The notes below the pieces were generated by a model. That model was not told where the DNA came from. It searched no databases and worked only from the letters and a program-made list of their open reading frames with translations. The translations under genes and the position numbers were made by a program. Source: Cyanobium usitatum str. Tous (GTDB taxonomy: Bacteria > Cyanobacteriota > Cyanobacteriia > PCC-6307 > Cyanobiaceae). Taken from it: a stretch of DNA of 64,000 bases. The DNA lies in the NCBI RefSeq assembly GCF_963920485.1, contig NZ_OY986431.1, forward strand, positions 372,001 through 436,000. Direction: 5' to 3'. Positions 1 through 64,000 of this stretch are shown here, piece by piece (the stretch's first letter is position 1; the number at the start of each line of letters is the position of its first letter).

Positions 1-9
1 AGCCAGGCG

Positions 10-330
10 GTGATCGCCCTGCGGGTGGAGCAGATGGTTGGCTGGATCGGCTCCTGCCGCACCCGGCCAACGATGCTGCAAATGGCGGCAGAGCAGTGGG
101 GTGTGAGCCTGCGCTCTTTTGATGCCGTTCACGCCGAGGCGGTGCGGGAGTTGAAGCGCAAGTTCAACCAGGACCGGCCCGATTTCCTGAGCCAGAAGCT
201 GGAGCAGCTGGAGCACCTGATCCAGGCCGGGCTCGACAGCGGCCAGCTATCGGCCGCGGCAGGCGCGATGAACCTGCTCCTGAAAGCCACCGGTTGCGAC
301 GACCCCACCAAGCAGCCCAAACAGCGATGA
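10..330 (+). CDS. terminase small subunit-like protein (5' end may be outside window)
   Basis: A 106-residue reading frame from a GTG; the frame stays open to base 1, so the true start may lie upstream. Residues about 5-50 are helix-rich with a helix-turn-helix-like stretch (AAEQWGVSLRSFDA), followed by RELKRKFNQDRPDFL and a helical C-terminus. This order (DNA-binding helix-turn-helix, then basic/aromatic linker, then helices) resembles small terminase subunits that recognise phage DNA for packaging. No large terminase is visible next to it, so a different HTH protein of a mobile element is equally possible. Its stop overlaps the next start (ATGA), implying translational coupling. Confidence 0.45.
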   Translation: MIALRVEQMVGWIGSCRTRPTMLQMAAEQWGVSLRSFDAVHAEAVRELKRKFNQDRPDFLSQKLEQLEHLIQAGLDSGQLSAAAGAMNLLLKATGCDDPTKQPKQR

Positions 331-890
331 CCCGCCGCCGCCGCCGTGATCCCGGTGCCTACCTGCGGGGCAGCATCCTGGACCCCCAGCCTGGGGAGGA
401 GCATCTGGTGGGGCTGAACGTGCTGGAGTACGCCCTGCTCACGCCCAAGCAGCGGCAGCCGCCAATCGGGCCGATCTGTAGCTGCCCCGTGCCGGATCCA
501 CACCGCCTGGGCGGCCAGCGGCCGATGCTGCGCTGGGCGGCCCACGACCAGCTGGAGCCCGCCTGTGGCACGTGCCTGAAGCCCATCAAGCAAGGCATCC
601 ACAAGCGAAGGATGGCGGTGCACGTGCTCGGGCTGGCGGAGCTGCCGATCGACGCCCTGGACCTTGCCGATCTGGCCGACGCCGGCCTGCTGCTGGAGTA
701 CCCGCCGCGGCCGGAGGCCCCAGTGCCTGCTGCACCCGCGCCCGACCCCCTGCTGCCCGATACCGCCGATGCCGATGCCGTGGGCGATGCCTGGGAGCCC
801 GGCGTGGCCGAGGCCCTGCGGCTGCTGGCGGAGCCCCCGGACCTGAGCGACCTGGCCGCCAGAACCACCTTTGGTTCCTTGACCACCTGA
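327..890 (+). CDS. hypothetical protein with Cys pairs, mobile-element gene
   Basis: 187 residues from the ATG at 327 that overlaps the preceding stop by 4 bases. It begins with an Arg-rich run (MTRRRRRDPG) and has a CSC pair near residue 51 and a CGTC pair near residue 82 that could form a small metal site; the C-terminal third is Ala/Pro/Asp-rich and low in complexity. I do not recognise a family. The GC-rich composition stops near 860, so the last ~10 residues may be read-through into foreign DNA and the gene may be truncated. Confidence 0.5.
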   Translation: MTRRRRRDPGAYLRGSILDPQPGEEHLVGLNVLEYALLTPKQRQPPIGPICSCPVPDPHRLGGQRPMLRWAAHDQLEPACGTCLKPIKQGIHKRRMAVHVLGLAELPIDALDLADLADAGLLLEYPPRPEAPVPAAPAPDPLLPDTADADAVGDAWEPGVAEALRLLAEPPDLSDLAARTTFGSLTT

Positions 891-1117
891 TTCACCAGAA
901 GGTCTCTCCAAGGGTCCAGAAACTCCTCAAGACCACCACAGAGGGGAATAGAGGTGTGGTGATCAAACCATGGGTCTGGGATCACCATGCGTTCTACAAC
1001 CTGAAGGACTACTACTCCTATAGACATCACCAGGATGCTGATCTCGTGTTGGATTACCAGAATTCGGATCTGGTCTTCCCTACAGAATAAATAGAGATAA
1101 CCACCTTTCACTCGCCT

Positions 1118-1303
1118 ATGAAGACGCAATCAAGACCTGATCAACGCAACATCAATCTGTTCTTTGGGAAAAGGAATCAGACCACTCTGCAAAAGTTTGA
1201 TTCCTTGTCCCACCAACTCAGACGATCCAGAACGGGTACTCTGGATTTCCTGATCACTCACTATGAATGGTTCCAGAACAACCGCAGTGAGGTGGTTAGA
1301 TGA
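1118..1303 (+). CDS. small hypothetical protein
   Basis: 61 basic residues, lower in GC than the DNA on its left. No recognised domain. Its TGA overlaps the ATG of the next small gene (ATGA at 1300-1303), a sign that both are translated together. The 227 bases before it (891-1117) are AT-rich and I find no convincing gene there. Confidence 0.45.
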   Translation: MKTQSRPDQRNINLFFGKRNQTTLQKFDSLSHQLRRSRTGTLDFLITHYEWFQNNRSEVVR

Positions 1304-1446
1304 ATACAACCATTCGACTGACTAAGGTTGAATACGAGATGCTGAAGGAACTTCAGAAGAGAGACAAGAGATACAAGAGGGGATTGGAGGAGAAGGTCAA
1401 GTTAGACCTGATATGGGCATACGATAAGATAATGCCATCTCGCTAA
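1300..1446 (+). CDS. very small basic hypothetical protein
   Basis: 48 residues beginning MNTTIRLTKVEYEMLKEL and continuing with a Lys/Arg-rich helix. The start (short beta-like strand TIRLTKVEYE then a helix) resembles ribbon-helix-helix proteins or antitoxins, but the length is too short to be sure. It is coupled to the gene before it by ATGA and is followed 7 bases later by a methyltransferase gene. Confidence 0.4.
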   Translation: MNTTIRLTKVEYEMLKELQKRDKRYKRGLEEKVKLDLIWAYDKIMPSR

Positions 1447-1453
1447 ACGCGCA

Positions 1454-2107
1454 ATGCAGTACTCGGAGAATAATTATTTAAAGAATCCAAGAATTATCAA
1501 TGATGAATATAGAGAAAGACTTCAGTCTTTCCAGGTTCCTGCAATCAAAAGGCACTTTGGCACTTTGGAGGGCAAATGCTTTGCGGATATTGGGTGTGGC
1601 GATATTCCGCTGGGGTACTGTCAAGGCGAGATAGGAAGACCCAAGAAGTATTACGCAACTGACTTGAATAAGGATGCACTTGATAGTGGTTTTAAATCTC
1701 TAACAAATTCCGGTGTTGACGTCTCGAATATAGAATTGATTCCTGGTCCTTATTTTGATTTTGATTTAATTCCCGATGCTTCAATCGATGCTGCATTTTC
1801 TAACTCTCTTTTCTCTCACCTTTCGCTCAATACCATACTGATTTGCTTGAAACGCCTGCGCCCAAAAATGGCGAATCATGCAAAGTATTTGTCTAGTATG
1901 ATAATTCTTCCTCCTGGCATTGATTGCATTGAGTACAAGTGGGAAGTCAAGTATGGAGCGGTTTCACATTCTGCTAGAGATCCCTTCCACTACCAGTTTT
2001 TAGAGTTCAAGGAAATTGTTGACTCTTGTACTGACTTTTCCTGTAGTACATTGTACGAGTATGGGCATCCGTTTCAAGTTCTCGTAGAGTTTCTTCCTAA
2101 GGTTTGA
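1454..2107 (+). CDS. class I SAM-dependent methyltransferase
   Basis: 217 residues. Residues about 45-55 (FADIGCGDIPLG) match motif I, the glycine-rich loop that binds S-adenosylmethionine; YYATDLN about 20 residues later fits the acidic residue that contacts the ribose. The substrate cannot be deduced; similar stand-alone enzymes occur in surface-polysaccharide and mobile-element gene sets. Codon use is AT-rich compared with the genes on either side, which suggests recent transfer. It may form one unit with the two small genes upstream. Confidence 0.75.
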   Translation: MQYSENNYLKNPRIINDEYRERLQSFQVPAIKRHFGTLEGKCFADIGCGDIPLGYCQGEIGRPKKYYATDLNKDALDSGFKSLTNSGVDVSNIELIPGPYFDFDLIPDASIDAAFSNSLFSHLSLNTILICLKRLRPKMANHAKYLSSMIILPPGIDCIEYKWEVKYGAVSHSARDPFHYQFLEFKEIVDSCTDFSCSTLYEYGHPFQVLVEFLPKV

Positions 2108-2181
2108 GATTGCATTTTGCATTTATATTAACTCCTTTTTGATGTATGGATTTTGCATCCAGTCGCTCCTTCTTACTGAGA

Positions 2182-2198
2182 GGGGGTTGCTGACCCCC
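2182..2198. terminator. possible hairpin between converging genes
   Basis: GGGGGT and ACCCCC form a 6-bp GC stem around a 5-base loop between the methyltransferase and the leftward gene ending at 2213. There is no clear T-run on either strand, so it is at best a weak terminator. Confidence 0.3.
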
Positions 2199-2212
2199 CA
2201 GCTGATTTGTCG

Positions 2213-3190
2213 TCAGACACGGTCTACCCCCTGGTGCTTGGCCAGCCGGCTGAGTCTGGTGCGCAGCGTGGCCACCCCCTGGGCCGGCAGCCCCAGATCG
2301 GTCAGCCGCTCGGATAAGGCCTCCAGGTCGGCTTTGCCGGTGCGGCCCTGGGCCGCCAGCTCCAGCAGGATCAGGTCCACCTTGGCGCCCTGGGCCTTGG
2401 TGAGCCGGGTGCGGCGCTCGCCGGTGCGGTCGGGCCCTTTTGCATTGGATGGGGCGGCCTGGGCTCCAACCCCTAGCGGCCTGGCCTTGGCCACCACGGC
2501 GGCGGCGCCGGGCGCGAGCACCAAGGCCTCCAGCACCTCACACACGCGCAGGCCAGCATCGGCGGCCAGCTGCTCCAGGGCGGCCCGGGCCTGGGGGTGC
2601 AGCTTGGTGGTGAGCTGCTGGCGCTGGAATCGCTGGCCATCGGCGCCCAGGTTGATCGCCGCCCAGGTGCCGCGGCCGGTCTGTTTCCTGATGGTGTTGC
2701 CGGCGCGGCTGCGGCGGGCTGTGGCTTCCGTGCTGGCGGGTTTGGGCTGGCTGGGCTGGATCGTCACCACCCGCTCCACCGTCTGCACGATCACCGCCGG
2801 GGCGGGGCTGATGGCGCGGCCGTCTGGAATGGCGTTGCCGTGGGGGCCGTGCACCTCCCCGATCACCAGGGCCACCAGGCCGTCGCCCCAGGCCACGTTG
2901 CGAGCATCCCCAGGCTGCAGCCAAGCGTTCTGCCCGTGATCCAGGCAGAGCGGGGCGGTGCCGGCGTACCGGGCCTGGAAATAGCCATCGGCGGAGGGGC
3001 CAGCCATCACGATGGCGCCCACGGCGCTGTGCCCGCAGCCCGGGGCAATCAGCACCCGATCACCGGCCTGCACAGCCGGGATGGTGGCGGGGTTGAGCTT
3101 GTCCAGGGCCTGCTGGCGGCGATCGAGCGCCCGCTGGATGGCCTCGCTGGCGGCCTGGTGGATGGTGTCTTTGTAGGCGGTGCTTTCCAT
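2213..3190 (-). CDS. hypothetical protein, possible DNA-binding accessory protein
   Basis: 325 residues from the ATG at 3190; a GTG 21 bases upstream is an alternative start. The N-terminal 30 residues are an amphipathic helix, residues about 40-110 are a beta-rich module, then a basic Ser/Thr/Arg linker. The C-terminal part has a helical section (QLTTKLHPQARAALEQLA) reminiscent of ribbon-helix-helix or plasmid-type proteins, then an Arg/Lys-rich helical tail (GERRTRLTKAQG). I do not recognise a named family. GC-rich like the other genes of the left accessory block and transcribed opposite to them. Confidence 0.5.
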   Translation of the reverse strand: MESTAYKDTIHQAASEAIQRALDRRQQALDKLNPATIPAVQAGDRVLIAPGCGHSAVGAIVMAGPSADGYFQARYAGTAPLCLDHGQNAWLQPGDARNVAWGDGLVALVIGEVHGPHGNAIPDGRAISPAPAVIVQTVERVVTIQPSQPKPASTEATARRSRAGNTIRKQTGRGTWAAINLGADGQRFQRQQLTTKLHPQARAALEQLAADAGLRVCEVLEALVLAPGAAAVVAKARPLGVGAQAAPSNAKGPDRTGERRTRLTKAQGAKVDLILLELAAQGRTGKADLEALSERLTDLGLPAQGVATLRTRLSRLAKHQGVDRV

Positions 3191-3337
3191 GCTCCCACCA
3201 TAGCCCCGCACTTACGGGGTGTACGGTGGCGGAGCTGGAGCGATGGCCGCGCGGGCCACCACCAGCAAAACCACCCCCTGGAGCTGGCCGAGCGCGCCGC
3301 CCCGGGGATCACCACAGGCCCTGGCCGGAGCAGAACG

Positions 3338-3889
3338 ATGCCCACCGACACCAACGGCGCCGCGGCGCCTGTTCACCCCCTGGAGCTGGCCCTGCTGGGC
3401 CTGATCGCCGCGGCCCTGGCCCTGCGCACCCTGCTGGCCCTGGTGCTGGCCGTGGCCGGCTGGCGCCCCCGTGCAGATGCACCGACCCGGCCGATGGCTG
3501 AGCAGATGTCACAGCTGCCCATGGCCGAGCCCGAGGTCTACGGCGCCGAGCAGCCCGGGCCCGTGGCCCAGCCCCCTGCTGCAGAGCCAGCCCCAGCCCC
3601 GAGGTCTACGGCGCCGAGCAGCTCCAACCTGCTGGCCGCCGCCGCGGCTGCCGATGCTGCCTCCCTGGCCGAGCTGCCCATAGCCGAGCTGCGCGCCGCC
3701 TACGAAATCATTCGCGGTGACATCGAGCAGGCCAAGGTCGACCGACGGCAGCAAGCCGCCTTGCTGGTGCACCTGCTGCAGGAAGGCGCCGCCATCGCGC
3801 TGGCGACCAAGAACATCGGCGCGCTGGTTGGTGCTTGCCGTGAATTGCGCGAATTGTGCAATTTGGCGCCAAAGGTGCCGCGCCAATGA
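3338..3889 (+). CDS. hypothetical single-pass membrane protein
   Basis: 183 residues from the ATG at 3338. Residues about 12-40 (ELALLGLIAAALALRTLLAL onward) are a clear membrane segment. A Pro/Ala-rich spacer follows, and then a helical domain (residues about 100-183). The frame is open upstream, but the upstream part is out of register with any good start, so I use this ATG. Its stop overlaps the next start (ATGA at 3886), so the two are probably a coupled pair. Function unknown. Confidence 0.5.
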   Translation: MPTDTNGAAAPVHPLELALLGLIAAALALRTLLALVLAVAGWRPRADAPTRPMAEQMSQLPMAEPEVYGAEQPGPVAQPPAAEPAPAPRSTAPSSSNLLAAAAAADAASLAELPIAELRAAYEIIRGDIEQAKVDRRQQAALLVHLLQEGAAIALATKNIGALVGACRELRELCNLAPKVPRQ

Positions 3890-4233
3890 CCGCTGACGAC
3901 CTTGCCAAGGCTTTCGAAATGATCGACGCACTGCACGCCGCCAAACTCGCTGCAGCGCCGGCGCTGGCCCTGCTGGTGGCGCATGGTGCCGAGCGTGGTA
4001 TCGACCAGGCCGAGATTCGCCGCGCGGTGATGCTGCCGGCTGGTGTCTGCAAATGGCTTGAAAGCCCAGCGCCGCCGATGTGCGACACCATTCGCGACGA
4101 GCTGCACCAGCCGGCGCTGCCAGCACCAGACGCCGACGAGCTGGCCGCGTTGATCTTGCGCTGGTGCTTGACGCAACAGCTATTACGACTGGCAATCAAG
4201 CAAATGTGCCAACACCTGTTGATGAAACAGTAA
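3886..4233 (+). CDS. hypothetical helical protein
   Basis: 115 residues, almost entirely predicted helix (MTADDLAKAFEMIDALHAAK...), with two Cys residues (AGVCKWLE and PPMCDTI). Coupled by ATGA to the membrane protein upstream. Its last 38 bases overlap the 3' end of the converging repeat-protein gene, which suggests that its original 3' end was replaced when the repeat gene arrived. No recognised family. Confidence 0.45.
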   Translation: MTADDLAKAFEMIDALHAAKLAAAPALALLVAHGAERGIDQAEIRRAVMLPAGVCKWLESPAPPMCDTIRDELHQPALPAPDADELAALILRWCLTQQLLRLAIKQMCQHLLMKQ

Positions 4234-5392
4234 GCGTCCCATCTTGGAAGGTAAATAGTCCACCATTTGCACCGCCTATTTTTTCAAATTGATTGACGTT
4301 CATTGTCGCACCATTAAATACGACAGTGGACCCACTAATTACGTAGGTGCCTTCGCCAAAAAATAACTTGTCTGTGCCAGCGCCGCCATAAAAATTACCA
4401 GTACCAAATCCTTTTAGGGTGTCATTGCCAGCATCAAGATATGTTGTTCCATCTCCATCGAATCCACCTTCAAGTGCATCGACGATGTCATTGCCATCGC
4501 CGGTATTGATTGTGCCGTCGTCGTCGTTGTAGATACCGGAGCCGGTGCCGCCGGTGCCTGTAATCCTGTCATTGCCAGCGCCGGTATTGATTGTGCCGTA
4601 GTTGGAGATGCCGGAGCCGGTGCCGGTGCCTTTAATGATGTCATTGCCATCGCCGGTTTTGATTGTGCCGTCGTTCTCGATGCCGTCGTAGATACCGGTG
4701 CCGCCGGTGCCGCCGGTGACGGTGCCTTTAATGATGTCATTGCCATCGCCGGTTTTGATTGTGCCGTAGTTGAAGATGCCGCAGTTGAAGATGTCGTAGA
4801 AGTCGCCGCCGGTGCCTGTAATCCTGTCATTGCCAGCGCCGGTATTGATTGTGCCGTAGTTGAAGATGCCGGAGCCGGTGCTGGTGCCTTTAATGATGTC
4901 ATTGCCATCGCCGGTATTGATTGTGCCGTCGTCGTCGTTGTAGATACCGGAGCCGGTGCCGCCGGTGCCTGTAATCCTGTCATTGCCATCGCCGGTATTG
5001 ATTGTGCCGTAGTTGGAGATGCCGGAGCCGGTGCTGCTGGTGCCTTTAATGATGTCATTGCCATCGCCGGTATTGATTGTGCCGTCGTCGTTGTAGATAC
5101 CGGTGCCGCCGGTGCCTGTAATCCTGTCATTGCCAGCGCCGGTATTGATTGTGCCGTCGTTGCCGATGCCGTAGAAGTCGCCGGTGCCGGTGCCGGTAAT
5201 GGTATCCTTGCCATCGCCGGTATTGATTGTGCCGTAGTTGCCGATGCCGGAGTCGGTGCTGCTGGTGCCTTTAATGATGTCATTGCCAGCAAGTGCATTT
5301 ATAACAACACCCTCGAGGACCTCCCAGCCTGTCACTGAAATCGCTGTGTCTGCTTTGTTAGTGAACTTAAAGCTCTTAAGATTATTAGCCAT
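4196..5392 (-). CDS. RTX-like glycine/aspartate-rich repeat protein
   Basis: 398 residues. After a short N-terminal region (FKFTNKADTAISVTGWEVLEG) come ten units containing the motif GTI(N/K)TG(D/A)G(N/K)D, flanked by the related units AGNDIIKGT and AGNDTLKGF. Spacing alternates with linkers such as TGTGGTGSGIYND. GxGND-type repeats bind Ca2+ and form beta-rolls in secreted RTX proteins exported by type I secretion through an uncleaved C-terminal signal. No N-terminal signal peptide is seen, which fits that route; no transporter gene is nearby. The units differ from the classic nonapeptide in spacing, so calcium binding is inferred. Likely a surface or secreted protein. Confidence 0.7.
   Translation of the reverse strand: MANNLKSFKFTNKADTAISVTGWEVLEGVVINALAGNDIIKGTSSTDSGIGNYGTINTGDGKDTITGTGTGDFYGIGNDGTINTGAGNDRITGTGGTGIYNDDGTINTGDGNDIIKGTSSTGSGISNYGTINTGDGNDRITGTGGTGSGIYNDDDGTINTGDGNDIIKGTSTGSGIFNYGTINTGAGNDRITGTGGDFYDIFNCGIFNYGTIKTGDGNDIIKGTVTGGTGGTGIYDGIENDGTIKTGDGNDIIKGTGTGSGISNYGTINTGAGNDRITGTGGTGSGIYNDDDGTINTGDGNDIVDALEGGFDGDGTTYLDAGNDTLKGFGTGNFYGGAGTDKLFFGEGTYVISGSTVVFNGATMNVNQFEKIGGANGGLFTFQDGTLTVSSTGVGTFA
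4490..5240. repeat. tandem DNA repeats encoding the beta-roll units
   Basis: Near-identical units of roughly 70-85 bases, each containing GCCGGTATTGATTGTGCCGT or the variant GCCGGTTTTGATTGTGCCGT, repeat ten times across this stretch. They correspond to the GTI(N/K)TG repeats of the leftward protein. Unit length stays a multiple of three, so copy number can change without breaking the frame. Confidence 0.85.
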
Positions 5393-5455
5393 AATAGTTA
5401 GGCCTTGACTTTTCTCAAATCATATCCTGATTCTCGGCAAATCACAACAGAGAGA

Positions 5456-5544
5456 AGGCGGCTAGTAAGTGGCGCATAGATCGGCAGGGGCATTGCCCTG
5501 CAATGTCGATTGACGTAACAGTGATTGCGACTGACTAGCCGCCT
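5456..5544. repeat. long-range inverted repeat in an intergenic region
   Basis: AGGCGGCTAGT at 5456-5466 is exactly complementary to ACTAGCCGCCT at 5534-5544. The right arm overlaps a perfect 12-bp palindrome, CCGCCTAGGCGG (5539-5550), and the spacer holds a smaller hairpin (CATTG-ccctg-CAATG). It lies between the divergent repeat-protein gene and the gene starting at 5608. It could be a regulatory RNA structure or the remains of a small mobile element. Confidence 0.45.
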
Positions 5545-5607
5545 AGGCGGATAGTTGCTAAGGTGCCAAGGCAGCCGGCAGCAGTGAACGCCGGCGCACC
5601 TGAAACC

Positions 5608-6183
5608 ATGAACCGCACCGCTGAATTGGCGGCCCGGCTCGCTGATCTGCAGATTCGCTCCGAAGCGACCGATCGCGCTGCTGCCGCCGCACTCGAAGAA
5701 CTGACCGCCGCCGGCATGGAGCTGGCTGCCGCACTTGATCGACTGGCCGCCGCCGCCGCCCGCCAGCGGGCCAGCCGTGCCCGCCGCAGCCAGCCCCGCC
5801 CCGTTGTGGCCTGTGAGTGCTGTGGCCGTGAGTGGGTGCCCGTCCGCCAGGGCCGCTACTGCAGCCGCCAGTGTGTGGAGCGCGCCGGCCACCTCCGCCG
5901 CCTGCTGCAGGCCGACCCGGTGTGGAGGCAGAGGGAGAGGCTGGCCGGTTGGTTGGCCGCCGCCGGCCCCCGAGTCCGTGGCCCCCGCCAGGGGCTCCGT
6001 GGCCTGCAGGCCGCTCTGGCCGGAGACTCCGCCGAGCGGCGCCGGCTGCTGGAGGGCCACCGCCACCTGCTGGAGCCCGAGATGGAGGTGGAGCTGGTGC
6101 AGCTGGGCTGGCTGTGGGGGCCTGAGCCGGGCCGGCTGGAGCACGCCGCCGCCGCCCTGCTGGCCGCCGCCGCTGCGGGCTGA
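5608..6183 (+). CDS. hypothetical protein with a small treble-clef-like zinc motif
   Basis: 191 residues from the ATG at 5608. Residues 1-60 are an Ala-rich helix (coiled-coil-like), residues about 70-90 contain CECCGREWVPVRQGRYCSRQC, abbreviated C-x-C-C-x15-C-x3-C, which looks like a zinc-binding finger, and the rest is helical and Leu/Ala-rich. Zinc fingers of this pattern occur in small phage and plasmid proteins. Function unknown. Composition matches the GC-rich accessory genes on its left. Confidence 0.5.
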   Translation: MNRTAELAARLADLQIRSEATDRAAAAALEELTAAGMELAAALDRLAAAAARQRASRARRSQPRPVVACECCGREWVPVRQGRYCSRQCVERAGHLRRLLQADPVWRQRERLAGWLAAAGPRVRGPRQGLRGLQAALAGDSAERRRLLEGHRHLLEPEMEVELVQLGWLWGPEPGRLEHAAAALLAAAAAG

Positions 6184-6590
6184 TCGCCCACGGCCCCGGG
6201 CCCGCTGCTGCAGGCCCTGGTGCACGCGGCTGAATCCAGGGGCAGCGGGTGACTCGCGCCGCCCTGGCATCCAGCTCAGTCTGGGGGCACCCCTGGCCAG
6301 GAGCCCCAGGCATCCGGAGCGATTGACCCCCAGCCGCCGGCCACCAGCTGCGCCGCCCTGGCGTGGGCCGCGGCCATTTCCCCTGGGGATCGCCCTGCCC
6401 AGGTGGCGGCCAACTGGGGCCAGATCAGCCCGTCCTGGGGCGCGCCATCCAGGCCCGGCTCCGCCTTGGCCCTGCGCCGCGGGGATCGCCGGGTGGAGCC
6501 CCCTGCCAAGGCCGTGCTGCAGCTGCGCTAATTCTGCTGCCGCTTTTGCTGCCGCCCCTTTTTTGCCCCCGCTGGGCCATGGCCCAAACC
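6184..6590. other. 407-base spacer without a convincing gene
   Basis: GC-rich. A rightward frame open from 6253 to the stop at 6529-6531 (ending AKAVLQLR) reads like protein but lacks a normal start, and two other frames are interrupted. It may be the decayed end of an accessory gene. It marks the border between the left accessory block and the core gene yebC. Confidence 0.4.
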
Positions 6591-7376
6591 TCAGACCAGG
6601 ACAGCGTTTATCAGGGATTCGTCGGCCTCCAGGTTGCTGGTGACGCTGCGCCCATCTTCGAGGTCCTCGAGGGCATCAAGCATGCGCAGGCAGGCGCGCA
6701 GAGTTTCGGCGTCGCTCAGGGGGCAGGCGGTTTGCGGAATCCAGCGGTGTTCCCAGCCCACCACTACCCAGCCCTGGCGGCGCAGGCCGTCCTGCAGGGC
6801 CTCTAGGTCGGCGAAGGTGCCGAACACCTCCAGCTCCCCTCGCTCGAGGGGGGTGTAGCCGAGGGCGGCGGGGCCGCCCTGCTCCTCTAGGGCCAGCAAC
6901 CCTTCCAGCAGGGCTTCTTCATCGATGGCTTGGCCATCCCCGGCAGCGAGCTGCACCACCGAGCGCTGCTCAAACAGGTAGCCCACACAGCCGGTTTCGC
7001 CCAGGTTGCCGCCGTGTTTGCCGAAGGCCAGGCGCACCTCGGCGGCAGTGCGGTTGCGGTTGTCGGTGAAGGCCTCCACCAGCACCGCCACGCCGCCGGG
7101 GCCGTAGCCCTCGTAGCGCACGGCTTCAAAGGCTTCGCCGGAGCCGCTGCCCTGGCCCGAACCCTTGGCGATGGCCCGCTCGATGTTGGCGTTGGGCATC
7201 CCGGCGGCTTTGGCCTTCTCGATGGCGGTGCGCAGCTGGAAGTTGCCGGCGGGGTCGGCCCCGCTTCGGGCCGCCACCATGATCTCCCTGCCAAGCCGGG
7301 TAAACACGGCGCCGCGTTTGGAATCCACCACGGCCTTGGTGCGTTTGATCTGGGCCCACTTGCTGTGGCCGGCCAT
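6591..7376 (-). CDS. yebC: YebC/PmpR family protein
   Basis: 261 residues beginning [21 protein letters not shown], the family's nearly invariant N-terminus, which fixes the start at 7376 although the frame is open further. [21 protein letters not shown] and GCVGYLFE are also diagnostic. Family members act in the cytosol as transcription factors (PmpR branch) or as factors that relieve ribosome stalling; which applies here cannot be told. It lies 28 bases downstream of truB on the same strand, so the two are likely co-transcribed. Confidence 0.93.
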
Positions 7377-7404
7377 CGGGGTGCGGGGGGAGAGGGGCGA
7401 GGGG

Positions 7405-8292
7405 CTAGCCGGTTGCGTTGAACACCAGCTTGGGCTGCAAGAGGCCGCCTTCACTGGTGCGAGCCATGCCGGCCAGGTTGCCATCCGGCCCCAGCACCGC
7501 CACCGGCTCTCCGGCTTCCAGCGACAGCCCATGGTCAAGGGCGCGGCCGCAGCGCCAGCCTTCAAGTTCTGCGTCGAGCAGCTGCCGTTGGGGTAGGTGC
7601 CCCAGGGCTGCCAGCGGATTCAGCAGAGGGGGCAAGGGCGCCTGATCGAGGGCCTCCAATGGCACGGCCTGCTCGAGACCAAAGCCCAGGGCCTCGCTGC
7701 GGCGCAGCTGGGCCAGGGCGCCACCGCAGCCCAGCGCCTCGCCTAGGTCGCGGGCTAGGGAGCGGATGTAGGTGCCGGCCGAGCAGCGCACCAGCAGCTC
7801 GAGCCTTGCTGTGGCGCCATCCCAGCCGAGCAGCTCCAGTCGCTGGATTGTGACCGCTCGGGGCGCCAGCTCGAGCTGCTCGCCCTGGCGCACTAGGGCA
7901 TAGGCCCGTTGCCCCTTCACGTGCACCGCCGACACCTGGGGCGGCACCTGCTGGATGGGGCCGCGAAAGCTCGCCAGGGCTGCCTCCAGATCAGCTGCCT
8001 CTAAAGCGGGCACGGCAAAGCTGGCCAGCACCTCACCCTCTAGATCGTCGCTGACGGTGCGCAGCCCCAGTTGCACCACGCCCCGATAGGTCTTGTCGCC
8101 CTCCAGGTAGGGCAGTAGCCGGGTGGCGGGGCCCAGGGCGATTGGCAGCACCCCGGTGACGGCTGGATCCAGGGTGCCGCCATGGCCCACGCGCTTGAGC
8201 TTGTAGGCGCGCCGCACCCGGGCGACACAGGCGTGGGAGGTGAGCCCCGCCGCCTTGTCGAGCACCAGAAAGCCGCAGGGCTGGTCAGCCAT
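7405..8292 (-). CDS. truB: tRNA pseudouridine(55) synthase TruB
   Basis: 295 residues. Converts uridine 55 of the tRNA T-loop to pseudouridine. The N-terminus [22 protein letters not shown] and the catalytic loop [12 protein letters not shown], with the catalytic Asp at residue 42, are typical; [18 protein letters not shown] is a second family motif. The start chosen is ATG 8292 (MADQPCGF), 15 bases inside the longest frame, because homologues begin there. The start region lies 42 bases from the divergent transporter gene, so a shared promoter region is likely. Confidence 0.95.
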
Positions 8293-8334
8293 GGATCGGA
8301 GCGTCACCCTTGCAGCGTCCCATGTTCAGCGCCA

Positions 8335-9063
8335 ATGACCCTGCAGCAGCGCCGCGACCTGGCGTTTCTGGTGCTGGCTGGGATCTTCCTGGGCACCATG
8401 GGCATGCTCAACATCCTTGGCCTCACTCGCTTTCTGCAGTTGGGCACGATTGGCTCCTGGCCGATCGTGGTGGCGGTGGGGGCCCTGCCCTATCCGATCA
8501 CCTTTCTCTGCACCGACCTGATCAGTGAGCTGTGGGGAGAGCAGAAGGCCTCCCAGCTGGTGTGGGTGGGTCTGCTGCTCAACGGTTGGATTGTGCTGAT
8601 CCTTTGGCTTGGCGGCATCCTGCCGGGGCTGGCAGGCGCGCCCGATGCCACCTTCTTTGAGGTGCGCCGGCTCGCCTTCGGCGCGGTTGGCGCCTCGATG
8701 GTGGCTTACCTGGCGGCCCAGTTCACCGACGTGCGCCTATTCCATTTCTGGAAGCGCTTCAGTGGGGGCAAGGCCCTATGGCTGCGCAACAACGGCTCCA
8801 CCCTGGTGAGCCAGCTGGTGGACACCAGCGCTGTGGTGCTGATTAGTCACTACGCCAGCCATGTGCTGCCGCTGCGCCCCGGCGAGCCGGTGGTGCCCCA
8901 GCTGGCCTCCTTCATCGCCAGTGGCTACCTGTTCAAACTTGTGGCAGCCCTGGCTGACACCCTGCCCTTCTATGGCCTGGTGGCCTGGCTGCGGCGCTGG
9001 TTAGAGGTGCCGGGAGAAGGGGCTGAACTAGGGGAAGAAGCCCGTATCGGGGCTGGCTCCTAG
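8335..9063 (+). CDS. VUT-family (COG1738) membrane transporter, probable queuosine-precursor transporter
   Basis: 242 residues with about six membrane segments (FLVLAGIFLGTMGMLNILG, IVVAVGALPYPITFLCTDLI and others). The motif PITFLCTDLISELWG is characteristic of the VUT/YhhQ family, whose studied members import queuosine precursors (7-cyano- or 7-aminomethyl-7-deazaguanine). The usual family motif is present, but the substrate in this organism is inferred. Start set at ATG 8335, after a long non-homologous open stretch. A methyltransferase gene follows 31 bases later. Confidence 0.8.
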   Translation: MTLQQRRDLAFLVLAGIFLGTMGMLNILGLTRFLQLGTIGSWPIVVAVGALPYPITFLCTDLISELWGEQKASQLVWVGLLLNGWIVLILWLGGILPGLAGAPDATFFEVRRLAFGAVGASMVAYLAAQFTDVRLFHFWKRFSGGKALWLRNNGSTLVSQLVDTSAVVLISHYASHVLPLRPGEPVVPQLASFIASGYLFKLVAALADTLPFYGLVAWLRRWLEVPGEGAELGEEARIGAGS

Positions 9064-9094
9064 GTTGACCCCCATCTAAAGGGCAAGGCAAGGC

Positions 9095-9847
9095 ATGGGC
9101 GCGGTAGGGGAGCTGGAGTTGGGGGTGGAGCGGTTCTTGGCTGATGGCTTCGCCCTGCGCTCCCAGTTGGCCAGCTTCCTCGAGATTTCCCCCGAGGAGC
9201 TGGAGTGCCGCCTGCCCAGCAGCACCGACGACCTGGCCGCCCTACACCCCGGTGCCTTTGATCCAGATCAGGCGGGTCGCTTTTATGAAGACACTGTTGG
9301 CACCGGCCATCTGCTGGAGTTGGCGGCCTGGCACCTAGGCAGCGCCGACTACATCGCCGACACCCTGCGGCTGCAGCAGCGCTTTGCCCGCGGCCAGGTG
9401 CTCGACTTCGGCGGCGGTATTGGCAGCCATGCCCTGGCCGCGGCGGCTCTCCCCGAGGTGGAGCGGGTGTGGTTCGTGGATCTCAACCCCCACAACCGCG
9501 CCTTTGTGCAGGCACGCGCTGCCGAGCTCGGCCTGGGCGCCAAGTTGAGCTGCTATCGGGATATGGCTGATCCGGCCTTGCCTGGGCGCTTCGACACGAT
9601 CGTTTGCCTGGATGTGCTGGAACATCTGAGCGATCCTGCCGCCCAGTTGGCCCTGTTTGCAGAGCGCCTCTCCCCAGCCGGCATCGCCCTACTCAACTGG
9701 TATTTCTTCAAGGGATTTCAGGGCGAGTACCCCTTTCACTTCGATGCCCCAGAGCTGGTGGAGGCGTTTTTCCGCAGCCTGCAGAGCCGCTTTCTCGAGG
9801 TGTTTCACCCCTACCTGATCACCACCCGGGCCTACCGGTTGGCTTGA
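9095..9847 (+). CDS. class I SAM-dependent methyltransferase
   Basis: 250 residues. A helical N-terminal extension (residues 1-95) precedes a Rossmann methyltransferase domain: VLDFGGGIGSHALAAA is motif I, VWFVDLNPHNRAF supplies the acidic residue that binds SAM, and FDTIVCLDVLEHL is the post-motif strand seen in UbiE/COQ5-like enzymes. The substrate is unknown. It follows the VUT transporter closely and ends just before a terminator hairpin shared with the converging ribosomal protein genes. Confidence 0.8.
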   Translation: MGAVGELELGVERFLADGFALRSQLASFLEISPEELECRLPSSTDDLAALHPGAFDPDQAGRFYEDTVGTGHLLELAAWHLGSADYIADTLRLQQRFARGQVLDFGGGIGSHALAAAALPEVERVWFVDLNPHNRAFVQARAAELGLGAKLSCYRDMADPALPGRFDTIVCLDVLEHLSDPAAQLALFAERLSPAGIALLNWYFFKGFQGEYPFHFDAPELVEAFFRSLQSRFLEVFHPYLITTRAYRLA

Positions 9848-9872
9848 AAGGGGCCGTAACGCTGGGCATTAA

Positions 9873-9898
9873 AAAGCCGGTGGAGGTCCGCCGGCTTT
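9873..9898. terminator. intrinsic terminator, mainly for the leftward rplU-rpmA operon
   Basis: AAAGCCGG (9873-9880) and CCGGCTTT (9891-9898) form an 8-bp stem with a 10-base loop. Read leftward, the stem is followed by TTTTT, the classic intrinsic terminator tail. Rightward the tail is only TTT, so termination of the methyltransferase transcript is weaker. Confidence 0.75.
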
Positions 9899-9928
9899 AA
9901 GGAATCGCTTTAAGGGCCTGGGGCTAAT

Positions 9929-10192
9929 TCAGCCGATGGCAACGTTGATGCGCTTGCGGTTGCGCAGGCCGCGCTTGATGCTTTCGAAGTTGACTACACC
10001 ATCCACCAAGGCGAACAGGGTGTCGTCGGAGCCGCGGCCCACATTGACCCCGGGCAGCACCGAGGTGCCGCGCTGGCGAATCAGGATGGAGCCGGCGCTC
10101 ACGGTTTCACCGCCGTAGCGCTTGACGCCGAGGCGCTTGGAGTTTGAATCGCGGCCGTTGCGGGTTGAGCCTGTGCCTTTCTTGTGGGCCAT
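9929..10192 (-). CDS. rpmA: 50S ribosomal protein L27
   Basis: 87 residues beginning [20 protein letters not shown], the L27 signature; RQRGT and [12 protein letters not shown] also match. L27's N-terminal tail reaches the peptidyl-transferase centre. There is no extra N-terminal extension of the type cleaved in Firmicutes. The gene follows rplU by 55 bases on the same strand and ends before the terminator at 9873-9898. Confidence 0.97.
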
Positions 10193-10247
10193 GGATCGGG
10201 GGTATCAGCGAGTGGGTATGGAAATTGAAGAGGGAGCGGTAAACAGC

Positions 10248-10613
10248 TCAGGCCAGAGCTTTGCCACCTAGGGAAATCGATTCGACCATCACCCGGGTCA
10301 ACTCCTGACGGTGACCGTTCTTGCGCCTGGTCTTTTTCTTAGGGCGCATCTTGTAAATGATGATCTTGGGGCCGCGGCGATGGGCCATCACCTTGAGCTC
10401 AACGCTGGCTCCTTTGACGTACGGCTGGCCCAGGGTCGTGGTTTTGCCGTCGTTGATCAACAACACGTTGTCGATGGTCAAGGTGCCGTCGACATCGATG
10501 CCAAGGCGGTCGAGGTCGTAGTAGCGGTTTGGCTGCAGCCAGAACTGCTGGCCTGACGCCTCAACAATGGCGTAGGCGCCACTGGTGGCTGCGGATTCGG
10601 TGGTAGGGCTCAT
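10248..10613 (-). CDS. rplU: 50S ribosomal protein L21
   Basis: 121 residues. [24 protein letters not shown] at the N-terminus and [21 protein letters not shown] near the C-terminus identify L21, which binds 23S rRNA. It has a roughly 12-residue Ser/Thr-rich N-terminal extension before the conserved part. First gene of a two-gene operon with rpmA; divergent from kaiA across about 200 bases. Confidence 0.96.
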
Positions 10614-10657
10614 GGCGGCAAGAGCGTGGCCAGGCTGACGGAGCCCCCTCTAAGCCA

Positions 10658-10675
10658 AGGGTTTCAGCAAACCCT
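10658..10675. promoter_or_regulatory. hairpin in the rplU leader / rplU-kaiA divergent region
   Basis: AGGGTTT and AAACCCT pair perfectly around a CAGC tetraloop, 45 bases upstream of the rplU start. It would lie in the rplU 5' leader if transcription starts further upstream. L21 operons in many bacteria carry leader structures, but no consensus was compared here. The rest of this 200-base divergent region must also hold the kaiA promoter. Confidence 0.35.
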
Positions 10676-10812
10676 GAGCCCGAAAAGAGACTCGGCGTCA
10701 TTCGGCCTGGCGCACAATCGAAAAACAAACAATAATCCTCCCGTCTGGCCCTTCCTTTCGTCAACATTCAGGGGCCTTTCCCGCGGGGGTTGCCCCGCTG
10801 CCAAAGCGGTCC

Positions 10813-11673
10813 ATGCCCGAACCGGCCCTCACCATCGCCTCTCTGATCAGAGATCCCCGCTTGCGGCAAGCGTGCTCCCACTGGCTGGTCGGGGGGCGTT
10901 GCCGCATGGTCTGGGTGGATCCCACCAGCAACCCCCTGGTGGAGCTTGAGCAGCGCCGCGAGGAATTTGACGCCGTGCTGCTGGAGCAGGGGGCCCTCAG
11001 CCCCGAGGACTGCCGCGCCTTTGGGGATCTGGGACTGCTGCTGCCGGCGGTGGTGATCGGTGGCGTGGGAGGCCAGATCGAACTCCATCAAGCGGAGGTG
11101 CACCTGCCCCCCGATCAGCTTGAGCAGCTCAGCTACAGCCTGGATGCGGCTGTCTCCCGCTACCTGCGCGAAGGCCTAGCCGGCTCCGAGAGCTCCCCTG
11201 CTGGCCAGAGCACCGAAACCCCCGATCGCTGGAAGCTGGCCAACCGGCTGAAGGGCCGCGTCGGCTTTGTTGGGGTTTTCTACAAGCGTGATCCAGCCCG
11301 CTTTCTACGTAACCTGAGAGAGCAGGAGCGCGAAGAGTTGATCCATTCTTTGGAGCGCACCTATCGAGACCTGCTGCTCAGTTATTTCCGGGATCCGGCC
11401 GCGGCAAACCAGGCCCTGGAAAGTTTCGTCAATACGGCTTTTTTCAGTGATTTACCCATTACTAAAACTGTTGAGATTCACATGAATCTCATTGATGGCT
11501 TCTCCAAACAGCTCAAGCTGGAAGGGCACAAGAACGATTTCCTCCAGGATTATCGGCTGGCCCTGCTCGATGTGATGGCCCATCTCTGCGAGATGTACCG
11601 CCGCTCAATTCCAGCCGATGCCCCTTTGACTGGTTTGCCGGTCCAGGCGTCCGGCCAGCCCACGATGGCTTGA
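10813..11673 (+). CDS. kaiA: circadian clock protein KaiA
   Basis: 286 residues, the length of full KaiA. Residues about 1-135 are the pseudo-receiver domain, and residues about 170-275 are the helical C-terminal domain ([62 protein letters not shown]). KaiA binds the KaiC tail and stimulates KaiC autophosphorylation. Its presence separates this organism from Prochlorococcus, which lost kaiA. kaiB follows 19 bases later with a strong ribosome-binding site. Confidence 0.96.
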
Positions 11674-11676
11674 ACC

Positions 11677-11682
11677 AGGAGG
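11677..11682 (+). promoter_or_regulatory. strong ribosome-binding site of kaiB
   Basis: A perfect AGGAGG lies 10 bases before the kaiB ATG and just after the kaiA stop. Few genes in this window have such a complete Shine-Dalgarno sequence, which fits the need for more KaiB than KaiA protein. Confidence 0.7.
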
Positions 11683-11692
11683 TTTCTTTACC

Positions 11693-12085
11693 ATGAATCC
11701 ACGCAAGACCTACATCCTCAAGCTCTACGTGGCGGGCAATACGCCCAACTCGATGCGTGCCTTGAAAACACTGCGGAATATCCTGGAAACGGAATTCCGG
11801 GGCGTATATGCCCTCAAGGTGATTGATGTGTTGAAAAATCCTCAGCTAGCTGAGGAGGACAAGATTCTCGCCACTCCCACTTTGGCCAAGATCCTGCCGC
11901 CACCCGTGCGCCGCATCATCGGCGATCTCTCCGATCGGGAGCGGGTGCTGATCGGGCTTGATTTGCTCTACGAAGAGCTCAGTGAGGAGGTCTTGGAAGA
12001 GGAATTATGCGACGACGACGGCATGGAAAATCCGTCGGTTTTGGTTCCTACAGATCCTCTCCCTTCTCTTGAGCCTCTGCCCTGA
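11693..12085 (+). CDS. kaiB: circadian clock protein KaiB with C-terminal extension
   Basis: 130 residues. Residues 1-100 are standard KaiB ([64 protein letters not shown]). KaiB switches fold to bind the KaiC CI ring, sequesters KaiA and drives dephosphorylation. Compared with the ~102-residue S. elongatus protein it carries an extra acidic, then Pro-rich tail ([15 protein letters not shown]... [12 protein letters not shown]). kaiC starts 28 bases downstream. Confidence 0.96.
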
Positions 12086-12113
12086 GTAGTTTTTCTTCAG
12101 ATCTCTTCCCTCG

Positions 12114-13655
12114 ATGCAGGAACCAAGACCCACCAGCAACCCCTTGATGCAGGTTCAGAAGCTCCCGACTGGGATCGAGGGCTTCGACGACGTGTGCCAT
12201 GGCGGCTTGCCCATCGGCCGCTCCACCCTGATCAGTGGTACGTCAGGTACCGGTAAGACGGTGTTTTCTCTCAACTTCCTCTACAACGGCATTCGTCAGT
12301 ACAACGAACCTGGAATCTTCGTAACCTTTGAAGAATCGCCCCTAGATATTCTGCGTAATGCGGCCAGCTTTGGCTGGGATCTGCAAGAGATGGTGGAGCA
12401 AGACAAACTCTTTATTCTGGATGCCTCGCCGGATCCGGAAGGCCAAGATGTGGCGGGAAGTTTTGATCTGTCCGGCTTGATTGAGCGAATTAATTATGCG
12501 ATTCGCAAATACAAAGCCCGCCGAGTAGCGATTGATTCGATCACGGCTGTATTTCAGCAATACGATGCGGTTTCCGTGGTGCGCCGCGAGATTTTCCGCC
12601 TTATTGCCAGGTTGAAGGAAATTGGTGTCACCACGGTGATGACCACCGAGAGGATCGATGAATACGGTCCGATTGCTCGCTACGGGGTTGAAGAATTTGT
12701 TTCTGACAACGTGGTGATTCTCCGCAACGTGCTGGAGGGGGAGCGGCGGCGCCGTACCGCGGAGATTCTCAAGCTGCGCGGCACCACCCACATGAAGGGC
12801 GAGTTTCCTTTCACGATGGGTAGCCACGGCATCAGTGTTTTCCCGCTGGGAGCCATGCGCCTCACCCAGCGCTCCTCAAATGTGCGGCTCAGCTCCGGCG
12901 TGCCCAGGCTCGACGAGATGTGCGGCGGCGGCTTCTTCAAGGATTCGATCATCCTGGCCACCGGTGCCACGGGTACGGGTAAAACCCTGCTGGTGTCCAA
13001 ATTTGTTGAGGATGCTTGCCGCTCCAAGGAGAGAGCAATCCTGTTCGCCTACGAGGAGTCCCGCGCCCAGCTGCTACGCAATGCCACCAGTTGGGGTATT
13101 GATTTTGAGCAGATGGAGCAGGATGGCCTGCTCAAGATCATTTGCGCCTATCCCGAGTCCACGGGTTTGGAAGATCATCTCCAAATCATCAAAACTGAGA
13201 TAGGCCAGTTCAAGCCATCGCGGATGGCGATCGATTCCCTAAGTGCCCTAGCCCGGGGCGTGAGTCACAACGCCTTTAGGCAGTTTGTTATTGGCGTTAC
13301 TGGTTATGCCAAGCAGGAGGAGATTGCCGGTTTCTTTACGAACACCTCCGAAGAGTTCATGGGCAGCCATTCGATCACCGACTCCCATATCTCCACAATC
13401 ACCGACACGATCCTGCTGCTCCAATACGTGGAGATCCGCGGTGAGATGGCCCGTGCCTTGAACGTGTTCAAAATGCGTGGCTCCTGGCACGACAAGGGCA
13501 TCCGTGAATTCGTGATCACCAGCAACGGCCCTGAGATCAAGGATTCCTTTTCCAACTTCGAGCGCATCATCTCCGGGGTGCCCCACCGGATCACCACCGA
13601 CGAACGCAGCGAGCTCTCCCGTATCGCCCGCAGCGTCGCCGACGACGAGATTTAA
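12114..13655 (+). CDS. kaiC: circadian clock ATPase/kinase KaiC
   Basis: 513 residues forming duplicated CI and CII RecA-like domains. CI has Walker A GTSGTGKT and catalytic Glu pair at residues 73-74; CII has GATGTGKT and Glu pair at 314-315. The phosphorylation sites Ser427 and Thr428 (SHISTITDT) correspond to Ser431/Thr432 of S. elongatus, a constant offset of four, so both the ATPase and the phosphorylation cycle should be intact. The C-terminal tail that binds KaiA is present. The gene ends 2 bases before the converging kinase gene ends. Confidence 0.97.
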   Translation: MQEPRPTSNPLMQVQKLPTGIEGFDDVCHGGLPIGRSTLISGTSGTGKTVFSLNFLYNGIRQYNEPGIFVTFEESPLDILRNAASFGWDLQEMVEQDKLFILDASPDPEGQDVAGSFDLSGLIERINYAIRKYKARRVAIDSITAVFQQYDAVSVVRREIFRLIARLKEIGVTTVMTTERIDEYGPIARYGVEEFVSDNVVILRNVLEGERRRRTAEILKLRGTTHMKGEFPFTMGSHGISVFPLGAMRLTQRSSNVRLSSGVPRLDEMCGGGFFKDSIILATGATGTGKTLLVSKFVEDACRSKERAILFAYEESRAQLLRNATSWGIDFEQMEQDGLLKIICAYPESTGLEDHLQIIKTEIGQFKPSRMAIDSLSALARGVSHNAFRQFVIGVTGYAKQEEIAGFFTNTSEEFMGSHSITDSHISTITDTILLLQYVEIRGEMARALNVFKMRGSWHDKGIREFVITSNGPEIKDSFSNFERIISGVPHRITTDERSELSRIARSVADDEI

Positions 13656-13657
13656 AT

Positions 13658-15628
13658 CTAGGCCTGGTCGTAGCGGCGTCGCTCGGCCAGTAACCGCAGT
13701 TCGTCCGTGTCTGAATTTTCTAGAGGCAAGTCAAACCAGAAGGTGCTGCCCACCCCTAGGGCACTGGCCATGCGCACCTGGGTGCCGTGTTTTTCGAGGT
13801 TGCCCCGCACAATCGATAGGCCCAAGCCAGTGCCAGCTTCGGTGTGCACTGCATTTTCAACTCGATAGAAGCGATCAAAAATGCACTCCTGATCTGCATC
13901 CGAGATGCCGCAGCCGCTGTCGGCGATTTCGATTCGAATCCGGGGTAGGGGCGAGGTGAGATCGCAGCTAGGGCTGTCGCTGCTGGGTTCGTTGCCCGGG
14001 GTAAGCACGCAAAGATCGGGCCAGGGGTAGGCCCGCAATTGCAGCAGCCCACCTTTGGGGGTGAACTTGAGGGCATTGCCCACCAGGTTGTCGAAGACTT
14101 GCAGCAGCAGGTCCCAGTTGCCCAGGATGCGCGGCAGCTGGGGATCGGCTTCAAAGGCCAGGGAGACGCCCTTTTCATCGGCATTGAGCCGGTAGGTGCG
14201 CAGGATCTGCTCGATGGCTGGGGCCAGCTCCAGCGGCTCAAGGTTCCACTCCCGCTCCGACTCCAGCCGGGATAGGTCAAGTACGTCGTTGACAAGCCTG
14301 GTGAGCCGGTCGGCTTCGGCGTTGGCGATCCCCAGAAATTCGCGCTTTTCCTCTTCGCTGAGCTGGTCGCCTAGGTCGTGGAGGGTTTCCACGTAACTCT
14401 TTATGTTGCACAGCGGCGTGCGCAGCTCGTGGGAGACATTGCTGATGAAGCGGCTTTGGGCGGCATTGAGCTCCACCTCGCGGGTTAGGTCTTGGATGGT
14501 CATGGCGATGCCCTTGAGGCTTTCGCCGCTGGCATCACTCACCGACTGCAAAACGATGCGCAGGGTGCGGATCGGTTCACCAAAACTGCAACGCACATCG
14601 GCGCTTTCTCGGTCGCGGCAGGTCACGCTGTCGAGGGCTGGCTGCACCTCCATCGCCAGCCGTTCCGGCAGCTCGGCAATCAGATCCTTGCCCTCGAGGT
14701 TGCGTCCCTCCCAGCGGAACAGGCGACGGGAGGTGGGGTTGGCCAGCACAATTGCGCCCTCGGCATCAAGCAGCACCGCCCCGTCGGCCATCTTGGCGAT
14801 CAGCGACTGCTGCTTCACCTGGGCGGCGGTTAGCTCTTCGATGTTTGCTGCTTTGTAGTCCTCCAGCTGGGAGGCCATGGTGTTGAAGCCGTCGAGCAGC
14901 TCCCCCAATTCCCCTCCCACCGGCAGGGCCAGCCGGGTTTCGAAGTTGCCGCCAGCAATAGAGCGCACCCCCTGCAGCAGCTCTTTCACGGGGCGCGTGA
15001 TGGTGAGGGCATTGAAAACCGCCCCCAAAATCACCAGCACCCAGATTGAGATGAACACAGCCACAGTCACCTCCCGGGTGAGGGCGGCACTGGTAAGCAG
15101 GGTTTCGTTGGGATTGATGCCCAGGGCCAGCACGCCGAGATAGCGGCCGTCGCTCACCATCGGTACAAACACATCGGTCACCTGGCCGCCTGGGCTGAGG
15201 TGCTGGCGGATCAGGGGCGTGTCAGGCCGTTTCTGTAGGTCTGCGGGCAATTCGAGGCGGCGGCTGAGCAGCAGCTCGCTGCTGCCTGAGCTGGCGCCGA
15301 TCGGAATGCCTAGGTAGATCACCCCCTCTGGGTCGGCGAAAAAGATGTAGCGAAGACTGCGGCTGGATCGCCAGAATCGATCCGCTACCGCCGCTAGCTC
15401 CCGGTCGTTGCCCTCCGCAACCAAAGGCGTGATGTTGGCTGAGAGCAGCAGGCCCAGGTCTCGGGCGTAGCGGGTATCGCTCAGCTGGGCATCTCTCTGG
15501 ATGCCGTTGAGGGCCAAAAAGGTGAAGCCCGTCATCAGCAGGCTCACCACCAGGGTGGCCACAGCCAGCAGCTTGGTCTGCAGGCTGAATTCCGCCCACC
15601 AGCGGCCCATGGCCTGGCGCCAGCTCAT
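13658..15628 (-). CDS. nblS: NblS/DspA-type sensor histidine kinase
   Basis: 656 residues: membrane segment (about 20-42), periplasmic sensor region, second segment (about 190-212), HAMP, PAS (about 270-385), HisKA with His400 in SNVSHELRTPL, and HATPase with NLVGNALKF, ADSGCGI and GTGLGLSIV. This is the architecture and length of NblS (Hik33/DspA, Ycf26), the conserved cyanobacterial kinase that controls responses to strong light and nutrient stress through RpaB. Its position between kaiC and purD is the usual picocyanobacterial arrangement. Its start overlaps the purD stop by 4 bases. Confidence 0.88.
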   Translation of the reverse strand: MSWRQAMGRWWAEFSLQTKLLAVATLVVSLLMTGFTFLALNGIQRDAQLSDTRYARDLGLLLSANITPLVAEGNDRELAAVADRFWRSSRSLRYIFFADPEGVIYLGIPIGASSGSSELLLSRRLELPADLQKRPDTPLIRQHLSPGGQVTDVFVPMVSDGRYLGVLALGINPNETLLTSAALTREVTVAVFISIWVLVILGAVFNALTITRPVKELLQGVRSIAGGNFETRLALPVGGELGELLDGFNTMASQLEDYKAANIEELTAAQVKQQSLIAKMADGAVLLDAEGAIVLANPTSRRLFRWEGRNLEGKDLIAELPERLAMEVQPALDSVTCRDRESADVRCSFGEPIRTLRIVLQSVSDASGESLKGIAMTIQDLTREVELNAAQSRFISNVSHELRTPLCNIKSYVETLHDLGDQLSEEEKREFLGIANAEADRLTRLVNDVLDLSRLESEREWNLEPLELAPAIEQILRTYRLNADEKGVSLAFEADPQLPRILGNWDLLLQVFDNLVGNALKFTPKGGLLQLRAYPWPDLCVLTPGNEPSSDSPSCDLTSPLPRIRIEIADSGCGISDADQECIFDRFYRVENAVHTEAGTGLGLSIVRGNLEKHGTQVRMASALGVGSTFWFDLPLENSDTDELRLLAERRRYDQA

Positions 15629-16953
15629 CGGCTGCGCACCTGATGGCCGATGTCGCGGCGGAAGGTCATGCCCTCAAAGTGCACCTGGGCTAGCCCGGCG
15701 TAGGCCCGCTCGAAGGCGGTATCAAAGTCGTCGGCCTGGGCCACCAGCGCCAGCACCCGGCCGCCGCTGGTTAGGCAGCGGCCGTGGTCATCTCGGCTGG
15801 TGCCGGCATGGAACAGCTGCAACTGGTCGGTGGGGTGCAGGGCGCTTTCGATGGGGTCGCCGCGGCGCAGCTCACCCGGGTAGCCCTCCGCAGCGGCGAT
15901 AACGCAGGCACTGCAGCCTGGATGGATGGTGAGGGCTGGTGCTTGGTCGAGGCTGCCGTTGGCGCAGGCCAACAGAATTTGGGCTAGCTCCGGCCCCAGC
16001 AATGGCATCAGGGTTTCGCACTCCGGATCGCCGAAGCGGCAATTGAATTCGATCACGCTTGGTCCGGCTGCGGTGAGCATCAAGCCGGCGTAGATCACGC
16101 CTCGGTAGTCGATGCCTCGAGCCCGCAGGGCGGCCACGGTGGGCTCAAGCACCAGCTGACGCACCTCTTCTAGGCCGGCTGCATCCAATAGGGGAGCTGG
16201 GGCGTAGGCGCCCATGCCGCCGGTGTTGGCGCCGGTGTCGCCCTCGCCGATGCGCTTGTGATCCTGGGCAGTGGGCAGCAGCACCATGCGCTGGCCATCG
16301 CAGAGGGCGAATACGGACACTTCGGGGCCAACGGTGCGCTCCTCCAAGACCAAAAAGGCGCTTGCCAATTCGGCGCCAGCCGCCTTGTGGCCTGCGTCGA
16401 AGCGGCCGGCAAAAATCTCCTCGATGGCGGCTCGGGCTTCCTCAACGCTTTCGGCCACCGTGACGCCTTTGCCGGCGGCCAGGCCATCGGCCTTCACCAC
16501 CAGGGGGCGCCCTTGGCTCGTCAAAATTTCCAGAGCCTGCTCGCGGCTGTTTGCGGCCCAGTAGCCGGCAGTGGGAATGCCGGCCTCCTGCATCAGCGCT
16601 TTAGCCCACTGTTTACTTGCCTCCAGTTGCGCCCCATCGGCCCCCGGGCCGAAGCAGGGGAATCCCGCGGCGCGCAAGCTGTCGGCCAGGCCAGCCGCCA
16701 GGGGGGCTTCTGGACCCACCACCACCAGTTCAATGGCTAGGTCGCGGCAGGCGGCCTGGAGCCCGTCCTGGTCGGATTCGGCGATGGCCAGTTGCTGGCA
16801 GCCCGGTAGGTCGCAGCTGCCCCCGTTGCCAGGGGTAATCCAGACCGCCTCAACGCCTGGCGAGCGGGCCAGGGCCCAGCCCAGCGCGTTCTCGCGGCCA
16901 CCAGCTCCGATCACCAGGATCCTCGCGGGTGTTGGACAGGAGGCAGGGGGCAT
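15625..16953 (-). CDS. purD: phosphoribosylamine-glycine ligase
   Basis: 442 residues. Ligates glycine to 5-phosphoribosylamine with ATP, step two of de novo purine synthesis. ILVIGAGGRENALGWAL at the N-terminus, PLVVKADGLAAGKGV (ATP-grasp) and EFNCRFGDPECET are family signatures. The ATG at 16953 is chosen because homology begins within ten residues; the frame is open for 69 more bases. It is translationally coupled to nblS downstream. purC lies nearby on the opposite strand. Confidence 0.95.
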   Translation of the reverse strand: MPPASCPTPARILVIGAGGRENALGWALARSPGVEAVWITPGNGGSCDLPGCQQLAIAESDQDGLQAACRDLAIELVVVGPEAPLAAGLADSLRAAGFPCFGPGADGAQLEASKQWAKALMQEAGIPTAGYWAANSREQALEILTSQGRPLVVKADGLAAGKGVTVAESVEEARAAIEEIFAGRFDAGHKAAGAELASAFLVLEERTVGPEVSVFALCDGQRMVLLPTAQDHKRIGEGDTGANTGGMGAYAPAPLLDAAGLEEVRQLVLEPTVAALRARGIDYRGVIYAGLMLTAAGPSVIEFNCRFGDPECETLMPLLGPELAQILLACANGSLDQAPALTIHPGCSACVIAAAEGYPGELRRGDPIESALHPTDQLQLFHAGTSRDDHGRCLTSGGRVLALVAQADDFDTAFERAYAGLAQVHFEGMTFRRDIGHQVRSR

Positions 16954-17037
16954 GGACCGGACGGGAGGTGGGATGGGAGCGAAAGCTCTTCTAAGTTGAA
17001 ACGTGGTGCGGGGGGCCGCCAAGCCCTGTCTCTAGAC

Positions 17038-18030
17038 ATGCCAGCAATACCAGCGCCATTCTCCCCCCGGGCCCGGCTGTTGCCAATTTTTGGCGCTGCG
17101 CTGGCTGGCCTTATCGCCGTCGCCCCTGCCCCAGAAGCGCAAGCCAAAACCACAGCTGCCAGCACTGATCCAGCCCTGATTGCCCTGCTGCGCGATGGAG
17201 ATCTCAATGCCCTCGAAGCTGCCTGTGTCAGTGCCGTGCGGCGGCGCGATGGGCCGTTGTTGCGCCAGCTGCAACAGCGGCTGCTCTCCATCCACCCAGC
17301 CCCCCAGCCTCTTGCGGTGGTGCTGGCTAATGCCCACAGCTTGTTGAGCTGCCAGGCCCCTGACGGGGCCCTGCAGGTGCTGGAGCGGGTGGGGCCGGCA
17401 CCTGGCGCTGAGCGGACCCAGTGGCTGGTTTTGCAGTGGCGTGCTGCCCAGGCGGGCTTGCACCACCAGCTGGCGGCCGATGCCCTCGAGCGGCTCGCTG
17501 CTGGCAACCTTGGGCAGCTGGAGTTGCTGGAGTTGCCGGTGGGCCAGCAAAAGGATGGCTCCCCGATCAATCGCCCAGCCCTGGATCTGTTGGCGGACCA
17601 TCTCGAAAGCCTGGGTCAACGGCAACGGGCCGCGGAGGTGTTGATCAGCAGCTCCCAGCCCGGCGCGGCGACGGCGGCCCGGCTGGCTCAGGCGGTAGCG
17701 CTTTTTGGAGCCCTACCAGCTCCTGAGCAGGACCGGCTGCTGGAGCTGGCCCTCGAGCAGGCGGCGTCTTCAGGTAGCTGGGGGCTGGTAGCTGAGATCC
17801 TCGACCAGCAGCTGGCCCTGGCCAGCAGTACGCCGGAGCAGGTCGCCCGGGCAACGGAGCGGCGCTTGCGCCTCAGCGCCCGTATCGACGATGCCTACGG
17901 TGAGTGGCTGTTGCAGCGGCGGGATCCAGCTGCCCTGTCCCGGCAGGGTGATCTGGAGCGTCAACTTCGCACCCCCCGAGCCCCTGGTGGCCATGCCGCC
18001 GCACCGCAGTCCCCCGATCCCCAGCCATGA
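17038..18030 (+). CDS. exported helical-repeat protein, unknown function
   Basis: 330 residues from the ATG at 17038 (a TTG at 16996 is the longer alternative). An N-terminal signal-like segment ([26 protein letters not shown]) ends in an AQA cleavage-like site. The rest is almost all helix with Leu/Ala periodicity such as [18 protein letters not shown], resembling TPR-type repeats. No named family recognised. Its stop overlaps the purC start by 4 bases, so it probably forms one transcript with purC; the functional link is unclear. Confidence 0.65.
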
Positions 18031-18782
18031 CGGCCTACACACTTGGTTCCCTGCTTTACGAAGGCAAGGCCAAACGGGTATTCGCCACAGATCAGCCCGA
18101 CTTGGTAGCTGTCGAATACAAAGACGATGCCACGGCCTTCAATGCCCTCAAAAAGGCCCAATTGGCGGGTAAGGGAGAGTTGAACTGCCGCATTTCGGCT
18201 TTGCTTTTTGAGCATCTCGCCGCACGGGGCATCCCCACCCACTACCTCGGGGTGGAAGGCAGCCGCTGGATGCTGGCCCGTCCAGTGCGGGTGATCCCGA
18301 TTGAAGTGGTGATCCGCAATGTGGCTGCGGGCTCGCTTTGCAAGCAGATGCCCATCGCGCCAGGCACGCCCCTGGAGCCACCCTTGCTTGATCTCTATTA
18401 CAAGGACGATGGCTTCGGAGATCCCCTGCTCACCGAAGCCCGGCTTGAGCATTTGGGCTTAGTCACCCCCGAGCAGCGCTGCCAACTTGAGGAGTTGGCC
18501 CGTCAGGTGAACCGGGAATTGCTGGCCCTGTTTGATTCAATCGGCTTGCAGCTGGTGGATTTCAAGATCGAATTGGGGCATACCGCCAGTGGTGAATTGG
18601 TGGTTGCTGACGAGATCAGCCCTGATACCTGCCGTCTTTGGGATCGGGCGGTGCTGGATTCTCAGGACCGGATTTTGGACAAGGATCGATTCCGACAGGA
18701 TTTAGGCGGCGTTGTCGAGGCCTACGGGGAGGTCCTCAAACGGGTCCAAGGGGCCTGTCCTCCACCCAGGGTCTACCGGTAA
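18027..18782 (+). CDS. purC: phosphoribosylaminoimidazole-succinocarboxamide synthase
   Basis: 251 residues. Joins aspartate to CAIR using ATP, making SAICAR in purine synthesis. [11 protein letters not shown] at the N-terminus, [12 protein letters not shown] and [12 protein letters not shown] are diagnostic. Its length matches the single-domain bacterial enzyme. It follows the exported helical protein with an ATGA overlap and precedes bamA by 44 bases. Confidence 0.96.
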
Positions 18783-18826
18783 GGTCAGCGCAATTTGCGG
18801 CCTGTCCGCTCCGCTACCCCTTTCCC

Positions 18827-20950
18827 ATGGCTGGTTTGCTGAGTTTGAAGGCTGTTTGGCCCCTGATGGGCGCCGCCCTCCTCTCGGCGAGCCCTGCCCT
18901 TGCCCAGCCTGCATCGCAGCAGGTGGACAAACCTTCGGCGGATCCGGCCAGCCAGACGCCGGCGCAGGGAGCCGAGCCTGCTGCCAAAGCTGAACCCAAG
19001 GTCTTGATCGCCGAGGTGGCGATCGAAGGCCTTCAAGACCACCCTGAACGGGAACGGCTGGAGCTAGCCGCCTACGCCGCGATGGCGGCCACTCCAGGTT
19101 CGCGGGTTACCCGCAACGAGCTGCAGACCGACCTATCAGCTATCTATGCCAGCGGCTGGTTTTCCGATGTGCGGATCCAGCCCGTAGATGGTCCGTTGGG
19201 CGTGCGGCTGGTGGTGGTGGTGGTGGCCAACCCGGTGCTGGAGCAGGTCAAGCTCGATCCAGCCGATTTGAAGTTGCCGGAGCAGGTGGTTAAGGACACC
19301 TTCGCCGCTGACTACGGCAAAACTCTCAACCTCAACACCCTGCAGACCCGCATGCAGGAGTTGCAGCGCTGGTATGCCGATCAGGGCTACTCCCTGGCGC
19401 GGATTACTGGTCCTAGTCGGGTGAGTCCGGAGGGGGTGGTGGAGCTGCTGGTTCGCCAGGGCACCGTCGAGGGAGTTGAGGTGCAGTTCCTCAATAAGGA
19501 AGGCTCTGCCACCAACGACAAAGGCGAGCCAATTCGGGGCAAGACCAAGCCTTGGGTTGTGACCCGCGAGGTATCCCTGCGCCCCGGACAGGTGTTTAAC
19601 CGGCGCGAGCTGGAGGAGGACATCAAGCGCATATACGGCACGGGCCTTTTTAGTGATGTCAAGGTGACGCTCAAGCCGGTGCCGGCCGAGCCTGGCAAGG
19701 TGGTGATTGTGCTCGGTATTGTTGAGCAGTCCAGCGGTTCTTTGTCTGGCGGCCTGGGCTACAGCCAAAGCCAGGGCGTTTTTGGTCAGATCCAGTTGCA
19801 GGACAGCAACCTGATCGGTCGCGCTTGGAACCTAGGTACCAACATCTCCTACGGCCAGTTCGGCGGCCTTGGCGATATCACCTTCACGGATCCTTGGATC
19901 AAGGACAACAAATACCGAACTTCCTTCCGTGCTCGCGTCTTCTTTAGTCGCGAAATTCCTCAGTTGTTTCAGAGTGAAAATACAACGTTTACCTATCAAC
20001 TTAGAAACTTCAACGGTGCTGATTTTGATGTTGTGACTAGTCGTAAAGTCAACCCAAATGGCACGGAAACAATAAAAACTAATTTTGATACGGTCGCGAT
20101 TCAGCGTATTGGAGCGAGCGTCCAGCTAGTGCGTCCATTGAATGGTGGTAATCCTTATAAAAAAGCCCCTTGGAATCTGATTTTGTCATTCGGCGGCCAA
20201 GAAGTTACTCCAATGGACTTTTCGGGAGATAAATATTCTTACGGTGTGGTCGGTGCTACCAAGTCCCCGATCCGTGTGCCAAGTAAGCAGGTCATCTGTC
20301 TCGCTTACAACTGTGCCTCTGAGAACCAGCTGGTTAGTTTTAGAGTTGGCACTACATACAGCACCCTTAACGACCCTCGCAATCCAACTAAGGGAAATTT
20401 CCTTAGCCTGGGCACTGAGCAATTTATTTCTGTCGGGGAAAATTCTCCGACCTTCAATCGCATCCGCGGCAGCTTTACCCACTACATACCTGTGGAGTGG
20501 TTGAAGATTTTCAAGGGCTGCCGTCCCAAGCCCGGTGAAACCAAAGACTGCAAACAGGCACTGGCTTTTCAGGTCTCAGCTGGAACCTTGGTGGGCAGTG
20601 ATATCCCGCCCTACGAGGCATTCTGCCTGGGTGGTGGTAATTCGGTGCGTGGTTATTACGACTGTGATTTGGGAGTTGGCAAAAGTTTTGCTGAAGCTAC
20701 AATTGAATATCGCTTCCCGATCTTCAGCATTATCAGCGGTGAGATCTTTTTCGACGCTGGCACCACTTTTGGTACCCAGGCAGATATTCCTGGCAACCCA
20801 GGCGGTTTGCTTGGCAAAAAGGGTGAGGGTTATTCCCCAGGGGTTGGTTTAATCGTGACAACGCCAGTGGGGCCCCTGCGCCTTGAAGTTGCCACCCAGG
20901 ATTTCTCCAGTGATTGGCGCTTCAACTTGGGTGTGGGCTGGAAGTTCTAG
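18827..20950 (+). CDS. bamA: BamA/Omp85-type outer membrane assembly protein
   Basis: 707 residues. Signal peptide residues 1-26 (ending SASPALA), Pro/Ala-rich spacer, POTRA domains from about residue 60 to 310 (for example NELQTDLSAIYASGWFSDVRI and RRELEEDIKRIYGTGLFSDVKV), then the C-terminal beta-barrel that begins near GSLSGGLGYSQSQGVFGQIQL and ends in an aromatic residue (GVGWKF). It folds outer-membrane barrels and is the relative of chloroplast Toc75. The start at 18827 is set by the signal peptide. It heads the lpxC-fabZ-lpxA-lpxB-msrA run. Confidence 0.93.
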   Translation: MAGLLSLKAVWPLMGAALLSASPALAQPASQQVDKPSADPASQTPAQGAEPAAKAEPKVLIAEVAIEGLQDHPERERLELAAYAAMAATPGSRVTRNELQTDLSAIYASGWFSDVRIQPVDGPLGVRLVVVVVANPVLEQVKLDPADLKLPEQVVKDTFAADYGKTLNLNTLQTRMQELQRWYADQGYSLARITGPSRVSPEGVVELLVRQGTVEGVEVQFLNKEGSATNDKGEPIRGKTKPWVVTREVSLRPGQVFNRRELEEDIKRIYGTGLFSDVKVTLKPVPAEPGKVVIVLGIVEQSSGSLSGGLGYSQSQGVFGQIQLQDSNLIGRAWNLGTNISYGQFGGLGDITFTDPWIKDNKYRTSFRARVFFSREIPQLFQSENTTFTYQLRNFNGADFDVVTSRKVNPNGTETIKTNFDTVAIQRIGASVQLVRPLNGGNPYKKAPWNLILSFGGQEVTPMDFSGDKYSYGVVGATKSPIRVPSKQVICLAYNCASENQLVSFRVGTTYSTLNDPRNPTKGNFLSLGTEQFISVGENSPTFNRIRGSFTHYIPVEWLKIFKGCRPKPGETKDCKQALAFQVSAGTLVGSDIPPYEAFCLGGGNSVRGYYDCDLGVGKSFAEATIEYRFPIFSIISGEIFFDAGTTFGTQADIPGNPGGLLGKKGEGYSPGVGLIVTTPVGPLRLEVATQDFSSDWRFNLGVGWKF

Positions 20951-21822
20951 TGGCGCAATGGCCTAGTGATTATTCCGGTGCCTGGACCTTGAGCCAACCG
21001 GTGCAACGGGGGGGTGTGGGCTTGCATAGCGGCCAGCAGGGCCAGGTGCGCTTACAGCCATCACAGCGCCCGGGCTACTGGGTGGGATGGCTGGATGCAC
21101 CTGAGCTTCCCTTGATTCGTTTGGCGCCGGATCAGGTGAGCGACACTCAACTTTGCACTGCTTTGCGGCTAGACCAACGCCGCCTGGCCACGGTTGAGCA
21201 TCTGCTGGCTGCCCTGGCCGGCACCGGCGTTACCCAGGCTGAAATTCTCGTGAGCGGCGAAGAGATTCCTTTGCTGGACGGATCTGCCCTGCCCTGGGTG
21301 GAGGCGCTAGGTGAGGCGGGGCTTCAGGCCCTGCCCTATGACTCGGCTGCGCTGGAGCTTGAGCTGCCGCTCACTGTCAGTAGTGGCGTCAGTTTTGCCA
21401 CGGCCCTCCCCCACGCAGGCTTGCGGGTAGGTGCGGCAATTGAATTCGCCGATGCGGCCATTGGCCGCCAGCTGTTTTCACTTGATCTGTCACCGAGCGC
21501 TTTTGTTGAGCAGATCGCCCCGGCGCGCACCTTTGGGCTGCGCTCCCAGGTGGATCAGCTCCTGGCAGCAGGCCTGATCCGGGGCGGCTGCCTTGAGAAC
21601 GCCCTTGTGTGTGATGGCGATAGCTGGCTAAATCCGCCGCTGCGGTTTGTAGAGGAACCGGTGCGCCATAAAATCCTGGACTTGTTGGGAGACCTGGCGC
21701 TGATCGGATTGCCTCGAGCCCAGGTTTTCGCCTACCGCGGCTCCCACGGGCTCCACACCTCTTTGGCTGCGGCCCTGGCCGGCCTGGCCAGCTCTTCCCC
21801 CTCCAGTTCTTTCGCCAGTTGA
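20950..21822 (+). CDS. lpxC: UDP-3-O-acyl-N-acetylglucosamine deacetylase
   Basis: 290 residues from a GTG that shares one base with the bamA stop. LpxC removes the N-acetyl group and commits UDP-GlcNAc to lipid A. Zinc ligands are visible: the TVEHLLAAL motif (His84) and the later HKILDLLGD motif. GGVGLHSG near residue 21 is also typical. Shorter by a few residues than the E. coli enzyme. Coupled to fabZ (TGATG). Confidence 0.93.
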
Positions 21823-22325
21823 TGCCCTTGTCTGACGCCAGCCCACCGCTTTCTGATCCCGCCGCGCCGGCGTCCTTGGATCCCCGAGCTGCGGTGATCC
21901 TCACCAGCGAGCAGATTCAGGGACTGCTGCCCCACCGCTATCCCTTCGCCCTGGTGGATCGGGTGATTGAGCATGAGCCGGGCAAACGCGCTGTGGCGAT
22001 CAAGAACGTCACCCTCAATGAGCCCCAGTTTCAGGGCCATTTTCCCGGGCGCCCCCTGATGCCGGGAGTGTTGATCGTTGAGGCCATGGCCCAGGTGGGC
22101 GGGTTGATAGTCACCCAGATGCCCGATCTGCCCAAGGGCTTATTTGTGTTTGCAGGCATCGATGGGGTGCGGTTTCGTCGTCCGGTGGTGCCTGGCGACC
22201 AGCTGGTAATCACCTGTGAGTTGTTGAGCCTCAAGCGCCGCCGTTTCGGCAAGGTCAAGGCAGAAGCCAGCGTGGATGGTCTGCTGGTTTGCTCCGGGGA
22301 ACTGATGTTCTCGCTGGTGGACTGA
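21822..22325 (+). CDS. fabZ: 3-hydroxyacyl-ACP dehydratase
   Basis: 167 residues from the ATG overlapping the lpxC stop. [11 protein letters not shown] and [23 protein letters not shown] include the catalytic His and Glu of the hotdog-fold dehydratase used in fatty-acid elongation. It has about 25 extra N-terminal residues rich in Ser/Pro/Ala compared with E. coli FabZ. It lies between lpxC and lpxA, the usual arrangement, since both pathways use 3-hydroxyacyl-ACP. Confidence 0.95.
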
Positions 22326-23131
22326 TGGCCACGACCGTCCATCCCACGGCTGTTGTCGATCCCAAAGCTCAGCTGGCTGAGGGTGTTGAAGTTGGGCCCT
22401 ACGCCGTGATTGGCCCCCAGGTGGAGCTCGGAGCCGGCTGCCGCATCGGGCCCCATGTGGTTCTTGATGGCCGGGTGCGCATGGGCCGCGATAACCGCAT
22501 ATTTCCTGGGGCCTGCATCGGCCTCGAACCCCAGGACCTCAAATACACGGGCGATCCCACCGAGGTGGTGCTGGGCGACGAGAACACGATCAGGGAGTGC
22601 GTCACCATCAACCGGGCCACCACTGGCCAGCAGCAAACCCGGCTTGGTAGCGGCAATTTGCTGATGGCCTATTGCCATCTGGGCCACAACTGCGAATTAG
22701 GCGACCGGATCGTGATCGCCAATGGGGTGGCCGTGGCTGGCCATGTAGTGATCGGCGATCGGGCTGTGATCGGCGGCGTGCTCGGTATTCATCAGTTCGT
22801 GCATATCGGTGCCCTGGCCATGGTGGGGGGCATGAGCCGTATCGAGCGTGATGTGCCGCCATTCACCTTGGTGGAGGGACACCCCTCCCGTGTCAGGGCC
22901 CTCAACAAGATCGGCCTGCAACGCAGCGGTCTATTTGATCAGGATGGCGGCCAACAATTTGAGCAGCTCAAACAGGCCTGGACCTTGCTTTATCGCAGTG
23001 GCATCACCCTGGCTGAAGCCCTAGGCCAGTTGCGCTCCCAGCCCTTGGGCGGCGCTGCCGACCAGCTTTGCAGTTTTCTAGAGGCCTCGATTGGCCCCTC
23101 CCGCCGCGGGCCGATTCCGGGGACGCGCTGA
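22325..23131 (+). CDS. lpxA: UDP-N-acetylglucosamine acyltransferase
   Basis: 268 residues. Adds the first 3-hydroxyacyl chain to UDP-GlcNAc. The hexapeptide repeats that make a left-handed beta helix run from [20 protein letters not shown] through [18 protein letters not shown]. The catalytic-His region reads [11 protein letters not shown]. The C-terminal helical domain (from about residue 190) is present. The ATG shares one base with the fabZ stop. Confidence 0.95.
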
Positions 23132-24324
23132 TGCTGCGGTTGCTGGTGAGCACCGGTGAGGTGTCTGGGGATTTGCAGGGATCGCTGTTGGTCAAGGCTT
23201 TGCACGAGGAGGCCCGGCGCCGCCAGCTCGATCTCGAGATCGTCGCCCTTGGTGGTGAGCGCATGGAACGCGCCGGTGCGGCACTGCTGGCTAACACCAC
23301 CCGGATGGGTGCCATCGGCTTGCTAGAAGCAATTCCGTTTGTGTTGCCGACGCTGAGGTTGCAGCGGCGCTTGAAGCATTGGTTTCGCCGCGACCCTCCC
23401 GATGGGGTGGTGCTGATCGACTACATGGGGCCCAATGTGAGCTTGGGGTTGCGGCTCAAACGCAGATTTCCCAAGGTGCCCGTCACCTACTACATAGCCC
23501 CGCAGGAGTGGGCTTTCAAATTCGGCAACGGCGGCCGCTCCAATTTGATCAGCTTCACAAATCAGATCCTGGCGATTTTTCAGGAGGAGGCACGCTTCTA
23601 TCGCTGTCGTGGCGCCAATGTCACCTATGTGGGCCATCCTCTGCTCGACACCATCGGTGAAGTGCCAAGCCAGCGGGAGGCCCGCCGTCAGCTTGGGCTG
23701 CGCGGTGATGCGCCAGTGCTGCTGCTGATGCCGGCATCGCGGCGCCAGGAGATCCGCTACATGCTGCCCCACATCGTGGCGGCGGCGGCTGAGCTGCAGC
23801 GCCAGCGGCCTGAGCTGCAGGTGGTGGTGCCGGCGGGATTGCCAGGCTTCGAGGCCCATTTGGCGCGGCAACTTGGCCAGGCTGGGGTGCGGGCGGTGAT
23901 CATTGCTGCCGCCGATTCCGACCAGCTCAAGGCCAGCCTCTGCGCCGCCGCCGATGTAGCCCTCGCTAAATCGGGCACGGTGAATTTGGAATTGGCCCTG
24001 CGGGGGGTGCCCCAGGTGGTGGTGTATCGGGTCAGCCGGGCGACAGCCTTTGTGGCCCGCCACCTCCTGCGCTTCAGTGTGCCCCACATTTCTCCCGTAA
24101 ACCTGGTGCTGGGAGAGCGGCTGGTGCCGGAGCTGCTTCAGGAGGACCTCACGGCTGCGGCCATCGTGCGCGAGGCCCTACCCCTGCTTGAGCTTGATGC
24201 CAACTTCGGGGCACGCCAAACCATGCTGGATGGATACCGGCGGCTGCGATTGGAATTAGGGGAGCCGGGAGTCACCCAGCGGGCCGCATCCGCCATCTTT
24301 GACCAGGTACTGGAAGCCCGATGA
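23131..24324 (+). CDS. lpxB: lipid-A-disaccharide synthase
   Basis: 397 residues. Condenses UDP-diacylglucosamine with lipid [22 protein letters not shown] at the N-terminus, [14 protein letters not shown] and [14 protein letters not shown] are GT19 family motifs. Its ATG shares one base with the lpxA stop, and its own stop overlaps msrA by 4 bases. With lpxC and lpxA this shows that the organism makes a lipid A disaccharide; later steps (lpxK, Kdo) are not in the window. Confidence 0.95.
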
Positions 24325-24983
24325 ACACCCGCCCCCCCTTTCTTGGGGCCCGTCCCCTGGCCTGGCTGCTGAGCTTGCTGCTTCTGGTGTGCGCAGCTCC
24401 CGCCCAGGCTGGCGCTGCGTCTCAGGAAGCCGTGCTCGCTGGCGGCTGTTTCTGGTGCCTAGAACACGACCTTGAAAAGCTCCCAGGGGTGCTGGACGCT
24501 CAGAGTGGTTACAGCGGCGGCGCTGGATCCAACCCCACCTACGGCCAGGTATCGGCTGGGGGCAGCGGCCACCAGGAGGTGGTGCGGGTGCGGTTCGATC
24601 CCGGCCGGATCAGCTACGCAATCCTGCTGCGCTCCTACTGGCGCAACATTGATCCCTTAGATGGTGGTGGCCAGTTCTGTGATCGCGGTAGCTCCTATCG
24701 CCCGGTGATTTTTACCAGTGGCGCCGATCAACAAAACCAGGCCCAGGCCAGCCTGCGCTCGGTCGCTGCCGAGCTGGGCCGTCCGGTAACAGCCCTGAAG
24801 GTGCAGATCAAACCGCTGAATCGCTTCTGGCCGGCGGAGGCCTATCACCAGAACTACGCGCAGCTCAACAGCGTCAAATACAACTACTACCGCTGGGCTT
24901 GCGGACGGGATCGGCGGCTTGATTCGGTGTGGGGCAAGCGCGCTCGCAGTGGGGCGGCTTGGGCTTCTGGCAGCAAGTCCTGA
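24321..24983 (+). CDS. msrA: exported peptide-methionine (S)-S-oxide reductase
   Basis: 220 residues. Reduces methionine-S-sulfoxide in proteins. The catalytic motif is [16 protein letters not shown] and [11 protein letters not shown] also match the family. An N-terminal signal peptide (residues about 10-30, [19 protein letters not shown]) indicates export, so it probably protects periplasmic or outer-membrane proteins, which fits its place at the end of the bamA/lpx operon. Confidence 0.93.
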
Positions 24984-25157
24984 CTAGCGGTCGCTCCCCT
25001 GGGAGCAAAACAGTTCGGCGATTGCAGCAATTCCGAGGAAAATCTAAAGGCGCAGGGCCCCTGTCAGGCGCCTAGCTGCTGTTTTGGAGCGGCTTTCCGC
25101 CCTTTCAGGGCCAACTGGGACTGCTTACCATTCGGTCATCTACGTGAGCAGTCCTGT

Positions 25158-25364
25158 ATGTATCTGCTGACCATCCGCGATGGTTTGAACACTCGCCATG
25201 TTGGGCCCTACATAAGCCCGAAGCAGGCTGCTGACGACCTTGATCGCCTCCTACCCCTCTGCGGTGAGCGGGCCCGCTGGCAGATTCATGCCCTTGAAAC
25301 GCCTGCGGAGTTGATGGCCAGCCTGGGTGCTGGAGCCGCTCGTACGGCAGTCGTGGCTGCCTAA
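25158..25364 (+). CDS. small conserved-looking hypothetical protein
   Basis: 68 residues, MYLLTIRDGLNTRHVGPYISPKQAADDL..., with a compact alpha/beta pattern. The organised sequence and clean start suggest a real gene typical of picocyanobacteria, but I cannot name it. It converges on the membrane protein gene at 25368-25622 with only 3 bases between the ends. Confidence 0.6.
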   Translation: MYLLTIRDGLNTRHVGPYISPKQAADDLDRLLPLCGERARWQIHALETPAELMASLGAGAARTAVVAA

Positions 25365-25367
25365 GCC

Positions 25368-25622
25368 TTAACTGCGTCCGGGATAGCCGCGCAGTAGGCC
25401 ACTCTCGATCATCAGCCCCACGCCGGCATTGATCAGGATCAGGCCAAACGTGCCATACCAAAACCAGGGCCCGGGGCTGGCCAGGGTTTCCAATTTGCCT
25501 GCGGCGGCAAGCACCTGGATGCCTTTGCGGATCACCGCCTCGCCAAATAGGCAGAGCCCGGCGGGCAGCAGCAGCACGCCGAGTTGGGCCTTGACATACC
25601 AGCGGATCTTCTGAACGGCCAT
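25368..25622 (-). CDS. small two-pass membrane protein
   Basis: 84 residues from the ATG at 25622 (MAVQKIRWYVKAQLG). Two hydrophobic segments are visible, about residues 13-35 (GVLLLPAGLCLFGEAVI) and 52-75 (FWYGTFGLILINAGVGLMI). No family recognised. It follows pepA by 31 bases on the same strand and may be co-transcribed. Confidence 0.65.
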   Translation of the reverse strand: MAVQKIRWYVKAQLGVLLLPAGLCLFGEAVIRKGIQVLAAAGKLETLASPGPWFWYGTFGLILINAGVGLMIESGLLRGYPGRS

Positions 25623-25653
25623 GGAGGGCTCAAAGGCGTCAGGGGCTCCAAAC

Positions 25654-27171
25654 TTAGGCCGCTGCTTCAAGCGGCGCCCCCGAACACACCCAATTCACCA
25701 GCGTGCGCACGCCGAAGCCGGTGGCGCCGGCGGGATCCTGGCCGCGGCCCTTATCACTCCAGACGGTGCCGGCGATATCCAGGTGGGCCCAGGGCAGCTT
25801 TGGGGTAACGAAGTCCTGCAGGAACAGGGCTGCGGTGATCGAGCCACCGGGGCGGGGGCCGGTGTTCTTGAGGTCGGCAAACTGGCTCTTGAGCCCGGCC
25901 TTGTAAGAGGCCCTCAGGGGCATGCGCCAGAGGCCTTCACCGCTGGCTTCGCTGGCGCCCAGCAGGGCATCGGCCAGGGCGTCATTGTTGGACCAGAGGC
26001 CCGCCATCTCATCCCCGAGGGCGATCACGCAGGCTCCGGTGAGGGTGGCCAGGTCGACCACCGCATCCGGTTGGAGCTTGCAGGCGTACACCAGGGCATC
26101 GGCCAGGGTGAGGCGCCCTTCGGCATCGGTGTTGTTGATTTCGATCGTTTTGCCGTTGGAGGCGGTGACGATCGCGCCGGGGTGGATGGCCCCGCCGCTG
26201 ATCATGTTTTCGCAGGCCGCCACGATCATGTGCACCTCCACGCCGGCGGGCTTGTGCTCGGCGATGGCCCGCATGGCCCCCAGCACCGCCGCGCTGCCGC
26301 CCATGTCGTACTTCATCATCTCGATCTGGGAGCCGGCGGTCTTGAGGTTGTAGCCGCCGGAATCGAAGGTGAGGCCCTTGCCCACCAGCACTAGGCGCCG
26401 CTTAGCCACACCCTCGGGGCGGTAGGTGAGGTGGATGAACTTCGGCGCCAGGTCTGAGCCCTGGGCCACCGCCAGGTAGGAGCCCATGCCCAGGGCGGCG
26501 CAGTCGTCCCTCTCCAGCACCGTCAGCTCTAGACCGAAATCCCGGGAGAGGGCAGCGGCGGTGTCGGCCAGGTGCTGGGGCGTGGCCACGTTGGGAGGAG
26601 CAGCCACCAGCTCCCGGGCCAGTTCGACGCCGGCGCAGTTGGCTGCCACTGCCGCCAGGGCGGGAGCGGCGCTTGCGGCCACCCCGATCAGACTGATCGT
26701 CCCAGGGAGGCTGCGGGGCTCGGACTCCCCCTTGAAGCGCTGGTCGCTGAACAGGGCCAGGCGGCTGGCCTCAGCCATGGCCTGGGCCGCAGCACCTGCT
26801 GCCAAGGCCTCGATCGGCATGGCCATGGCTAGATGGCTTGCGCCAGCGGCAGCAGCAGCTTGGCTGGCGGCGGCGCAGGCCCGGCGCAGGCCGGCCAGGT
26901 TGAAGTCGGCCGGAGCCCCCAGACCCACCAGGATCAGGGTATGGGGGCTGGCATCTAGGCGATCGAGGCTGAGGCATTGGCCGGGCTTAGCTTTGAAGCG
27001 CCTTTGCTCCAGGCGACTCGTCAGCGACTGCCCCATGGCGGCGGTGAGCTGCTCGAGCTGGGGGTGGTCGGGGCGATCTTCGGCACCGGCGAACAGGCCC
27101 ACGGCCAGGCAGTCACCATCGAAATGGTCCAGGGCCGCAGGTAGGACGTCGGAGATGCAGCGAAAGTCCAT
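25654..27171 (-). CDS. pepA: leucyl aminopeptidase, family M17
   Basis: 505 residues. Removes N-terminal residues from peptides in the cytosol; a two-metal hexamer. The M17 signature NTDAEGRLTLADAL is present, and VGKGLTFDSGGYNLK and MKYDMGGSAAVLG supply further metal and substrate ligands. N-terminal domain residues 1-160, catalytic domain from about 180. Second to last of a leftward run after the GIY-YIG gene, 52 bases downstream of it. Confidence 0.95.
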   Translation of the reverse strand: MDFRCISDVLPAALDHFDGDCLAVGLFAGAEDRPDHPQLEQLTAAMGQSLTSRLEQRRFKAKPGQCLSLDRLDASPHTLILVGLGAPADFNLAGLRRACAAASQAAAAAGASHLAMAMPIEALAAGAAAQAMAEASRLALFSDQRFKGESEPRSLPGTISLIGVAASAAPALAAVAANCAGVELARELVAAPPNVATPQHLADTAAALSRDFGLELTVLERDDCAALGMGSYLAVAQGSDLAPKFIHLTYRPEGVAKRRLVLVGKGLTFDSGGYNLKTAGSQIEMMKYDMGGSAAVLGAMRAIAEHKPAGVEVHMIVAACENMISGGAIHPGAIVTASNGKTIEINNTDAEGRLTLADALVYACKLQPDAVVDLATLTGACVIALGDEMAGLWSNNDALADALLGASEASGEGLWRMPLRASYKAGLKSQFADLKNTGPRPGGSITAALFLQDFVTPKLPWAHLDIAGTVWSDKGRGQDPAGATGFGVRTLVNWVCSGAPLEAAA

Positions 27172-27223
27172 GGAGCGGCCGAGGTTGGGCGAGATCGTAG
27201 CCAGCTCGGCCAGCCCAACTCAC

Positions 27224-27823
27224 CTAAGCGGGAGCGGCTTGAAACGGCGTGGCCCAGCGGCTGCGGGTTTCCTTGTTGAAGGGCGGCAGCCAGCGCTGAA
27301 TCAAGGCCTGCTCCAGGGCCCGGCGCGGCCGGATGGCGGCGGGCACATCTAGCCAAAAGCGAATGCTGGTTTGGCAGCCCAGGCCCGCTTTCAGCAGGGC
27401 TTCGCTGTAGGCGGCCAGATAGGCCTTGCAGTCGTGTTCGCCTTTCCAGCGCCGATCTGCCTGGCCGGTTTCACCCACATAGAGCAGCAGGGGCTGGCCT
27501 AGAGCGGCGGGCCGATCTGTCACAAGATAAAGGGCTGCCCCCTGCTGGGGTGCGGCGGGCCAGCGCCAGAAAGAAAGGGCCTGGGGGGTGAGCTGCAGGG
27601 GGTTGAAGGCCTGGGCTATCTCGGCAGGCGTTGCGGGGCTACTGGCAAACAGCGAAACCTGCGCGGCACCACCAGCCTGGTTGCTCCACAGGGGCTGCTG
27701 GTGGGCGGCGAGGCGGTTCTGCCAGTCGAGAAGCTGCGAGGCTTGCAGGGGCAGATCAGGGGCATCGGCGCGGCCAGCGCTCCCCAACTGGCTGGCCGTA
27801 AATAATTCGCCTTGACGCGCCAT
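27224..27823 (-). CDS. GIY-YIG nuclease-like protein
   Basis: 199 residues. The C-terminal half has an ALYLV...LLLYVGETGQADRRW arrangement like the GIY-YIG core (here YLV and YVG), followed by the downstream helix and a late Asn (PPFNKET) as in these nucleases. Stand-alone GIY-YIG proteins cut or nick branched or damaged DNA, but the substrate here is unknown. It lies 5 bases after the HhH gene, hinting at a shared DNA-related job. Confidence 0.65.
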   Translation of the reverse strand: MARQGELFTASQLGSAGRADAPDLPLQASQLLDWQNRLAAHQQPLWSNQAGGAAQVSLFASSPATPAEIAQAFNPLQLTPQALSFWRWPAAPQQGAALYLVTDRPAALGQPLLLYVGETGQADRRWKGEHDCKAYLAAYSEALLKAGLGCQTSIRFWLDVPAAIRPRRALEQALIQRWLPPFNKETRSRWATPFQAAPA

Positions 27824-27827
27824 CGCT

Positions 27828-28526
27828 TCAGGCCCCCGTGCTGGGGGGCAGTGCTGGGCCGGCGGGGCCTTGCCTGAAGCTCACCTTGCCAATCCAGCTT
27901 TCCACCAGGTCGGCGGGAAATTGCAGCCGCTGTTGCAGGTCTGCCAGATCGCGAAAGGGGCTGCGCCTGCGTTCACGCAGCAGTCGGCTGAGCCTGGGCG
28001 GATCGAGCCCCAGCCCTGCTAGCTCCTGGCTGGAAGCCTGGTTGAGATCCACCCGGGCAGTGGATTGCAAAGGCGCTGCTGGCTCGCCGTACCAGCGAAA
28101 TTCCAGCAAGGGCAGCCAGCCCCGCACCAGCGCAGCGGAGAGATCCAGCACCCGTTGTAGATCGTCGGCACAGCTGAGCTGGATGCCGCCCGCCTGCAGC
28201 CTCAGCAGCAGGTCCACTTGGTCGGCAGCGATGCCCGGCAGCCGCAGCCAGTCGGCAGCGGTGGCGCGGTTCACATCAAGCCGCCAGCCCAGGGCAGCGG
28301 CCCGCTCCACGGCCCCAGCATCCTCGAGCTTGAGAGCTGGGTTTTGTTGCAGCTTCAGGGCCAGCAACTCCCGCTCCACCAGCTCCCTTTGGACCAGCTC
28401 GCTTTGAACCCCCTCCGGCTCCGCCGCTGCATCGGCAGGTGCAGCAGGGCGCGATGCCGCCGGGATTTGGCCAGTGGCCCTCAGCAGCTGACGCGCAAAG
28501 GGATCCAACCAGTGCCGCTTGGCCAT
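27828..28526 (-). CDS. helix-hairpin-helix DNA-binding protein (ComEA-like motifs)
   Basis: 232 residues from the ATG at 28526. Two or three HhH-like units are visible: DVNRATAADWLRLPGIAADQVDLLLRL and, near the C-terminus, DLNQASSQELAGLGLDPPRLSRLL followed by PFRDLADLQQRL. Such units bind DNA backbone without sequence preference. Unlike ComEA there is no signal peptide or membrane anchor, so it should act in the cytosol. Tightly linked with the GIY-YIG gene downstream. Confidence 0.7.
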   Translation of the reverse strand: MAKRHWLDPFARQLLRATGQIPAASRPAAPADAAAEPEGVQSELVQRELVERELLALKLQQNPALKLEDAGAVERAAALGWRLDVNRATAADWLRLPGIAADQVDLLLRLQAGGIQLSCADDLQRVLDLSAALVRGWLPLLEFRWYGEPAAPLQSTARVDLNQASSQELAGLGLDPPRLSRLLRERRRSPFRDLADLQQRLQFPADLVESWIGKVSFRQGPAGPALPPSTGA

Positions 28527-28572
28527 GGCGGAATGCCACCGCATCAAAATTGCTTCGAACCTAGCGGGGGTC

Positions 28573-29274
28573 TCACTCTTGAGGCCAATCGATTAAGCCC
28601 CAGCGCATGCCGAGCACGGCGGCATGGGTGCGGTCGCGGGCCTGGAGTTTGCTGCAGAGGGAGCGCAGGTGAGTTTTGGCTGTTTCTGCGCTGATGAAAA
28701 GCCGCTGGCCGATCTCCACATTGGTGTCGCCTTCGGCCACAAGGCTGAGCACCTGCCGTTCGCGTCCGGTTAGGGGTTCAAGGGGGCCACCATTGCCGGG
28801 GCCGCTGCGAAACAGCTCTTTCAGGCTGCGGTCTACATAGATCCCGCCACCGCTGATCGCATGCAGGGCGGCCATGGCACTGCCAAGCCCAAGGCGGGAC
28901 TCCACCAGTAAGCCGTCGCAGCCGGCCTCTATCGCTGCTTGGATCTCGCTCCGGCGATGCTCCTGGGTGATCAGCAGCAGGGTGTGCAGGTTGGGCCAGC
29001 GCTGCTTGATTTGCAGCAGCAAGGAAATGCCTGATCCCTGTTCCAGGGTGTCGCTGAGAAACACCATCGAGGGCTGGTACCGCTCCACCAGTTGCAGGCC
29101 GCTGGCCTCACAGGTGGCAGCACCCACTAGGTGCTCCTGGCCGATCAGCCCGCCCACAAACGAGCAGAGCAGGGCCCGGTTGCCGAGGCAGGCCACCAGG
29201 CGGGCATCTCGCAGCAGGTTGTTGATCCGGCTGGTGTTGCGGCGGATCTGCTCAAGCTTGGGCGTGAAGTCCAT
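28573..29274 (-). CDS. LuxR/NarL-type response regulator with atypical receiver
   Basis: 233 residues. The C-terminal LuxR-type HTH is clear (LTGRERQVLSLVAEGDTNVEIGQRLFISAETAKTHLRSL, residues about 165-205). Residues about 25-145 fold like a receiver. At the normal phospho-Asp position (PSMVFLSDTLEQGSG) the acceptor slot reads Ser with Asp one residue later, so conventional phosphorylation is doubtful. Target genes unknown. It is divergent from the original DUF1825 start at 29417. Confidence 0.8.
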   Translation of the reverse strand: MDFTPKLEQIRRNTSRINNLLRDARLVACLGNRALLCSFVGGLIGQEHLVGAATCEASGLQLVERYQPSMVFLSDTLEQGSGISLLLQIKQRWPNLHTLLLITQEHRRSEIQAAIEAGCDGLLVESRLGLGSAMAALHAISGGGIYVDRSLKELFRSGPGNGGPLEPLTGRERQVLSLVAEGDTNVEIGQRLFISAETAKTHLRSLCSKLQARDRTHAAVLGMRWGLIDWPQE

Positions 29275-29416
29275 CGGCGCTGAAGGCTGTGCTGGGGCCC
29301 TGCGATGGCGCCATCCTGGCCAGTCCCGCTCAATTCGCCAGGGGCAATACGCCTATCCGCACTCCCCAGGGGTGCCAGGCCTCACCAGAATTAGCGGTCG
29401 CTGCGCTGCCAAGGTT

Positions 29417-29461
29417 ATGGCGTTCTTTGAATCCGAAATCGTTCAGGGGGCAAAACTCTAG
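29417..29461 (+). pseudogene. 5' stub of the DUF1825 gene, cut by island insertion
   Basis: The first ten codons ([10 protein letters not shown]) match the start of the complete gene at 47423-47746, but the frame then diverges and stops after 14 residues (GAKL*). This is the original gene start, with its original promoter side, left behind when the 18-kb island entered. Confidence 0.88.
29423..29445. repeat. left attachment-site core (attL) of the 18-kb island
   Basis: A 23-bp stretch, from TTCTTTGAATCC to ATCGTTCA, is repeated exactly at 47429-47451. It covers codons 3-10 of the DUF1825 gene. An integrase gene starts about 40 bases inside. A short CGATGCAAC repeat lies inside both ends (29484-29492 and 47360-47368) and may be an integrase arm site. 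Confidence 0.85.
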
Positions 29462-29485
29462 TTGTAGCAGTTGTTCTTTTCAGCG

Positions 29486-31129
29486 ATGCAACCTACAATG
29501 CATCAAAGAACCCCAGTAGGTCTCAAATTGGACTTGCCTGAGAATGCAACGCCCGATCAGTTGCAGGTGTTGCGGGCGTACTTGAATCAGCAACAAAAAA
29601 TAGTCTCTTCTAAGGGGTATGGAACCAAAAATTACTACAAAGACAAGCATGAAATACTAGGGAGTAAATTAATAATATTTTTAAATAATCAAAAATTATC
29701 TGATATTTGGTACATGAGAATGCATGTCGGTGGAGAGCAGGTATATAAGCGGTTATCACTTAAAACTTCTGATAAAAAAATCGCCATAGAGCGAGCACTG
29801 GATCACTGGAGAAATCTAAAAAACCACATTGATGGAGGCGGGAATGTATTTGGTGAAAAAACAGAAAAAATCATAGATAACTATATTATTTTCCTGGGTG
29901 AGTTGGTAAGTACAAATCAAATCAAAAAGCATACTCTTCAATGCAAGGTAACAAGTCTAAAAAAACTCAAAGAATATCTAAGCAACTATGAGAAACCAAG
30001 TGATATTCCGCCAGAAATATTAGTAGATTATACGAAATGGAGAAGAACGCGGAATTGGACGAAATACCATAAAAACAATTCAAGACCTCCTTCAGATTTA
30101 ACTGTTAACTCAGAACTTCAAGATTTCAAAGGATTCTTTGATTGGTGTAGCAAGAATAAGATGATGACAAATAATATAATTTTCCCATGGATTAAGTATG
30201 ATCCTAAAAAGCATAAAGAAACAAGTCCGCCCTTTACACATGAAGATTATGGTTTGATTTTGAATAACTTATTGTCGTGGTTCGCAGATAGAGAACTTAA
30301 AAAGGCAAGAAGAAATAATTTTTACAGGGGTGTATTCATGTATTATTTTGAAATTCTTGCTCAGTCAGGAATGCGTCCGCATGAGTGCCTAAAACTAAGA
30401 TGGTCAGACATTGAGATGTTGCATGAATATGAAAAAGTTGAATATGAAATAATCCAAGATGATGAAGGAGTTCACTCTCTTAACGAAGATGAAATATTAA
30501 TTACCACCAAGAAGGGAATAGAAATCGTCCCCAAGACAGATAATTTGCCACCAAAAAGATACTTTACGACGAAAACTCTTGAAAATATAGAAGAATCTTT
30601 GGAAAAGCGAAGAAACTGGTTTGAAGTTGAATATATAGGTGCAAAAATTGAAATCAGTCCTGAAACAAAGACGGGGAGGAGAGTTTTTTATTGCCCTGCT
30701 GGTTTCGCATTGAAAAAACTTTGGGAATATTATCAAAGTCAGTCACCAATAAAACCAAAAAGAAGCGATTATATTTTCCAAAATGTTGGCACTACGCATT
30801 CCAAGGGTGTCAATCATGTTGGTAACCCACTGAACGATACATTCTTAAGGAGACTTTGGTACGAATTCCGTGATTTTCTTGTGAGCAAAGAAATTAATTT
30901 AAACCCAGAATATACACTCTATTCGTGTAGATCATTTTTTATCAACTTGAATTTAGAAGCAGGCAACAAACCGCATCAAGTTGCTAAAATGGTTGGGCAT
31001 TCAGTTGCCACTCAGGCAAAACATTATGAAGCAATGGAGGTACAGAAACTTGCCACTAGGTTCTCAAAAATTACTTCTGGGCAGATTAGTCAATCAAAAC
31101 TTGATTTTAGATATGTGGATGAGAAATAA
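29486..31129 (+). CDS. int: tyrosine-type site-specific integrase
   Basis: 547 residues from the ATG at 29486 (a TTG at 29471 is possible). The catalytic domain shows AQSGMRPHECLKLRW (first Arg), YTLYSCRSFF (second Arg, with Tyr where most enzymes have His), KMVGHS and the nucleophile region KHYEAMEV. The N-terminal 250 residues contain a helical core-binding domain. Very AT-rich compared with the flanking chromosome. It sits immediately inside attL, so it most likely integrates and excises the 29.42-47.45 kb island. Confidence 0.9.
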   Translation: MQPTMHQRTPVGLKLDLPENATPDQLQVLRAYLNQQQKIVSSKGYGTKNYYKDKHEILGSKLIIFLNNQKLSDIWYMRMHVGGEQVYKRLSLKTSDKKIAIERALDHWRNLKNHIDGGGNVFGEKTEKIIDNYIIFLGELVSTNQIKKHTLQCKVTSLKKLKEYLSNYEKPSDIPPEILVDYTKWRRTRNWTKYHKNNSRPPSDLTVNSELQDFKGFFDWCSKNKMMTNNIIFPWIKYDPKKHKETSPPFTHEDYGLILNNLLSWFADRELKKARRNNFYRGVFMYYFEILAQSGMRPHECLKLRWSDIEMLHEYEKVEYEIIQDDEGVHSLNEDEILITTKKGIEIVPKTDNLPPKRYFTTKTLENIEESLEKRRNWFEVEYIGAKIEISPETKTGRRVFYCPAGFALKKLWEYYQSQSPIKPKRSDYIFQNVGTTHSKGVNHVGNPLNDTFLRRLWYEFRDFLVSKEINLNPEYTLYSCRSFFINLNLEAGNKPHQVAKMVGHSVATQAKHYEAMEVQKLATRFSKITSGQISQSKLDFRYVDEK

Positions 31130-31303
31130 TCGTGGGGTTCTGCGCGATGTCACCTTGTCACCTGCGGATTCGTGGTATCCGATGCTAGCGTCTTGACCAT
31201 AGGGATCAAAGCGCCTAAAATTGAATCGTGAAAATACGAATTCAAATAACCAATGAGCACACTACGGTGACTTTCAGGAAAGTTGTCACTCCTGGGCTGC
31301 CAC

Positions 31304-32511
31304 TCAGGCCGCCTCAATCAATGGTAACTCCAAGGGCAGTTCGTGCTCTTCTGTTGGCTTGTTTATCCACACTTCTGCCGGCTGACTCCAGCAGCGGGTG
31401 GCACCGCTCCAGCGCGTTGGATTGGCCTGACGGGCGGCCTCGTAGACCTCGGCTCGCTGCTGGCAAATTGCCGCGGCGGATCCACTGTGGCGCTGGTGGG
31501 GCGTCACGAATTTGATCGCGCTGTGGTGGTGCCGGTGGTTGTACCAATCCACAAATGCCGCCACCCACTCGCAGGCCTCCTCTTTGTTGGCGAATGGCCG
31601 GCTGGGGTAGTCGGGGCGGTATTTGATCGTACGGAAAAGGGATTCCGAGTACGGGTTGTCGTTGGAGACCCTTGGCCGGGAGAAGGATCTGAGCACGCCC
31701 ATCTCCTCGAGCCGTGATTCCAGCGTGGCCCCACGCATTGCATTGCCGTTGTCGGCGTGGAGTATTAGGGGCTGCTGCTGGCACTGGCGGCTGCCAAAGC
31801 CGCTGGGGCGGTGGTAGCGCTCCTTGAGGCAGGCCCGCTGCACCAGATCCGCTGCGATCTGAGCCGACTCCACCTCGGCCACATTGCCCGGTGTCAACTA
31901 CATAGGCAACGCGCCCGCCTACCTAATTGTCGCCGTGCAGCCACATCCCAGGCCACCACTTTGCGGCTCCAGACATCGACCACCAGATAGAGGTACAGCC
32001 ACACACCCCGCACCGTGGTCGGCAGGAAGCTGATGTCCCAGCTCCACACCTGGTTCGGGCCATCCGCCCTGAGGCGCGGCACCGAGCGCGGCTCCTGCGG
32101 CAGCCGGGCCCGCCCGCGGCGGTGGCACTGACCCGCCTGGTGCAGCACCCGATAGAAGCTGCTCTCTGAACCAATAAAGAGCTTTTGATCGGCCAGTGCC
32201 GGCACGATCTGCCCTGGCGGCAGCGCGGCGTACTCCGGCTGGTTGCAGGTCAACAGGATCCGCTGGCGCTCTTCCTCGCTCAGCCGGTGTCCTACCAGGC
32301 GAGCACTGCCTTTACGGCGATCCACGCCGTCCCCATCACCTATCAAAGCCTTCCTCCAGCGTTTGAGGGTGCGCAGGCAGATGCCGATCACACCGCAGGC
32401 CCTCACCAGGCCAGCGCCCGCAGCATTGGCCTCGCCAATCAGCTCGATCACCTTCCGCCGGTGCAAGGCACTGGTCAGCCTTCCGCGTCCTCCGAACAGA
32501 AGGCATCCCAC
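31304..32511 (-). pseudogene. IS3-type transposase orfB, broken by a 62-bp insertion
   Basis: Encodes the DDE integrase-fold transposase. Two open pieces (32511-31894 and 31897-31304) match orfB of copy 2. The first contains [12 protein letters not shown] with the first catalytic Asp, the second [11 protein letters not shown] and [12 protein letters not shown] with the other acidic residues. The break lies within WDVAEVE. The A-tract at the orfA/orfB junction here has seven A instead of six, which also spoils the normal frameshift. Confidence 0.85.
31883..31944. repeat. 57-bp insertion with 5-bp flanking duplication inside IS copy 1
   Basis: Compared with copy 2, 62 extra bases are present; GCCAC occurs just before (31878-31882) and at the end (31940-31944), as a target duplication would. 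The 57 bases between contain TAGGC-N9-GCCTA but no clear terminal inverted repeats and no gene. Confidence 0.6.
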
Positions 32512-32644
32512 TTTTTTTGCAGCACCAGCAAAGCCGCCATTTCCGCCATGGCCTTCTCCTTGCGCTGCAACTCCTTTCTGAGGGCCTTGATCTCCCGCTG
32601 GTCCTGGGCGCGGAGCTTCTCGAGCTCCTTCTGTTCGGCCATCG

Positions 32645-32980
32645 TCAGCACCGGCTTGGCGTTGGCATCCTGGGCGGCCTGCCGCCAGCGCTCACCTGCT
32701 CCGGGAACAGGCCCCGCTCGCGGCAGTAGGCGCTGAGCTCGGCGGCATTGAGCCCGGCGCTCTCCAGCACCACCGTGAACTTGTCGGCAGCGCTCCAGCC
32801 CTCTGGTTCCTTCTCGGATGCCGGCACCACCTCTCCCTGCAACCGCCAGGCCTTTCTCCAGTTGTAGAGGGTGGCGACGTGGATGCCCAGCTCTTCTGAA
32901 ATCCGGGTCACGCTCTGCCTGTGGGGCGGGTGCATCCGTCTCCTCACATCAGCCTTAACGGCCTCGCTGTAACGACGCAT
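32645..32980 (-). pseudogene. IS3-type orfA with a 1-base deletion
   Basis: Begins MRRYSEAVKADVRRRMHPPHR and carries the helix-turn-helix (ARISEELGIHVATLYNWRK type) that binds the IS ends. After FPEQV the frame is lost because copy 1 reads CGCTCACCTG where copy 2 has CGCTCCACCTG. A functional orfA or orfAB product is therefore not expected from this copy. Confidence 0.85.
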
Positions 32981-33051
32981 TGGTCATGCCCTCAAGCCCC
33001 CGGATGGATGGATCAAAGGGGTGACATCTTTACTGAAACCGGGGGGGCCGG

Positions 33052-34281
33052 GTGGCTGATGTATTGCAGCCAGAAGCTTTCTATTTAGGTGCCCATCGGG
33101 AGATCTATCGCACCGCCTTGATGCTTCATAGCCAAGGCAAACCCACCGACCTCACAGCGATGGGGGCTTGGCTTGCAGATACTGGCCAATTGGAAAAAGT
33201 TGGCGGTAGCAGTCGTTTAAGCGAATTGGTGGAGCGCACCCTCAGCACTGCCTCGATCGATGAGGTGGCGAAATTAGTGATGGATAAATATTTGCGGCGC
33301 CAACTTATTCGTTCAGGTAATCAAGTAATCCGCTTGGGGTTTGATCAAAGCAAGCCGATGGATCAAGTGCTGGATGAGGCGGAACAAGAAATTTTTGCCA
33401 TCAGCCAAGCGAAACCAAGTATTGGTCTTACCCCCACCGCTGAAATTCTCACCCGCACTTTTGAAGAAATTGAAACCCGTTCCCTTGGTACTGCGGTAGC
33501 CGGTATTCCGGTGAATTTCTACGACCTTGATGCCATGACTCAAGGTTTACAGCGGGCAGATTTAATTATTGTTGCTGGCCGCCCTGCCATGGGTAAAACA
33601 TCGATTGTTTTAAATATGGCAAAAAATGTAGCTCAATTGCACAACTTACCGGTTTGTGTATTCAGCTTGGAGATGAGCAAAGAACAACTCACCTACAGAT
33701 TGTTGTCTATGGAGGTTGGTATCGAAAGCGGGCGGCTGCGCACCGGCAGGCTTCATCAAGATGAATGGCCCCTGCTGGGGCAGGGCATCAGTAATCTTGG
33801 CAGATTACCTTTATTTATAGACGACAAACCGAATTCCAGCGTATTAGAAATGCGTTCGCTTTGCCGGCGCTTAATGGCAGAGCACGGCCGAGAATTGGGT
33901 TTAATTGTGATTGATTACTTGCAACTAATGGAAGGTTCGGGATCAGAAAATCGAGTGCAAGAAATATCAAGAATCACAAGGGGCTTAAAAGGAATGGCAC
34001 GGGAATTAAACGTGCCAGTGATTGCCCTATCCCTGTTGAGCCGTGGGGTTGAAGCGCGCACCAATAAAAGGCCTATGCTTAGCGATCTGAGGGAATCGGG
34101 CTCAATTGAGCAGGACGCTGATCTGGTGTTGATGATCTACCGCGACGAGTACTACAACCCTGAAACCCCCGACCGAGGAATCACCGAAGTGATCGTGACT
34201 AAGCACCGAAACGGTCCCGTTGGCACCGTGAAGCTGCTATTTGAGCCGCAGTTCACTCGTTTCCGAAACCTGGCCGCCTAG
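33052..34281 (+). pseudogene. dnaB: replicative DNA helicase DnaB, 5'-truncated by IS copy 1
   Basis: 409 residues remain, beginning VADVLQPEAFYLGAHREIYR inside the N-terminal domain; about 50-60 residues and the start are missing at the IS border. The helicase domain has Walker A GRPAMGKTS and Walker B LIVIDYLQLM, but the conserved Gln of the ALSQLSRG motif is Leu here (ALSLLSRG). DnaB is essential, so an intact copy must exist elsewhere; this looks like a decaying duplicate. An in-frame ATG at 33121 could still allow a shortened protein. Confidence 0.88.
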
Positions 34282-34294
34282 GGAATCAATCGAT

Positions 34295-34504
34295 ATGTGG
34301 ATTGGTCGTATTTTGCTTCTAGGCGTGGGCTCGTCCTACATCTGCCGTTGGGTGCTCAAACCACAACGGCATCGCAACTACGTTGCTGGATGGCTGAAAG
34401 CTCTTCGCAAAACCACCGGTTGGCTGCCGCGTGGTCGTGGCAAGGTGAGGCGATTCGGGATCCGCATGTTTCGCTCCACACTCAGTCCAAGCAACCGTCA
34501 ATAG
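34295..34504 (+). CDS. small basic hypothetical protein
   Basis: 69 residues with a hydrophobic N-terminus (MWIGRILLLGVGSSYICRWVL) and an Arg/Lys-rich remainder (GWLPRGRGKVRRFGIRM). It follows the truncated dnaB by 13 bases. No recognised family; could be a short membrane-anchored protein or a fortuitous frame. Confidence 0.35.
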   Translation: MWIGRILLLGVGSSYICRWVLKPQRHRNYVAGWLKALRKTTGWLPRGRGKVRRFGIRMFRSTLSPSNRQ

Positions 34505-34510
34505 CCAGGT

Positions 34511-35419
34511 TTAATTAGGGAAAAGCACCTGCCATTGCGTTCGAATTGTCCAGTCACCAAGTAACTCCTCACCAGCAAACTGCGGCTTCACAGCGTTGTA
34601 GTAGCCCTCCAAAGACACCTGCATCGGCTGCCCTCCCAACCGAAAGGAATACCCCAACCCACCACCAACAGGCACAATCCAGCCTTTGCCCTCTGGTTGA
34701 GTCCAATCAGAGGTAATGATTGGGGAGGAGATTAAATACCAGCTGCGGTTGAGCTGATAACGCAATAGTCCTCGCACCACCAAAGTATTAACGTCGTCTC
34801 GCTCTGGGTCTCCCGCGAAGGACCAGATGTTGCGCATCCGAGCACCAACAATCCATGGGCCGCGATGATAGAAAGCCAGGAAGGCTGGACCTGCAGACAC
34901 CTTTCCGCTATCAACCGTGCCATCACCTGTAGGGAAGACGATCGACGCACCAAGCCCAACTGTCCAGTCTGAACCGAGGTTGGGAACAAGAAAAGCTGTG
35001 GGACTGACATCTGAGAGGCCAGCCTGATTCTTTTGATCGAAACCCAAAACTGCTGGAAGCCCAGCAGGGGAAACACCAAGCACAGGATCGGCTTGGGGCA
35101 AAGAAACAAAGCGAAAGATCGTTCGCGTTAGCACTGTCCAGTCATCATTGATCCGAAATGGAACAACAGGCTGCAATTTGAAGATTTGAAGCGACCTGTC
35201 CTGACTTGCGGAGGGGTCAATCGATCGCGGAGCCCATTGCGTATTCGGGACAACATCCCATTCTGCCCAAAGACGGGTGTATGACGTAATCGGATTAGGC
35301 CGGGCCTTTACTGAAAACGGAACAGACTCAAGGCAAAGGATCCCTAAACCACAGGCAAAAAAACGGAATAGTGCATGGGACTTGCGTCGACAAAGCAAAG
35401 TGGTAAAGGGTGACATCAC
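34511..35419 (-). CDS. outer-membrane beta-barrel protein, transporter-like
   Basis: 302 residues. Signal-like N-terminus (ALFRFFACGLGILCLESVPFSVKA), then alternating beta strands with aromatic girdles (DWTVGLGASIVFPTGDG, GGGLGYSFRLGGQPMQVSLEGYYNAV) and a C-terminal strand WQVLFPN. It resembles the group annotated as outer-membrane transporter or phenol-degradation MetA-pathway-like. Part of the cassette between the dnaB and mnmG fragments. Function not established. Confidence 0.6.
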   Translation of the reverse strand: MMSPFTTLLCRRKSHALFRFFACGLGILCLESVPFSVKARPNPITSYTRLWAEWDVVPNTQWAPRSIDPSASQDRSLQIFKLQPVVPFRINDDWTVLTRTIFRFVSLPQADPVLGVSPAGLPAVLGFDQKNQAGLSDVSPTAFLVPNLGSDWTVGLGASIVFPTGDGTVDSGKVSAGPAFLAFYHRGPWIVGARMRNIWSFAGDPERDDVNTLVVRGLLRYQLNRSWYLISSPIITSDWTQPEGKGWIVPVGGGLGYSFRLGGQPMQVSLEGYYNAVKPQFAGEELLGDWTIRTQWQVLFPN

Positions 35420-35524
35420 TTATGCAAACAGATCATGGGAAGAAAATAATTCTACAAAGTAAACTAAGAAAAATATTCCCAACACATCGCAAAACCAAAG
35501 AAAGGAGAATAGGCAAGTCATGAC

Positions 35525-36538
35525 CTAAAACTCATGATCGGCATGCCGCCTATTCGATAACGTTTGGCTTGGCATTTCAAAAAATTCTTGCTTGTAATAT
35601 CGCGCGAAGTGGGAACGGCCTACAAACCCGAAATGGGAAGCTGTATCTGAGACACTACGGATATTATTCTCGATGCAAAATTCAATATTCATCAAAGCAT
35701 GCCTAACTTGATGCAGTCGAACTGATCTAACAACCTGAAGAGGAGACATTTTAAATTTTTCCTTACAGCCATTGAATACAGACGTCCGAGACTGATGCAG
35801 CAATGAACACAAATCCTGTATTTCAAATGGCTTTGTGGGCGATGAACTCGTCAAAGCCAAAACCTGCAGTGCAGCCTCATGACGGTCGCATCTATCAATA
35901 GAAACACCCAACTTTCGATCATCGGGACTAATAAAACACTCAATCAGGGCTGATAATATTTCATCCTCAACAAACGCTGGAGACAAAACAAGTGAAGGCA
36001 GATTTGACCACAATTGACTCAAGTATAAAATCAGACCATAAGGCACGTTACTGCTAGACAAAATATTGAATTTATTCAATATATCCTGGACATTGTTAGC
36101 ACTATATTCAGACAACTTGGCCATCAGAAAAAGCTCAGGAATGATAATTGAGCAGAAACGACAACCAGTACTGAGTTGCAAATCAAGATCTTTTAGTTCT
36201 TTGTTAAAGCCAAAAATTGCCGGTCTAGCAATAGTGACACCTTGAGCCATAACATTGTCGCGAGAGGGGTCATCCGACAAATTGACCGAAAAATGGTATT
36301 TTCCGGCCTTTCTATCAGCATAAAAAACCACCTTTTTATTCAACTCAATCAGAACCAATCTAAGATTGGGTAAGGGAAGTATCTGAACAGTCCCTTCAAT
36401 GGGACCATTTTCAAGGGAGAGAACAGACGAGCCAATGAATTGCCTATTCAACATAGCTGCCATATCAACAGTACTTTTTATCTCAAATCGCAGATGAGAA
36501 TACAAATAAACATGCCAATATATTTTCAATAATAGCAT
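35525..36538 (-). CDS. AraC-family transcriptional regulator
   Basis: 337 residues. The C-terminal ~100 residues hold two helix-turn-helix units (LCSLLHQSRTSVFNGCKEKFKMSP and NNIRSVSDTASHFGFVGRSHFARYYKQEF), the AraC DNA-binding domain. The N-terminal part is a ligand or dimer domain without a named match. The start is uncertain; MAAMLNRQF about 75 bases downstream is possible. A copy of the 18-bp motif shared with the pilin-like genes lies just upstream (36564-36581), suggesting autoregulation. AT-rich. Confidence 0.8.
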   Translation of the reverse strand: MLLLKIYWHVYLYSHLRFEIKSTVDMAAMLNRQFIGSSVLSLENGPIEGTVQILPLPNLRLVLIELNKKVVFYADRKAGKYHFSVNLSDDPSRDNVMAQGVTIARPAIFGFNKELKDLDLQLSTGCRFCSIIIPELFLMAKLSEYSANNVQDILNKFNILSSSNVPYGLILYLSQLWSNLPSLVLSPAFVEDEILSALIECFISPDDRKLGVSIDRCDRHEAALQVLALTSSSPTKPFEIQDLCSLLHQSRTSVFNGCKEKFKMSPLQVVRSVRLHQVRHALMNIEFCIENNIRSVSDTASHFGFVGRSHFARYYKQEFFEMPSQTLSNRRHADHEF

Positions 36539-36563
36539 GCAGAAAAGGCATATGTTGGAGTCA

Positions 36564-36581
36564 ATGAGCCCATTTGTTCAC
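36564..36581. promoter_or_regulatory. 18-bp motif upstream of the AraC gene (inverted copy)
   Basis: Reads, on the minus strand, GTGAACAAATGGGCTCAT, 17 of 18 bases identical to the copy at 38979-38996. It lies 26 bases before the AraC start. Candidate AraC binding site. Confidence 0.6.
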
Positions 36582-36700
36582 GATATGGACCATGGATTCC
36601 GTGTAAAAACCCAACCACATCAAGCGCAAATTCAAGTGGGCTTCTGATCCACCCAATTACAGAAGGAAGAAATGGAGCTATTCCTATTTAAATCGCAAAA

Positions 36701-37225
36701 TCAATTATCGGACAAAAGGATGCTCTTCACCTTAGTAAGCAATACAGCAAGTTCTTCATCAGACAAAAGACCCTCTTCATGCAAGAGTTGAGCTAATTCA
36801 ATCTTTTTAGAGACAATAGAAATTGCATACGCTTGATCACAGTTCCTAGAATTCTTAGTGCCAAATGGAACAGTCAAAACTGCGCCGAAAGCATAACCGT
36901 TGCCATTACCAGAATATCCACTGATAAGCTCATTTTTCTCAATCTCGTCTACACGCTCAGATAAGCCACTAAAGAAATTCATCGTAGTAGGTGTTCCATC
37001 CTGACTTACGCAGCGAGTACCATCAGGTAAATCAACCTCAAATCGAGGACCAACTGGTTGCTGAAAGGACAACCCCGCTAGATCACGTAAGGGAAGATTA
37101 TCTAACGGCTCGATCGTACTTTGCGCATACGCAGAATACGTTGATAGCAAGAGCGCGTTAAGACAGTTAATTGCGAAGAAGAACTTGAAACTTTTCCTTT
37201 TGGACTTTCCATAATGCAAATCCAT
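36701..37225 (-). CDS. exported protein of the pilin-like cassette
   Basis: 174 residues. Basic N-terminus plus hydrophobic core (FKFFFAINCLNALLLSTYSAYAQS) make a signal peptide. The mature part contains two Cys (GTRCVSQ and RNCDQAY), a Gly/Asn-rich loop (SGYSGNGNGYAFGAV) and a C-terminal helix (LAQLLHEEGLLSDEELAVLL) like a short oligomerisation segment. Not recognised. Its 5' end overlaps the chaperone-like frame by 124 bases, so both belong to one transcript. Confidence 0.6.
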   Translation of the reverse strand: MDLHYGKSKRKSFKFFFAINCLNALLLSTYSAYAQSTIEPLDNLPLRDLAGLSFQQPVGPRFEVDLPDGTRCVSQDGTPTTMNFFSGLSERVDEIEKNELISGYSGNGNGYAFGAVLTVPFGTKNSRNCDQAYAISIVSKKIELAQLLHEEGLLSDEELAVLLTKVKSILLSDN

Positions 37226-37509
37226 AATGGGCCAGCCTTAAGAGTGGATGTTGAAATACTTAAAAGAACACGTTTTGCCTTGCTATCTCGCAAGAATAGT
37301 TCTCTTGGACTAACACGAACACCTTCAATTTTTTCACCCGGAACGTTGCCTTTTGCATTGTAAAAAGCGTCAACTAAATACTGGCCAGGTTTGGAATCAA
37401 CCAGAAAAGCCTGAGTACGTACAACAACGCGGGAACCAAGGCCAGGTGAAATCACCTTATTGTTTGGATTGAGTCCTAATGCGGCTGCAAGGAGAAAAGA
37501 GGTAATCAT
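37102..37509 (-). CDS. truncated pilus-chaperone-like protein
   Basis: 135 residues. Residues about 25-95 resemble the N-terminal immunoglobulin-like domain of periplasmic fimbrial chaperones: a strand with GQYLVDAFYNAKG, then the VSPRELFLRDSKAKRVLLSIS block, which corresponds to the conserved SPxxxxLxPGxxQxVR segment. The second domain is missing and the last ~40 residues overlap the next gene in another frame. Either a one-domain relative or a frame-shifted remnant. Confidence 0.45.
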   Translation of the reverse strand: MITSFLLAAALGLNPNNKVISPGLGSRVVVRTQAFLVDSKPGQYLVDAFYNAKGNVPGEKIEGVRVSPRELFLRDSKAKRVLLSISTSTLKAGPLWICIMESPKGKVSSSSSQLTVLTRSCYQRILRMRKVRSSR

Positions 37510-37628
37510 TTAATAGCGAGATAGATGATTGACGAAGAAATTAAGGGTCGCCACGAGCCCCCCAGAACAGAACAAATAGGAAAAATGAGTGATTGATAAG
37601 CCGATTAATAGGCAATAATGTATCATCA

Positions 37629-38192
37629 CTATGGTTCCAAACAGGTGAGGACAACCTGAAAGCGATATTCATCATTTGGGAACGAATTACTTAAATTGGC
37701 GCTGACAGTTAATTTGACACCATAGGGAAGACCAGACACATAGCCGTTACTTCTGAGATCAGATGGCTGCAATATCGTAGAGACCGGTGAATTTGAATAT
37801 GAACTTGACGTTTTGGACTTTATATACCGATTTGTGCTATCTGAACGAATCCAAATACCACGGAAGCTGATACCACTTGGCGCTAGAAGCGTATTCAAAC
37901 TAACATTTATACGTGGTACTTGATTGGAGGATATCAGTAATGATTCACTGGTACCTAACATGATTCCAGTACTCCCACTACGCGTATAATCCATCGAAAC
38001 AAGATCGCTACCACCGGAGAATGAACAAGTGAAAGGCACCGTGGCGTTGAAAGTCGTAGTATTTTGAATACTTGCTTGTGCAAAGCGAGGGGTAAAAAAT
38101 AGTGAGGCGCAAACCAGGCATAAAAAAGCTGAATGCACTACATGCAAACCAGTGATAGATGAAAATGGTTTAAGGGAATTAACTTGCATCAA
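37629..38192 (-). CDS. secreted pilin-like (spore-coat-U-like) protein
   Basis: 187 residues with a signal peptide (VVHSAFLCLVCASLFFTPRFAQA). The mature start TTTFNATVPFTCSFSGG matches the TTFTGTVPGSCTY start of the protein at 38355-38828, and both end in a YxxxVVLT strand. Two Cys residues (FTCSF, LTCLEP) are placed to form the disulfide typical of chaperone-usher pilins and SCPU proteins. Membership in that class is inferred from pattern only. Confidence 0.6.
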   Translation of the reverse strand: MMQVNSLKPFSSITGLHVVHSAFLCLVCASLFFTPRFAQASIQNTTTFNATVPFTCSFSGGSDLVSMDYTRSGSTGIMLGTSESLLISSNQVPRINVSLNTLLAPSGISFRGIWIRSDSTNRYIKSKTSSSYSNSPVSTILQPSDLRSNGYVSGLPYGVKLTVSANLSNSFPNDEYRFQVVLTCLEP

Positions 38193-38354
38193 GAGACGAC
38201 TTAGACCAAAAACTTATAAAGTCATAAACAAATCAAATGACTGACGCTTGAGCCAAAAAGAAACTGAAGCCCTTGCATCCAAAGGCTTCAGTTTCATCGC
38301 AATACTTTTACTAGATTGACAAAAGCATTGGAGAATTTCTAACGGCTAGACTTA

Positions 38355-38828
38355 TCAAGAGAGCGTTGTCAAGACAACGGTATAGCTGTAAGCACCAACT
38401 ACGCTTGCACCAGTAGAAGTGAGCTCGATCGTGACATTTTCTGTTGCTCCATTGGTATTATCCAAGCTCACCGTGGAAGAAGCACCTTCACCGCTGGTGG
38501 CAAGCGTGGAACTACCCTTCTTCAGTGTGGCTGTATTCGTTGTTGTTGTTGGATTACTTCCAGCAGTGACTGCACCAAGAGAAACAGAAGCGGCAAAATT
38601 GCAATTAATTCCAATATTTGCCGATACGCCGGTAAATGTTCCTTCGTCATCGGCCGAATAAGACATTGCGACCGTTTGAGAGGTCCCTGACGCATAGGTG
38701 CATGAACCAGGAACTGTTCCTGTGAACGTTGTTGTGTCCGTAATGTCCGCGAGCGCAGCCGCTGGCATTAATCCAAGGCCAATCGCTTGTACAGCGACTA
38801 AAGAAAGACAAAGACGTTTGAAGTTCAT
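38355..38828 (-). CDS. secreted pilin-like protein
   Basis: 157 residues from the ATG at 38828. Signal peptide MNFKRLCLSLVAVQAIGLGL...AALA. The mature protein starts ITDTTTFTGTVPGSCTYASG, has a second Cys (GINCNFAAS), is rich in Ser/Thr/Ala/Gly and ends YSYTVVLTTLS, as expected for an Ig-like pilin fold built of beta strands. The low Lys/Arg content suits a surface protein. The 18-bp motif sits about 150 bases upstream. Confidence 0.65.
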   Translation of the reverse strand: MNFKRLCLSLVAVQAIGLGLMPAAALADITDTTTFTGTVPGSCTYASGTSQTVAMSYSADDEGTFTGVSANIGINCNFAASVSLGAVTAGSNPTTTTNTATLKKGSSTLATSGEGASSTVSLDNTNGATENVTIELTSTGASVVGAYSYTVVLTTLS

Positions 38829-38978
38829 TTGAAGAATTGAAGAATCAATCTCCTCAATTTTGACATCCTTAGAAGCGAATGAGAGTGATCTGAGAGCCAG
38901 TTGAGTGCAATCAAGAGGCAGTGGGATCAAGTGACTAAACAAACAGAAGCTCAATAAGGATGATTGCGGCGCAACCCA

Positions 38979-39035
38979 GTGAACAAATGGGCTCACTTAA
39001 CATCTGAGTCCACGGGCGCGAACAAATGGGCTCAC
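38979..39035. promoter_or_regulatory. two direct copies of the 18-bp cassette motif
   Basis: GTGAACAAATGGGCTCAC at 38979-38996 and GCGAACAAATGGGCTCAC at 39018-39035, 39 bases apart start to start. With the inverted copy at 36564-36581 these are the only occurrences I found. They lie between the leftward pilin gene and the rightward pilin-like remnant. Paired direct sites suit an AraC-family activator. Confidence 0.65.
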
Positions 39036-39370
39036 CAAAGCTCAGCCAATCTCATCCGAGCCTGGCGCCCACACCCCCGTGCGAGTCACTCCATGCGCCG
39101 AGCAAGGCCCTCAGGCGAGAAAAGCTTGCACGAAGAACAACGAGCCAACTCGTTGTGTTCGTTCTTGGAATGGGTTTGAGCGCAAGCCCAGCAATAGCCG
39201 AAGCAAAAAAAGTATCGATTCTGTTTTCTGGACGAGTACCAGCTTTATGCGATCACAAAAACAGTAGAAATCAAAGCGAAAGGGCATCCTCACTGGCCAG
39301 ACGCACATTGCGTACTCAAAAACCAATCAGCTCAACTGGCCAGAGGCTGACAACTTGCCTTGTCTATTAG
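39026..39370 (+). pseudogene. probable decayed pilin-like gene
   Basis: The frame encodes a convincing signal peptide (TSQLVVFVLGMGLSASPAIAEA) followed by KKVSILFSGRVPALCDHKN, which resembles the mature starts TFTGTVPGSCTY and TFNATVPFTCSF of the two pilin-like neighbours. After that the sequence is Ser/Arg-rich and ends after ~45 residues (LTTCLVY). The apparent ATG falls inside a regulatory motif, so the true start is unclear. Most likely a shortened third paralogue on the opposite strand. Confidence 0.45.
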
Positions 39371-39627
39371 GAATAAAACTCCCTGTTCATAAAAGGGGGA
39401 GCAATAAGGTCTAACTTCTCCCTCAAAAAACTTGCATATTTAGGCGTTATCAAGAGTGCTGCCACTAGGGCCTGACTTTTTAGGCTCGTAAAACCAAATC
39501 AATCGCCGCCATCATCCGTTTCGATGACCGGGCCTAAAGACACTTCGGATTTCTGCCAATCGCGAAACGGAGTGCACTGCTGAGCCAACCCCAAACGACC
39601 TGTTCTCTAGATACGGATAATGGAGAC

Positions 39628-39849
39628 ATGAGCTTCTCTGCTAACCCCACAGAAAGTTTTGACGTGATCGTCGTGGGGGGTGGTCATGCCGGTTGTGAGG
39701 CTGCGATCACGGCTGCTCGTTTGGGGCTGAAGACCGCCGTGTTTACCCTCAATCTCGACCGAATCGCCTGGCAGCCCTGCAATCCCGCCGTTGGTGGACC
39801 GGCCAAAAGCCAGCTTGTCCATGATGTGGATGCTCTCGGCGGCGGTGAC
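39628..39849 (+). pseudogene. mnmG: tRNA uridine modification enzyme MnmG (GidA), 3'-truncated by IS copy 2
   Basis: About 72 residues remain: [16 protein letters not shown] (FAD-binding GxGxxG), [32 protein letters not shown] and [10 protein letters not shown], the MnmG N-terminus. Reading then runs straight into IS copy 2 and stops by chance. Intact MnmG is ~640 residues. dnaB and mnmG are commonly neighbours in picocyanobacteria, so the two fragments come from one locus. The 257 bases before it hold no gene I can support. Confidence 0.88.
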
Positions 39850-39881
39850 TTTCAGGAAAGTTGTCACTCCTGGGCTGCCAC

Positions 39882-41033
39882 TCAGGCCGCCTCAATCAAT
39901 GGTAACTCCAAGGGCAGTTCGTGCTCTTCTGTTGGCTTGTTTATCCACACTTCTGCCGGCTGACTCCAGCAGCGGGTGGCACCGCTCCAGCGCGTTGGAT
40001 TGGCCTGACGGGCGGCCTCGTAGACCTCGGCTCGCTGCTGGCAAATTGCCGCGGCGGATCCACTGTGGCGCTGGTGGGGCGTCACGAATTTGATCGCGCT
40101 GTGGTGGTGCCGGTGGTTGTACCAATCCACAAATGCCGCCACCCACTCGCAGGCCTCCTCTTTGTTGGCGAATGGCCGGCTGGGGTAGTCGGGGCGGTAT
40201 TTGATCGTACGGAAAAGGGATTCCGAGTACGGGTTGTCGTTGGAGACCCTTGGCCGGGAGAAGGATCTGAGCACGCCCATCTCCTCGAGCCGTGATTCCA
40301 GCGTGGCCCCACGCATTGCATTGCCGTTGTCGGCGTGGAGTATTAGGGGCTGCTGCTGGCACTGGCGGCTGCCAAAGCCGCTGGGGCGGTGGTAGCGCTC
40401 CTTGAGGCAGGCCCGCTGCACCAGATCAGCCGCGATGTCAGCCGACTCCACCTCGGCCACATCCCAGGCCACCACTTTGCGGCTCCAGACATCGACCACC
40501 AGATAGAGGTACAGCCACACACCCCGCACCGTGGTCGGCAGGAAGCTGATGTCCCAGCTCCACACCTGGTTGGGGCGATCCGCCCTGAGACGCGGCACCG
40601 AGCGCGGTTCCTGCGGCAGCCGTGCACGCCCGCGGCGGTTGCACTGCCCCGCCTGGTGCAGGACCCGATAGAAGCTTGATTCAGAGCCGATAAAGAGGCC
40701 CTGATCGGCCAGCGCCGGCACGATCTGTCCCGGCGGCAGTGAGGCGTACTCGGGCTGGTTGCACGTCAGCAGTATCCGCTGTCGTTCCTCCTCGCTCAGG
40801 CGGTGACCCACCAGGCGGTCACTGCCTTTACGGCGATCCACGCCGTCCCCATCACCACCAAAGGCCTTGCGCCAGCGTTTGAGGGTGCGCAGAGAGATCC
40901 CGATCTCGCAGCAGGCAGGCACCAGAGCCGCGCCAGCGGCATTTGCCTCCCTGATCAGCTCGATCGCCTTCTGCCGGTGCGCGGCACTGGTCAGCCTTCC
41001 GCGTCCTCCGAACAGAAGGCTTCCCACTTTTTT
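39882..41033 (-). CDS. IS3-family transposase, orfB part (made by -1 frameshift)
   Basis: About 380 residues if read from the A6G slip site. HTH region ([14 protein letters not shown]), then the DDE domain: [10 protein letters not shown] (Asp 1), [11 protein letters not shown] (Asp 2) and [13 protein letters not shown] (Glu), spaced as in IS3 elements, and a C-terminal [19 protein letters not shown] block. In IS3 elements the active transposase is the fused OrfAB. All parts are intact, so this copy may still move. Confidence 0.9.
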
Positions 41034-41497
41034 CGCAGCACCAGCAAGGCCGCCATTTCCGCCATGGCCTTCTCCTTGCGCTGCAGCTCCTTCTTGAGAG
41101 CCTTGATCTCCCTCTGGTCCTGGGCGCGGAGCTTCTCGAGCTCCTTCTGCTCGGCCATGGTCAGCACCGGCTTGGCGTTGGCATCCTGGGCGGCCTGCCG
41201 CCACCGCTCCACCTGCTCAGGAAACAACCCTCGCTCCCGGCAGTAGCCGCTGAGTTCGGTGGCATTCAGGCCAGCGCTCTCCAGCACCAACGTGAATTTG
41301 TCGGCAGCGCTCCAGCCCTCTGGTTCCTTCTCGGAAGCCGGCACCACCTCTCCCTGTAACCGCCAGGTCTTTCTCCAGTTGTAGAGGGTCACCACGTGAA
41401 TGCCCAGCTCTTCTGAAATCCGGGCCACGCTCTGGCGGTGCGGCGGGCTCATCCGCCTTCTCACATCAGCCTTGACGGCCTCGCTGTAACGACGCAT
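40991..41497 (-). CDS. IS3-family orfA, helix-turn-helix protein
   Basis: 168 residues. Begins MRRYSEAVKADVRRRMSPPHR; HTH at about residues 25-45 (ARISEELGIHVVTLYNWRK) and a Leu-zipper-like coiled coil near residues 115-150 (KELEKLRAQDQREIKALKKEL). It binds the IS ends and, alone, usually represses transposition. It contains the A6G slip near its 3' end, where part of the ribosomes change to the orfB frame. Confidence 0.9.
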   Translation of the reverse strand: MRRYSEAVKADVRRRMSPPHRQSVARISEELGIHVVTLYNWRKTWRLQGEVVPASEKEPEGWSAADKFTLVLESAGLNATELSGYCRERGLFPEQVERWRQAAQDANAKPVLTMAEQKELEKLRAQDQREIKALKKELQRKEKAMAEMAALLVLRKKWEAFCSEDAEG

Positions 41498-41555
41498 TGG
41501 TCATGTCCTCAAGCCCCCGGATGTACGAATGAGAGGGGTGACAACTTTCCTGAAA

Positions 41556-41821
41556 CCGGGGGGTTTTAGACCACTAAACTTGCACCCCAGTGTTTTCCCG
41601 TATTCCAAGAGATTTGCTTGTGCTTGGGCACCAAATGACATTCTTGTCGCCCGCATAGTCTCTCTTGGTGCACTGTTATCCGAAATACTCTCAGATTGCA
41701 TTGACTTAATTTCTTCGCTAATTGATGCAATGCCTTTGTTGATCTGCGTACATGTCTGGGCATGTACAGGAGTGCTAAACAAACCTGCTGCCGCAAGCGA
41801 GACTAAGATGAATTTGCTCAT
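41556..41821 (-). pseudogene. small exported protein, 3'-truncated by IS copy 2
   Basis: About 85 residues remain. Signal peptide MSKFILVSLAAAGLFSTPVHA, cleavage likely after VHA, then QTCTQINKGIASISEEIKSM and GAQAQANLLEYGKTLGCKFSG, with two Cys. At the IS border the frame runs into IS sequence (PGFRKVVTPL). No family recognised. Its missing end should lie on the far side of the insertion; the base run just left of IS copy 1 would give a short in-frame tail, but that is speculative. Confidence 0.7.
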
Positions 41822-41946
41822 TGGGAATATATAATTGATTTATCATAGACCACGGGGTCTCCATGGCAATAATTGTGACTGGTTAGTTAGCAACATTGAT
41901 GGGTTGCATCCCGCCCATTATCCCCTGCTGGACAGGTTTTTGCCCG

Positions 41947-41965
41947 TTATGCGGTTCTCGCATAG
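41947..41965. promoter_or_regulatory. island palindrome, copy 1
   Basis: TTATGCGGTTCTCGCATAG: half-sites TATGC and GCATA around 7 bases, containing TGC-N7-GCA (a T-N11-A LysR-type box). Lies in the 235-base spacer between the leftward genes starting at 41821 and ending at 42057; no other gene is convincing there. Confidence 0.6.
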
Positions 41966-42056
41966 TCCTGGGTGGATGCCTGTGGGACTGCGATGAGCAG
42001 ACGCTTCCGCTTTCGTGGCGACGAACCCCACCAGACCCCTTTCATACTCCAATCGT

Positions 42057-42551
42057 TTAATTGCTAGAACCCCAAACTGTTGTGTCAACCGTAAGAACAT
42101 TTCTTCCAGTATCTATTGTGCCGTCTGAAAATTCGGCAGGTTTTATTCTGCCAGTAATAATTCTATAAACACCTATAGATTTTAAGTATTCGCCTAAATC
42201 CTTTTTGTTAGCAGCGGATAAATTGATCCACTCACTTTCTGGAATTAGAAGAGTTTTCGTGCTGCCCCAGTAGGTTGGAAACTCTTTTTTTAACACCTTA
42301 TCCCCGTTCATAGCGTATCCTGCGGCAACCCAGCAAAGGTCTAATTCTTCACAGGTTTTATCTTTTAATTGGTTAAAAACGGTTTCTCCCTTCTCGTAAT
42401 TAGGTTCTTCAATTACAATACTTTTTTCCTCTTCCTTGTTTTCAACATTCTCTTGGCGGGACTTGTCACCATTCAAGGTTTCTAAAATTTGTGGCAAAAA
42501 ACTTACAACACCCACAAAGACAAGAAGGATGAGTAGAGTGCGTTTAAACAT
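42057..42551 (-). CDS. membrane-anchored or exported hypothetical protein
   Basis: 164 residues. N-terminal hydrophobic segment (TLLILLVFVGVVSFLPQIL) without a clear cleavage site, then an acidic/Lys-rich linker (ENVENKEEEKSIVIEEPN) and a domain with two Cys (KTCEELDLCWVAAGYAM). The anchor plus linker suggests a periplasmic domain tethered to the inner membrane. AT-rich, unlike the chromosome. Not recognised. Confidence 0.6.
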   Translation of the reverse strand: MFKRTLLILLVFVGVVSFLPQILETLNGDKSRQENVENKEEEKSIVIEEPNYEKGETVFNQLKDKTCEELDLCWVAAGYAMNGDKVLKKEFPTYWGSTKTLLIPESEWINLSAANKKDLGEYLKSIGVYRIITGRIKPAEFSDGTIDTGRNVLTVDTTVWGSSN

Positions 42552-42885
42552 TTTTTATTATCGCAAAGGAGAGCGATGGTTTTTCTTTGCCCAGCATAGA
42601 TCAAATCGTCTCATTGGATCTTATGCTGATTTAGTCCAGTGAAAACATTGGAAGCATGACAGGTTGCTGGAAGTGTTGGGACGTCACCAAAACCCTCCTA
42701 ACTGCTTCATCATCACCACCCAATGGGAAAGCAGGTGCGCTTCGGGTGTGGTGAAGGTCGCTGAGTCGGTCACTCGGTCTTGTCACTTCCGACCATTCTC
42801 GCCTGCCGGACTGGGTTTTGCCTCTTATGCAGTGGGCGCATAGAACCCTCAGGATTTACGATGGACGCTTGCCCAACCGTCACAT
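42552..42885. other. 334-base spacer with one island palindrome
   Basis: No gene I can support. Contains the palindrome at 42825-42843, 43 bases upstream of the Cys-rich gene starting at 42886. The longer frame across 42818-43174 is rejected as a shadow of that gene. Confidence 0.5.
42825..42843. promoter_or_regulatory. island palindrome, copy 2
   Basis: TTATGCAGTGGGCGCATAG, same spacing as the other three copies. It lies 43 bases before the start of the small Cys-rich gene at 42886. Confidence 0.6.
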
Positions 42886-43038
42886 ATGGCGTCACCTGCT
42901 CCTCGCTGCATCAACTGCCAGAACTTCAACGGGTGCCAGGGATGTAATGGCGTCTGCAGGGTTTGGCAAGTCGTGTTGCCTGCTCAGGTGGCGTCAAGTA
43001 ATCGTTGTGAGCACTGGACGGCACCATCGGTTCGGTAG
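42886..43038 (+). CDS. very small Cys-rich protein
   Basis: 50 residues from the ATG at 42886. It contains CINCQNFNGCQGCNGVC, that is C-x2-C-x5-C-x2-C-x3-C, then a late Cys; such spacing could bind zinc or an iron-sulfur cluster, or form disulfides. The CxxCQxF block recurs in the protein at 46935-47222 (CITCQHF). Too short for a normal gene finder. The island palindrome lies directly upstream. Function unknown. Confidence 0.5.
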   Translation: MASPAPRCINCQNFNGCQGCNGVCRVWQVVLPAQVASSNRCEHWTAPSVR

Positions 43039-43170
43039 CGGTGCAACGGTTGCGCCTCTACCTCTTGGAATGCCATCGCATTGGCACAGGAGCAGAGGGT
43101 TCCATCATCACTCCATCCACCACTTCAAGAACTTTGCGAAGGGGGTGTGGAAAGGCATAGGTGAGGTTGC

Positions 43171-43527
43171 TTAGTTCTTGGGTTTGCCTTCCAGGCATAG
43201 GAATTGACGATTGCTACGGGGTGATGCAAATACTGGGTATTCGTTGTTTGGATTAAAACTATTTTTCCAAATATTTCCTTGCGTTTCGCATTGTTCCATA
43301 GATTGCATCTCAATCTCTTCTATGCTTTGACTGGTGTTGCTGAAGGCATTTATAAGGATTAACCAATAACCTGGTTTAGGTGTGGCGATTGGAGAAGAAG
43401 ATTTAGTCGGTAATATCCCTGAGGCGGATTGAGAGTAAGAAGGGAATGGGTTATTAAAATAAGCGAGAATGCTGCATAGCATTGCAACTTCAACAGCAGT
43501 TTTTATGCGTTTAGATAGTTTCTTCAT
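43171..43527 (-). CDS. exported hypothetical protein, tandem paralogue B
   Basis: 118 residues from the ATG at 43527. MKKLSKRIKTAVEVAMLCSILAY is a signal peptide-like start. Conserved with its neighbour: KPGYWLILINAFSNT, MEQCETQGNIWKNSF and SNRQFLCLEG. The two Cys probably pair outside the cytosol. The start overlaps the stop of paralogue A (ATGA), so translation is coupled. Not recognised. Confidence 0.65.
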   Translation of the reverse strand: MKKLSKRIKTAVEVAMLCSILAYFNNPFPSYSQSASGILPTKSSSPIATPKPGYWLILINAFSNTSQSIEEIEMQSMEQCETQGNIWKNSFNPNNEYPVFASPRSNRQFLCLEGKPKN

Positions 43528-43874
43528 TTCCCCTCCAGGCAAATAAACTGACGCTGACTGCGAGTTGAGCGAAATAATGGAGTGTATGTTTGATTTTTTG
43601 GGTCAAAACTATCTTTCCAAATATTTCCCTGTGCTTCGCACTGTTCCATTGGCTCCATCGGGATTTTATGCAAACTATGACCAAGATTGCTGAAAGCATT
43701 TATAAGAATTAACCAATAAACTGGTTTAGGTGTATTGGTTGGAGGAGAGGTTGTTGGAACTATTCTGGAGGTAGATTGAGAATAAGAAGGAGATGTAACA
43801 CTATGATGCACGAGAATGCCGCCTAGGATTGTAACTGCGATAGCGGTTTTAAAATGTTTAGATAGTTTTTTCAT
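43524..43874 (-). CDS. exported hypothetical protein, tandem paralogue A
   Basis: 116 residues, MKKLSKHFKTAIAVTILGGILV..., clearly homologous to paralogue B: KPVYWLILINAFSNL, MEQCEAQGNIWKDSF and SQRQFICLEGK. The N-terminal signal-like segment is followed by a Ser/Thr/Pro linker, suggesting export or membrane attachment. Coupled by ATGA to the genes on both sides, making a three-gene unit. Confidence 0.65.
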   Translation of the reverse strand: MKKLSKHFKTAIAVTILGGILVHHSVTSPSYSQSTSRIVPTTSPPTNTPKPVYWLILINAFSNLGHSLHKIPMEPMEQCEAQGNIWKDSFDPKNQTYTPLFRSTRSQRQFICLEGK

Positions 43875-44083
43875 TGGTTTAAGTCCAAACTGAATATCTC
43901 CATTTTATCTCCTTCGGGTTCTAACCATTCCGAAAACTCTTGAGCGATGGCAAGGATGTCTTTCTCATCCAGCAACCCATCAATAATTCGTGAAATGCTC
44001 CAATCCACGATTTGAGCAACAATCTCTTCCGTTGTGGGAGGGGTTTGCTTCCATTTCTTGCTTGAGTAGGGAATATCCATCAT
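43871..44083 (-). CDS. small acidic cytosolic hypothetical protein
   Basis: 70 residues, net acidic, helical (TEEIVAQIVDWSISRIIDGLLDEKDILAIAQEFSEWLEPEGDK). No signal or membrane segment. First gene of the coupled unit 44083-43171; its stop overlaps the paralogue A start. Could be a regulator or partner of the exported pair, but nothing in the sequence proves it. Confidence 0.55.
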   Translation of the reverse strand: MMDIPYSSKKWKQTPPTTEEIVAQIVDWSISRIIDGLLDEKDILAIAQEFSEWLEPEGDKMEIFSLDLNQ

Positions 44084-44244
44084 TCAAGCAGCAAGTTCAG
44101 CAGGATTTGGAGACCGTCTCAAGATTCTGGTGATTTGCACTGGGTTGAAGGCACTTCCGTTAGGGGTCTTAATACCTGAATCGTTCATCACCCCCAAATC
44201 TCCCTCAAGGTCTTGCCTTTCTTACTTTCTCCCCGCACCTTCTA

Positions 44245-44409
44245 CTAATTCTTCCAGATCCGTTCCAGTGATTTGCGGAACTCCCCACCGCTTTGTGGTC
44301 GTGCCAGGTCACGCTTCCAAAAGACGCTGCCGATCCACCACACCTGAAGACCGCCAAAGACCAGGGCGACAAGACCCAGTTGGATGTATCCCCAGTTCAG
44401 GTGCTCCAT
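44245..44409 (-). CDS. small single-pass membrane protein
   Basis: 54 residues from the ATG at 44409. Hydrophobic segment WGYIQLGLVALVFGGLQVWWIG, then a basic cytosolic-like tail (KRDLARPQSGGEFRKSLERIW). Its start shares one base with the stop of the zinc-finger-like gene (TAATG), so the two are translationally coupled. Confidence 0.6.
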   Translation of the reverse strand: MEHLNWGYIQLGLVALVFGGLQVWWIGSVFWKRDLARPQSGGEFRKSLERIWKN

Positions 44410-44807
44410 TACGCCTGCTGCTGTGCCTTCTGACATCGCTTTGTTTGCTGGTGCTGCTTAAATGCCCACTGGTTGCCCTTCACGACCATTCCGCAGTGCT
44501 CACAGGTCGTTGTTGGCACTTCTTTTATCCAGGTGGCGGGGCGCTCACCCACCAGTTCCCGCCTTGATGGGTCAATGCCCCTTCCGCACTGGTAGCGGGT
44601 CAGGGCAGGAGCAGTGGTTACGAATCCCGTTTTCAGGCAACGGAACAGCAGGGTCTGCCCCCGAAGGTTCTGGAGTTTGCGGGAAGGAGTGGTCAATTCC
44701 TCGTCTCTGTTCTTGTGCCCACTCTGCTTCTTTCTCCTCGGGATGCGCTGCTCGTGATAGTCAAGCACCTTCTCTTTTGTCCTCGCTTGTTCGCTCTTGC
44801 CGACCAT
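44409..44807 (-). CDS. basic protein with C2HC zinc-finger-like C-terminus
   Basis: 132 residues. Strongly basic N-terminal half (KSEQARTKEKVLDYHEQRIPRRKKQSGH), then CEHCGMVVKGNQWAFKQH-x5-C, a C-x2-C-x13-H-x5-C arrangement typical of a nucleic-acid-binding zinc finger. The island palindrome at 44817-44835 lies 10 bases before its start, so the divergent LysR regulator probably controls it. Coupled to the membrane protein downstream. Confidence 0.55.
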   Translation of the reverse strand: MVGKSEQARTKEKVLDYHEQRIPRRKKQSGHKNRDEELTTPSRKLQNLRGQTLLFRCLKTGFVTTAPALTRYQCGRGIDPSRRELVGERPATWIKEVPTTTCEHCGMVVKGNQWAFKQHQQTKRCQKAQQQA

Positions 44808-44816
44808 AGTACTTAA

Positions 44817-44835
44817 TTATGCGATATCTGCATAG
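44817..44835. promoter_or_regulatory. island palindrome, copy 3
   Basis: TTATGCGATATCTGCATAG, 10 bases upstream of the leftward gene at 44807. Close enough to the start to block transcription or initiation if bound. Confidence 0.6.
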
Positions 44836-44862
44836 TCCGCCGACGCCGCGCCCGCTTCTTCT

Positions 44863-44881
44863 TTATGCGTTTTTCGTATAG
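44863..44881. promoter_or_regulatory. island palindrome, copy 4
   Basis: TTATGCGTTTTTCGTATAG; one half-site deviates (GTATAG). Copy 3 starts 46 bases to the left. It lies 55 bases before the LysR start and is followed by a G-rich run (44896-44932) that includes the ribosome-binding site. Confidence 0.6.
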
Positions 44882-44935
44882 TGGGTGGTGTTATTGGGGG
44901 GGGTAGGGTAGGTAAATGTTCTGGGGAGGGGGTGG

Positions 44936-45805
44936 ATGGTTGTATCCATAGACTCCCTCTCTTGCTTGGATTGCCTGATTTGGTTGCGGTCAGGTGCTGC
45001 TGCCGCCGAACGTCTTGGTCTCACCCAACCCACCGTTTCTCGCAATGTTTCTCGGGTTTCAGAGGTCTTTGGGGTTCAACTTGTTAAACCTAATGGCGAA
45101 TGGGGGTTGATAGGAGATACTACTCTTCTTAATATGGAGAGAACTGTTCATCAGCGGTATCGCTGGTTTCGTGATCTTCCATTGAGAATTGAGGCACAGT
45201 ATTATTCGGGTCCTTTGTTCTGCGACGGTCTGCTGAGTGGTTGGCATCCTGGCAACTTTGACTTTTTAGAGGTTCATACACCTCTACAGCATTTGCGCGA
45301 AGGAGTGATAGATGCTTGGATAGGTTCCTATCCAGATATCCCTGATGATGATAATGATTTTGCTTGCTTCCATCTGACTCGTCTGCCTACTTTCTTAGTT
45401 GTTGCTGAAGGGCACCCTTTGCTTGCATTGGGAAATCGCATCACCTTGGAAGATGTTAAGAGGTATCCATCCCTGGCACTTCCGGACAATTCCTTCCCGA
45501 AGGTTCAGAAAATCCTCCAGGAACTAGGTCTTTGGAGTCTCCCTCTGAATATTCAGCGGTATAATGGTAATTGGCAGGATAAAACACCTGAAAAACTTGC
45601 CGTTGGGTACGCTACTTCTCTCACCCTTCATCTCTTTAAATCACCTCAGGTTTTGCTCCCGATCCAGATCTCTCTTGAGGTTGGAGATACATTGATTGTT
45701 CGCCGTGAATACGCAGACCATCCGCGCCTGATGGAACTCCTAGAGCATCTTAAGTGCAAGGTGCTTGAACTATCGCAAAAGTTTGCTGATATCCGTATCC
45801 CTTAA
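44936..45805 (+). CDS. LysR-family transcriptional regulator
   Basis: 289 residues. N-terminal winged helix-turn-helix, residues about 8-60 (IWLRSGAAAAERLGLTQPTVSRNVSRVSEVFG), and an effector-binding domain beyond residue 85 (VHTPLQHLREGVIDAWIGSYPD; TRLPTFLVVAEGHPL). It is somewhat divergent in the linker. LysR proteins typically bind T-N11-A boxes and regulate a divergent gene plus themselves; two such boxes lie in the 128-base divergent region here. AT-rich in line with the island. Confidence 0.82.
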   Translation: MVVSIDSLSCLDCLIWLRSGAAAAERLGLTQPTVSRNVSRVSEVFGVQLVKPNGEWGLIGDTTLLNMERTVHQRYRWFRDLPLRIEAQYYSGPLFCDGLLSGWHPGNFDFLEVHTPLQHLREGVIDAWIGSYPDIPDDDNDFACFHLTRLPTFLVVAEGHPLLALGNRITLEDVKRYPSLALPDNSFPKVQKILQELGLWSLPLNIQRYNGNWQDKTPEKLAVGYATSLTLHLFKSPQVLLPIQISLEVGDTLIVRREYADHPRLMELLEHLKCKVLELSQKFADIRIP

Positions 45806-45901
45806 GTTTCTAGTTCCCGCTGCTGTCTGAACCCTTGGGTTCTACCCGCTCTTGAATAGCAATCTCTGGATAATTCAGTTTGCTCGCGCTGTCTTGCTTT
45901 C

Positions 45902-46309
45902 TTATGGGCATCTTATGTTCCCCATCTCTGTGCTTTTTTGATCTGCCTGTCTGGCGAGTGAGGCGCCTTTCGGGGTGTAGAAGGTGAATCCCAGGAGATT
46001 GCGGTATAGCAACTTGTTGTTCTTCTTAAGTCTTGCCTCCGCCTTCTTGCGACAGTCAATCAGTGCTTCGTAATTAATAATCCCCGAACTGCCTTCATTG
46101 GCATTTGCTTGTTCTGCTTGTCTTGCTAATCCTGGGCAAATCTGTTCGCGATACTTTCTGCCCAGGTCAATTTCTGCCACCATCGCCTGTGAAGCGAGAC
46201 TATCCCGTTCATCCTTCAGTGTGCTGCACTGGTTTTGTTCCGCTGCGAACGTGCTTCCAGACCACAGTGTGAGCAGCAAGCACACTGCTGTTCTATTGCT
46301 TCCTTTCAT
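45902..46309 (-). CDS. exported hypothetical protein
   Basis: 135 residues. Signal peptide MKGSNRTAVCLLLTLWSGSTFAA, then a helical, charged body with Cys at NQCSTLKDE, EQICPGLA, LIDCRKKA and the C-terminal NIRCP, an even number as expected for disulfides in the periplasm. Coupled by ATGA to the membrane protein upstream. Not recognised. Confidence 0.6.
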   Translation of the reverse strand: MKGSNRTAVCLLLTLWSGSTFAAEQNQCSTLKDERDSLASQAMVAEIDLGRKYREQICPGLARQAEQANANEGSSGIINYEALIDCRKKAEARLKKNNKLLYRNLLGFTFYTPKGASLARQADQKSTEMGNIRCP

Positions 46310-46500
46310 CTGCTAAGTGCCCACCGCAATGCTCCAATGGCAATGGACAGTCCCACCATTGTGTTCCATGCGATTGCTCTACGGGCACTGATGCGTTGTA
46401 AGAAGGGTGGCAGGGTCTGTGGGCGCTGCAGCAGTAGCAGTGTGGAGACCAGAAGGTAGGCAGCGGGGATGCCCAGGGCGATCAGGAGTTCTGTTCTCAT
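46306..46500 (-). CDS. small two-pass membrane protein
   Basis: 64 residues from the ATG at 46500: MRTELLIALGIPAAYLLVSTLLLL is the first segment, AIAWNTMVGLSIAIGALRWAL the second, joined by a short basic loop. Coupled by ATGA at both ends, so it is the middle gene of a three-gene unit with the proteins at 46497-46820 and 45902-46309. Confidence 0.6.
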   Translation of the reverse strand: MRTELLIALGIPAAYLLVSTLLLLQRPQTLPPFLQRISARRAIAWNTMVGLSIAIGALRWALSR

Positions 46501-46820
46501 CGCAGCATCAGCAGTCCGCCAGTCAGCAGACCAGCGACATGCACCAGCACTGTGTCCCTGTTGTGTGGTGGGTATGCCAGCAGTGGTCTGACGGGGTTGG
46601 GTTCGCTCTTGCTTGCCCAGATCAGGACTGAGAGCACCAGGAAGCACCCCAGGATCTGTAACCCGTGATTCAAGATCCCATCGGTTCCAAAACGGTTGAT
46701 GGTCTTCAGGTGGAAGGCGAGGTGCTGGACCTTGCCTGTGAGCACCGTGCTGACGGCAAAGATTCCACCCATGCTCACCGCTTTGCGGAGACCCCTGATC
46801 GGCAGCACCTGATGACTCAC
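46497..46820 (-). CDS. membrane hypothetical protein
   Basis: 107 residues with two or three hydrophobic segments (AVSMGGIFAVSTVLTG, LQILGCFLVLSVLIWA, VHVAGLLTGGLLML). First gene of a coupled unit of two small membrane proteins and one exported protein. Together they could form a small envelope complex; no family is recognised. Confidence 0.55.
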   Translation of the reverse strand: MSHQVLPIRGLRKAVSMGGIFAVSTVLTGKVQHLAFHLKTINRFGTDGILNHGLQILGCFLVLSVLIWASKSEPNPVRPLLAYPPHNRDTVLVHVAGLLTGGLLMLR

Positions 46821-46934
46821 TGGATCAAGACTGCAATGCGCGGGCGACCAGTTATGAGACCCCTCCTGAGGACAGTCTGACCGCTAAGGGACTCAATGGA
46901 CTCCTTGACCTCACCACCTCAGCGTGAGTAGTAC

Positions 46935-47222
46935 ATGTGTATCTGCTCTTGTGCGATGCCTGCTGCCCTTCCCGCCCCTTCTGCGACCCCCGCTGAAGAA
47001 TGGGAGTTCCTTGAGTGGAATGTCCTCAAACCATCCCGCTCCTCAAGCGTCTGCATCACCTGCCAGCACTTCCGCTACGAGGTCGGCAGGCATTGCGTCA
47101 CCCTGCTCACCTGTCCGATTCACCAGGGTCTGATTCCTCAAGGGGAGCACCTGACCAAGCGGTGTTCTCAATGGGTTGCACGGCAGGAACTCAAGCGGGG
47201 GTGGTGTCCTGAAGGTGGGTGA
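46935..47222 (+). CDS. small Cys-rich protein
   Basis: 95 residues (an ATG at 46956 would give 88). The middle part reads SVCITCQHFRYEVGRHCVTLLTCPIHQGLIPQGEHLTKRC in outline: C-x2-C-x9-C-x5-C-x2-H and a later Cys, a plausible zinc site. It shares CxxCQxF with the 50-residue protein at 42886. It is the last island gene before attR. The next 200 bases (47223-47422) hold no gene and must contain the new promoter of DUF1825. Confidence 0.55.
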   Translation: MCICSCAMPAALPAPSATPAEEWEFLEWNVLKPSRSSSVCITCQHFRYEVGRHCVTLLTCPIHQGLIPQGEHLTKRCSQWVARQELKRGWCPEGG

Positions 47223-47422
47223 GGTGGTCGCCTGTTACGGGTATTACTCATGACGCCAGTGCCCGTGGGTCTCATGGTTTTGGCAAAATTGAATGCAAGT
47301 CGCTGACATGGTGCTGAATTTGCTTCCTCGTGAGGTCATGAGACAGTTCAGAGTTGCAACGATGCAACTTGCTATTCCCCGCTTGCCCCTTGCAGTCACT
47401 GGTTTCTTCCTGGATCAGCACC

Positions 47423-47746
47423 ATGGCATTCTTTGAATCCGAAATCGTTCAAGACGAAGCCAAACGCTTGTTTGGTGATTACCAGCAGCTGATGCAGCTG
47501 GGTAGTGAATACGGCAAGTTTGATCGCGAGGGCAAGAAGCTCTACATCGAAAAGATGGAGGACATGATGGAGCGCTACCGGGTGTTTATGAAGCGCTTCG
47601 AGCTCTCCGAAGACTTCCAGGCAAAGCTCACCGTGGAGCAGCTACGCACCCAACTGGGCCAGTTCGGTATGACACCGGAAACCATGTTCCAGCAGATGCA
47701 CCAGACCCTGGAGCGCATGAAGTCTGAGCTGGAGGCCACCGCCTAG
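47423..47746 (+). CDS. DUF1825 family protein
   Basis: 107 residues, [25 protein letters not shown]..., with [33 protein letters not shown] and [16 protein letters not shown], the signature of this cyanobacterial family of unknown function. The gene is complete, but its first ten codons come from the island's attR side, so upstream control has been replaced. Only codon 3's first position region and flanks differ from the stub at 29417 (GCG versus GCA for codon 2). tyrS follows 47 bases downstream. Confidence 0.93.
47429..47451. repeat. right attachment-site core (attR) of the 18-kb island
   Basis: Exact repeat of the 23 bases at 29423-29445, here inside the complete DUF1825 gene (codons 3-10). 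Outside the repeat the two sites differ at once on both sides except for the ATGGC just before it. Confidence 0.85.
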
Positions 47747-47793
47747 CGGCTGCCTACGATCCCGCCACAGAGTCAAGGCGGGTCGCAGTTCGA

Positions 47794-49107
47794 ATGACAA
47801 CAGCTCAGCCTTCAACAGCTCAGCCGCCAGCAGAGCCACCTAGCGCGCAGCCTCCTCTGCCGGCCTGGCTTGAGCGGGGAATGGCGGATCTGTTCCCCGC
47901 CGGCAGCGGTGCAGGTGCCTGCGGCGACCCAGACCAGCAGCTAGCCGCTCGCCTGGAAGAGGCCAAGCGGGCCGGACGGTCCTTGCGCATCAAGCTCGGC
48001 ATCGACCCCACCGGCTCCCATATCCACCTGGGGCACTCGCTGCTATTCCGCAAGCTGCGGGCCTTCCAGGATGCTGGCCATATCGCCGTGCTGATCATCG
48101 GCGACTTCACCGCCCGCATCGGCGATCCCACCGGCAAGAGCGCGACCCGGGTGCAACTCAGCGCTGCTGCGGTAGAGGCCAATGCCGCCACTTACCTGCA
48201 GCAGCTGGGTCAGGGCCAGGCCCGCGAGCGCGCCCTGCTGGATTTCGAGACTCCTGGCCGGCTGGAGGTGCGCCGCAACAGCGAGTGGCTCTCAGGGCTT
48301 GACCTGCCTCAGGTGATTGAGCTGCTGGGCATCAGCACCGTGGGCCAGATGCTGGCCAAGGAGGACTTTTCCAATCGCTACGGCTCGGGGGCCCCCATCT
48401 CCCTGCACGAGTTTCTTTATCCGCTGCTGCAGGGCTACGACTCGGTGCAGGTGCAAGCGGATCTGGAGCTGGGTGGTACCGATCAAAAGTTCAACGTGGC
48501 CATGGGCCGCGACCTGCAGCGTCACTTTGGCCAGCGCCCCCAATTTGGAATGCTGCTACCGATCCTGCCGGGACTTGATGGCGTGCAGAAGATGAGCAAA
48601 AGCCTGGGCAACACCGTGGGCCTCGCGGAAGACCCCCTTTCGATGTATTCGAAGCTTGAAAAGGTTCCCGATGCGGTGGTCGACGACTACCTCACCCTGC
48701 TGACTGATTTGGATTTGGCGGGTCTGCCGCAGAACCCTAGGGAGCGTCAGAAACTGATGGCTCTGGAGATCACCCAGGCGCGCCATGGCGGGCCGGCGGC
48801 GGCGGCGGCCCAGCTTGATGCCGCCAAGCTTGTGACCGGTGCGGCGGGGAGCGGTGCGGCCGCCGCCGAGGTGCCGGAAGCGTCGCTGGCAGCGGTGAAC
48901 TTTCCCGCCAAGGCCTTCTATCTGCTCAGCGCCGTGGGTCTCTGCTCCAGCAGCAGCGAGGCCCGCCGCCAGATCCAGGGTGGCGGCGTCAAGCTAGATG
49001 GCGAAAAGCTGGCCGATCCCAATCACGAATTTGCCAGCCCTGATGCCCTCGCCGGCAAGGTGTTGCAGCTGGGCAAGAAGACCTTCCGGCGACTGGTGGC
49101 CGGCTGA
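47794..49107 (+). CDS. tyrS: tyrosyl-tRNA synthetase
   Basis: 437 residues. Charges tRNA-Tyr. Class I signatures GSHIHLGHS (HIGH) and [10 protein letters not shown] (KMSKS) are present; [11 protein letters not shown] and the C-terminal S4-like RNA-binding domain ([20 protein letters not shown]) complete it. The N-terminus carries about 25 extra Pro/Ala/Gln residues before the catalytic domain. Probably co-transcribed with DUF1825. Confidence 0.96.
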
Positions 49108-49126
49108 GCGCTCCCCCCAGCAGCTC

Positions 49127-49324
49127 CTACCTGGTGCCCAGCAGGTCGTCCCAGCTAGGGCCCTGGGCTGCAGCTGCATCACCGGAACTGCTGCAGGGAA
49201 TGGTGATGCCCCCATCGCCCCAGGGCTGCCAGGCAGGTAGGGGGCAGGAGGCGCCCGGCTCAAGGCTGAGGGTCACCGGCAGGGGAGTGGAATCGGAGAA
49301 GGGCATGGCCACGGCTCGCACCAC
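49127..49324 (-). CDS. small hypothetical protein
   Basis: 65 residues from a GTG at 49324 (an ATG at 49306 gives 59). The text PFSDSTPLPVTLSLEPGASCPLPAWQPWGDGGITIPC and the end PSWDDLLGTR look like real protein rather than a shadow. No family recognised. It sits between tyrS and pyrF on the opposite strand. Confidence 0.45.
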   Translation of the reverse strand: MVRAVAMPFSDSTPLPVTLSLEPGASCPLPAWQPWGDGGITIPCSSSGDAAAAQGPSWDDLLGTR

Positions 49325-49365
49325 CCAAGCCTGGGCGGTGACATGGGGCCCTCAATGCAGCGCTG

Positions 49366-50148
49366 ATGCCATGGCGATGTCGCCTGGGCGACGCCCTATC
49401 TAGCCTGCAAGCAAGCTGCCAGCGGCCCTTGCTTGAGCCCAGTGATCGAATCATCGTGGCCCTCGATGGCATGGCGCCAGAGCAGGCCCTGTCCTTCACC
49501 GCCGCCGTACCCGAGCTGCGTTGGGTCAAGGTGGGACTGGAATTGTTTGTGGCTGGCGGACCGGCGGTGGTGCGGCTGCTGCGGGATCAGGGCAAGCGGG
49601 TGTTCCTCGATCTCAAGTTCCACGACATCCCGGCCACGATGGCCGGCGCCTGCCGCAGTGCCGCCCGCCTCGGTGCCGAGCTGATCACGGTGCATGCCAG
49701 TGCGGGCAGCGCGGCCCTGGGCGCGGCCCAGGCGGAGGCGCTGGAGTCGGCTGTGGCGGCAGGCCTGCCTGCCCCCACCCTGCTGGCTGTGACGGTGCTC
49801 ACCAGCTGGGAGCAGGCCCGTTTTGCCTCCGAGCTGGCGATTGGGGAGCCGCTTGCTGCCTACGTGCCCCGGCTGGCCCAGCTGGCGGCGGCGGCCGGTA
49901 TCGGTGGCTGCGTCTGCTCACCGCTGGAGGTGGCCGCCCTGCGGGCTGCCCATCCCGAGCCCTTTGCCCTGGTGACCCCCGGCATCCGCCCAGCTGGAGC
50001 GGCCCTTGGCGATCAGCAGCGGGTGCTGACGCCCGCTCAGGCCGTCGCCGCCGGTGCCAGCCAGTTGGTGATCGGCCGGCCGATCACGGCGGCGCCAGAT
50101 CCAGCTGCGGCCTTCGCGGCTTGTTGCCTGGAGCTGGGCGGGTTTTAG
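49366..50148 (+). CDS. pyrF: orotidine 5'-phosphate decarboxylase
   Basis: 260 residues. Last step of UMP synthesis. IIVALDGM opens the barrel and [12 protein letters not shown] contains the catalytic Lys-Asp pair; VTPGIRP and QLVIGRPIT bind the phosphate. The start is uncertain: about 25 residues precede the conserved region, and a TTG near 49430 would fit homologues better. Confidence 0.93.
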
Positions 50149-50162
50149 GTCACCAGTGAGCT

Positions 50163-51365
50163 TCAGGCCACCAGGGAGCTTCGGGGTACGAGTTCGGCGT
50201 AGAGCGCCTCTAAGGCGTCGATGTTGCCCTCCAGGGTGTAGCGCTCTAGGGCGCGGGTCCGGGCCCGCCGGCCCAGCTCAGCGGTGAGCACGGGTTGATC
50301 GCGCAGCACCGGAAGCAAGGTGCGCAGCTGGGTGGTAACGCCCTGGGTGCTGATCACGATGCCGGCGCCCCCCTCCAGCACCTCGCCGTCGGCGCCGGCG
50401 TCGGTGGCGATGCAGGCGGTGCCGCTGGCCATGGCCTCCAGCAGGGCCAGGCTCAGGCCCTCCACCAGGGAGGGCAGTAGAAACACCTCGGCTAGCTGCT
50501 GGAAGGCCACGCGCCGCTCCAGGCTGGGCTCATAGCCCCACCAGACCAGATCTGGTTCATCCCCCGGGGCCTGCAGCGCAGCGCGCAGGGGGCCATCGCC
50601 CACGATCACCAGCACGCAGCCGGCGGGTCGCACGAGCCGCCAGGCCTTGATGAGGGCCTCGACGTTTTTCTCAGTTGCCACCCGACCCATGTACAGAAAG
50701 ACGCGCCGGCCGGCAAAGCGCTGGCGCAGCTCCTGCAGGTCTGGGCTGGCAGCGGTGGCCAGCGATGCCGGCTGCCACATGGTGGTGTCGACGCCGTTGG
50801 GGATCACGGCCAGCCGCTCGGCCCGCACCCCCAGGCGCAGCAGCATCTCCGCCTGCAGCTCCGAAAACACGATCACCCGGTCAAATTTGGCAAGGGTGGG
50901 CCCATAGAGCTGGTAGGTGAGCTGCTGGGTGCCGGCGGTGAGGTTGCGCAAGCTGGCATCGAAGGCCGGATGAAAGGTGGCCACCACCGGCAGCCCCAGC
51001 TGCTGGCAGAGATCGGGTAAGCGGAAATCGAGGGGGGAGAGGGTGAGGCTGGCGTGGACCAGGTCGGGCTTGAGTCGCTCCAGGGATTCGCGCAATTCCC
51101 GCTGGGCCCCCAGCGATGGAATCGTGTACACCTGCGACTTCACCAGGTAGGGCAGGGCAACTTCCGGGCCGCCGCCATTGCTGTCGCCCTGGTTGTCAGC
51201 GTCCAGCAGGGCATCGCTGGAGCGAGCCAGGCTGCCGGGGGGGGTGTCGAAGTGGATAAAGCTGATCCCATGGCCCCGGCTGCGCAGCGCGTGAGTCGTG
51301 CTCAGTCCGTAGGTGACGTTGCCGCAGAACGGTGTTTTCTTGCCCAGCCAGGCAATGTGGGCCAC
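50163..51365 (-). CDS. glycosyltransferase family 4 protein
   Basis: 400 residues with the GT-B fold. The N-terminal domain has the usual acceptor half; the C-terminal donor half shows VFLYMGRVATEKNVEALIKAW, VIVGDGPLRAAL and the EGLSLALLEAMASG block (E-x7-E). It resembles cyanobacterial transferases acting on lipids or polysaccharides, but donor and acceptor cannot be read from the sequence. Last gene of a leftward run hpf-deoC-recO-MFS-this gene. Confidence 0.85.
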   Translation of the reverse strand: MAHIAWLGKKTPFCGNVTYGLSTTHALRSRGHGISFIHFDTPPGSLARSSDALLDADNQGDSNGGGPEVALPYLVKSQVYTIPSLGAQRELRESLERLKPDLVHASLTLSPLDFRLPDLCQQLGLPVVATFHPAFDASLRNLTAGTQQLTYQLYGPTLAKFDRVIVFSELQAEMLLRLGVRAERLAVIPNGVDTTMWQPASLATAASPDLQELRQRFAGRRVFLYMGRVATEKNVEALIKAWRLVRPAGCVLVIVGDGPLRAALQAPGDEPDLVWWGYEPSLERRVAFQQLAEVFLLPSLVEGLSLALLEAMASGTACIATDAGADGEVLEGGAGIVISTQGVTTQLRTLLPVLRDQPVLTAELGRRARTRALERYTLEGNIDALEALYAELVPRSSLVA

Positions 51366-51392
51366 CAGGGCTCGCGCGTCCGGAGTCTCACG

Positions 51393-52733
51393 CTACCAGC
51401 GCTGCCATGGCCGCTCCAATACGGCCGCCACCAGGGCAATGGCTGCCAGGCCCCAGAGCACCGGCAGCAGGCCGTAGCGGCTCACCACCGCCCCTGCCAG
51501 CACCAATGGCAGGCTCAGGGCCACGTTGATCAGGTTGTTTTGCAGGCCAAACACCTTGCCGCGCAGCTCTTCGGGGGTTTCTTCCTGGATTGTGGTTTGG
51601 GCGGGAATCGCCAGCAGGGCCGAGCCCACCCCCAGTACGCCGCAGAGCAGCAAGGTGAACACCAAATTGCCGCGCAACTGACCCAGCAGCACCAGGCTCC
51701 AGCCGATCGTGCCCAGGCCCGTGGCAGCCAGGTGGCGGCGGTTGAGCCCCTGGCCCAGCTGGGCCACGGCCAGGGCCCCAATGGCCAGGCCCAGGCCGCT
51801 CATCGCCAGCAGGGTCCCAAACTGGGTGGGGCCAAGTCCGGGGATGGCCGCCGCCAGGCTGATCGCCAGCACGTAAAGGGCGGCAAGCAGGCTGTAGAGC
51901 AACACCAGCTGCACCATGGCGCTGAACACCCGTGGCCGCTCCCGCAGCACCTGTATCCCCTCGCCGATCTCCTGCCACACGGTTGTGCGGCTCGGCGGCC
52001 GAGGCGGCTCCTGCCAGCGGATTCGGCTGATGGCTACGGCCGCCAGGCCATAGCAAAGCGGCAGCAGTAGAAATTCACCGCCGCTGATGCCGATGCGTTG
52101 CAGGCCCAGGTTTAGGAGCCGCAGGATCGGATCACCCAGGGCAAAGCCCACGATCGTGGCGGCCATGCTGGTGGCCTGATATAGCGAGTTTGCGGCTAGC
52201 AGCTGGTCGCTGGGCACCAGCTGGGGTAGGGCTGCCTGTTCGGCCGGCGCAAAAAACTGGGTCAGCACCGACTCGAAAAAGGTCATCAGCACCAGCCCCC
52301 AGTAACCCCAGCTCAGCCCCAGCCACTCGGGGCCCTCCACCAGGCAGAGGGGGGCAAGCAAGACCAGCAGCGCCCGCAGGCCGTTGGAGGCCACCATCAC
52401 GCCCCGCTTGGGCCAGCGGTCGGCCCAGACCCCGGCGACAGTGCCCAGCAGCATGGCTGGAATCGTGTTGGCCACGTAGATCCCCGTGGCCAGCAGGGTG
52501 ATCATCTGAGCCCGGGTTTCGGGCAGGTCCAGCCGGATTGCCGAGGCAGCCTCCGCCAGGGCTGGGTTGGCTTCAGGCGTTCCCTTCACCCAGGTCTGGG
52601 CGATCAGGAACACCATCAGCACGATGTAAAACTTGTCCGCCAGCTGGGAGAAGATCTGGCCAAGCCAGAGCCAGCGGAAATCGGGTAGCGCCAGAACGCC
52701 CTGCAATCCGGTGGCGTTGGAATTGCCGCTCAA
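51393..52733 (-). CDS. MFS transporter
   Basis: 446 residues with about 12 membrane segments. The loop 2-3 motif GVWADRWPKRGVM is typical of MFS, and LGGKVFG-type text near the second half (EELRGKVFGLQNNL) is seen in the drug/lipid exporter branch. The substrate is unknown. It lies 25 bases after recO and 27 before the glycosyltransferase, so export of a product or uptake of its acceptor is conceivable. Confidence 0.85.
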   Translation of the reverse strand: MSGNSNATGLQGVLALPDFRWLWLGQIFSQLADKFYIVLMVFLIAQTWVKGTPEANPALAEAASAIRLDLPETRAQMITLLATGIYVANTIPAMLLGTVAGVWADRWPKRGVMVASNGLRALLVLLAPLCLVEGPEWLGLSWGYWGLVLMTFFESVLTQFFAPAEQAALPQLVPSDQLLAANSLYQATSMAATIVGFALGDPILRLLNLGLQRIGISGGEFLLLPLCYGLAAVAISRIRWQEPPRPPSRTTVWQEIGEGIQVLRERPRVFSAMVQLVLLYSLLAALYVLAISLAAAIPGLGPTQFGTLLAMSGLGLAIGALAVAQLGQGLNRRHLAATGLGTIGWSLVLLGQLRGNLVFTLLLCGVLGVGSALLAIPAQTTIQEETPEELRGKVFGLQNNLINVALSLPLVLAGAVVSRYGLLPVLWGLAAIALVAAVLERPWQRW

Positions 52734-52758
52734 ACTGGCTCGAATTGCTGCAGGCTCG

Positions 52759-53553
52759 TCATGATGGCGCAGCCCCGGCTGCCAAGCCGGTGCGCAGCAG
52801 CCGGAAGGCCCGGGGTTTGCGGCTGAGATGCTCCTGGCACCAGTGCTCCACTAGCTCCAGCAAGTGCAGCCACACCGGCAGGGGGCCCATCAGTTCGCCA
52901 TCGCGCCGGCGGGGCAGGTTGGGCCGCAGCAGCCGTTGCAGCAGGGCCAGTTCGGATGCATTGAGCACCACCCGCGCCCCCGGCACGCCACCGATCACCA
53001 ACCCCTCGCTCGGCACCAGGCTGCAGCGCCAATTCCAATCGCCCACGGGTGGATCCAGGGGCTCACCACTGCGGCTGCAGCAGCCCAGGGGTAAGGCGTA
53101 GCCGCCGAGGGCCAGCAGGTGGACGCTGCCCTGCACCGCAATTGCCAAGGCTTCTAGGTCGCAGCCCCGCTTCTGCACCAGGGCGTCGAGGCGGCCCAGC
53201 TGCATCAGTAGGTCGCCCAAGATTCCGGCGGAGGGTGCGTCGCTTGGAACCAGGGCCAGGCAGAGCTCCATCAGGGCCTGGGCGGCGGCGAGGGCCTCCA
53301 GCTGCTGGGCCAGGCCGCTGTAGCTGCGCAGCACTTTCAGTTGACGCACCCGCCTCAGGCCGCTGCGACCGCCCACCTGCAGGCGTAGATGGCTCAGGGG
53401 CACGGCGGCGGCCAGGCTGCTGCGGGGTCTGCGCGCCCCCGGCACGGCCAGCCGCACCACCCCCTCCTCGTCGCTGAGCAGGGTGAGCAGCCTGTCGTTT
53501 TCGCCCAGGGGCCGGCAGCTCAGCGCCAACCCTTCAAGGCTTTGCTCCGGCAC
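52759..53553 (-). CDS. recO: DNA repair protein RecO
   Basis: 264 residues from a GTG 7 bases after the deoC stop. The N-terminal OB fold reads LEGLALSCRPLGENDRLLTLLSDEEGVVRLAVPGARRPRS, typical of RecO, followed by the helical domain. RecO acts with RecF and RecR to load RecA on SSB-coated gaps. The frame is open further, but homology begins here. Confidence 0.9.
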   Translation of the reverse strand: MPEQSLEGLALSCRPLGENDRLLTLLSDEEGVVRLAVPGARRPRSSLAAAVPLSHLRLQVGGRSGLRRVRQLKVLRSYSGLAQQLEALAAAQALMELCLALVPSDAPSAGILGDLLMQLGRLDALVQKRGCDLEALAIAVQGSVHLLALGGYALPLGCCSRSGEPLDPPVGDWNWRCSLVPSEGLVIGGVPGARVVLNASELALLQRLLRPNLPRRRDGELMGPLPVWLHLLELVEHWCQEHLSRKPRAFRLLRTGLAAGAAPS

Positions 53554-53560
53554 GGTTGCT

Positions 53561-54229
53561 TCAGCCCCGCATCGCCTGGGCCAGGGCCACGCCGCGGCTG
53601 GTGCCGAGCCGGGTGGCGCCAGCCTCCACCAGGGCGAGGGCCTGCTCCAGGTTGGCGATGCCACCGGAGGCCTTGATGGCTGCCCGCCCGCGGGCCAGCT
53701 GGCGCAGCTGTTCGATGTGGTCCACCGTTACCGCTGGCCCAAAGCCGCTGCCGCTTTTAAGGAAGCGGGCGCCGGCATCGATGCTGATCTCCACCAGCAG
53801 GGCCAGGGCGTCGGGATCCAGCCTGCCCACCTCCAGGATCACCTTCACCGGCAGGCCCAGCTCGCAGATGGCGGCCAGTTCGTCGTGGATCGGCGTGCTC
53901 TGGCGGTCCGCTAGGGCGCCGAAATCGGGCACCACGTCCAGTTCGTCGGCCCCGGCCTCAGCCGCTGCCACCGCTTCGGCCAGCTTCACCGCCGCCGGCA
54001 CGGCACCGAAGGGGAAGCCCACCACGGCAATCAGCTGGGGGCTGGCGCCCTTGCCCTCAAGGGGCAGCTGCTCCCTAGCAGTGGCCACCCAGCGGGAGGC
54101 CACGCACACCCCGGCAAAGCCGAAATGGCGGGCTTCCTCGCAGCACTGGCGCACGGCGCTGCTGCCGTGGTGGGGATCCAGCAGGGCGTGGTCGATCAGG
54201 GGGGCTAGGTCTGGCCGGTCGGCGCTCAC
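53561..54229 (-). CDS. deoC: deoxyribose-phosphate aldolase
   Basis: 222 residues, TIM barrel. Cleaves 2-deoxyribose 5-phosphate. GADELDVVPDFGAL, VKVILEVGRL, FLKSGSGFGP (Schiff-base Lys) and IKASGGI (second catalytic Lys) are all present. The start overlaps the hpf stop by 4 bases. Gene order hpf-deoC-recO is common in picocyanobacteria. Confidence 0.95.
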   Translation of the reverse strand: MSADRPDLAPLIDHALLDPHHGSSAVRQCCEEARHFGFAGVCVASRWVATAREQLPLEGKGASPQLIAVVGFPFGAVPAAVKLAEAVAAAEAGADELDVVPDFGALADRQSTPIHDELAAICELGLPVKVILEVGRLDPDALALLVEISIDAGARFLKSGSGFGPAVTVDHIEQLRQLARGRAAIKASGGIANLEQALALVEAGATRLGTSRGVALAQAMRG

Positions 54230-54816
54230 GCGTCTTTGGCCTGGATTACCCCGAAGCCGCCATGGTTGCGGTGGTACACGACCTGGATCTGGCCAGTTTC
54301 GGCGTCGCGGAAGACGTAGAAGTCGTGGTCGATCAGCTCCAGCTGGTGCAGGGCATCATCGAGGCTCATCGAGGGCATGTCGTAGTACTTGCGCCGCACC
54401 CCCCGGTTGGGCAGTTCGGGCTCCTTGCCGTCCACCAAGGTGCTGCCGGGGGGCGGCAGATTGGCGGCGGCGCCAGCCTCCTCGTCGCGGGCGGAGCGGT
54501 GCACCGGCCCTTGGGCCTGCTCCTGGATGCGGTCCTTGTAGCGGTGCAGCTGGCGGCTGAGCTTGCTGGCCACCAGGTCGATGCTGGCGTAGAGGTTGTC
54601 GCTGCGCTCCTGGGCGCGGATCACGGTGCCATTGGCAAACATCGTGACTTCGACCGTTTGCTGCGGCACCCGGGGGTTGCGGGCCACCGACAGGTGCACG
54701 TCGGCCTCTTTGACAAGGCCCTCAAAGTGGTGAATGGCGCGGATCAGCTTGGTTTCGGTGTACTCCCGGATGGCGGGAGTGACGTCAAGATTGCGGCCAT
54801 GGATAAGCAGTTTCAT
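54226..54816 (-). CDS. hpf: long-form ribosome hibernation promoting factor (LrtA type)
   Basis: 196 residues. N-terminal domain MKLLIHGRNLDVTPAIREYTETKL binds the 30S decoding region; the C-terminal domain (KYYDMPSMSLDDALHQLELIDHDFYVFRDAETGQIQVVYHR) drives 100S dimers. The two-domain form is the cyanobacterial LrtA, a light-repressed transcript in some strains. First gene of the leftward operon, divergent from lipB. Confidence 0.93.
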   Translation of the reverse strand: MKLLIHGRNLDVTPAIREYTETKLIRAIHHFEGLVKEADVHLSVARNPRVPQQTVEVTMFANGTVIRAQERSDNLYASIDLVASKLSRQLHRYKDRIQEQAQGPVHRSARDEEAGAAANLPPPGSTLVDGKEPELPNRGVRRKYYDMPSMSLDDALHQLELIDHDFYVFRDAETGQIQVVYHRNHGGFGVIQAKDA

Positions 54817-54867
54817 CAGATGGCAACCGCCTCAGGTGCTCTGGTGCACCAACGCTAAGAACGGCTT

Positions 54868-55551
54868 GTGATAACTCCCAACCTCGATGCAATCCTTTTT
54901 GAAGCGACGGCTCCGGTGCCGTTTGAACGGGCCTGGGCGGTCCAGCGCCAGCTGCAGCAGCGGCTGCTGGCCCATCCCGAGGGCCCCGACGCCGTGCTCC
55001 TGCTTGAGCATGAGCCCTGCTACACCATGGGCCGCGGCGCTTCGGAGGCCTTTCTGCGCTTCGATCCCGCCGCACCGCCCCTGCCCCTACACCGCATTGA
55101 CCGCGGCGGCGAGGTGACCCACCACGCCCCGGGCCAGCTGGTGCTCTACCCGGTGCTCAATTTGCAGCGCCACGGCGCTGACCTGCACCAGTATCTGCGC
55201 CAACTTGAGCAGGTGGTGATCGATGTGCTGGCGGGTTTGGATTTGCAGGGCGAGCGGATCGATGGGCTCACCGGGGTGTGGCTGGAGGGCCGCAAGCTGG
55301 CGGCGATCGGGGTGGGGGCGCGGCGCTGGATCAGCCAGCACGGCCTGGCCCTGAATGTGGATTGCGACCTGGCTGGTTTTGCGCCGGTGGTGCCCTGCGG
55401 ACTCGCTGATCGGCCCGTGGGGCGCCTGGTGGATTGGCGGCCGCAACTCAACGCCCAGCAGCTGCGCCGGCCATTGCTGGAGGCTTTTGCCAGTCGTTTC
55501 GGCCTGGTGCTGCGGCCATCCAATCCCCAGGACGGGGTGTTCAAGCTGTGA
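54868..55551 (+). CDS. lipB: octanoyl-ACP:protein octanoyltransferase
   Basis: 227 residues from a GTG. Transfers octanoyl to lipoyl domains. [44 protein letters not shown] and the catalytic-Cys segment FAPVVPCGL are diagnostic. It overlaps the transporter start by 4 bases (GTGA). Its product is needed by PdhC, whose gene start appears to lie 4 kb to the right. Confidence 0.95.
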
Positions 55552-57098
55552 CTGCTGAGCTGGCCAGGGAAATTATTTTCCGCAGCGGCGAACATCTTGT
55601 TCTGGTGGCTTCCAGTGTGGCGCTGGCCCTGCTGATCGCCCTGCCCCTGGGGCTGGCGATTCAGGCGCACCCCCGCTGGCGCCGCCTGGTGCTGGGGCTG
55701 GCCAATGCCGTGCAGACCATCCCCAGCCTGGCGATCTTCGGCTTGCTGCTCACCGTGCCCCTGCTTGGTGGCATTGGTTCCACGCCGGCGGTGGTGGCCC
55801 TCACTCTTTACGCCTTGCTGCCCCTGCTGCGCGGACTGCTCACCGGGCTCCAACAGGTTCCGCCCGGGCTGAAGCAGGCCGGGCAGGCCCTGGGGCTCAG
55901 TGGCGGCCAGGTGTTGCGCTACGTGGAGCTGCCGCTGGCCCTGCCCAGCCTGATGGCGGGCCTGCGGGTGGCTGCCGTGATCTCCGTGGGGGTGGCCACG
56001 ATCGGCGCGGCGATTGGTGCCGGTGGGCTGGGGGTATTCATCTTCCGGGGCATCGCCACGGTGAACAACACCCTGCTGCTGGCCGGGGCCCTGCCGGCGG
56101 CGGCCATTGCCCTGGCTGCCGATGCTTGTCTGGGAGCCCTCGAGACACACCTGACCCGGGGGTCGCGGCAGCCACGCCCCAGGCCATGGCTCCGGCGGCG
56201 GTGGGTCCTGGCGGCGGCCCTGCTCGGCTCGGCCCTGCTTGCCATCGCCCTCGGCTGGCATCAGCTGGCCCCTCCAGGCCCTGCCGGCTCGGTGGTGATC
56301 GGGGCCAAGGGTTTTACCGAACAGCAGTTGCTCGGTGAACTGCTGGCCCAGGAAATTGAAGAGCACACTTCGCTCCAGGTGCGGCGCGAATTCAGCCTTG
56401 GCAGCACCTTTCTCTGCCATGAGGCCGTGCGCCAGGGCCGGGTCGATGGCTACGTCGAATACACCGGCACGGCATGGTCGGCGATCCTCAAGCAGCCCTC
56501 GAGCCCCGGCGCCAGCGACCGCGCCAGCCTCTGGAACCGTGCTCGCCGGCTTTACGCCGAGCGCTACGGGCTGCGGATGTTCCCCTCGCTTGGCTTCGAG
56601 AACACCTTTGCGATTTTGATCCGCCGGGCCCAGGGGCAGCAACTCGGGCTCCGGAGCATCAGCCAGGCGGTGCTGCCGGCCCGCCGATGGCGGGCCGCCT
56701 TCGGCTACGAGTTTCTCAACCGGGGCGATGGCTACCCGGGGCTGGCGAGCCGCTATGGCCTGCGTTTCGCCGCGCCGCCTACGGCCATGGATCTGGGCCT
56801 CACCTACCGGGCCCTGGCCGACGGCCGGGTGGATTTGATTGCAGGCGACAGCACCAGCGGCCTGATTCCCGCCCTGAAGCTGCAGGTGCTGCTGGACGAC
56901 CGCCACTACTTCCCCGCCTATGACGCGGTGCCCGTGTTCAACGCCGCAAGCCTGGAGCGCCATCCGGAGCTGGTGCCGGTGCTGGAGAACCTGGCGGGCC
57001 GCATCTCGGCCGTCACCATGCAACAGCTCAATGCCGCGGTGGATCTGGAGCACCAGAGCCCCGAACTGGTGGTGCGCCGCTGGCGGCAGAATCACTGA
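55548..57098 (+). CDS. osmoprotectant ABC transporter, permease fused to binding protein
   Basis: 516 residues from a GTG. Residues about 1-215 are a permease with the EAA-type loop ([29 protein letters not shown]); one more segment ([18 protein letters not shown], about 222-242) anchors an OpuAC-type binding domain ([24 protein letters not shown] to the end), so the binding domain faces the periplasm. It probably imports glycine betaine or a similar compatible solute. No ATPase gene is adjacent; it must be encoded elsewhere. Confidence 0.88.
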
Positions 57099-57118
57099 AT
57101 AGGCCCCTTCCAGGCAGG

Positions 57119-59089
57119 ATGGCGTGCGCCCCAGGGGTGTTAACACTGCTGGAAAGCCCTACCGCTTCCACCGCCGTGGCCCGCGCCGCCTCCCCCGCTG
57201 AAATCCATTGGAGCGGCAGTCGCCGCGATCGCCAGGCCCTGGCCCAGCGGGCCGACTGGAGCGGCCTCACCGGCCTGGAGCAGCTCTGGCCCGTGCTGGC
57301 GGCGCGCCACGGCGATGCTCTGGCCCTGGAGGCTCCCCATGCGGCCACGCCCGAGCAACTCAGCTACCGCCAACTGCAGCAGCGCATCGAGCAGGCCGCG
57401 GCGGCCTTTGCCGGCCTGGGCGTGGGCGCTGGTGATGTGGTGGCCCTGTTTGCCGAAAATGGTCCCCGCTGGCTGCAGGCCGACCAGGGGCTGATGCGGG
57501 CCGGTGCCGCCGACGCGGTGCGGGGCAGCGCCGCCCCTGTGGAGGAGCTGCGTTACATCCTGGAAGACTCAGGTGCCAGCGGCCTGGTGGTGGAATCGGC
57601 GGCCCTGCTGGCCAAGCTGAACCTCTCCCCTGAAGCGAGGGCGCGCTTGCGCTTTGTGGTGCTGTTGGAGGGGGATAGGGAGGTGGGGGCGGCGCCAGGA
57701 TCCTGTTTCAGTTGGGGCGAACTGCTCGAGCGCGGGGCGGCGGCGTTGGCCTGCGGCACGCCGGCCCCGCCACCAACGGCTGTTGGGGCCCGCCTCGCCA
57801 CGATTTTGTACACCTCTGGCACCACGGGGCAGCCCAAGGGCGTGCCCCTCAGCCACGCCAACTTGCTGCACCAGCTGCGCCACCTGGGGGTGGCCGTGGC
57901 ACCCAAGCCGGGCGACCGGGTGGTGAGCGTGCTGCCGATCTGGCACTCCTATGAGCGCAGCGCTGAGTATTTCCTGCTGGCCTGTGGCTGCCGCCAGACC
58001 TACACAACCCTCAAGCAGCTGCGCGCCGACCTGCAGCGGGTAAAGCCCCACTACTTGATCAGCGTGCCGCGACTGTGGGAGGCCTTGCTCTCTGGGTTTG
58101 ACGACGCCCTGGCGGCCATGCCGGCCTCGCGCCAGCGGCTACTGGGCGCGGCCCTGGCCAACAGCCGTGCTTTTGGCCGCTGCCGCCGCCAGGCCCTCGA
58201 TCTCACCCTGCGCCCGGAAGGCGTGTTGTCTCGGTTAGGGGCGGCCGGCTTGGCCTTGCTGCGTTGGCCCCTGCACCGGCTGGCGGCGGCCTTGCTCTGG
58301 CCGAAGCTGCGCCAGCAGCTGGTGGGCGGCCGGCTGCGCACGGCGATCAGCGGTGGCGGCGCCCTGGCCATGCACGTGGATGGCTTCTTCGAAGCCATCG
58401 GCATCGAGCTGCTGGTGGGCTACGGCCTCACCGAAACCAGTCCCGTGCTCACCTGCCGGCGCCGTTGGGCCAACCGCCGCGGCAGCGCCGGCCAGCCCCT
58501 GGCGGGCACCAGCCTGCGGATCGTTGATCCCGAATCCGGCGAGCTGCTGGCCCTGGGGCAGCGCGGCCGGGTGCTGGCCCGCGGCCCCCAGGTGATGGCG
58601 GGCTACTGGGGCAAGCCGGAGGCCAGCGCAGCCGTGCTTGACGGCGAAGGCTGGTTTGACACCGGCGATCTGGGCCACCTGCTGCCCGATGGCTCCCTGG
58701 TGCTCACCGGCCGGGCCAAGGACACGATCGTGCTGAGCAGCGGCGAGAACATCGAGCCCGGCCCCCTCGAGGAGGCCCTGGTGGCCAGCCCCCTGATCGA
58801 GCAGGTGCTGGTGGTGGGCCAGGACCGCAAGCAGCTCGGCGCCCTGGTGGTGCCCAAGGCGGCGGCGGAGTCAATCGATCTGGCCCTGTTGCGGGCTCTG
58901 ACGCGGGAGTGCAACCGGCTGCTGGCCGCCCGCCCCGGCTCCCGCCCCGACGAACGCCTTAGCGGTGTGGCCTTGGTTGAGCCATTCACCCTCGATAACG
59001 GTCTGCTCACCCAGACCCTCAAGCAGCGCCGCGACCGGATTACGGCCCGCGACGCTGCGGCGATTGAGGCGATCTACGCACCCCGCTGA
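57119..59089 (+). CDS. aas: long-chain acyl-ACP/acyl-CoA synthetase
   Basis: 656 residues, AMP-forming. ILYTSGTTGQPKGVPLSH is the P-loop signature, AISGGGALAMHVDGFF and GYGLTETSP the adenylate site, DTGDLGHLLPDGSLVLTGRAKD the hinge region. Cyanobacterial enzymes of this length recycle free fatty acids by activating them, mainly as acyl-ACP. It starts 20 bases after the transporter, but a shared function is unlikely. Confidence 0.9.
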   Translation: MACAPGVLTLLESPTASTAVARAASPAEIHWSGSRRDRQALAQRADWSGLTGLEQLWPVLAARHGDALALEAPHAATPEQLSYRQLQQRIEQAAAAFAGLGVGAGDVVALFAENGPRWLQADQGLMRAGAADAVRGSAAPVEELRYILEDSGASGLVVESAALLAKLNLSPEARARLRFVVLLEGDREVGAAPGSCFSWGELLERGAAALACGTPAPPPTAVGARLATILYTSGTTGQPKGVPLSHANLLHQLRHLGVAVAPKPGDRVVSVLPIWHSYERSAEYFLLACGCRQTYTTLKQLRADLQRVKPHYLISVPRLWEALLSGFDDALAAMPASRQRLLGAALANSRAFGRCRRQALDLTLRPEGVLSRLGAAGLALLRWPLHRLAAALLWPKLRQQLVGGRLRTAISGGGALAMHVDGFFEAIGIELLVGYGLTETSPVLTCRRRWANRRGSAGQPLAGTSLRIVDPESGELLALGQRGRVLARGPQVMAGYWGKPEASAAVLDGEGWFDTGDLGHLLPDGSLVLTGRAKDTIVLSSGENIEPGPLEEALVASPLIEQVLVVGQDRKQLGALVVPKAAAESIDLALLRALTRECNRLLAARPGSRPDERLSGVALVEPFTLDNGLLTQTLKQRRDRITARDAAAIEAIYAPR

Positions 59090-59170
59090 ACCTTGTGGGT
59101 GCGGTGCGGCGAACCGGCGGTTGACCCCGGTGCGCCCTGCTGACAGCCTGGGCGCTGCTTTGCTCCCCCC

Positions 59171-59611
59171 ATGGCTGACGGCTCCCTCACGATCAAACGC
59201 ACCATCACCGTGCGTGCCGTGGTTACTCCCCGCTGGAAGGAGGACGCCGAGCGTGAGCTAAGCAATGCCATCGCCAATGTCGATGCCCAGCTTTCCCAGC
59301 TAGAGCAGGAGGGTCAGCAGCTGGTAGACGAGATCCGCCGCCAGAGCGCCAACCCCCTCGACCCCCGAGTACAGGAGCAGGTAGCTTCAGTGCAGCAGCA
59401 GGTGGCGGCAAAGCGCGCCGAGCTGGAGGAGCAGAAGCGCCAGATGCTGGAGCAGCAGCGCCAGGTACGCGAACTGGAGATGGAGCAGATCGTGGAGCAA
59501 GGCCAGATCGAGAGCGTCTGCGAGGTGCAGGTGGGCGACAACCTGGTGGAAAAGCTGCAGGCGGCTGTGCTGGTGCGCGATGGCGTGATCGAGGCCATCG
59601 AAGCCGGCTGA
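59171..59611 (+). CDS. YlqD-like coiled-coil protein
   Basis: 146 residues. A short beta-rich N-terminus (LTIKRTITVRAVVTPRWKED), a long coiled coil (about residues 30-105, Gln/Glu-rich) and a C-terminal strand region (VCEVQVGDNLVEKLQAAVLVRDGVIEAIEAG). This matches the YlqD family in cyanobacteria; its function is unknown. In picocyanobacteria it lies before pdhC, which supports the reading of the next feature. Confidence 0.75.
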   Translation: MADGSLTIKRTITVRAVVTPRWKEDAERELSNAIANVDAQLSQLEQEGQQLVDEIRRQSANPLDPRVQEQVASVQQQVAAKRAELEEQKRQMLEQQRQVRELEMEQIVEQGQIESVCEVQVGDNLVEKLQAAVLVRDGVIEAIEAG

Positions 59612-59662
59612 TCCCCCTGGCGGGAGCCGCGTAAAATCAGCCCATTACACGGCAGACCTCCG

Positions 59663-59710
59663 TTGGCCACCCACGAAAATGGCAAAAACCAGTCCTGGTA
59701 TTGCTTTTAG
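59663..59710 (+). pseudogene. pdhC: probable 5' stub of pdhC (dihydrolipoamide acetyltransferase) cut by an element
   Basis: A TTG-initiated frame reads MATHE then NGKNQSWYCF and a stop. Cyanobacterial PdhC proteins start MATHDIFMPALSSTM, and the gene order (acyl synthetase, YlqD, pdhC) fits. The match ends within the fifth codon, where the element with the integrase at 59829 would begin. Only about five residues match, so this is inference. Confidence 0.5.
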
Positions 59711-59722
59711 AGTTGGAGCAAT

Positions 59723-59814
59723 GGTTGGAACAACCACTGAATTGGCGCTAAAGTCGGTCTGTGCCTGACTGGAGGAGAGAGGCGTTGGAACAGAAGTTGG
59801 TCTGTTCCAACGCC
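59723..59814. promoter_or_regulatory. palindromes upstream of the second integrase
   Basis: GGCGTTGGAACAGA (59781-59794) and TCTGTTCCAACGCC (59801-59814) form a perfect 14-bp inverted repeat around AGTTGG, 15 bases before the integrase start. A smaller one, GGTTGgaaCAACC, is at 59723-59735. Both contain GTTGGAACA. No T-run follows. Candidate operator or integrase/excisionase sites. Confidence 0.6.
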
Positions 59815-59828
59815 AATTCTTGATATCT

Positions 59829-61190
59829 ATGCCAAAAATAGAAGTCAAAGAATTAACGCTTAATGGGCAGGCGTACATAATCAAATATGCAGAACGCCTG
59901 ACCTTTTACCTGAGGGTTAATAGGGGTGGCAAGAGATATACAAATATTTCGCTAGGCACTGCGGATGTAAAGCAAGCGCACAAAAATGCTCTAGCGGCGT
60001 ATGTCAAGGTTGAGGGCGAACCGCCTAGGTCAAAGACCAGAAAACTTGATATATCAAAAGCGTGTGAGGATTACTTGGAGGAGAGGGCAAAAGAAGTTCT
60101 CCGAGGGCAGTTGGCACCAAGGTCACAGGATTTATATAGACAGCGAATTTCCCAGCGCATCTTGCCTTACTGCAGGGTCAAAGGCATACGAAGCATTGGC
60201 GATATTACTAAGAATACATTTCAAGATTATGCCGGTCATTATTTGGATGTGACTCAGAAGGGAAAGTGGCAGACGGAAACCGCTGGTTTGTCAGCGGGAA
60301 CAATTAATACTGATATCACCACGATCAAGGCAGTACTGAACTGGATGGTGGAGAGGGAAATGCTTGATCCGAAGAAAAAACCTGACCTTAAGAAACTCAA
60401 GGATCGTAAGAACTACAGAGATGAGGCAAACCCAGCATTCCTTCCAGAAGACTGGAAACGGTTTTGTGATGAACTTTATGCAGTTGAGAATGGCATTGAT
60501 GACCCGGAAACTCTGTGGAAGAGGCGCTGGTTTATTCATTGGGTCAGATTTCAATATCAATCTGGGTGCCGCCCACACGAAACAGCGCAGATTCGTTTAG
60601 GTGACTCTGAGATAGTGAAGAGAAAGGATGGCAAGGTCAGCGGCATCCTGAAAATTTCTAATACCACCAAGACAGGCGGAAGGGAGGTTGCGATGAATGG
60701 CAGCACTCTGCAGAAGATCAAATCGCACTTGACTAAGGGTATAAAGATTCGCAATCAACAGATAGAACAGTACAACCAGAGAGTCTTTGCTGGCGAGGTC
60801 AAGGACAAAAAGGGAACCACCTTGACGCTGCCACTGCCTTTGATTCCGCAGGTATCAAAGGATGATTTGTTAATGATGAATCCGTTCTTTGATGGTCGCT
60901 CTGTTTATCACATAGAGCACACAAGGCAGTGGTTTAATCGGGTTTTGGCGAAATGTGACTTTGATAGAAAATATACTCTTTACTCGTTGCGTTCAACTCA
61001 TATCTCATTTGCATTGCTTCAAGGACAGCGAGTCAATTTGGTTGCCAAGAACTGTGGAACATCATTGGCAATGATTCAGAAGACCTACGATGGTCTTTCT
61101 AGTCGTTTCCATATTGACTCGCTTGGGTTCTTTCAAGATTCGGTTCCCAGAGATGAAGATGACGCTTTGATCCAGGTTGATGCTGACTAA
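59829..61190 (+). CDS. int: tyrosine-type site-specific integrase (second element)
   Basis: 453 residues from the ATG at 59829. Catalytic residues: YQSGCRPHETAQIRL (Arg 1), YTLYSLRSTHISFALL (Arg 2, Tyr in the usual His slot), CGTSLAMIQKTYDGL (nucleophile Tyr). The N-terminal part resembles phage arm- and core-binding domains. It shares the SGxRPHE and YTLYSxRS blocks with the island integrase at 29486 but is otherwise divergent. AT-rich. It probably integrates the element that starts near 59675 and continues past the window. Confidence 0.88.
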   Translation: MPKIEVKELTLNGQAYIIKYAERLTFYLRVNRGGKRYTNISLGTADVKQAHKNALAAYVKVEGEPPRSKTRKLDISKACEDYLEERAKEVLRGQLAPRSQDLYRQRISQRILPYCRVKGIRSIGDITKNTFQDYAGHYLDVTQKGKWQTETAGLSAGTINTDITTIKAVLNWMVEREMLDPKKKPDLKKLKDRKNYRDEANPAFLPEDWKRFCDELYAVENGIDDPETLWKRRWFIHWVRFQYQSGCRPHETAQIRLGDSEIVKRKDGKVSGILKISNTTKTGGREVAMNGSTLQKIKSHLTKGIKIRNQQIEQYNQRVFAGEVKDKKGTTLTLPLPLIPQVSKDDLLMMNPFFDGRSVYHIEHTRQWFNRVLAKCDFDRKYTLYSLRSTHISFALLQGQRVNLVAKNCGTSLAMIQKTYDGLSSRFHIDSLGFFQDSVPRDEDDALIQVDAD

Positions 61191-61334
61191 ACCAAATCTC
61201 TAAGATCCTGACAAAAATCAGAAACACGCTTAAGGCAGCGTCAGGGGACTTGGAGTGGTTACAAATCAGACCCGTTGAAAAGCAGTCATAGTCAATACGG
61301 TAGCTGTCAGGAAAGATGACGACTCTGCTGCCAT

Positions 61335-62459
61335 TCATGCAGCCATGGCAAACGTAGCTGGTCTTGGGTCGATTTCCGGTTGTGGAGGATTGATCCAAAC
61401 CACCTCCGGCTGACGCCAGCAACGCGTTGATCGTGACCAGCGACGTGGATTTTGCTGGCGTGCCTGTTCATAGACGTGAGCACGATGGCGGCAAATGGCA
61501 ACGGCTTGACCGCTATGGCGCTGCTGGGGTGTCACGAACTTGATCCCGCTATGGCGGTGCCGGTGGTTGTACCAGTCCACAAAAGACGCCACCCACAGGC
61601 ATGCCTCTTCCACGCTGGCGAATGGCCGCCTTGGGTAATCGGGCCGGTATTTTGCTGTTCGGAACAGCGCTTCCGAGTAGGGGTTGTCGTTGCTAACCCT
61701 TGGTCTAGAGAAGGACCGCAGCACCCCCAGCTCTTCCAGGCGGCTTTCCAGCGTGGCGGCACGCATTGAGTTGCCGTTATCGGCGTGGAGGGTCAACGGT
61801 ATCTGGCGCCCCTTGCTGATCCGCTCGCGCAGGCAGGCTCTGCTCACCAGATCGGCTGCAATGGCTGGGTCTTCTCGCTCAGCGACATCCCAGGCCACCA
61901 CCTTCCTGCTCCAGACGTCGATCACCAGATAGAGATAGAGCCACACGCCACGCACTGTTGTTGGCAGGTAGGTGATGTCCCAGCTCCACACCTGATTTGG
62001 CCCTGCGGCCCGCAGGCGTGGCACTGGCCTCGGCTCCTGTGGTGGTCGGGCGCGACCACGGCGATTCGCCTGGCCATGGGCGTGCAACACCCGGTAGAAG
62101 CTGCGCTCTGAGCCAATGAACAGGCCCCGGTCCGCAAGGATCGGCACGATTTGCCCGGGGGGCAGCGCAGCGAATTCCGGCTCGTTGCAGGTGAGCAGAA
62201 TGCGCTGGCGCTCTTCTTCACTGAGGCGGTGTGACACATTGCGTTGACTGCCTTTGCGGCAATCCACACCGCCGCCATCACCGGCAAACTGGCGTCGCCA
62301 TCGCTGCAGCGTGGTGAGGCCAATACCCAACAGCAGGGCCAGTTGTCTGGCACGAGCACCAGCGGCAAGCCCCTCATCCATGATCTGCAAAGCCTTCTGG
62401 CGGTCTTCGGGCGAGGTCAGTCGTCCGCGTCCTCTCCCCAGAAGGCCTGGATCTTTTTT
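61335..62459 (-). CDS. IS3-family transposase, orfB part
   Basis: About 374 residues if read from the slip site; an internal ATG at 62390 gives 351. HTH-like GIGLTTLQRWRRQF, then VWSWDITYLP, LTLHADNGNSM and [13 protein letters not shown] with the three catalytic acidic residues. Open throughout, so probably active as OrfAB. Confidence 0.9.
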   Translation of the reverse strand, partial: KKDPGLLGRGRGRLTSPEDRQKALQIMDEGLAAGARARQLALLLGIGLTTLQRWRRQFAGDGGGVDCRKGSQRNVSHRLSEEERQRILLTCNEPEFAALPPGQIVPILADRGLFIGSERSFYRVLHAHGQANRRGRARPPQEPRPVPRLRAAGPNQVWSWDITYLPTTVRGVWLYLYLVIDVWSRKVVAWDVAEREDPAIAADLVSRACLRERISKGRQIPLTLHADNGNSMRAATLESRLEELGVLRSFSRPRVSNDNPYSEALFRTAKYRPDYPRRPFASVEEACLWVASFVDWYNHRHRHSGIKFVTPQQRHSGQAVAICRHRAHVYEQARQQNPRRWSRSTRCWRQPEVVWINPPQPEIDPRPATFAMAA

Positions 62460-62923
62460 GCTGCCAACAGCAGTGCCGCTGCTTCTGCCAGTGCCTTCTC
62501 CTTACGGCGCAGCTCTTGTTTGAGCTGTTTGATTTCACGCTGGTCCTGCTGATGGCGTCGGTCTAGATCCTTCTGCTCTGTCAAGGTGAGCACTGGCTTT
62601 TCGTTGGCATCCTGGGATGCCTGGCGCCACCTTTCCACCTGCTCCGGGTACAAACCCCGTTCACGGCAGTAGGCAGCCAGCTCGGTGCCATTAAGCCCAG
62701 CAGTCTCGAGCACCACCGTGAACTTGTCGGTGGAGCCCCAGCCCTCAGGATCCTTCTGGCTGGCGGGAACCACCTCTCCCTGCAAACGCCAAGATTTTCG
62801 CCAGCTGTAGAGGGTCATCACATGGATGCCCAGCTCTTTTGAAATCCTGGCCACGCTTTGCCTTTGAGGTGGGCTCATTCGCCTTCTCACATCAGCTCTA
62901 ACAGCCTCGCTGTAACGACGCAT
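62417..62923 (-). CDS. IS3-family orfA
   Basis: 168 residues, MRRYSEAVRADVRRRMSPPQR, HTH ARISKELGIHVMTLYSWRK, and a coiled coil (LDRRHQQDQREIKQLKQELRRKEK). The same length as orfA of copy 2. Contains the A6G motif near its 3' end for the -1 frameshift into orfB. Confidence 0.9.
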   Translation of the reverse strand: MRRYSEAVRADVRRRMSPPQRQSVARISKELGIHVMTLYSWRKSWRLQGEVVPASQKDPEGWGSTDKFTVVLETAGLNGTELAAYCRERGLYPEQVERWRQASQDANEKPVLTLTEQKDLDRRHQQDQREIKQLKQELRRKEKALAEAAALLLAAKKIQAFWGEDADD

Positions 62924-63061
62924 TGAATTTCTCCATCAAGCCCCCTGGTGATCGAAATGGAGAGGCGTCAACTTTCCTGGCAGAGGGGGATACGGAGGAC
63001 TTATCTGTGGTCTATCTGGGAGGTAGCAACTGCCAAGCGGGCACGGGCACTGATTCGCCCC

Positions 63062-63409
63062 TCACTCATCAATGGAGTCCAGGGCACTCATAATCTGATC
63101 AAGAAGGTGGTAGGGCATTGCTTGCTCCATTGCCCGAATCATTCCTGTGCCATCAATGCAAAAGTAATAATCAGTCATTCCTTTGCTGAACCAGAAGGTC
63201 CTAACTATCTGGGGCGTCTCATCGTCCAATAGATCGTGAATCAGGTCAATGGCATAGTCACTGATTTCCTCTTCCAATGCTGCTTGAATGGTATTCAGTG
63301 TATTCAGGGCACTATCCAATTCCTCTGGCGTCAGGCGCCCCAGTGCTTCTTGATACTGGTGCTCTATAGAAAACTTTCTTTTGACTTTATCGGCATTCTT
63401 TTTATTCAT
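63062..63409 (-). CDS. hypothetical protein of the right element
   Basis: 115 residues, helical and acidic (QYQEALGRLTPEELDSALNTLNTIQAAL). A Phe/Tyr-rich patch (RTFWFSKGMTDYYFCIDG) follows. No family recognised. It starts 14 bases after the small gene at 63424-63576 and belongs to a leftward unit of four. Confidence 0.55.
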   Translation of the reverse strand: MNKKNADKVKRKFSIEHQYQEALGRLTPEELDSALNTLNTIQAALEEEISDYAIDLIHDLLDDETPQIVRTFWFSKGMTDYYFCIDGTGMIRAMEQAMPYHLLDQIMSALDSIDE

Positions 63410-63423
63410 ACGGTTAGGGTCAC

Positions 63424-63576
63424 TCAGAGAACTCTTTGCTTTTTCATTTGGTCATATACAGTCCTTACCGCATAATCAATCACGGCATCTTCATTTGCAA
63501 ACTCCTTTTGCCCTGTAATTGGAGTTTTGGTCTTGTTCTGGATTTCCTGTATGAGAGATCTGGTTTTGCTGTTCAT
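63424..63576 (-). CDS. very small hypothetical protein in an overlapping frame
   Basis: 50 residues, MNSKTRSLIQEIQNKTKTP...YDQMKKQRVL. It overlaps the end of the gene at 63491-63745 by 86 bases in another frame. The organised helix-like pattern (EDAVIDYAVRTVYDQMKKQ) argues that it is real and that the tail of its neighbour may be read-through. Confidence 0.4.
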   Translation of the reverse strand: MNSKTRSLIQEIQNKTKTPITGQKEFANEDAVIDYAVRTVYDQMKKQRVL

Positions 63577-63745
63577 TGGTGAGGTCCTTGTAAAATTCTT
63601 GGATTCTTAGTTCCATTAGGTTTCGTTGCTGATGGTCCATCTCTGCCATTAGAAACTGATAGGTCTCAGGCAGATAGAGTTCCAGTGAATCAAGTTGCTC
63701 TTGGATGAAGGTGATTCGTTGCTGGATCTGAACTTGAGTTTTCAC
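63491..63745 (-). CDS. hypothetical helical protein
   Basis: 84 residues, Gln/Glu-rich helix (MKTQVQIQQRITFIQEQLDSLELYLPETYQFL), with a polar tail. Coupled to the preceding gene (ATGA at 63742-63745). No family recognised. Confidence 0.5.
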   Translation of the reverse strand: MKTQVQIQQRITFIQEQLDSLELYLPETYQFLMAEMDHQQRNLMELRIQEFYKDLTNEQQNQISHTGNPEQDQNSNYRAKGVCK

Positions 63746-63942
63746 AACCAGTCTTTAATGAACCCGGCAGGAATGGTTTCGGGTTTTTTAAGGAAGCATT
63801 CCTCCTTCTTAATTAGGAACTTAACGAGGTCTGATTTATTCAGGCGATAGTGACCACAAAGATAGTTCCAGGATTCCCGAATGTGCTCTTCTCTTTGCTT
63901 AAAGGACACTTGTTCCCTGATGGCATTAGTTTGATTTCTCAT
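63742..63942 (-). CDS. small hypothetical protein, possibly DNA-binding
   Basis: 66 residues. NYLCGHYRLNKSDLVKFLIKKEE resembles a short helix-turn-helix stretch. First visible gene of the leftward unit at the right edge; its upstream region runs to the window end, where I see no further gene. Confidence 0.45.
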   Translation of the reverse strand: MRNQTNAIREQVSFKQREEHIRESWNYLCGHYRLNKSDLVKFLIKKEECFLKKPETIPAGFIKDWL

Positions 63943-64000
63943 ATTGTCTTGCGTGGTCTTATGGTTATTTAGGTGCGGATGGTGCTGCTTTTGGTCGGTT

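Follow-up and report, generated by a model that had tools for sequence, protein, structure and literature searches.

The locus considered here, in Cyanobium usitatum str. Tous, raises the question of whether a short palindrome repeated at constant spacing within one genomic island belongs to that island and its LysR gene, or is an operator with a wider use. The window, i.e., the whole stretch of 64,000 nucleotides analysed, was examined together with 400 genomes of the family, in which G numbers denote genomes (G000 being the own genome) and L numbers denote loci.

Palindromes of the window and the neighbouring LysR gene

A pattern scan with TTATGCR-N6-GYATAG identified four exact matches in the window, at positions 41947, 42825, 44817 and 44863, all on the + strand, and 0 matches in each of 100 dinucleotide-shuffled versions. 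All four are located outside the ORFs taken as genes (a judgement, as short overlapping ORFs exist), which bears out the preliminary description of four intergenic palindromes with the same spacing. Site 41947 lies between the - strand ORFs 41501-41821 and 42057-42551, and it is not independent of site 42825, their left flanks being homologous. A scan of the complete G000 genome (one contig of 2,656,680 bases), which had been proposed as a check, returned the same four places in the island and no exact match in ordinary intergenic regions, with 0 matches for the reversed control pattern. Thus, the exact sites are indeed confined to the island. This confinement does not extend to weaker sites, since up to two mismatches G000 contains 29 strand-wise matches against 10 for the control, several of them being one place read on both strands. 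One-mismatch sites outside the island are found at C1:441207 and C1:2507450, and CTATGCAGCCGGTTCATAG, some 0.5 kb upstream of an intact hsdM-like gene elsewhere in G000, has two mismatches to the 19-mer and one to the TATGCR-N5-YGCATA core. The refined consensus YTATGCR-N5-YGCATAG fits the relatives better than the initial pattern. The features around the regulator gene are as follows.

44245..44436, - strand: 63-aa ORF for a probable small membrane protein (judged by eye), with relatives at the loci of G195 and G126
44409..44807, - strand: 132-aa ORF divergent from lysR, no family above curated cut-off; its relatives in G195 and G106 lie 0.8-2.3 kb away from the operators there
44817..44835, + strand: distal putative operator copy TTATGCGATATCTGCATAG, 100 nt from the site end to the lysR ATG
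44863..44881, + strand: proximal putative operator copy TTATGCGTTTTTCGTATAG, 54 nt from the site end to the lysR ATG, one mismatch to the refined consensus
44936..45805, + strand: LysR-type regulator of 289 aa (PF00126, E 2.2e-8; PF03466, E 2.8e-10)

By eye, relatives of the 63-aa ORF also lie beside operators in G257 and G369.

The product of the gene at 44936 carries an N-terminal winged HTH (PF00126, 34.3 bits, cut-off 26.6) and a substrate-binding domain (PF03466, 40.4 bits, cut-off 28), and its predicted structure has a pLDDT of 92.1. The best 50 Foldseek matches of this model are LysR-type regulators at TM-scores of about 0.4-0.6, one of them, 2esn, bearing just the title 'probable transcriptional regulator', and the match to full-length OxyR (E 3.2e-15, TM 0.60) supports the full-length fold. 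The solved structure nearest in sequence to the LysR family profile is NtcB (8h3v, E 5.5e-10). NtcB recognizes TGCA-N5-TGCA, which would match the core of the present site, and serves nitrate assimilation, whereas the present LysR group adjoins defence genes in several loci. A literature search for the NtcB site motif gave no match.

Sites 44817 and 44863 contain T-N11-A palindromes and occupy the divergent lysR promoter, between the ORF 44409-44807 and the LysR gene. The same palindrome is present 69-100 nt before the homology start of LysR relatives that are 63-77% identical; G126 and G195 have two copies each and G214 has one. Together with the LysR domains and fold of the 44936 product, this supports the earlier reading of the palindrome as a LysR-type site, and the 44817 and 44863 pair is a putative two-site operator before the island lysR.

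The site before defence genes across the family

In the 400 family genomes, the exact pattern gave 67 matches against 13 for the reversed control, so that about 13 of the family matches are expected by chance. Outside G000, 28 of the 63 matches adjoin either a comparable LysR gene or a known defence gene, and 35 are unassigned. The defence neighbours belong to type I restriction-modification (RM), BREX, DISARM, Hma, Druantia-like and AbiE systems. ORFs around the sites were picked greedily and named by profile searches, with the PADLOC families covering the best 25 of 105 in the site set and the best 25 of 70 in the control set, where a single defence match among 78 control ORFs could go unseen. 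A LysR profile built from relatives of the window protein alone, and hence blind to the sites, found a strong LysR ORF no more than 300 nt from the site at six of these 63 outside loci and a weak one at two more; the A4 profile had no match in 40 random 6-kb loci. A search of viral contigs for LysR relatives, able to find close ones only, gave 34 pattern matches, none of them a relative.

Starting from the genes instead, a site with at most one mismatch was sought within 450 nt upstream (lysR set of 29 loci, L078 left out) and was present before brxA in 13/30, drmD in 9/30, lysR in 5/29 and HsdM_N in 3/30 loci. Twelve of the 13 brxA sites lie 190-193 nt before the domain start. For 59 other arrangements of the arm letters the mean was 0.02-0.10 loci, with a top value of 3/29 (ATTGC, lysR set). 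In whole DrmD loci, arms of TTGCA gave 26 matches as compared to 12 for TATGC, with TGATC equal to TATGC; this excess disappears when the count is limited to upstream regions. The absence of the site at one mismatch from 24 of the 29 lysR upstream regions counts against a uniform operator and means that not every LysR relative uses this site sequence. Support from HsdM is thin in the gene-first test.

Presence of LysR per genome, scored as matches to relatives of the window protein, follows that of the site, in statistics that ignore kinship. LysR of this kind occurs in 16/17 genomes with a site-bearing BREX locus vs 3/13 without (p 9e-5), and in 11/11 vs 2/6 within genus g6 (p 0.006). When only BREX sites within 450 nt are counted, the values are 12/13 vs 7/17 genomes (p 0.007) and, within genus g6, 9/9 vs 4/8 (p 0.03). 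Part of this co-occurrence is due to shared ancestry. Around the 13 BREX loci that carry a proximal site, about 1.5 kb on each side contains no LysR gene of type A or B, so that LysR control there would be in trans. Against such control, G023 carries the site at BREX, yet no LysR match at E 1e-25.

At drmD loci, the site is associated with a nearby, more divergent LysR-like gene, designated type B: seven loci have both, two the site alone, two the regulator alone and 19 neither (p 5e-4; p 0.011 without the three loci feeding the profile). Types B and A align by hhalign with a probability of 97.9 (E 4.2e-13, 198 columns). The type-B protein L095:2616-3536 has no Pfam or NCBIfam match, and its structure model (pLDDT 40.5) is too poor to use. 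One random control locus contains a type-B homologue without a site, and the other control search revealed none. A 3,365-bp segment with 95% identity, comprising an AAA-WYL gene, the type-B gene, the operator and the leader, ends upstream of HmaA in G148 and of DruE in G082. The recurrence of one site before many different defence operons in related small cyanobacteria suggests a shared immunity switch.

Relics of an hsdM promoter in the island

The other half of the sites in the island can be read from the relatives' hsdM promoters, in which the hsdM genes were identified as HsdM by PADLOC/Pfam.

41911..41972, + strand: repeat of the hsdM-promoter block around 41947, 93% to G195 over 58 nt and 85% to G357 and G360 over 62 nt
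41947..41965, + strand: putative operator TTATGCGGTTCTCGCATAG in a second, shorter hsdM promoter relic (pattern match, flank alignment)
42738..42773, - strand: probable relic of the first 12 hsdM codons, 11/12 residues as in G195 and G106 (tblastn)
42825..42843, + strand: putative operator TTATGCAGTGGGCGCATAG between the hsdM relic (-) and the Cys-rich ORF (+) (pattern match, flank alignment)
42886..43038, + strand: 50-aa Cys-rich ORF, relatives behind the site at two places in G106 with 80% and 92% identity
46935..47222, + strand: 95-aa Cys-rich ORF at the island edge, with a relative in G357 and G360 on the side of the operator opposite hsdM

The tblastn match of the 12 codons (E 0.3-0.4) is too short to stand alone. 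Window DNA at 42739-42843 matches the relatives' hsdM promoter block by 86-90%, and in G195, G106, G357, G360 and G369 an intact hsdM ORF starts 51 nt from the site. On the other side, 42 nt separate the end of site 42825 from the ATG of the 50-aa Cys-rich ORF. Sites 42825 and 41947 are situated in relics of an hsdM promoter, the former still standing before a conserved Cys-rich ORF. G106 has two sites linked to the Cys-rich ORF, yet its LysR relatives reach just 48% and 38% identity, which counts against the LysR assignment.

A near-intact counterpart exists in G195, where hsdM, hsdS and hsdR follow the site and a lysR gene with two sites lies at a distance of 13.7 kb. This set of three genes was not found in the window's island by tblastn with G195 hsdM, hsdS, hsdR and two further hsd proteins as queries, from which a distant hsdM type could escape. 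Besides the 12 hsdM codons at 42773-42738, this search of the window gave weak chance-level matches and two short ones of 31 and 42 residues to the hsdR C-terminus at ends of IS copies. G000 as a whole has two HsdM_N matches, one at C1:1114840. The island appears to have lost its hsd genes, apparently leaving lysR with its own operator, two relic promoters and a Cys-rich ORF.

A probable mobile defence operator and competing readings

The sites are quite probably operators through which a mobile LysR-type family controls defence operons. This reading is based on sequence, position, conservation and co-occurrence, from which we infer binding, the direction of regulation and a signal. The palindrome YTATGCR-N5-YGCATAG, holding T-N11-A, would be bound by dimers of the island LysR protein, two such dimers, as a tetramer, occupying 44817 and 44863 before lysR. 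LysR relatives and type-B proteins may set anti-phage defence operons through this same operator, which occupies a nearly fixed position upstream of many brxA and drmD genes and also of one group of hsdM genes. The favoured direction would be autorepression with signal-dependent control of the defence operon. Effector genes behind the operator would be exchangeable, while operator and leader stay. A bolder extension, with evenly balanced prospects, is a picocyanobacterial immune regulon in which this family, partly in trans, would run BREX, DISARM, type I RM, Hma and Druantia-like systems via one operator, operator and leader forming a travelling plug-in promoter with exchangeable defence genes downstream.

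The palindrome could alternatively be the operator of a BrxR/CapW-like regulator, a WYL-domain type reported to control BREX, CBASS and other defence systems (PMC9122601, PMC9122589, PMC9122588). According to PMC9122601, BrxR recognises inverted repeats of 10-11 bp, with a spacer of 5 bp, ahead of brxR, and a further set precedes brxA. The present case resembles BrxR/CapW in having one family with a palindromic operator of 5-bp spacer before unrelated defence systems including BREX; it differs in the LysR-type protein instead of a WYL fold, the 6-7-bp half-sites and T-N11-A. An AAA-WYL protein is indeed encoded next to the type-B gene in L095 and L117, and other type-B loci have, by eye, a similar neighbour. 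However, G000 carries four sites yet 0 WYL proteins by PF13280 or PADLOC PDLC01652, G126 has none by PF13280, five WYL loci (L294-L298, in G195 and G303) have neither a site at up to two mismatches nor a LysR-like neighbour, and lysR genes themselves have the site upstream. WYL proteins of still greater divergence could escape, because the AAA-WYL type in G195 and G303 was not picked up by PF13280 alone. A WYL operator is thus unlikely.

A private regulon confined to the island and run by its LysR gene, as originally envisaged, agrees with all four exact G000 sites being in the island near its lysR. It is improbable, since the same operator precedes BREX, DISARM, type I RM, Hma and Druantia-like operons in many genomes and two of the four island sites are relic hsdM promoters.

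A recombination or cassette-junction site, integron or att-like, was first thought likely, as homology between loci often ends at or near the site. The left block of 42825 occurs with other right flanks in G195, G357 and G360, its right flank with another left flank in G106, and the L117/L095 homology ends about 113 bp past the site. Replacement of the genes flanking a promoter, on one side or the other, accounts for such a pattern. The constant spacing from brxA starts (190-193 nt in 12 loci) and the pair of sites in front of lysR render this option highly improbable, and breaks also occur away from the palindrome, before the effector gene. An RNA hairpin or transcription terminator, for which speak 5-6 potential pairs and, by eye, a C-to-T change in 44863 that keeps a G-U pair, is extremely improbable given a loop free to vary, sites upstream of genes, no coinciding terminator-like site and no Rfam family in the window; an upstream promoter scan also gave nothing at the sites.

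The site bears on how bacteria time the expression of their costly defence. The C proteins known from type II RM have a Cro-like fold and short C boxes and are, unlike the product of the gene at 44936, not LysR-type. They are likewise island-borne, timing RM expression (PMC12255303). RptR, a repressor of type I RM defence islands, is a small helical dimer binding TAGCTA repeats (PMC12255303); it shares with the present case a small operator conserved before type I RM operons and a regulator in the island, and differs in fold and in site, the consensus here being TATGCR-N5-YGCATA. BrxR/CapW, RptR and C proteins are all of other folds than LysR-type, and a LysR-type defence operator was not found in openly accessible literature. 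The site offers a simple DNA word for seeking new defence genes, and uncharacterised genes behind it thereby become candidates, examples being the Cys-rich ORFs and an SbcD-like pair in L046 and L109. If true, a LysR-type operator common to unrelated defence systems would constitute a shared, probably metabolite-sensing immunity switch in picocyanobacteria.

Palindrome copies in the genome and the family

The 19-bp palindrome TTATGCR-N6-GYATAG, a putative LysR-type operator, is found exactly at 41947, 42825, 44817 and 44863 of the window, always on the + strand, and no copy arose in 100 shuffles of the window. The preliminary description had seen in these sites a likely private regulon of a mobile island, a reading that the comparison with relatives does not support. 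In the organism's whole genome (2,656,680 bases) the four are the sole exact matches (none for the same pattern reversed); with up to two mismatches 29 strand-wise matches stand against 10 for the reversed control, and weaker copies may hence exist elsewhere. A one-mismatch core site lies about 0.5 kb upstream of another hsdM-like gene (L279, G000:C1:1114303-1124000), which the island LysR might control in trans. Two further one-mismatch sites, at G000:C1:441207 and 2507450 (L169, L170), are flanked by related DNA (89% identity over 309 bp, L008 versus L009), the latter preceding a secreted-protein-like gene that by eye resembles genes close to the L091 and L122 sites, and may represent a separate repeat family.

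Searching 400 genomes of the picocyanobacterial family revealed 67 exact matches in 47 genomes, as compared to 13 for the reversed control. All 63 matches outside the own genome were fetched and their neighbours named by profile search, whereby a recognised defence gene or LysR relative was found to adjoin 28 of them; assignments of BrxA, HsdM and DruE first made by similarity were confirmed in the loci checked afterwards.

Genes beside exact sites in fetched loci, by profile search
HsdM: L039, L041, L042, L043, L092, L107
BREX genes: L047, L050, L054, L093, L099, L123
DrmD: L051, L102, L104, L114, L120
HmaA: L057, L117
DruE-like: L095, L096
AbiEi: L094
LysR relative: L044, L053, L100, L116, L119, L125

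Some of the other 35 sites adjoin housekeeping genes (matches to psaA/psaB, polysaccharide export and dehydroquinase) and are probably chance matches. The site of L127, not included among the 28, adjoins a 1,288-aa DUF4062-NACHT-TPR protein that is weakly Avs-like. As a control, the 78 ORFs nearest to 40 places chosen at random from 13 single-contig genomes were searched with PADLOC, and no DrmD, BREX, Druantia or type I methylase was present among the 25 of 70 families listed, the matches listed being mad2 (two members) and RTasHel, GajB (UvrD-like), mad3 and GlgB models (one each). These places, 240,040 bases in all, held no palindrome with up to one mismatch; a type-B homologue (a more divergent LysR-like group) was present at one of them, in the own genome (L129). 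In L046 and L109, from two genera, the site lies between an SbcD-like nuclease gene, which by eye has an AAA/SbcC-like partner, and an uncharacterised gene of 335-364 aa; neither nuclease was recognised by PADLOC and the L046 partner gene had no Pfam match, and this gene set is a candidate new defence system.

Starting from the genes gave a concordant picture. BrxA was detected in 32 of 400 genomes, and among the 30 loci fetched of 37 matches listed, 13 carry the palindrome within 450 nt upstream, in 12 cases 190-193 nt ahead of the domain match, with remoter copies in L210, L211 and L213 (958-963 nt) and L215 (1,035 nt). DrmD, detected in 41 of 390 genomes, is preceded by the palindrome in 9 of 30 loci fetched of 53 matches listed, and HsdM_N (129 of 400 genomes) in 3 of 30 loci fetched from the best-scoring matches, at 377-436 nt. 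With 59 other arrangements of the arm letters, the mean numbers of loci were 0.03 for BrxA and 0.02 each for DrmD and HsdM_N.

The LysR-type regulator and LysR-like proteins

The ORF at 44936-45805 matches PF00126 and PF03466 above cut-offs, and the AlphaFold2 model of its product (pLDDT 92.1, 17-sequence alignment) resembles LysR-type structures with TM-scores of about 0.4-0.6 among the best 50 matches listed; by sequence, NtcB is the nearest solved chain (E 5.5e-10 with the family profile). Relatives of this LysR protein, whose host is a picocyanobacterium, occur at 13 loci in named records, among them Cyanobium sp. T1B-Tous (76%), a Synechococcaceae MAG (62%) and an uncultured cyanobacterium (58%) as well as Cyanobium sp. 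FGCU6 (52%) and Cyanobium usitatum str. Tous (48%). Scanning 30 LysR-relative loci for TATGCR-N5-YGCATA with up to one mismatch revealed two palindromes each upstream of lysR in the window, G195 and G126, spaced start to start by 46 bp in the window and by 31 bp, about three helical turns, in the other two, and a single one in G214 and G304. Excluding L078, 5 of 29 loci have the palindrome upstream (scrambled arms: mean 0.10, maximum 3); two-mismatch copies precede the gene in L069, L070, L071, L072, L074, L075, L086 and L087. In the 13 named loci, a copy with up to one mismatch lies within 300 nt upstream in three (L281, L286, L288) and a two-mismatch copy in three others (L285, L292, L293). 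Since L281 and L286, with contigs of equal length, are apparently duplicate records of L060 and L085, the clearest additional locus is L288 from Synechococcus sp. CS-1330 (TTATGCAGTTTCTGCATAA).

LysR was found in 81 of 400 genomes (E 1e-25), in 33 of 47 with an exact site versus 48 of 353 others (p 1e-15, a statistic that ignores ancestry). For BREX loci, the genome encodes LysR in 16 of 17 cases with a site versus 3 of 13 without (11/11 versus 2/6 within genus g6); counting proximal sites only, the values are 12/13 versus 7/17 (p 0.007) and, in g6, 9/9 versus 4/8 (p 0.03). A type-B gene directly precedes the operator in eight loci (L051, L095, L096, L102, L104, L107, L114, L117) containing DISARM, Druantia-like, Hma or hsdM genes, and also in L049 at a contig end. 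The type-B profile, derived from most of these nine loci, matches that of type A, the relatives of the window LysR, with E 4.2e-13, and the L095 protein has no Pfam match. Among the 30 drmD loci, seven have both operator and type B, two the operator alone, two type B alone and 19 neither (p 5e-4, or 0.011 once profile-building loci are excluded).

WYL proteins were undetected in the own genome (two models) and in G126 (one model), and the AAA-WYL type is present in G195 and G303 with no site nearby. The AAA-WYL protein, possibly a sensor partner of type B, carries an AAA_33 kinase-like domain at its N terminus (L095) and a WYL domain at its C terminus (L095, L117). Its gene is divergent from the type-B gene at:
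L095:307-2475
L117:769-2937
By eye, the same arrangement is present in L096, L102, L104, L107 and L114. Searches of the open literature, with subscription papers largely outside their scope, turned up WYL regulators (BrxR, CapW) and RptR, no LysR-type defence operator and no NtcB site motif (PMC12255303, PMC9122601, PMC4755962, PMC3898017).

The probable decayed restriction island in the window

In G195, the first start codon of the hsdM ORF comes 51 nt after the operator, and hsdS and hsdR follow this ORF (PADLOC Specificity_I, REase_I); lysR and the two operators before it are located 13.7 kb away among transposases. The last approximately 30 residues of the hsdR ORF (L039:4023-6752) read into an IS end, and its last 31-42 residues match window 33050-32958 and 41600-41475; thus, the IS sits at the 3' end of G195 hsdR. 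Window 42739-42843 corresponds to the G195 operator promoter and first 12 hsdM codons at 86-90% DNA identity, where homology ends, and 41911-41972 is a second partial copy of this promoter block. As no hsdM beyond these codons and no hsdS were found in the window, it seems to contain a decayed restriction island that retains lysR with its operator as well as the 50-aa Cys-rich ORF behind the site at 42825. Relatives of this ORF lie behind the site at two places in G106, one of them without hsdM, which argues for the ORF being a genuine target.

Copies of a single IS3-like transposase element occupy window 31265-33045, 39835-41562 and about 61390-62990, in and beyond the island; the rve domains were checked in the 39.9-41.5 kb copy, and the G195 island contains this element too. 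An N-terminal MnmG/GidA-like fragment (39628-39963, PF01134) runs into a transposase copy. The left half of the island (35525-38996) encodes an AraC-type regulator (35525-36538, PF12833) and other ORFs without Pfam match that look secreted by eye.

The operator block and its proposed mode of action

Over 3,365 bp, G148 and G082 are 95% identical, a stretch comprising the AAA-WYL gene, the type-B gene, the operator and a leader of about 113 bp, and beyond it they diverge into HmaA in one and a DruE-like gene in the other. G369 shares with them only 181-186 bp around the operator and leader, with different genes on both sides, as would fit a promoter behind which genes can be swapped. The right arm GCATAG is the better conserved arm at BREX and DISARM sites, perhaps because it overlaps a -10 element; a promoter scan revealed nothing at the sites. 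LysR dimers are predicted, most likely, to bind the palindrome, and the two spaced sites before lysR suggest a tetramer and autoregulation; the single site near a defence-operon promoter would allow either repression or signal-dependent activation.
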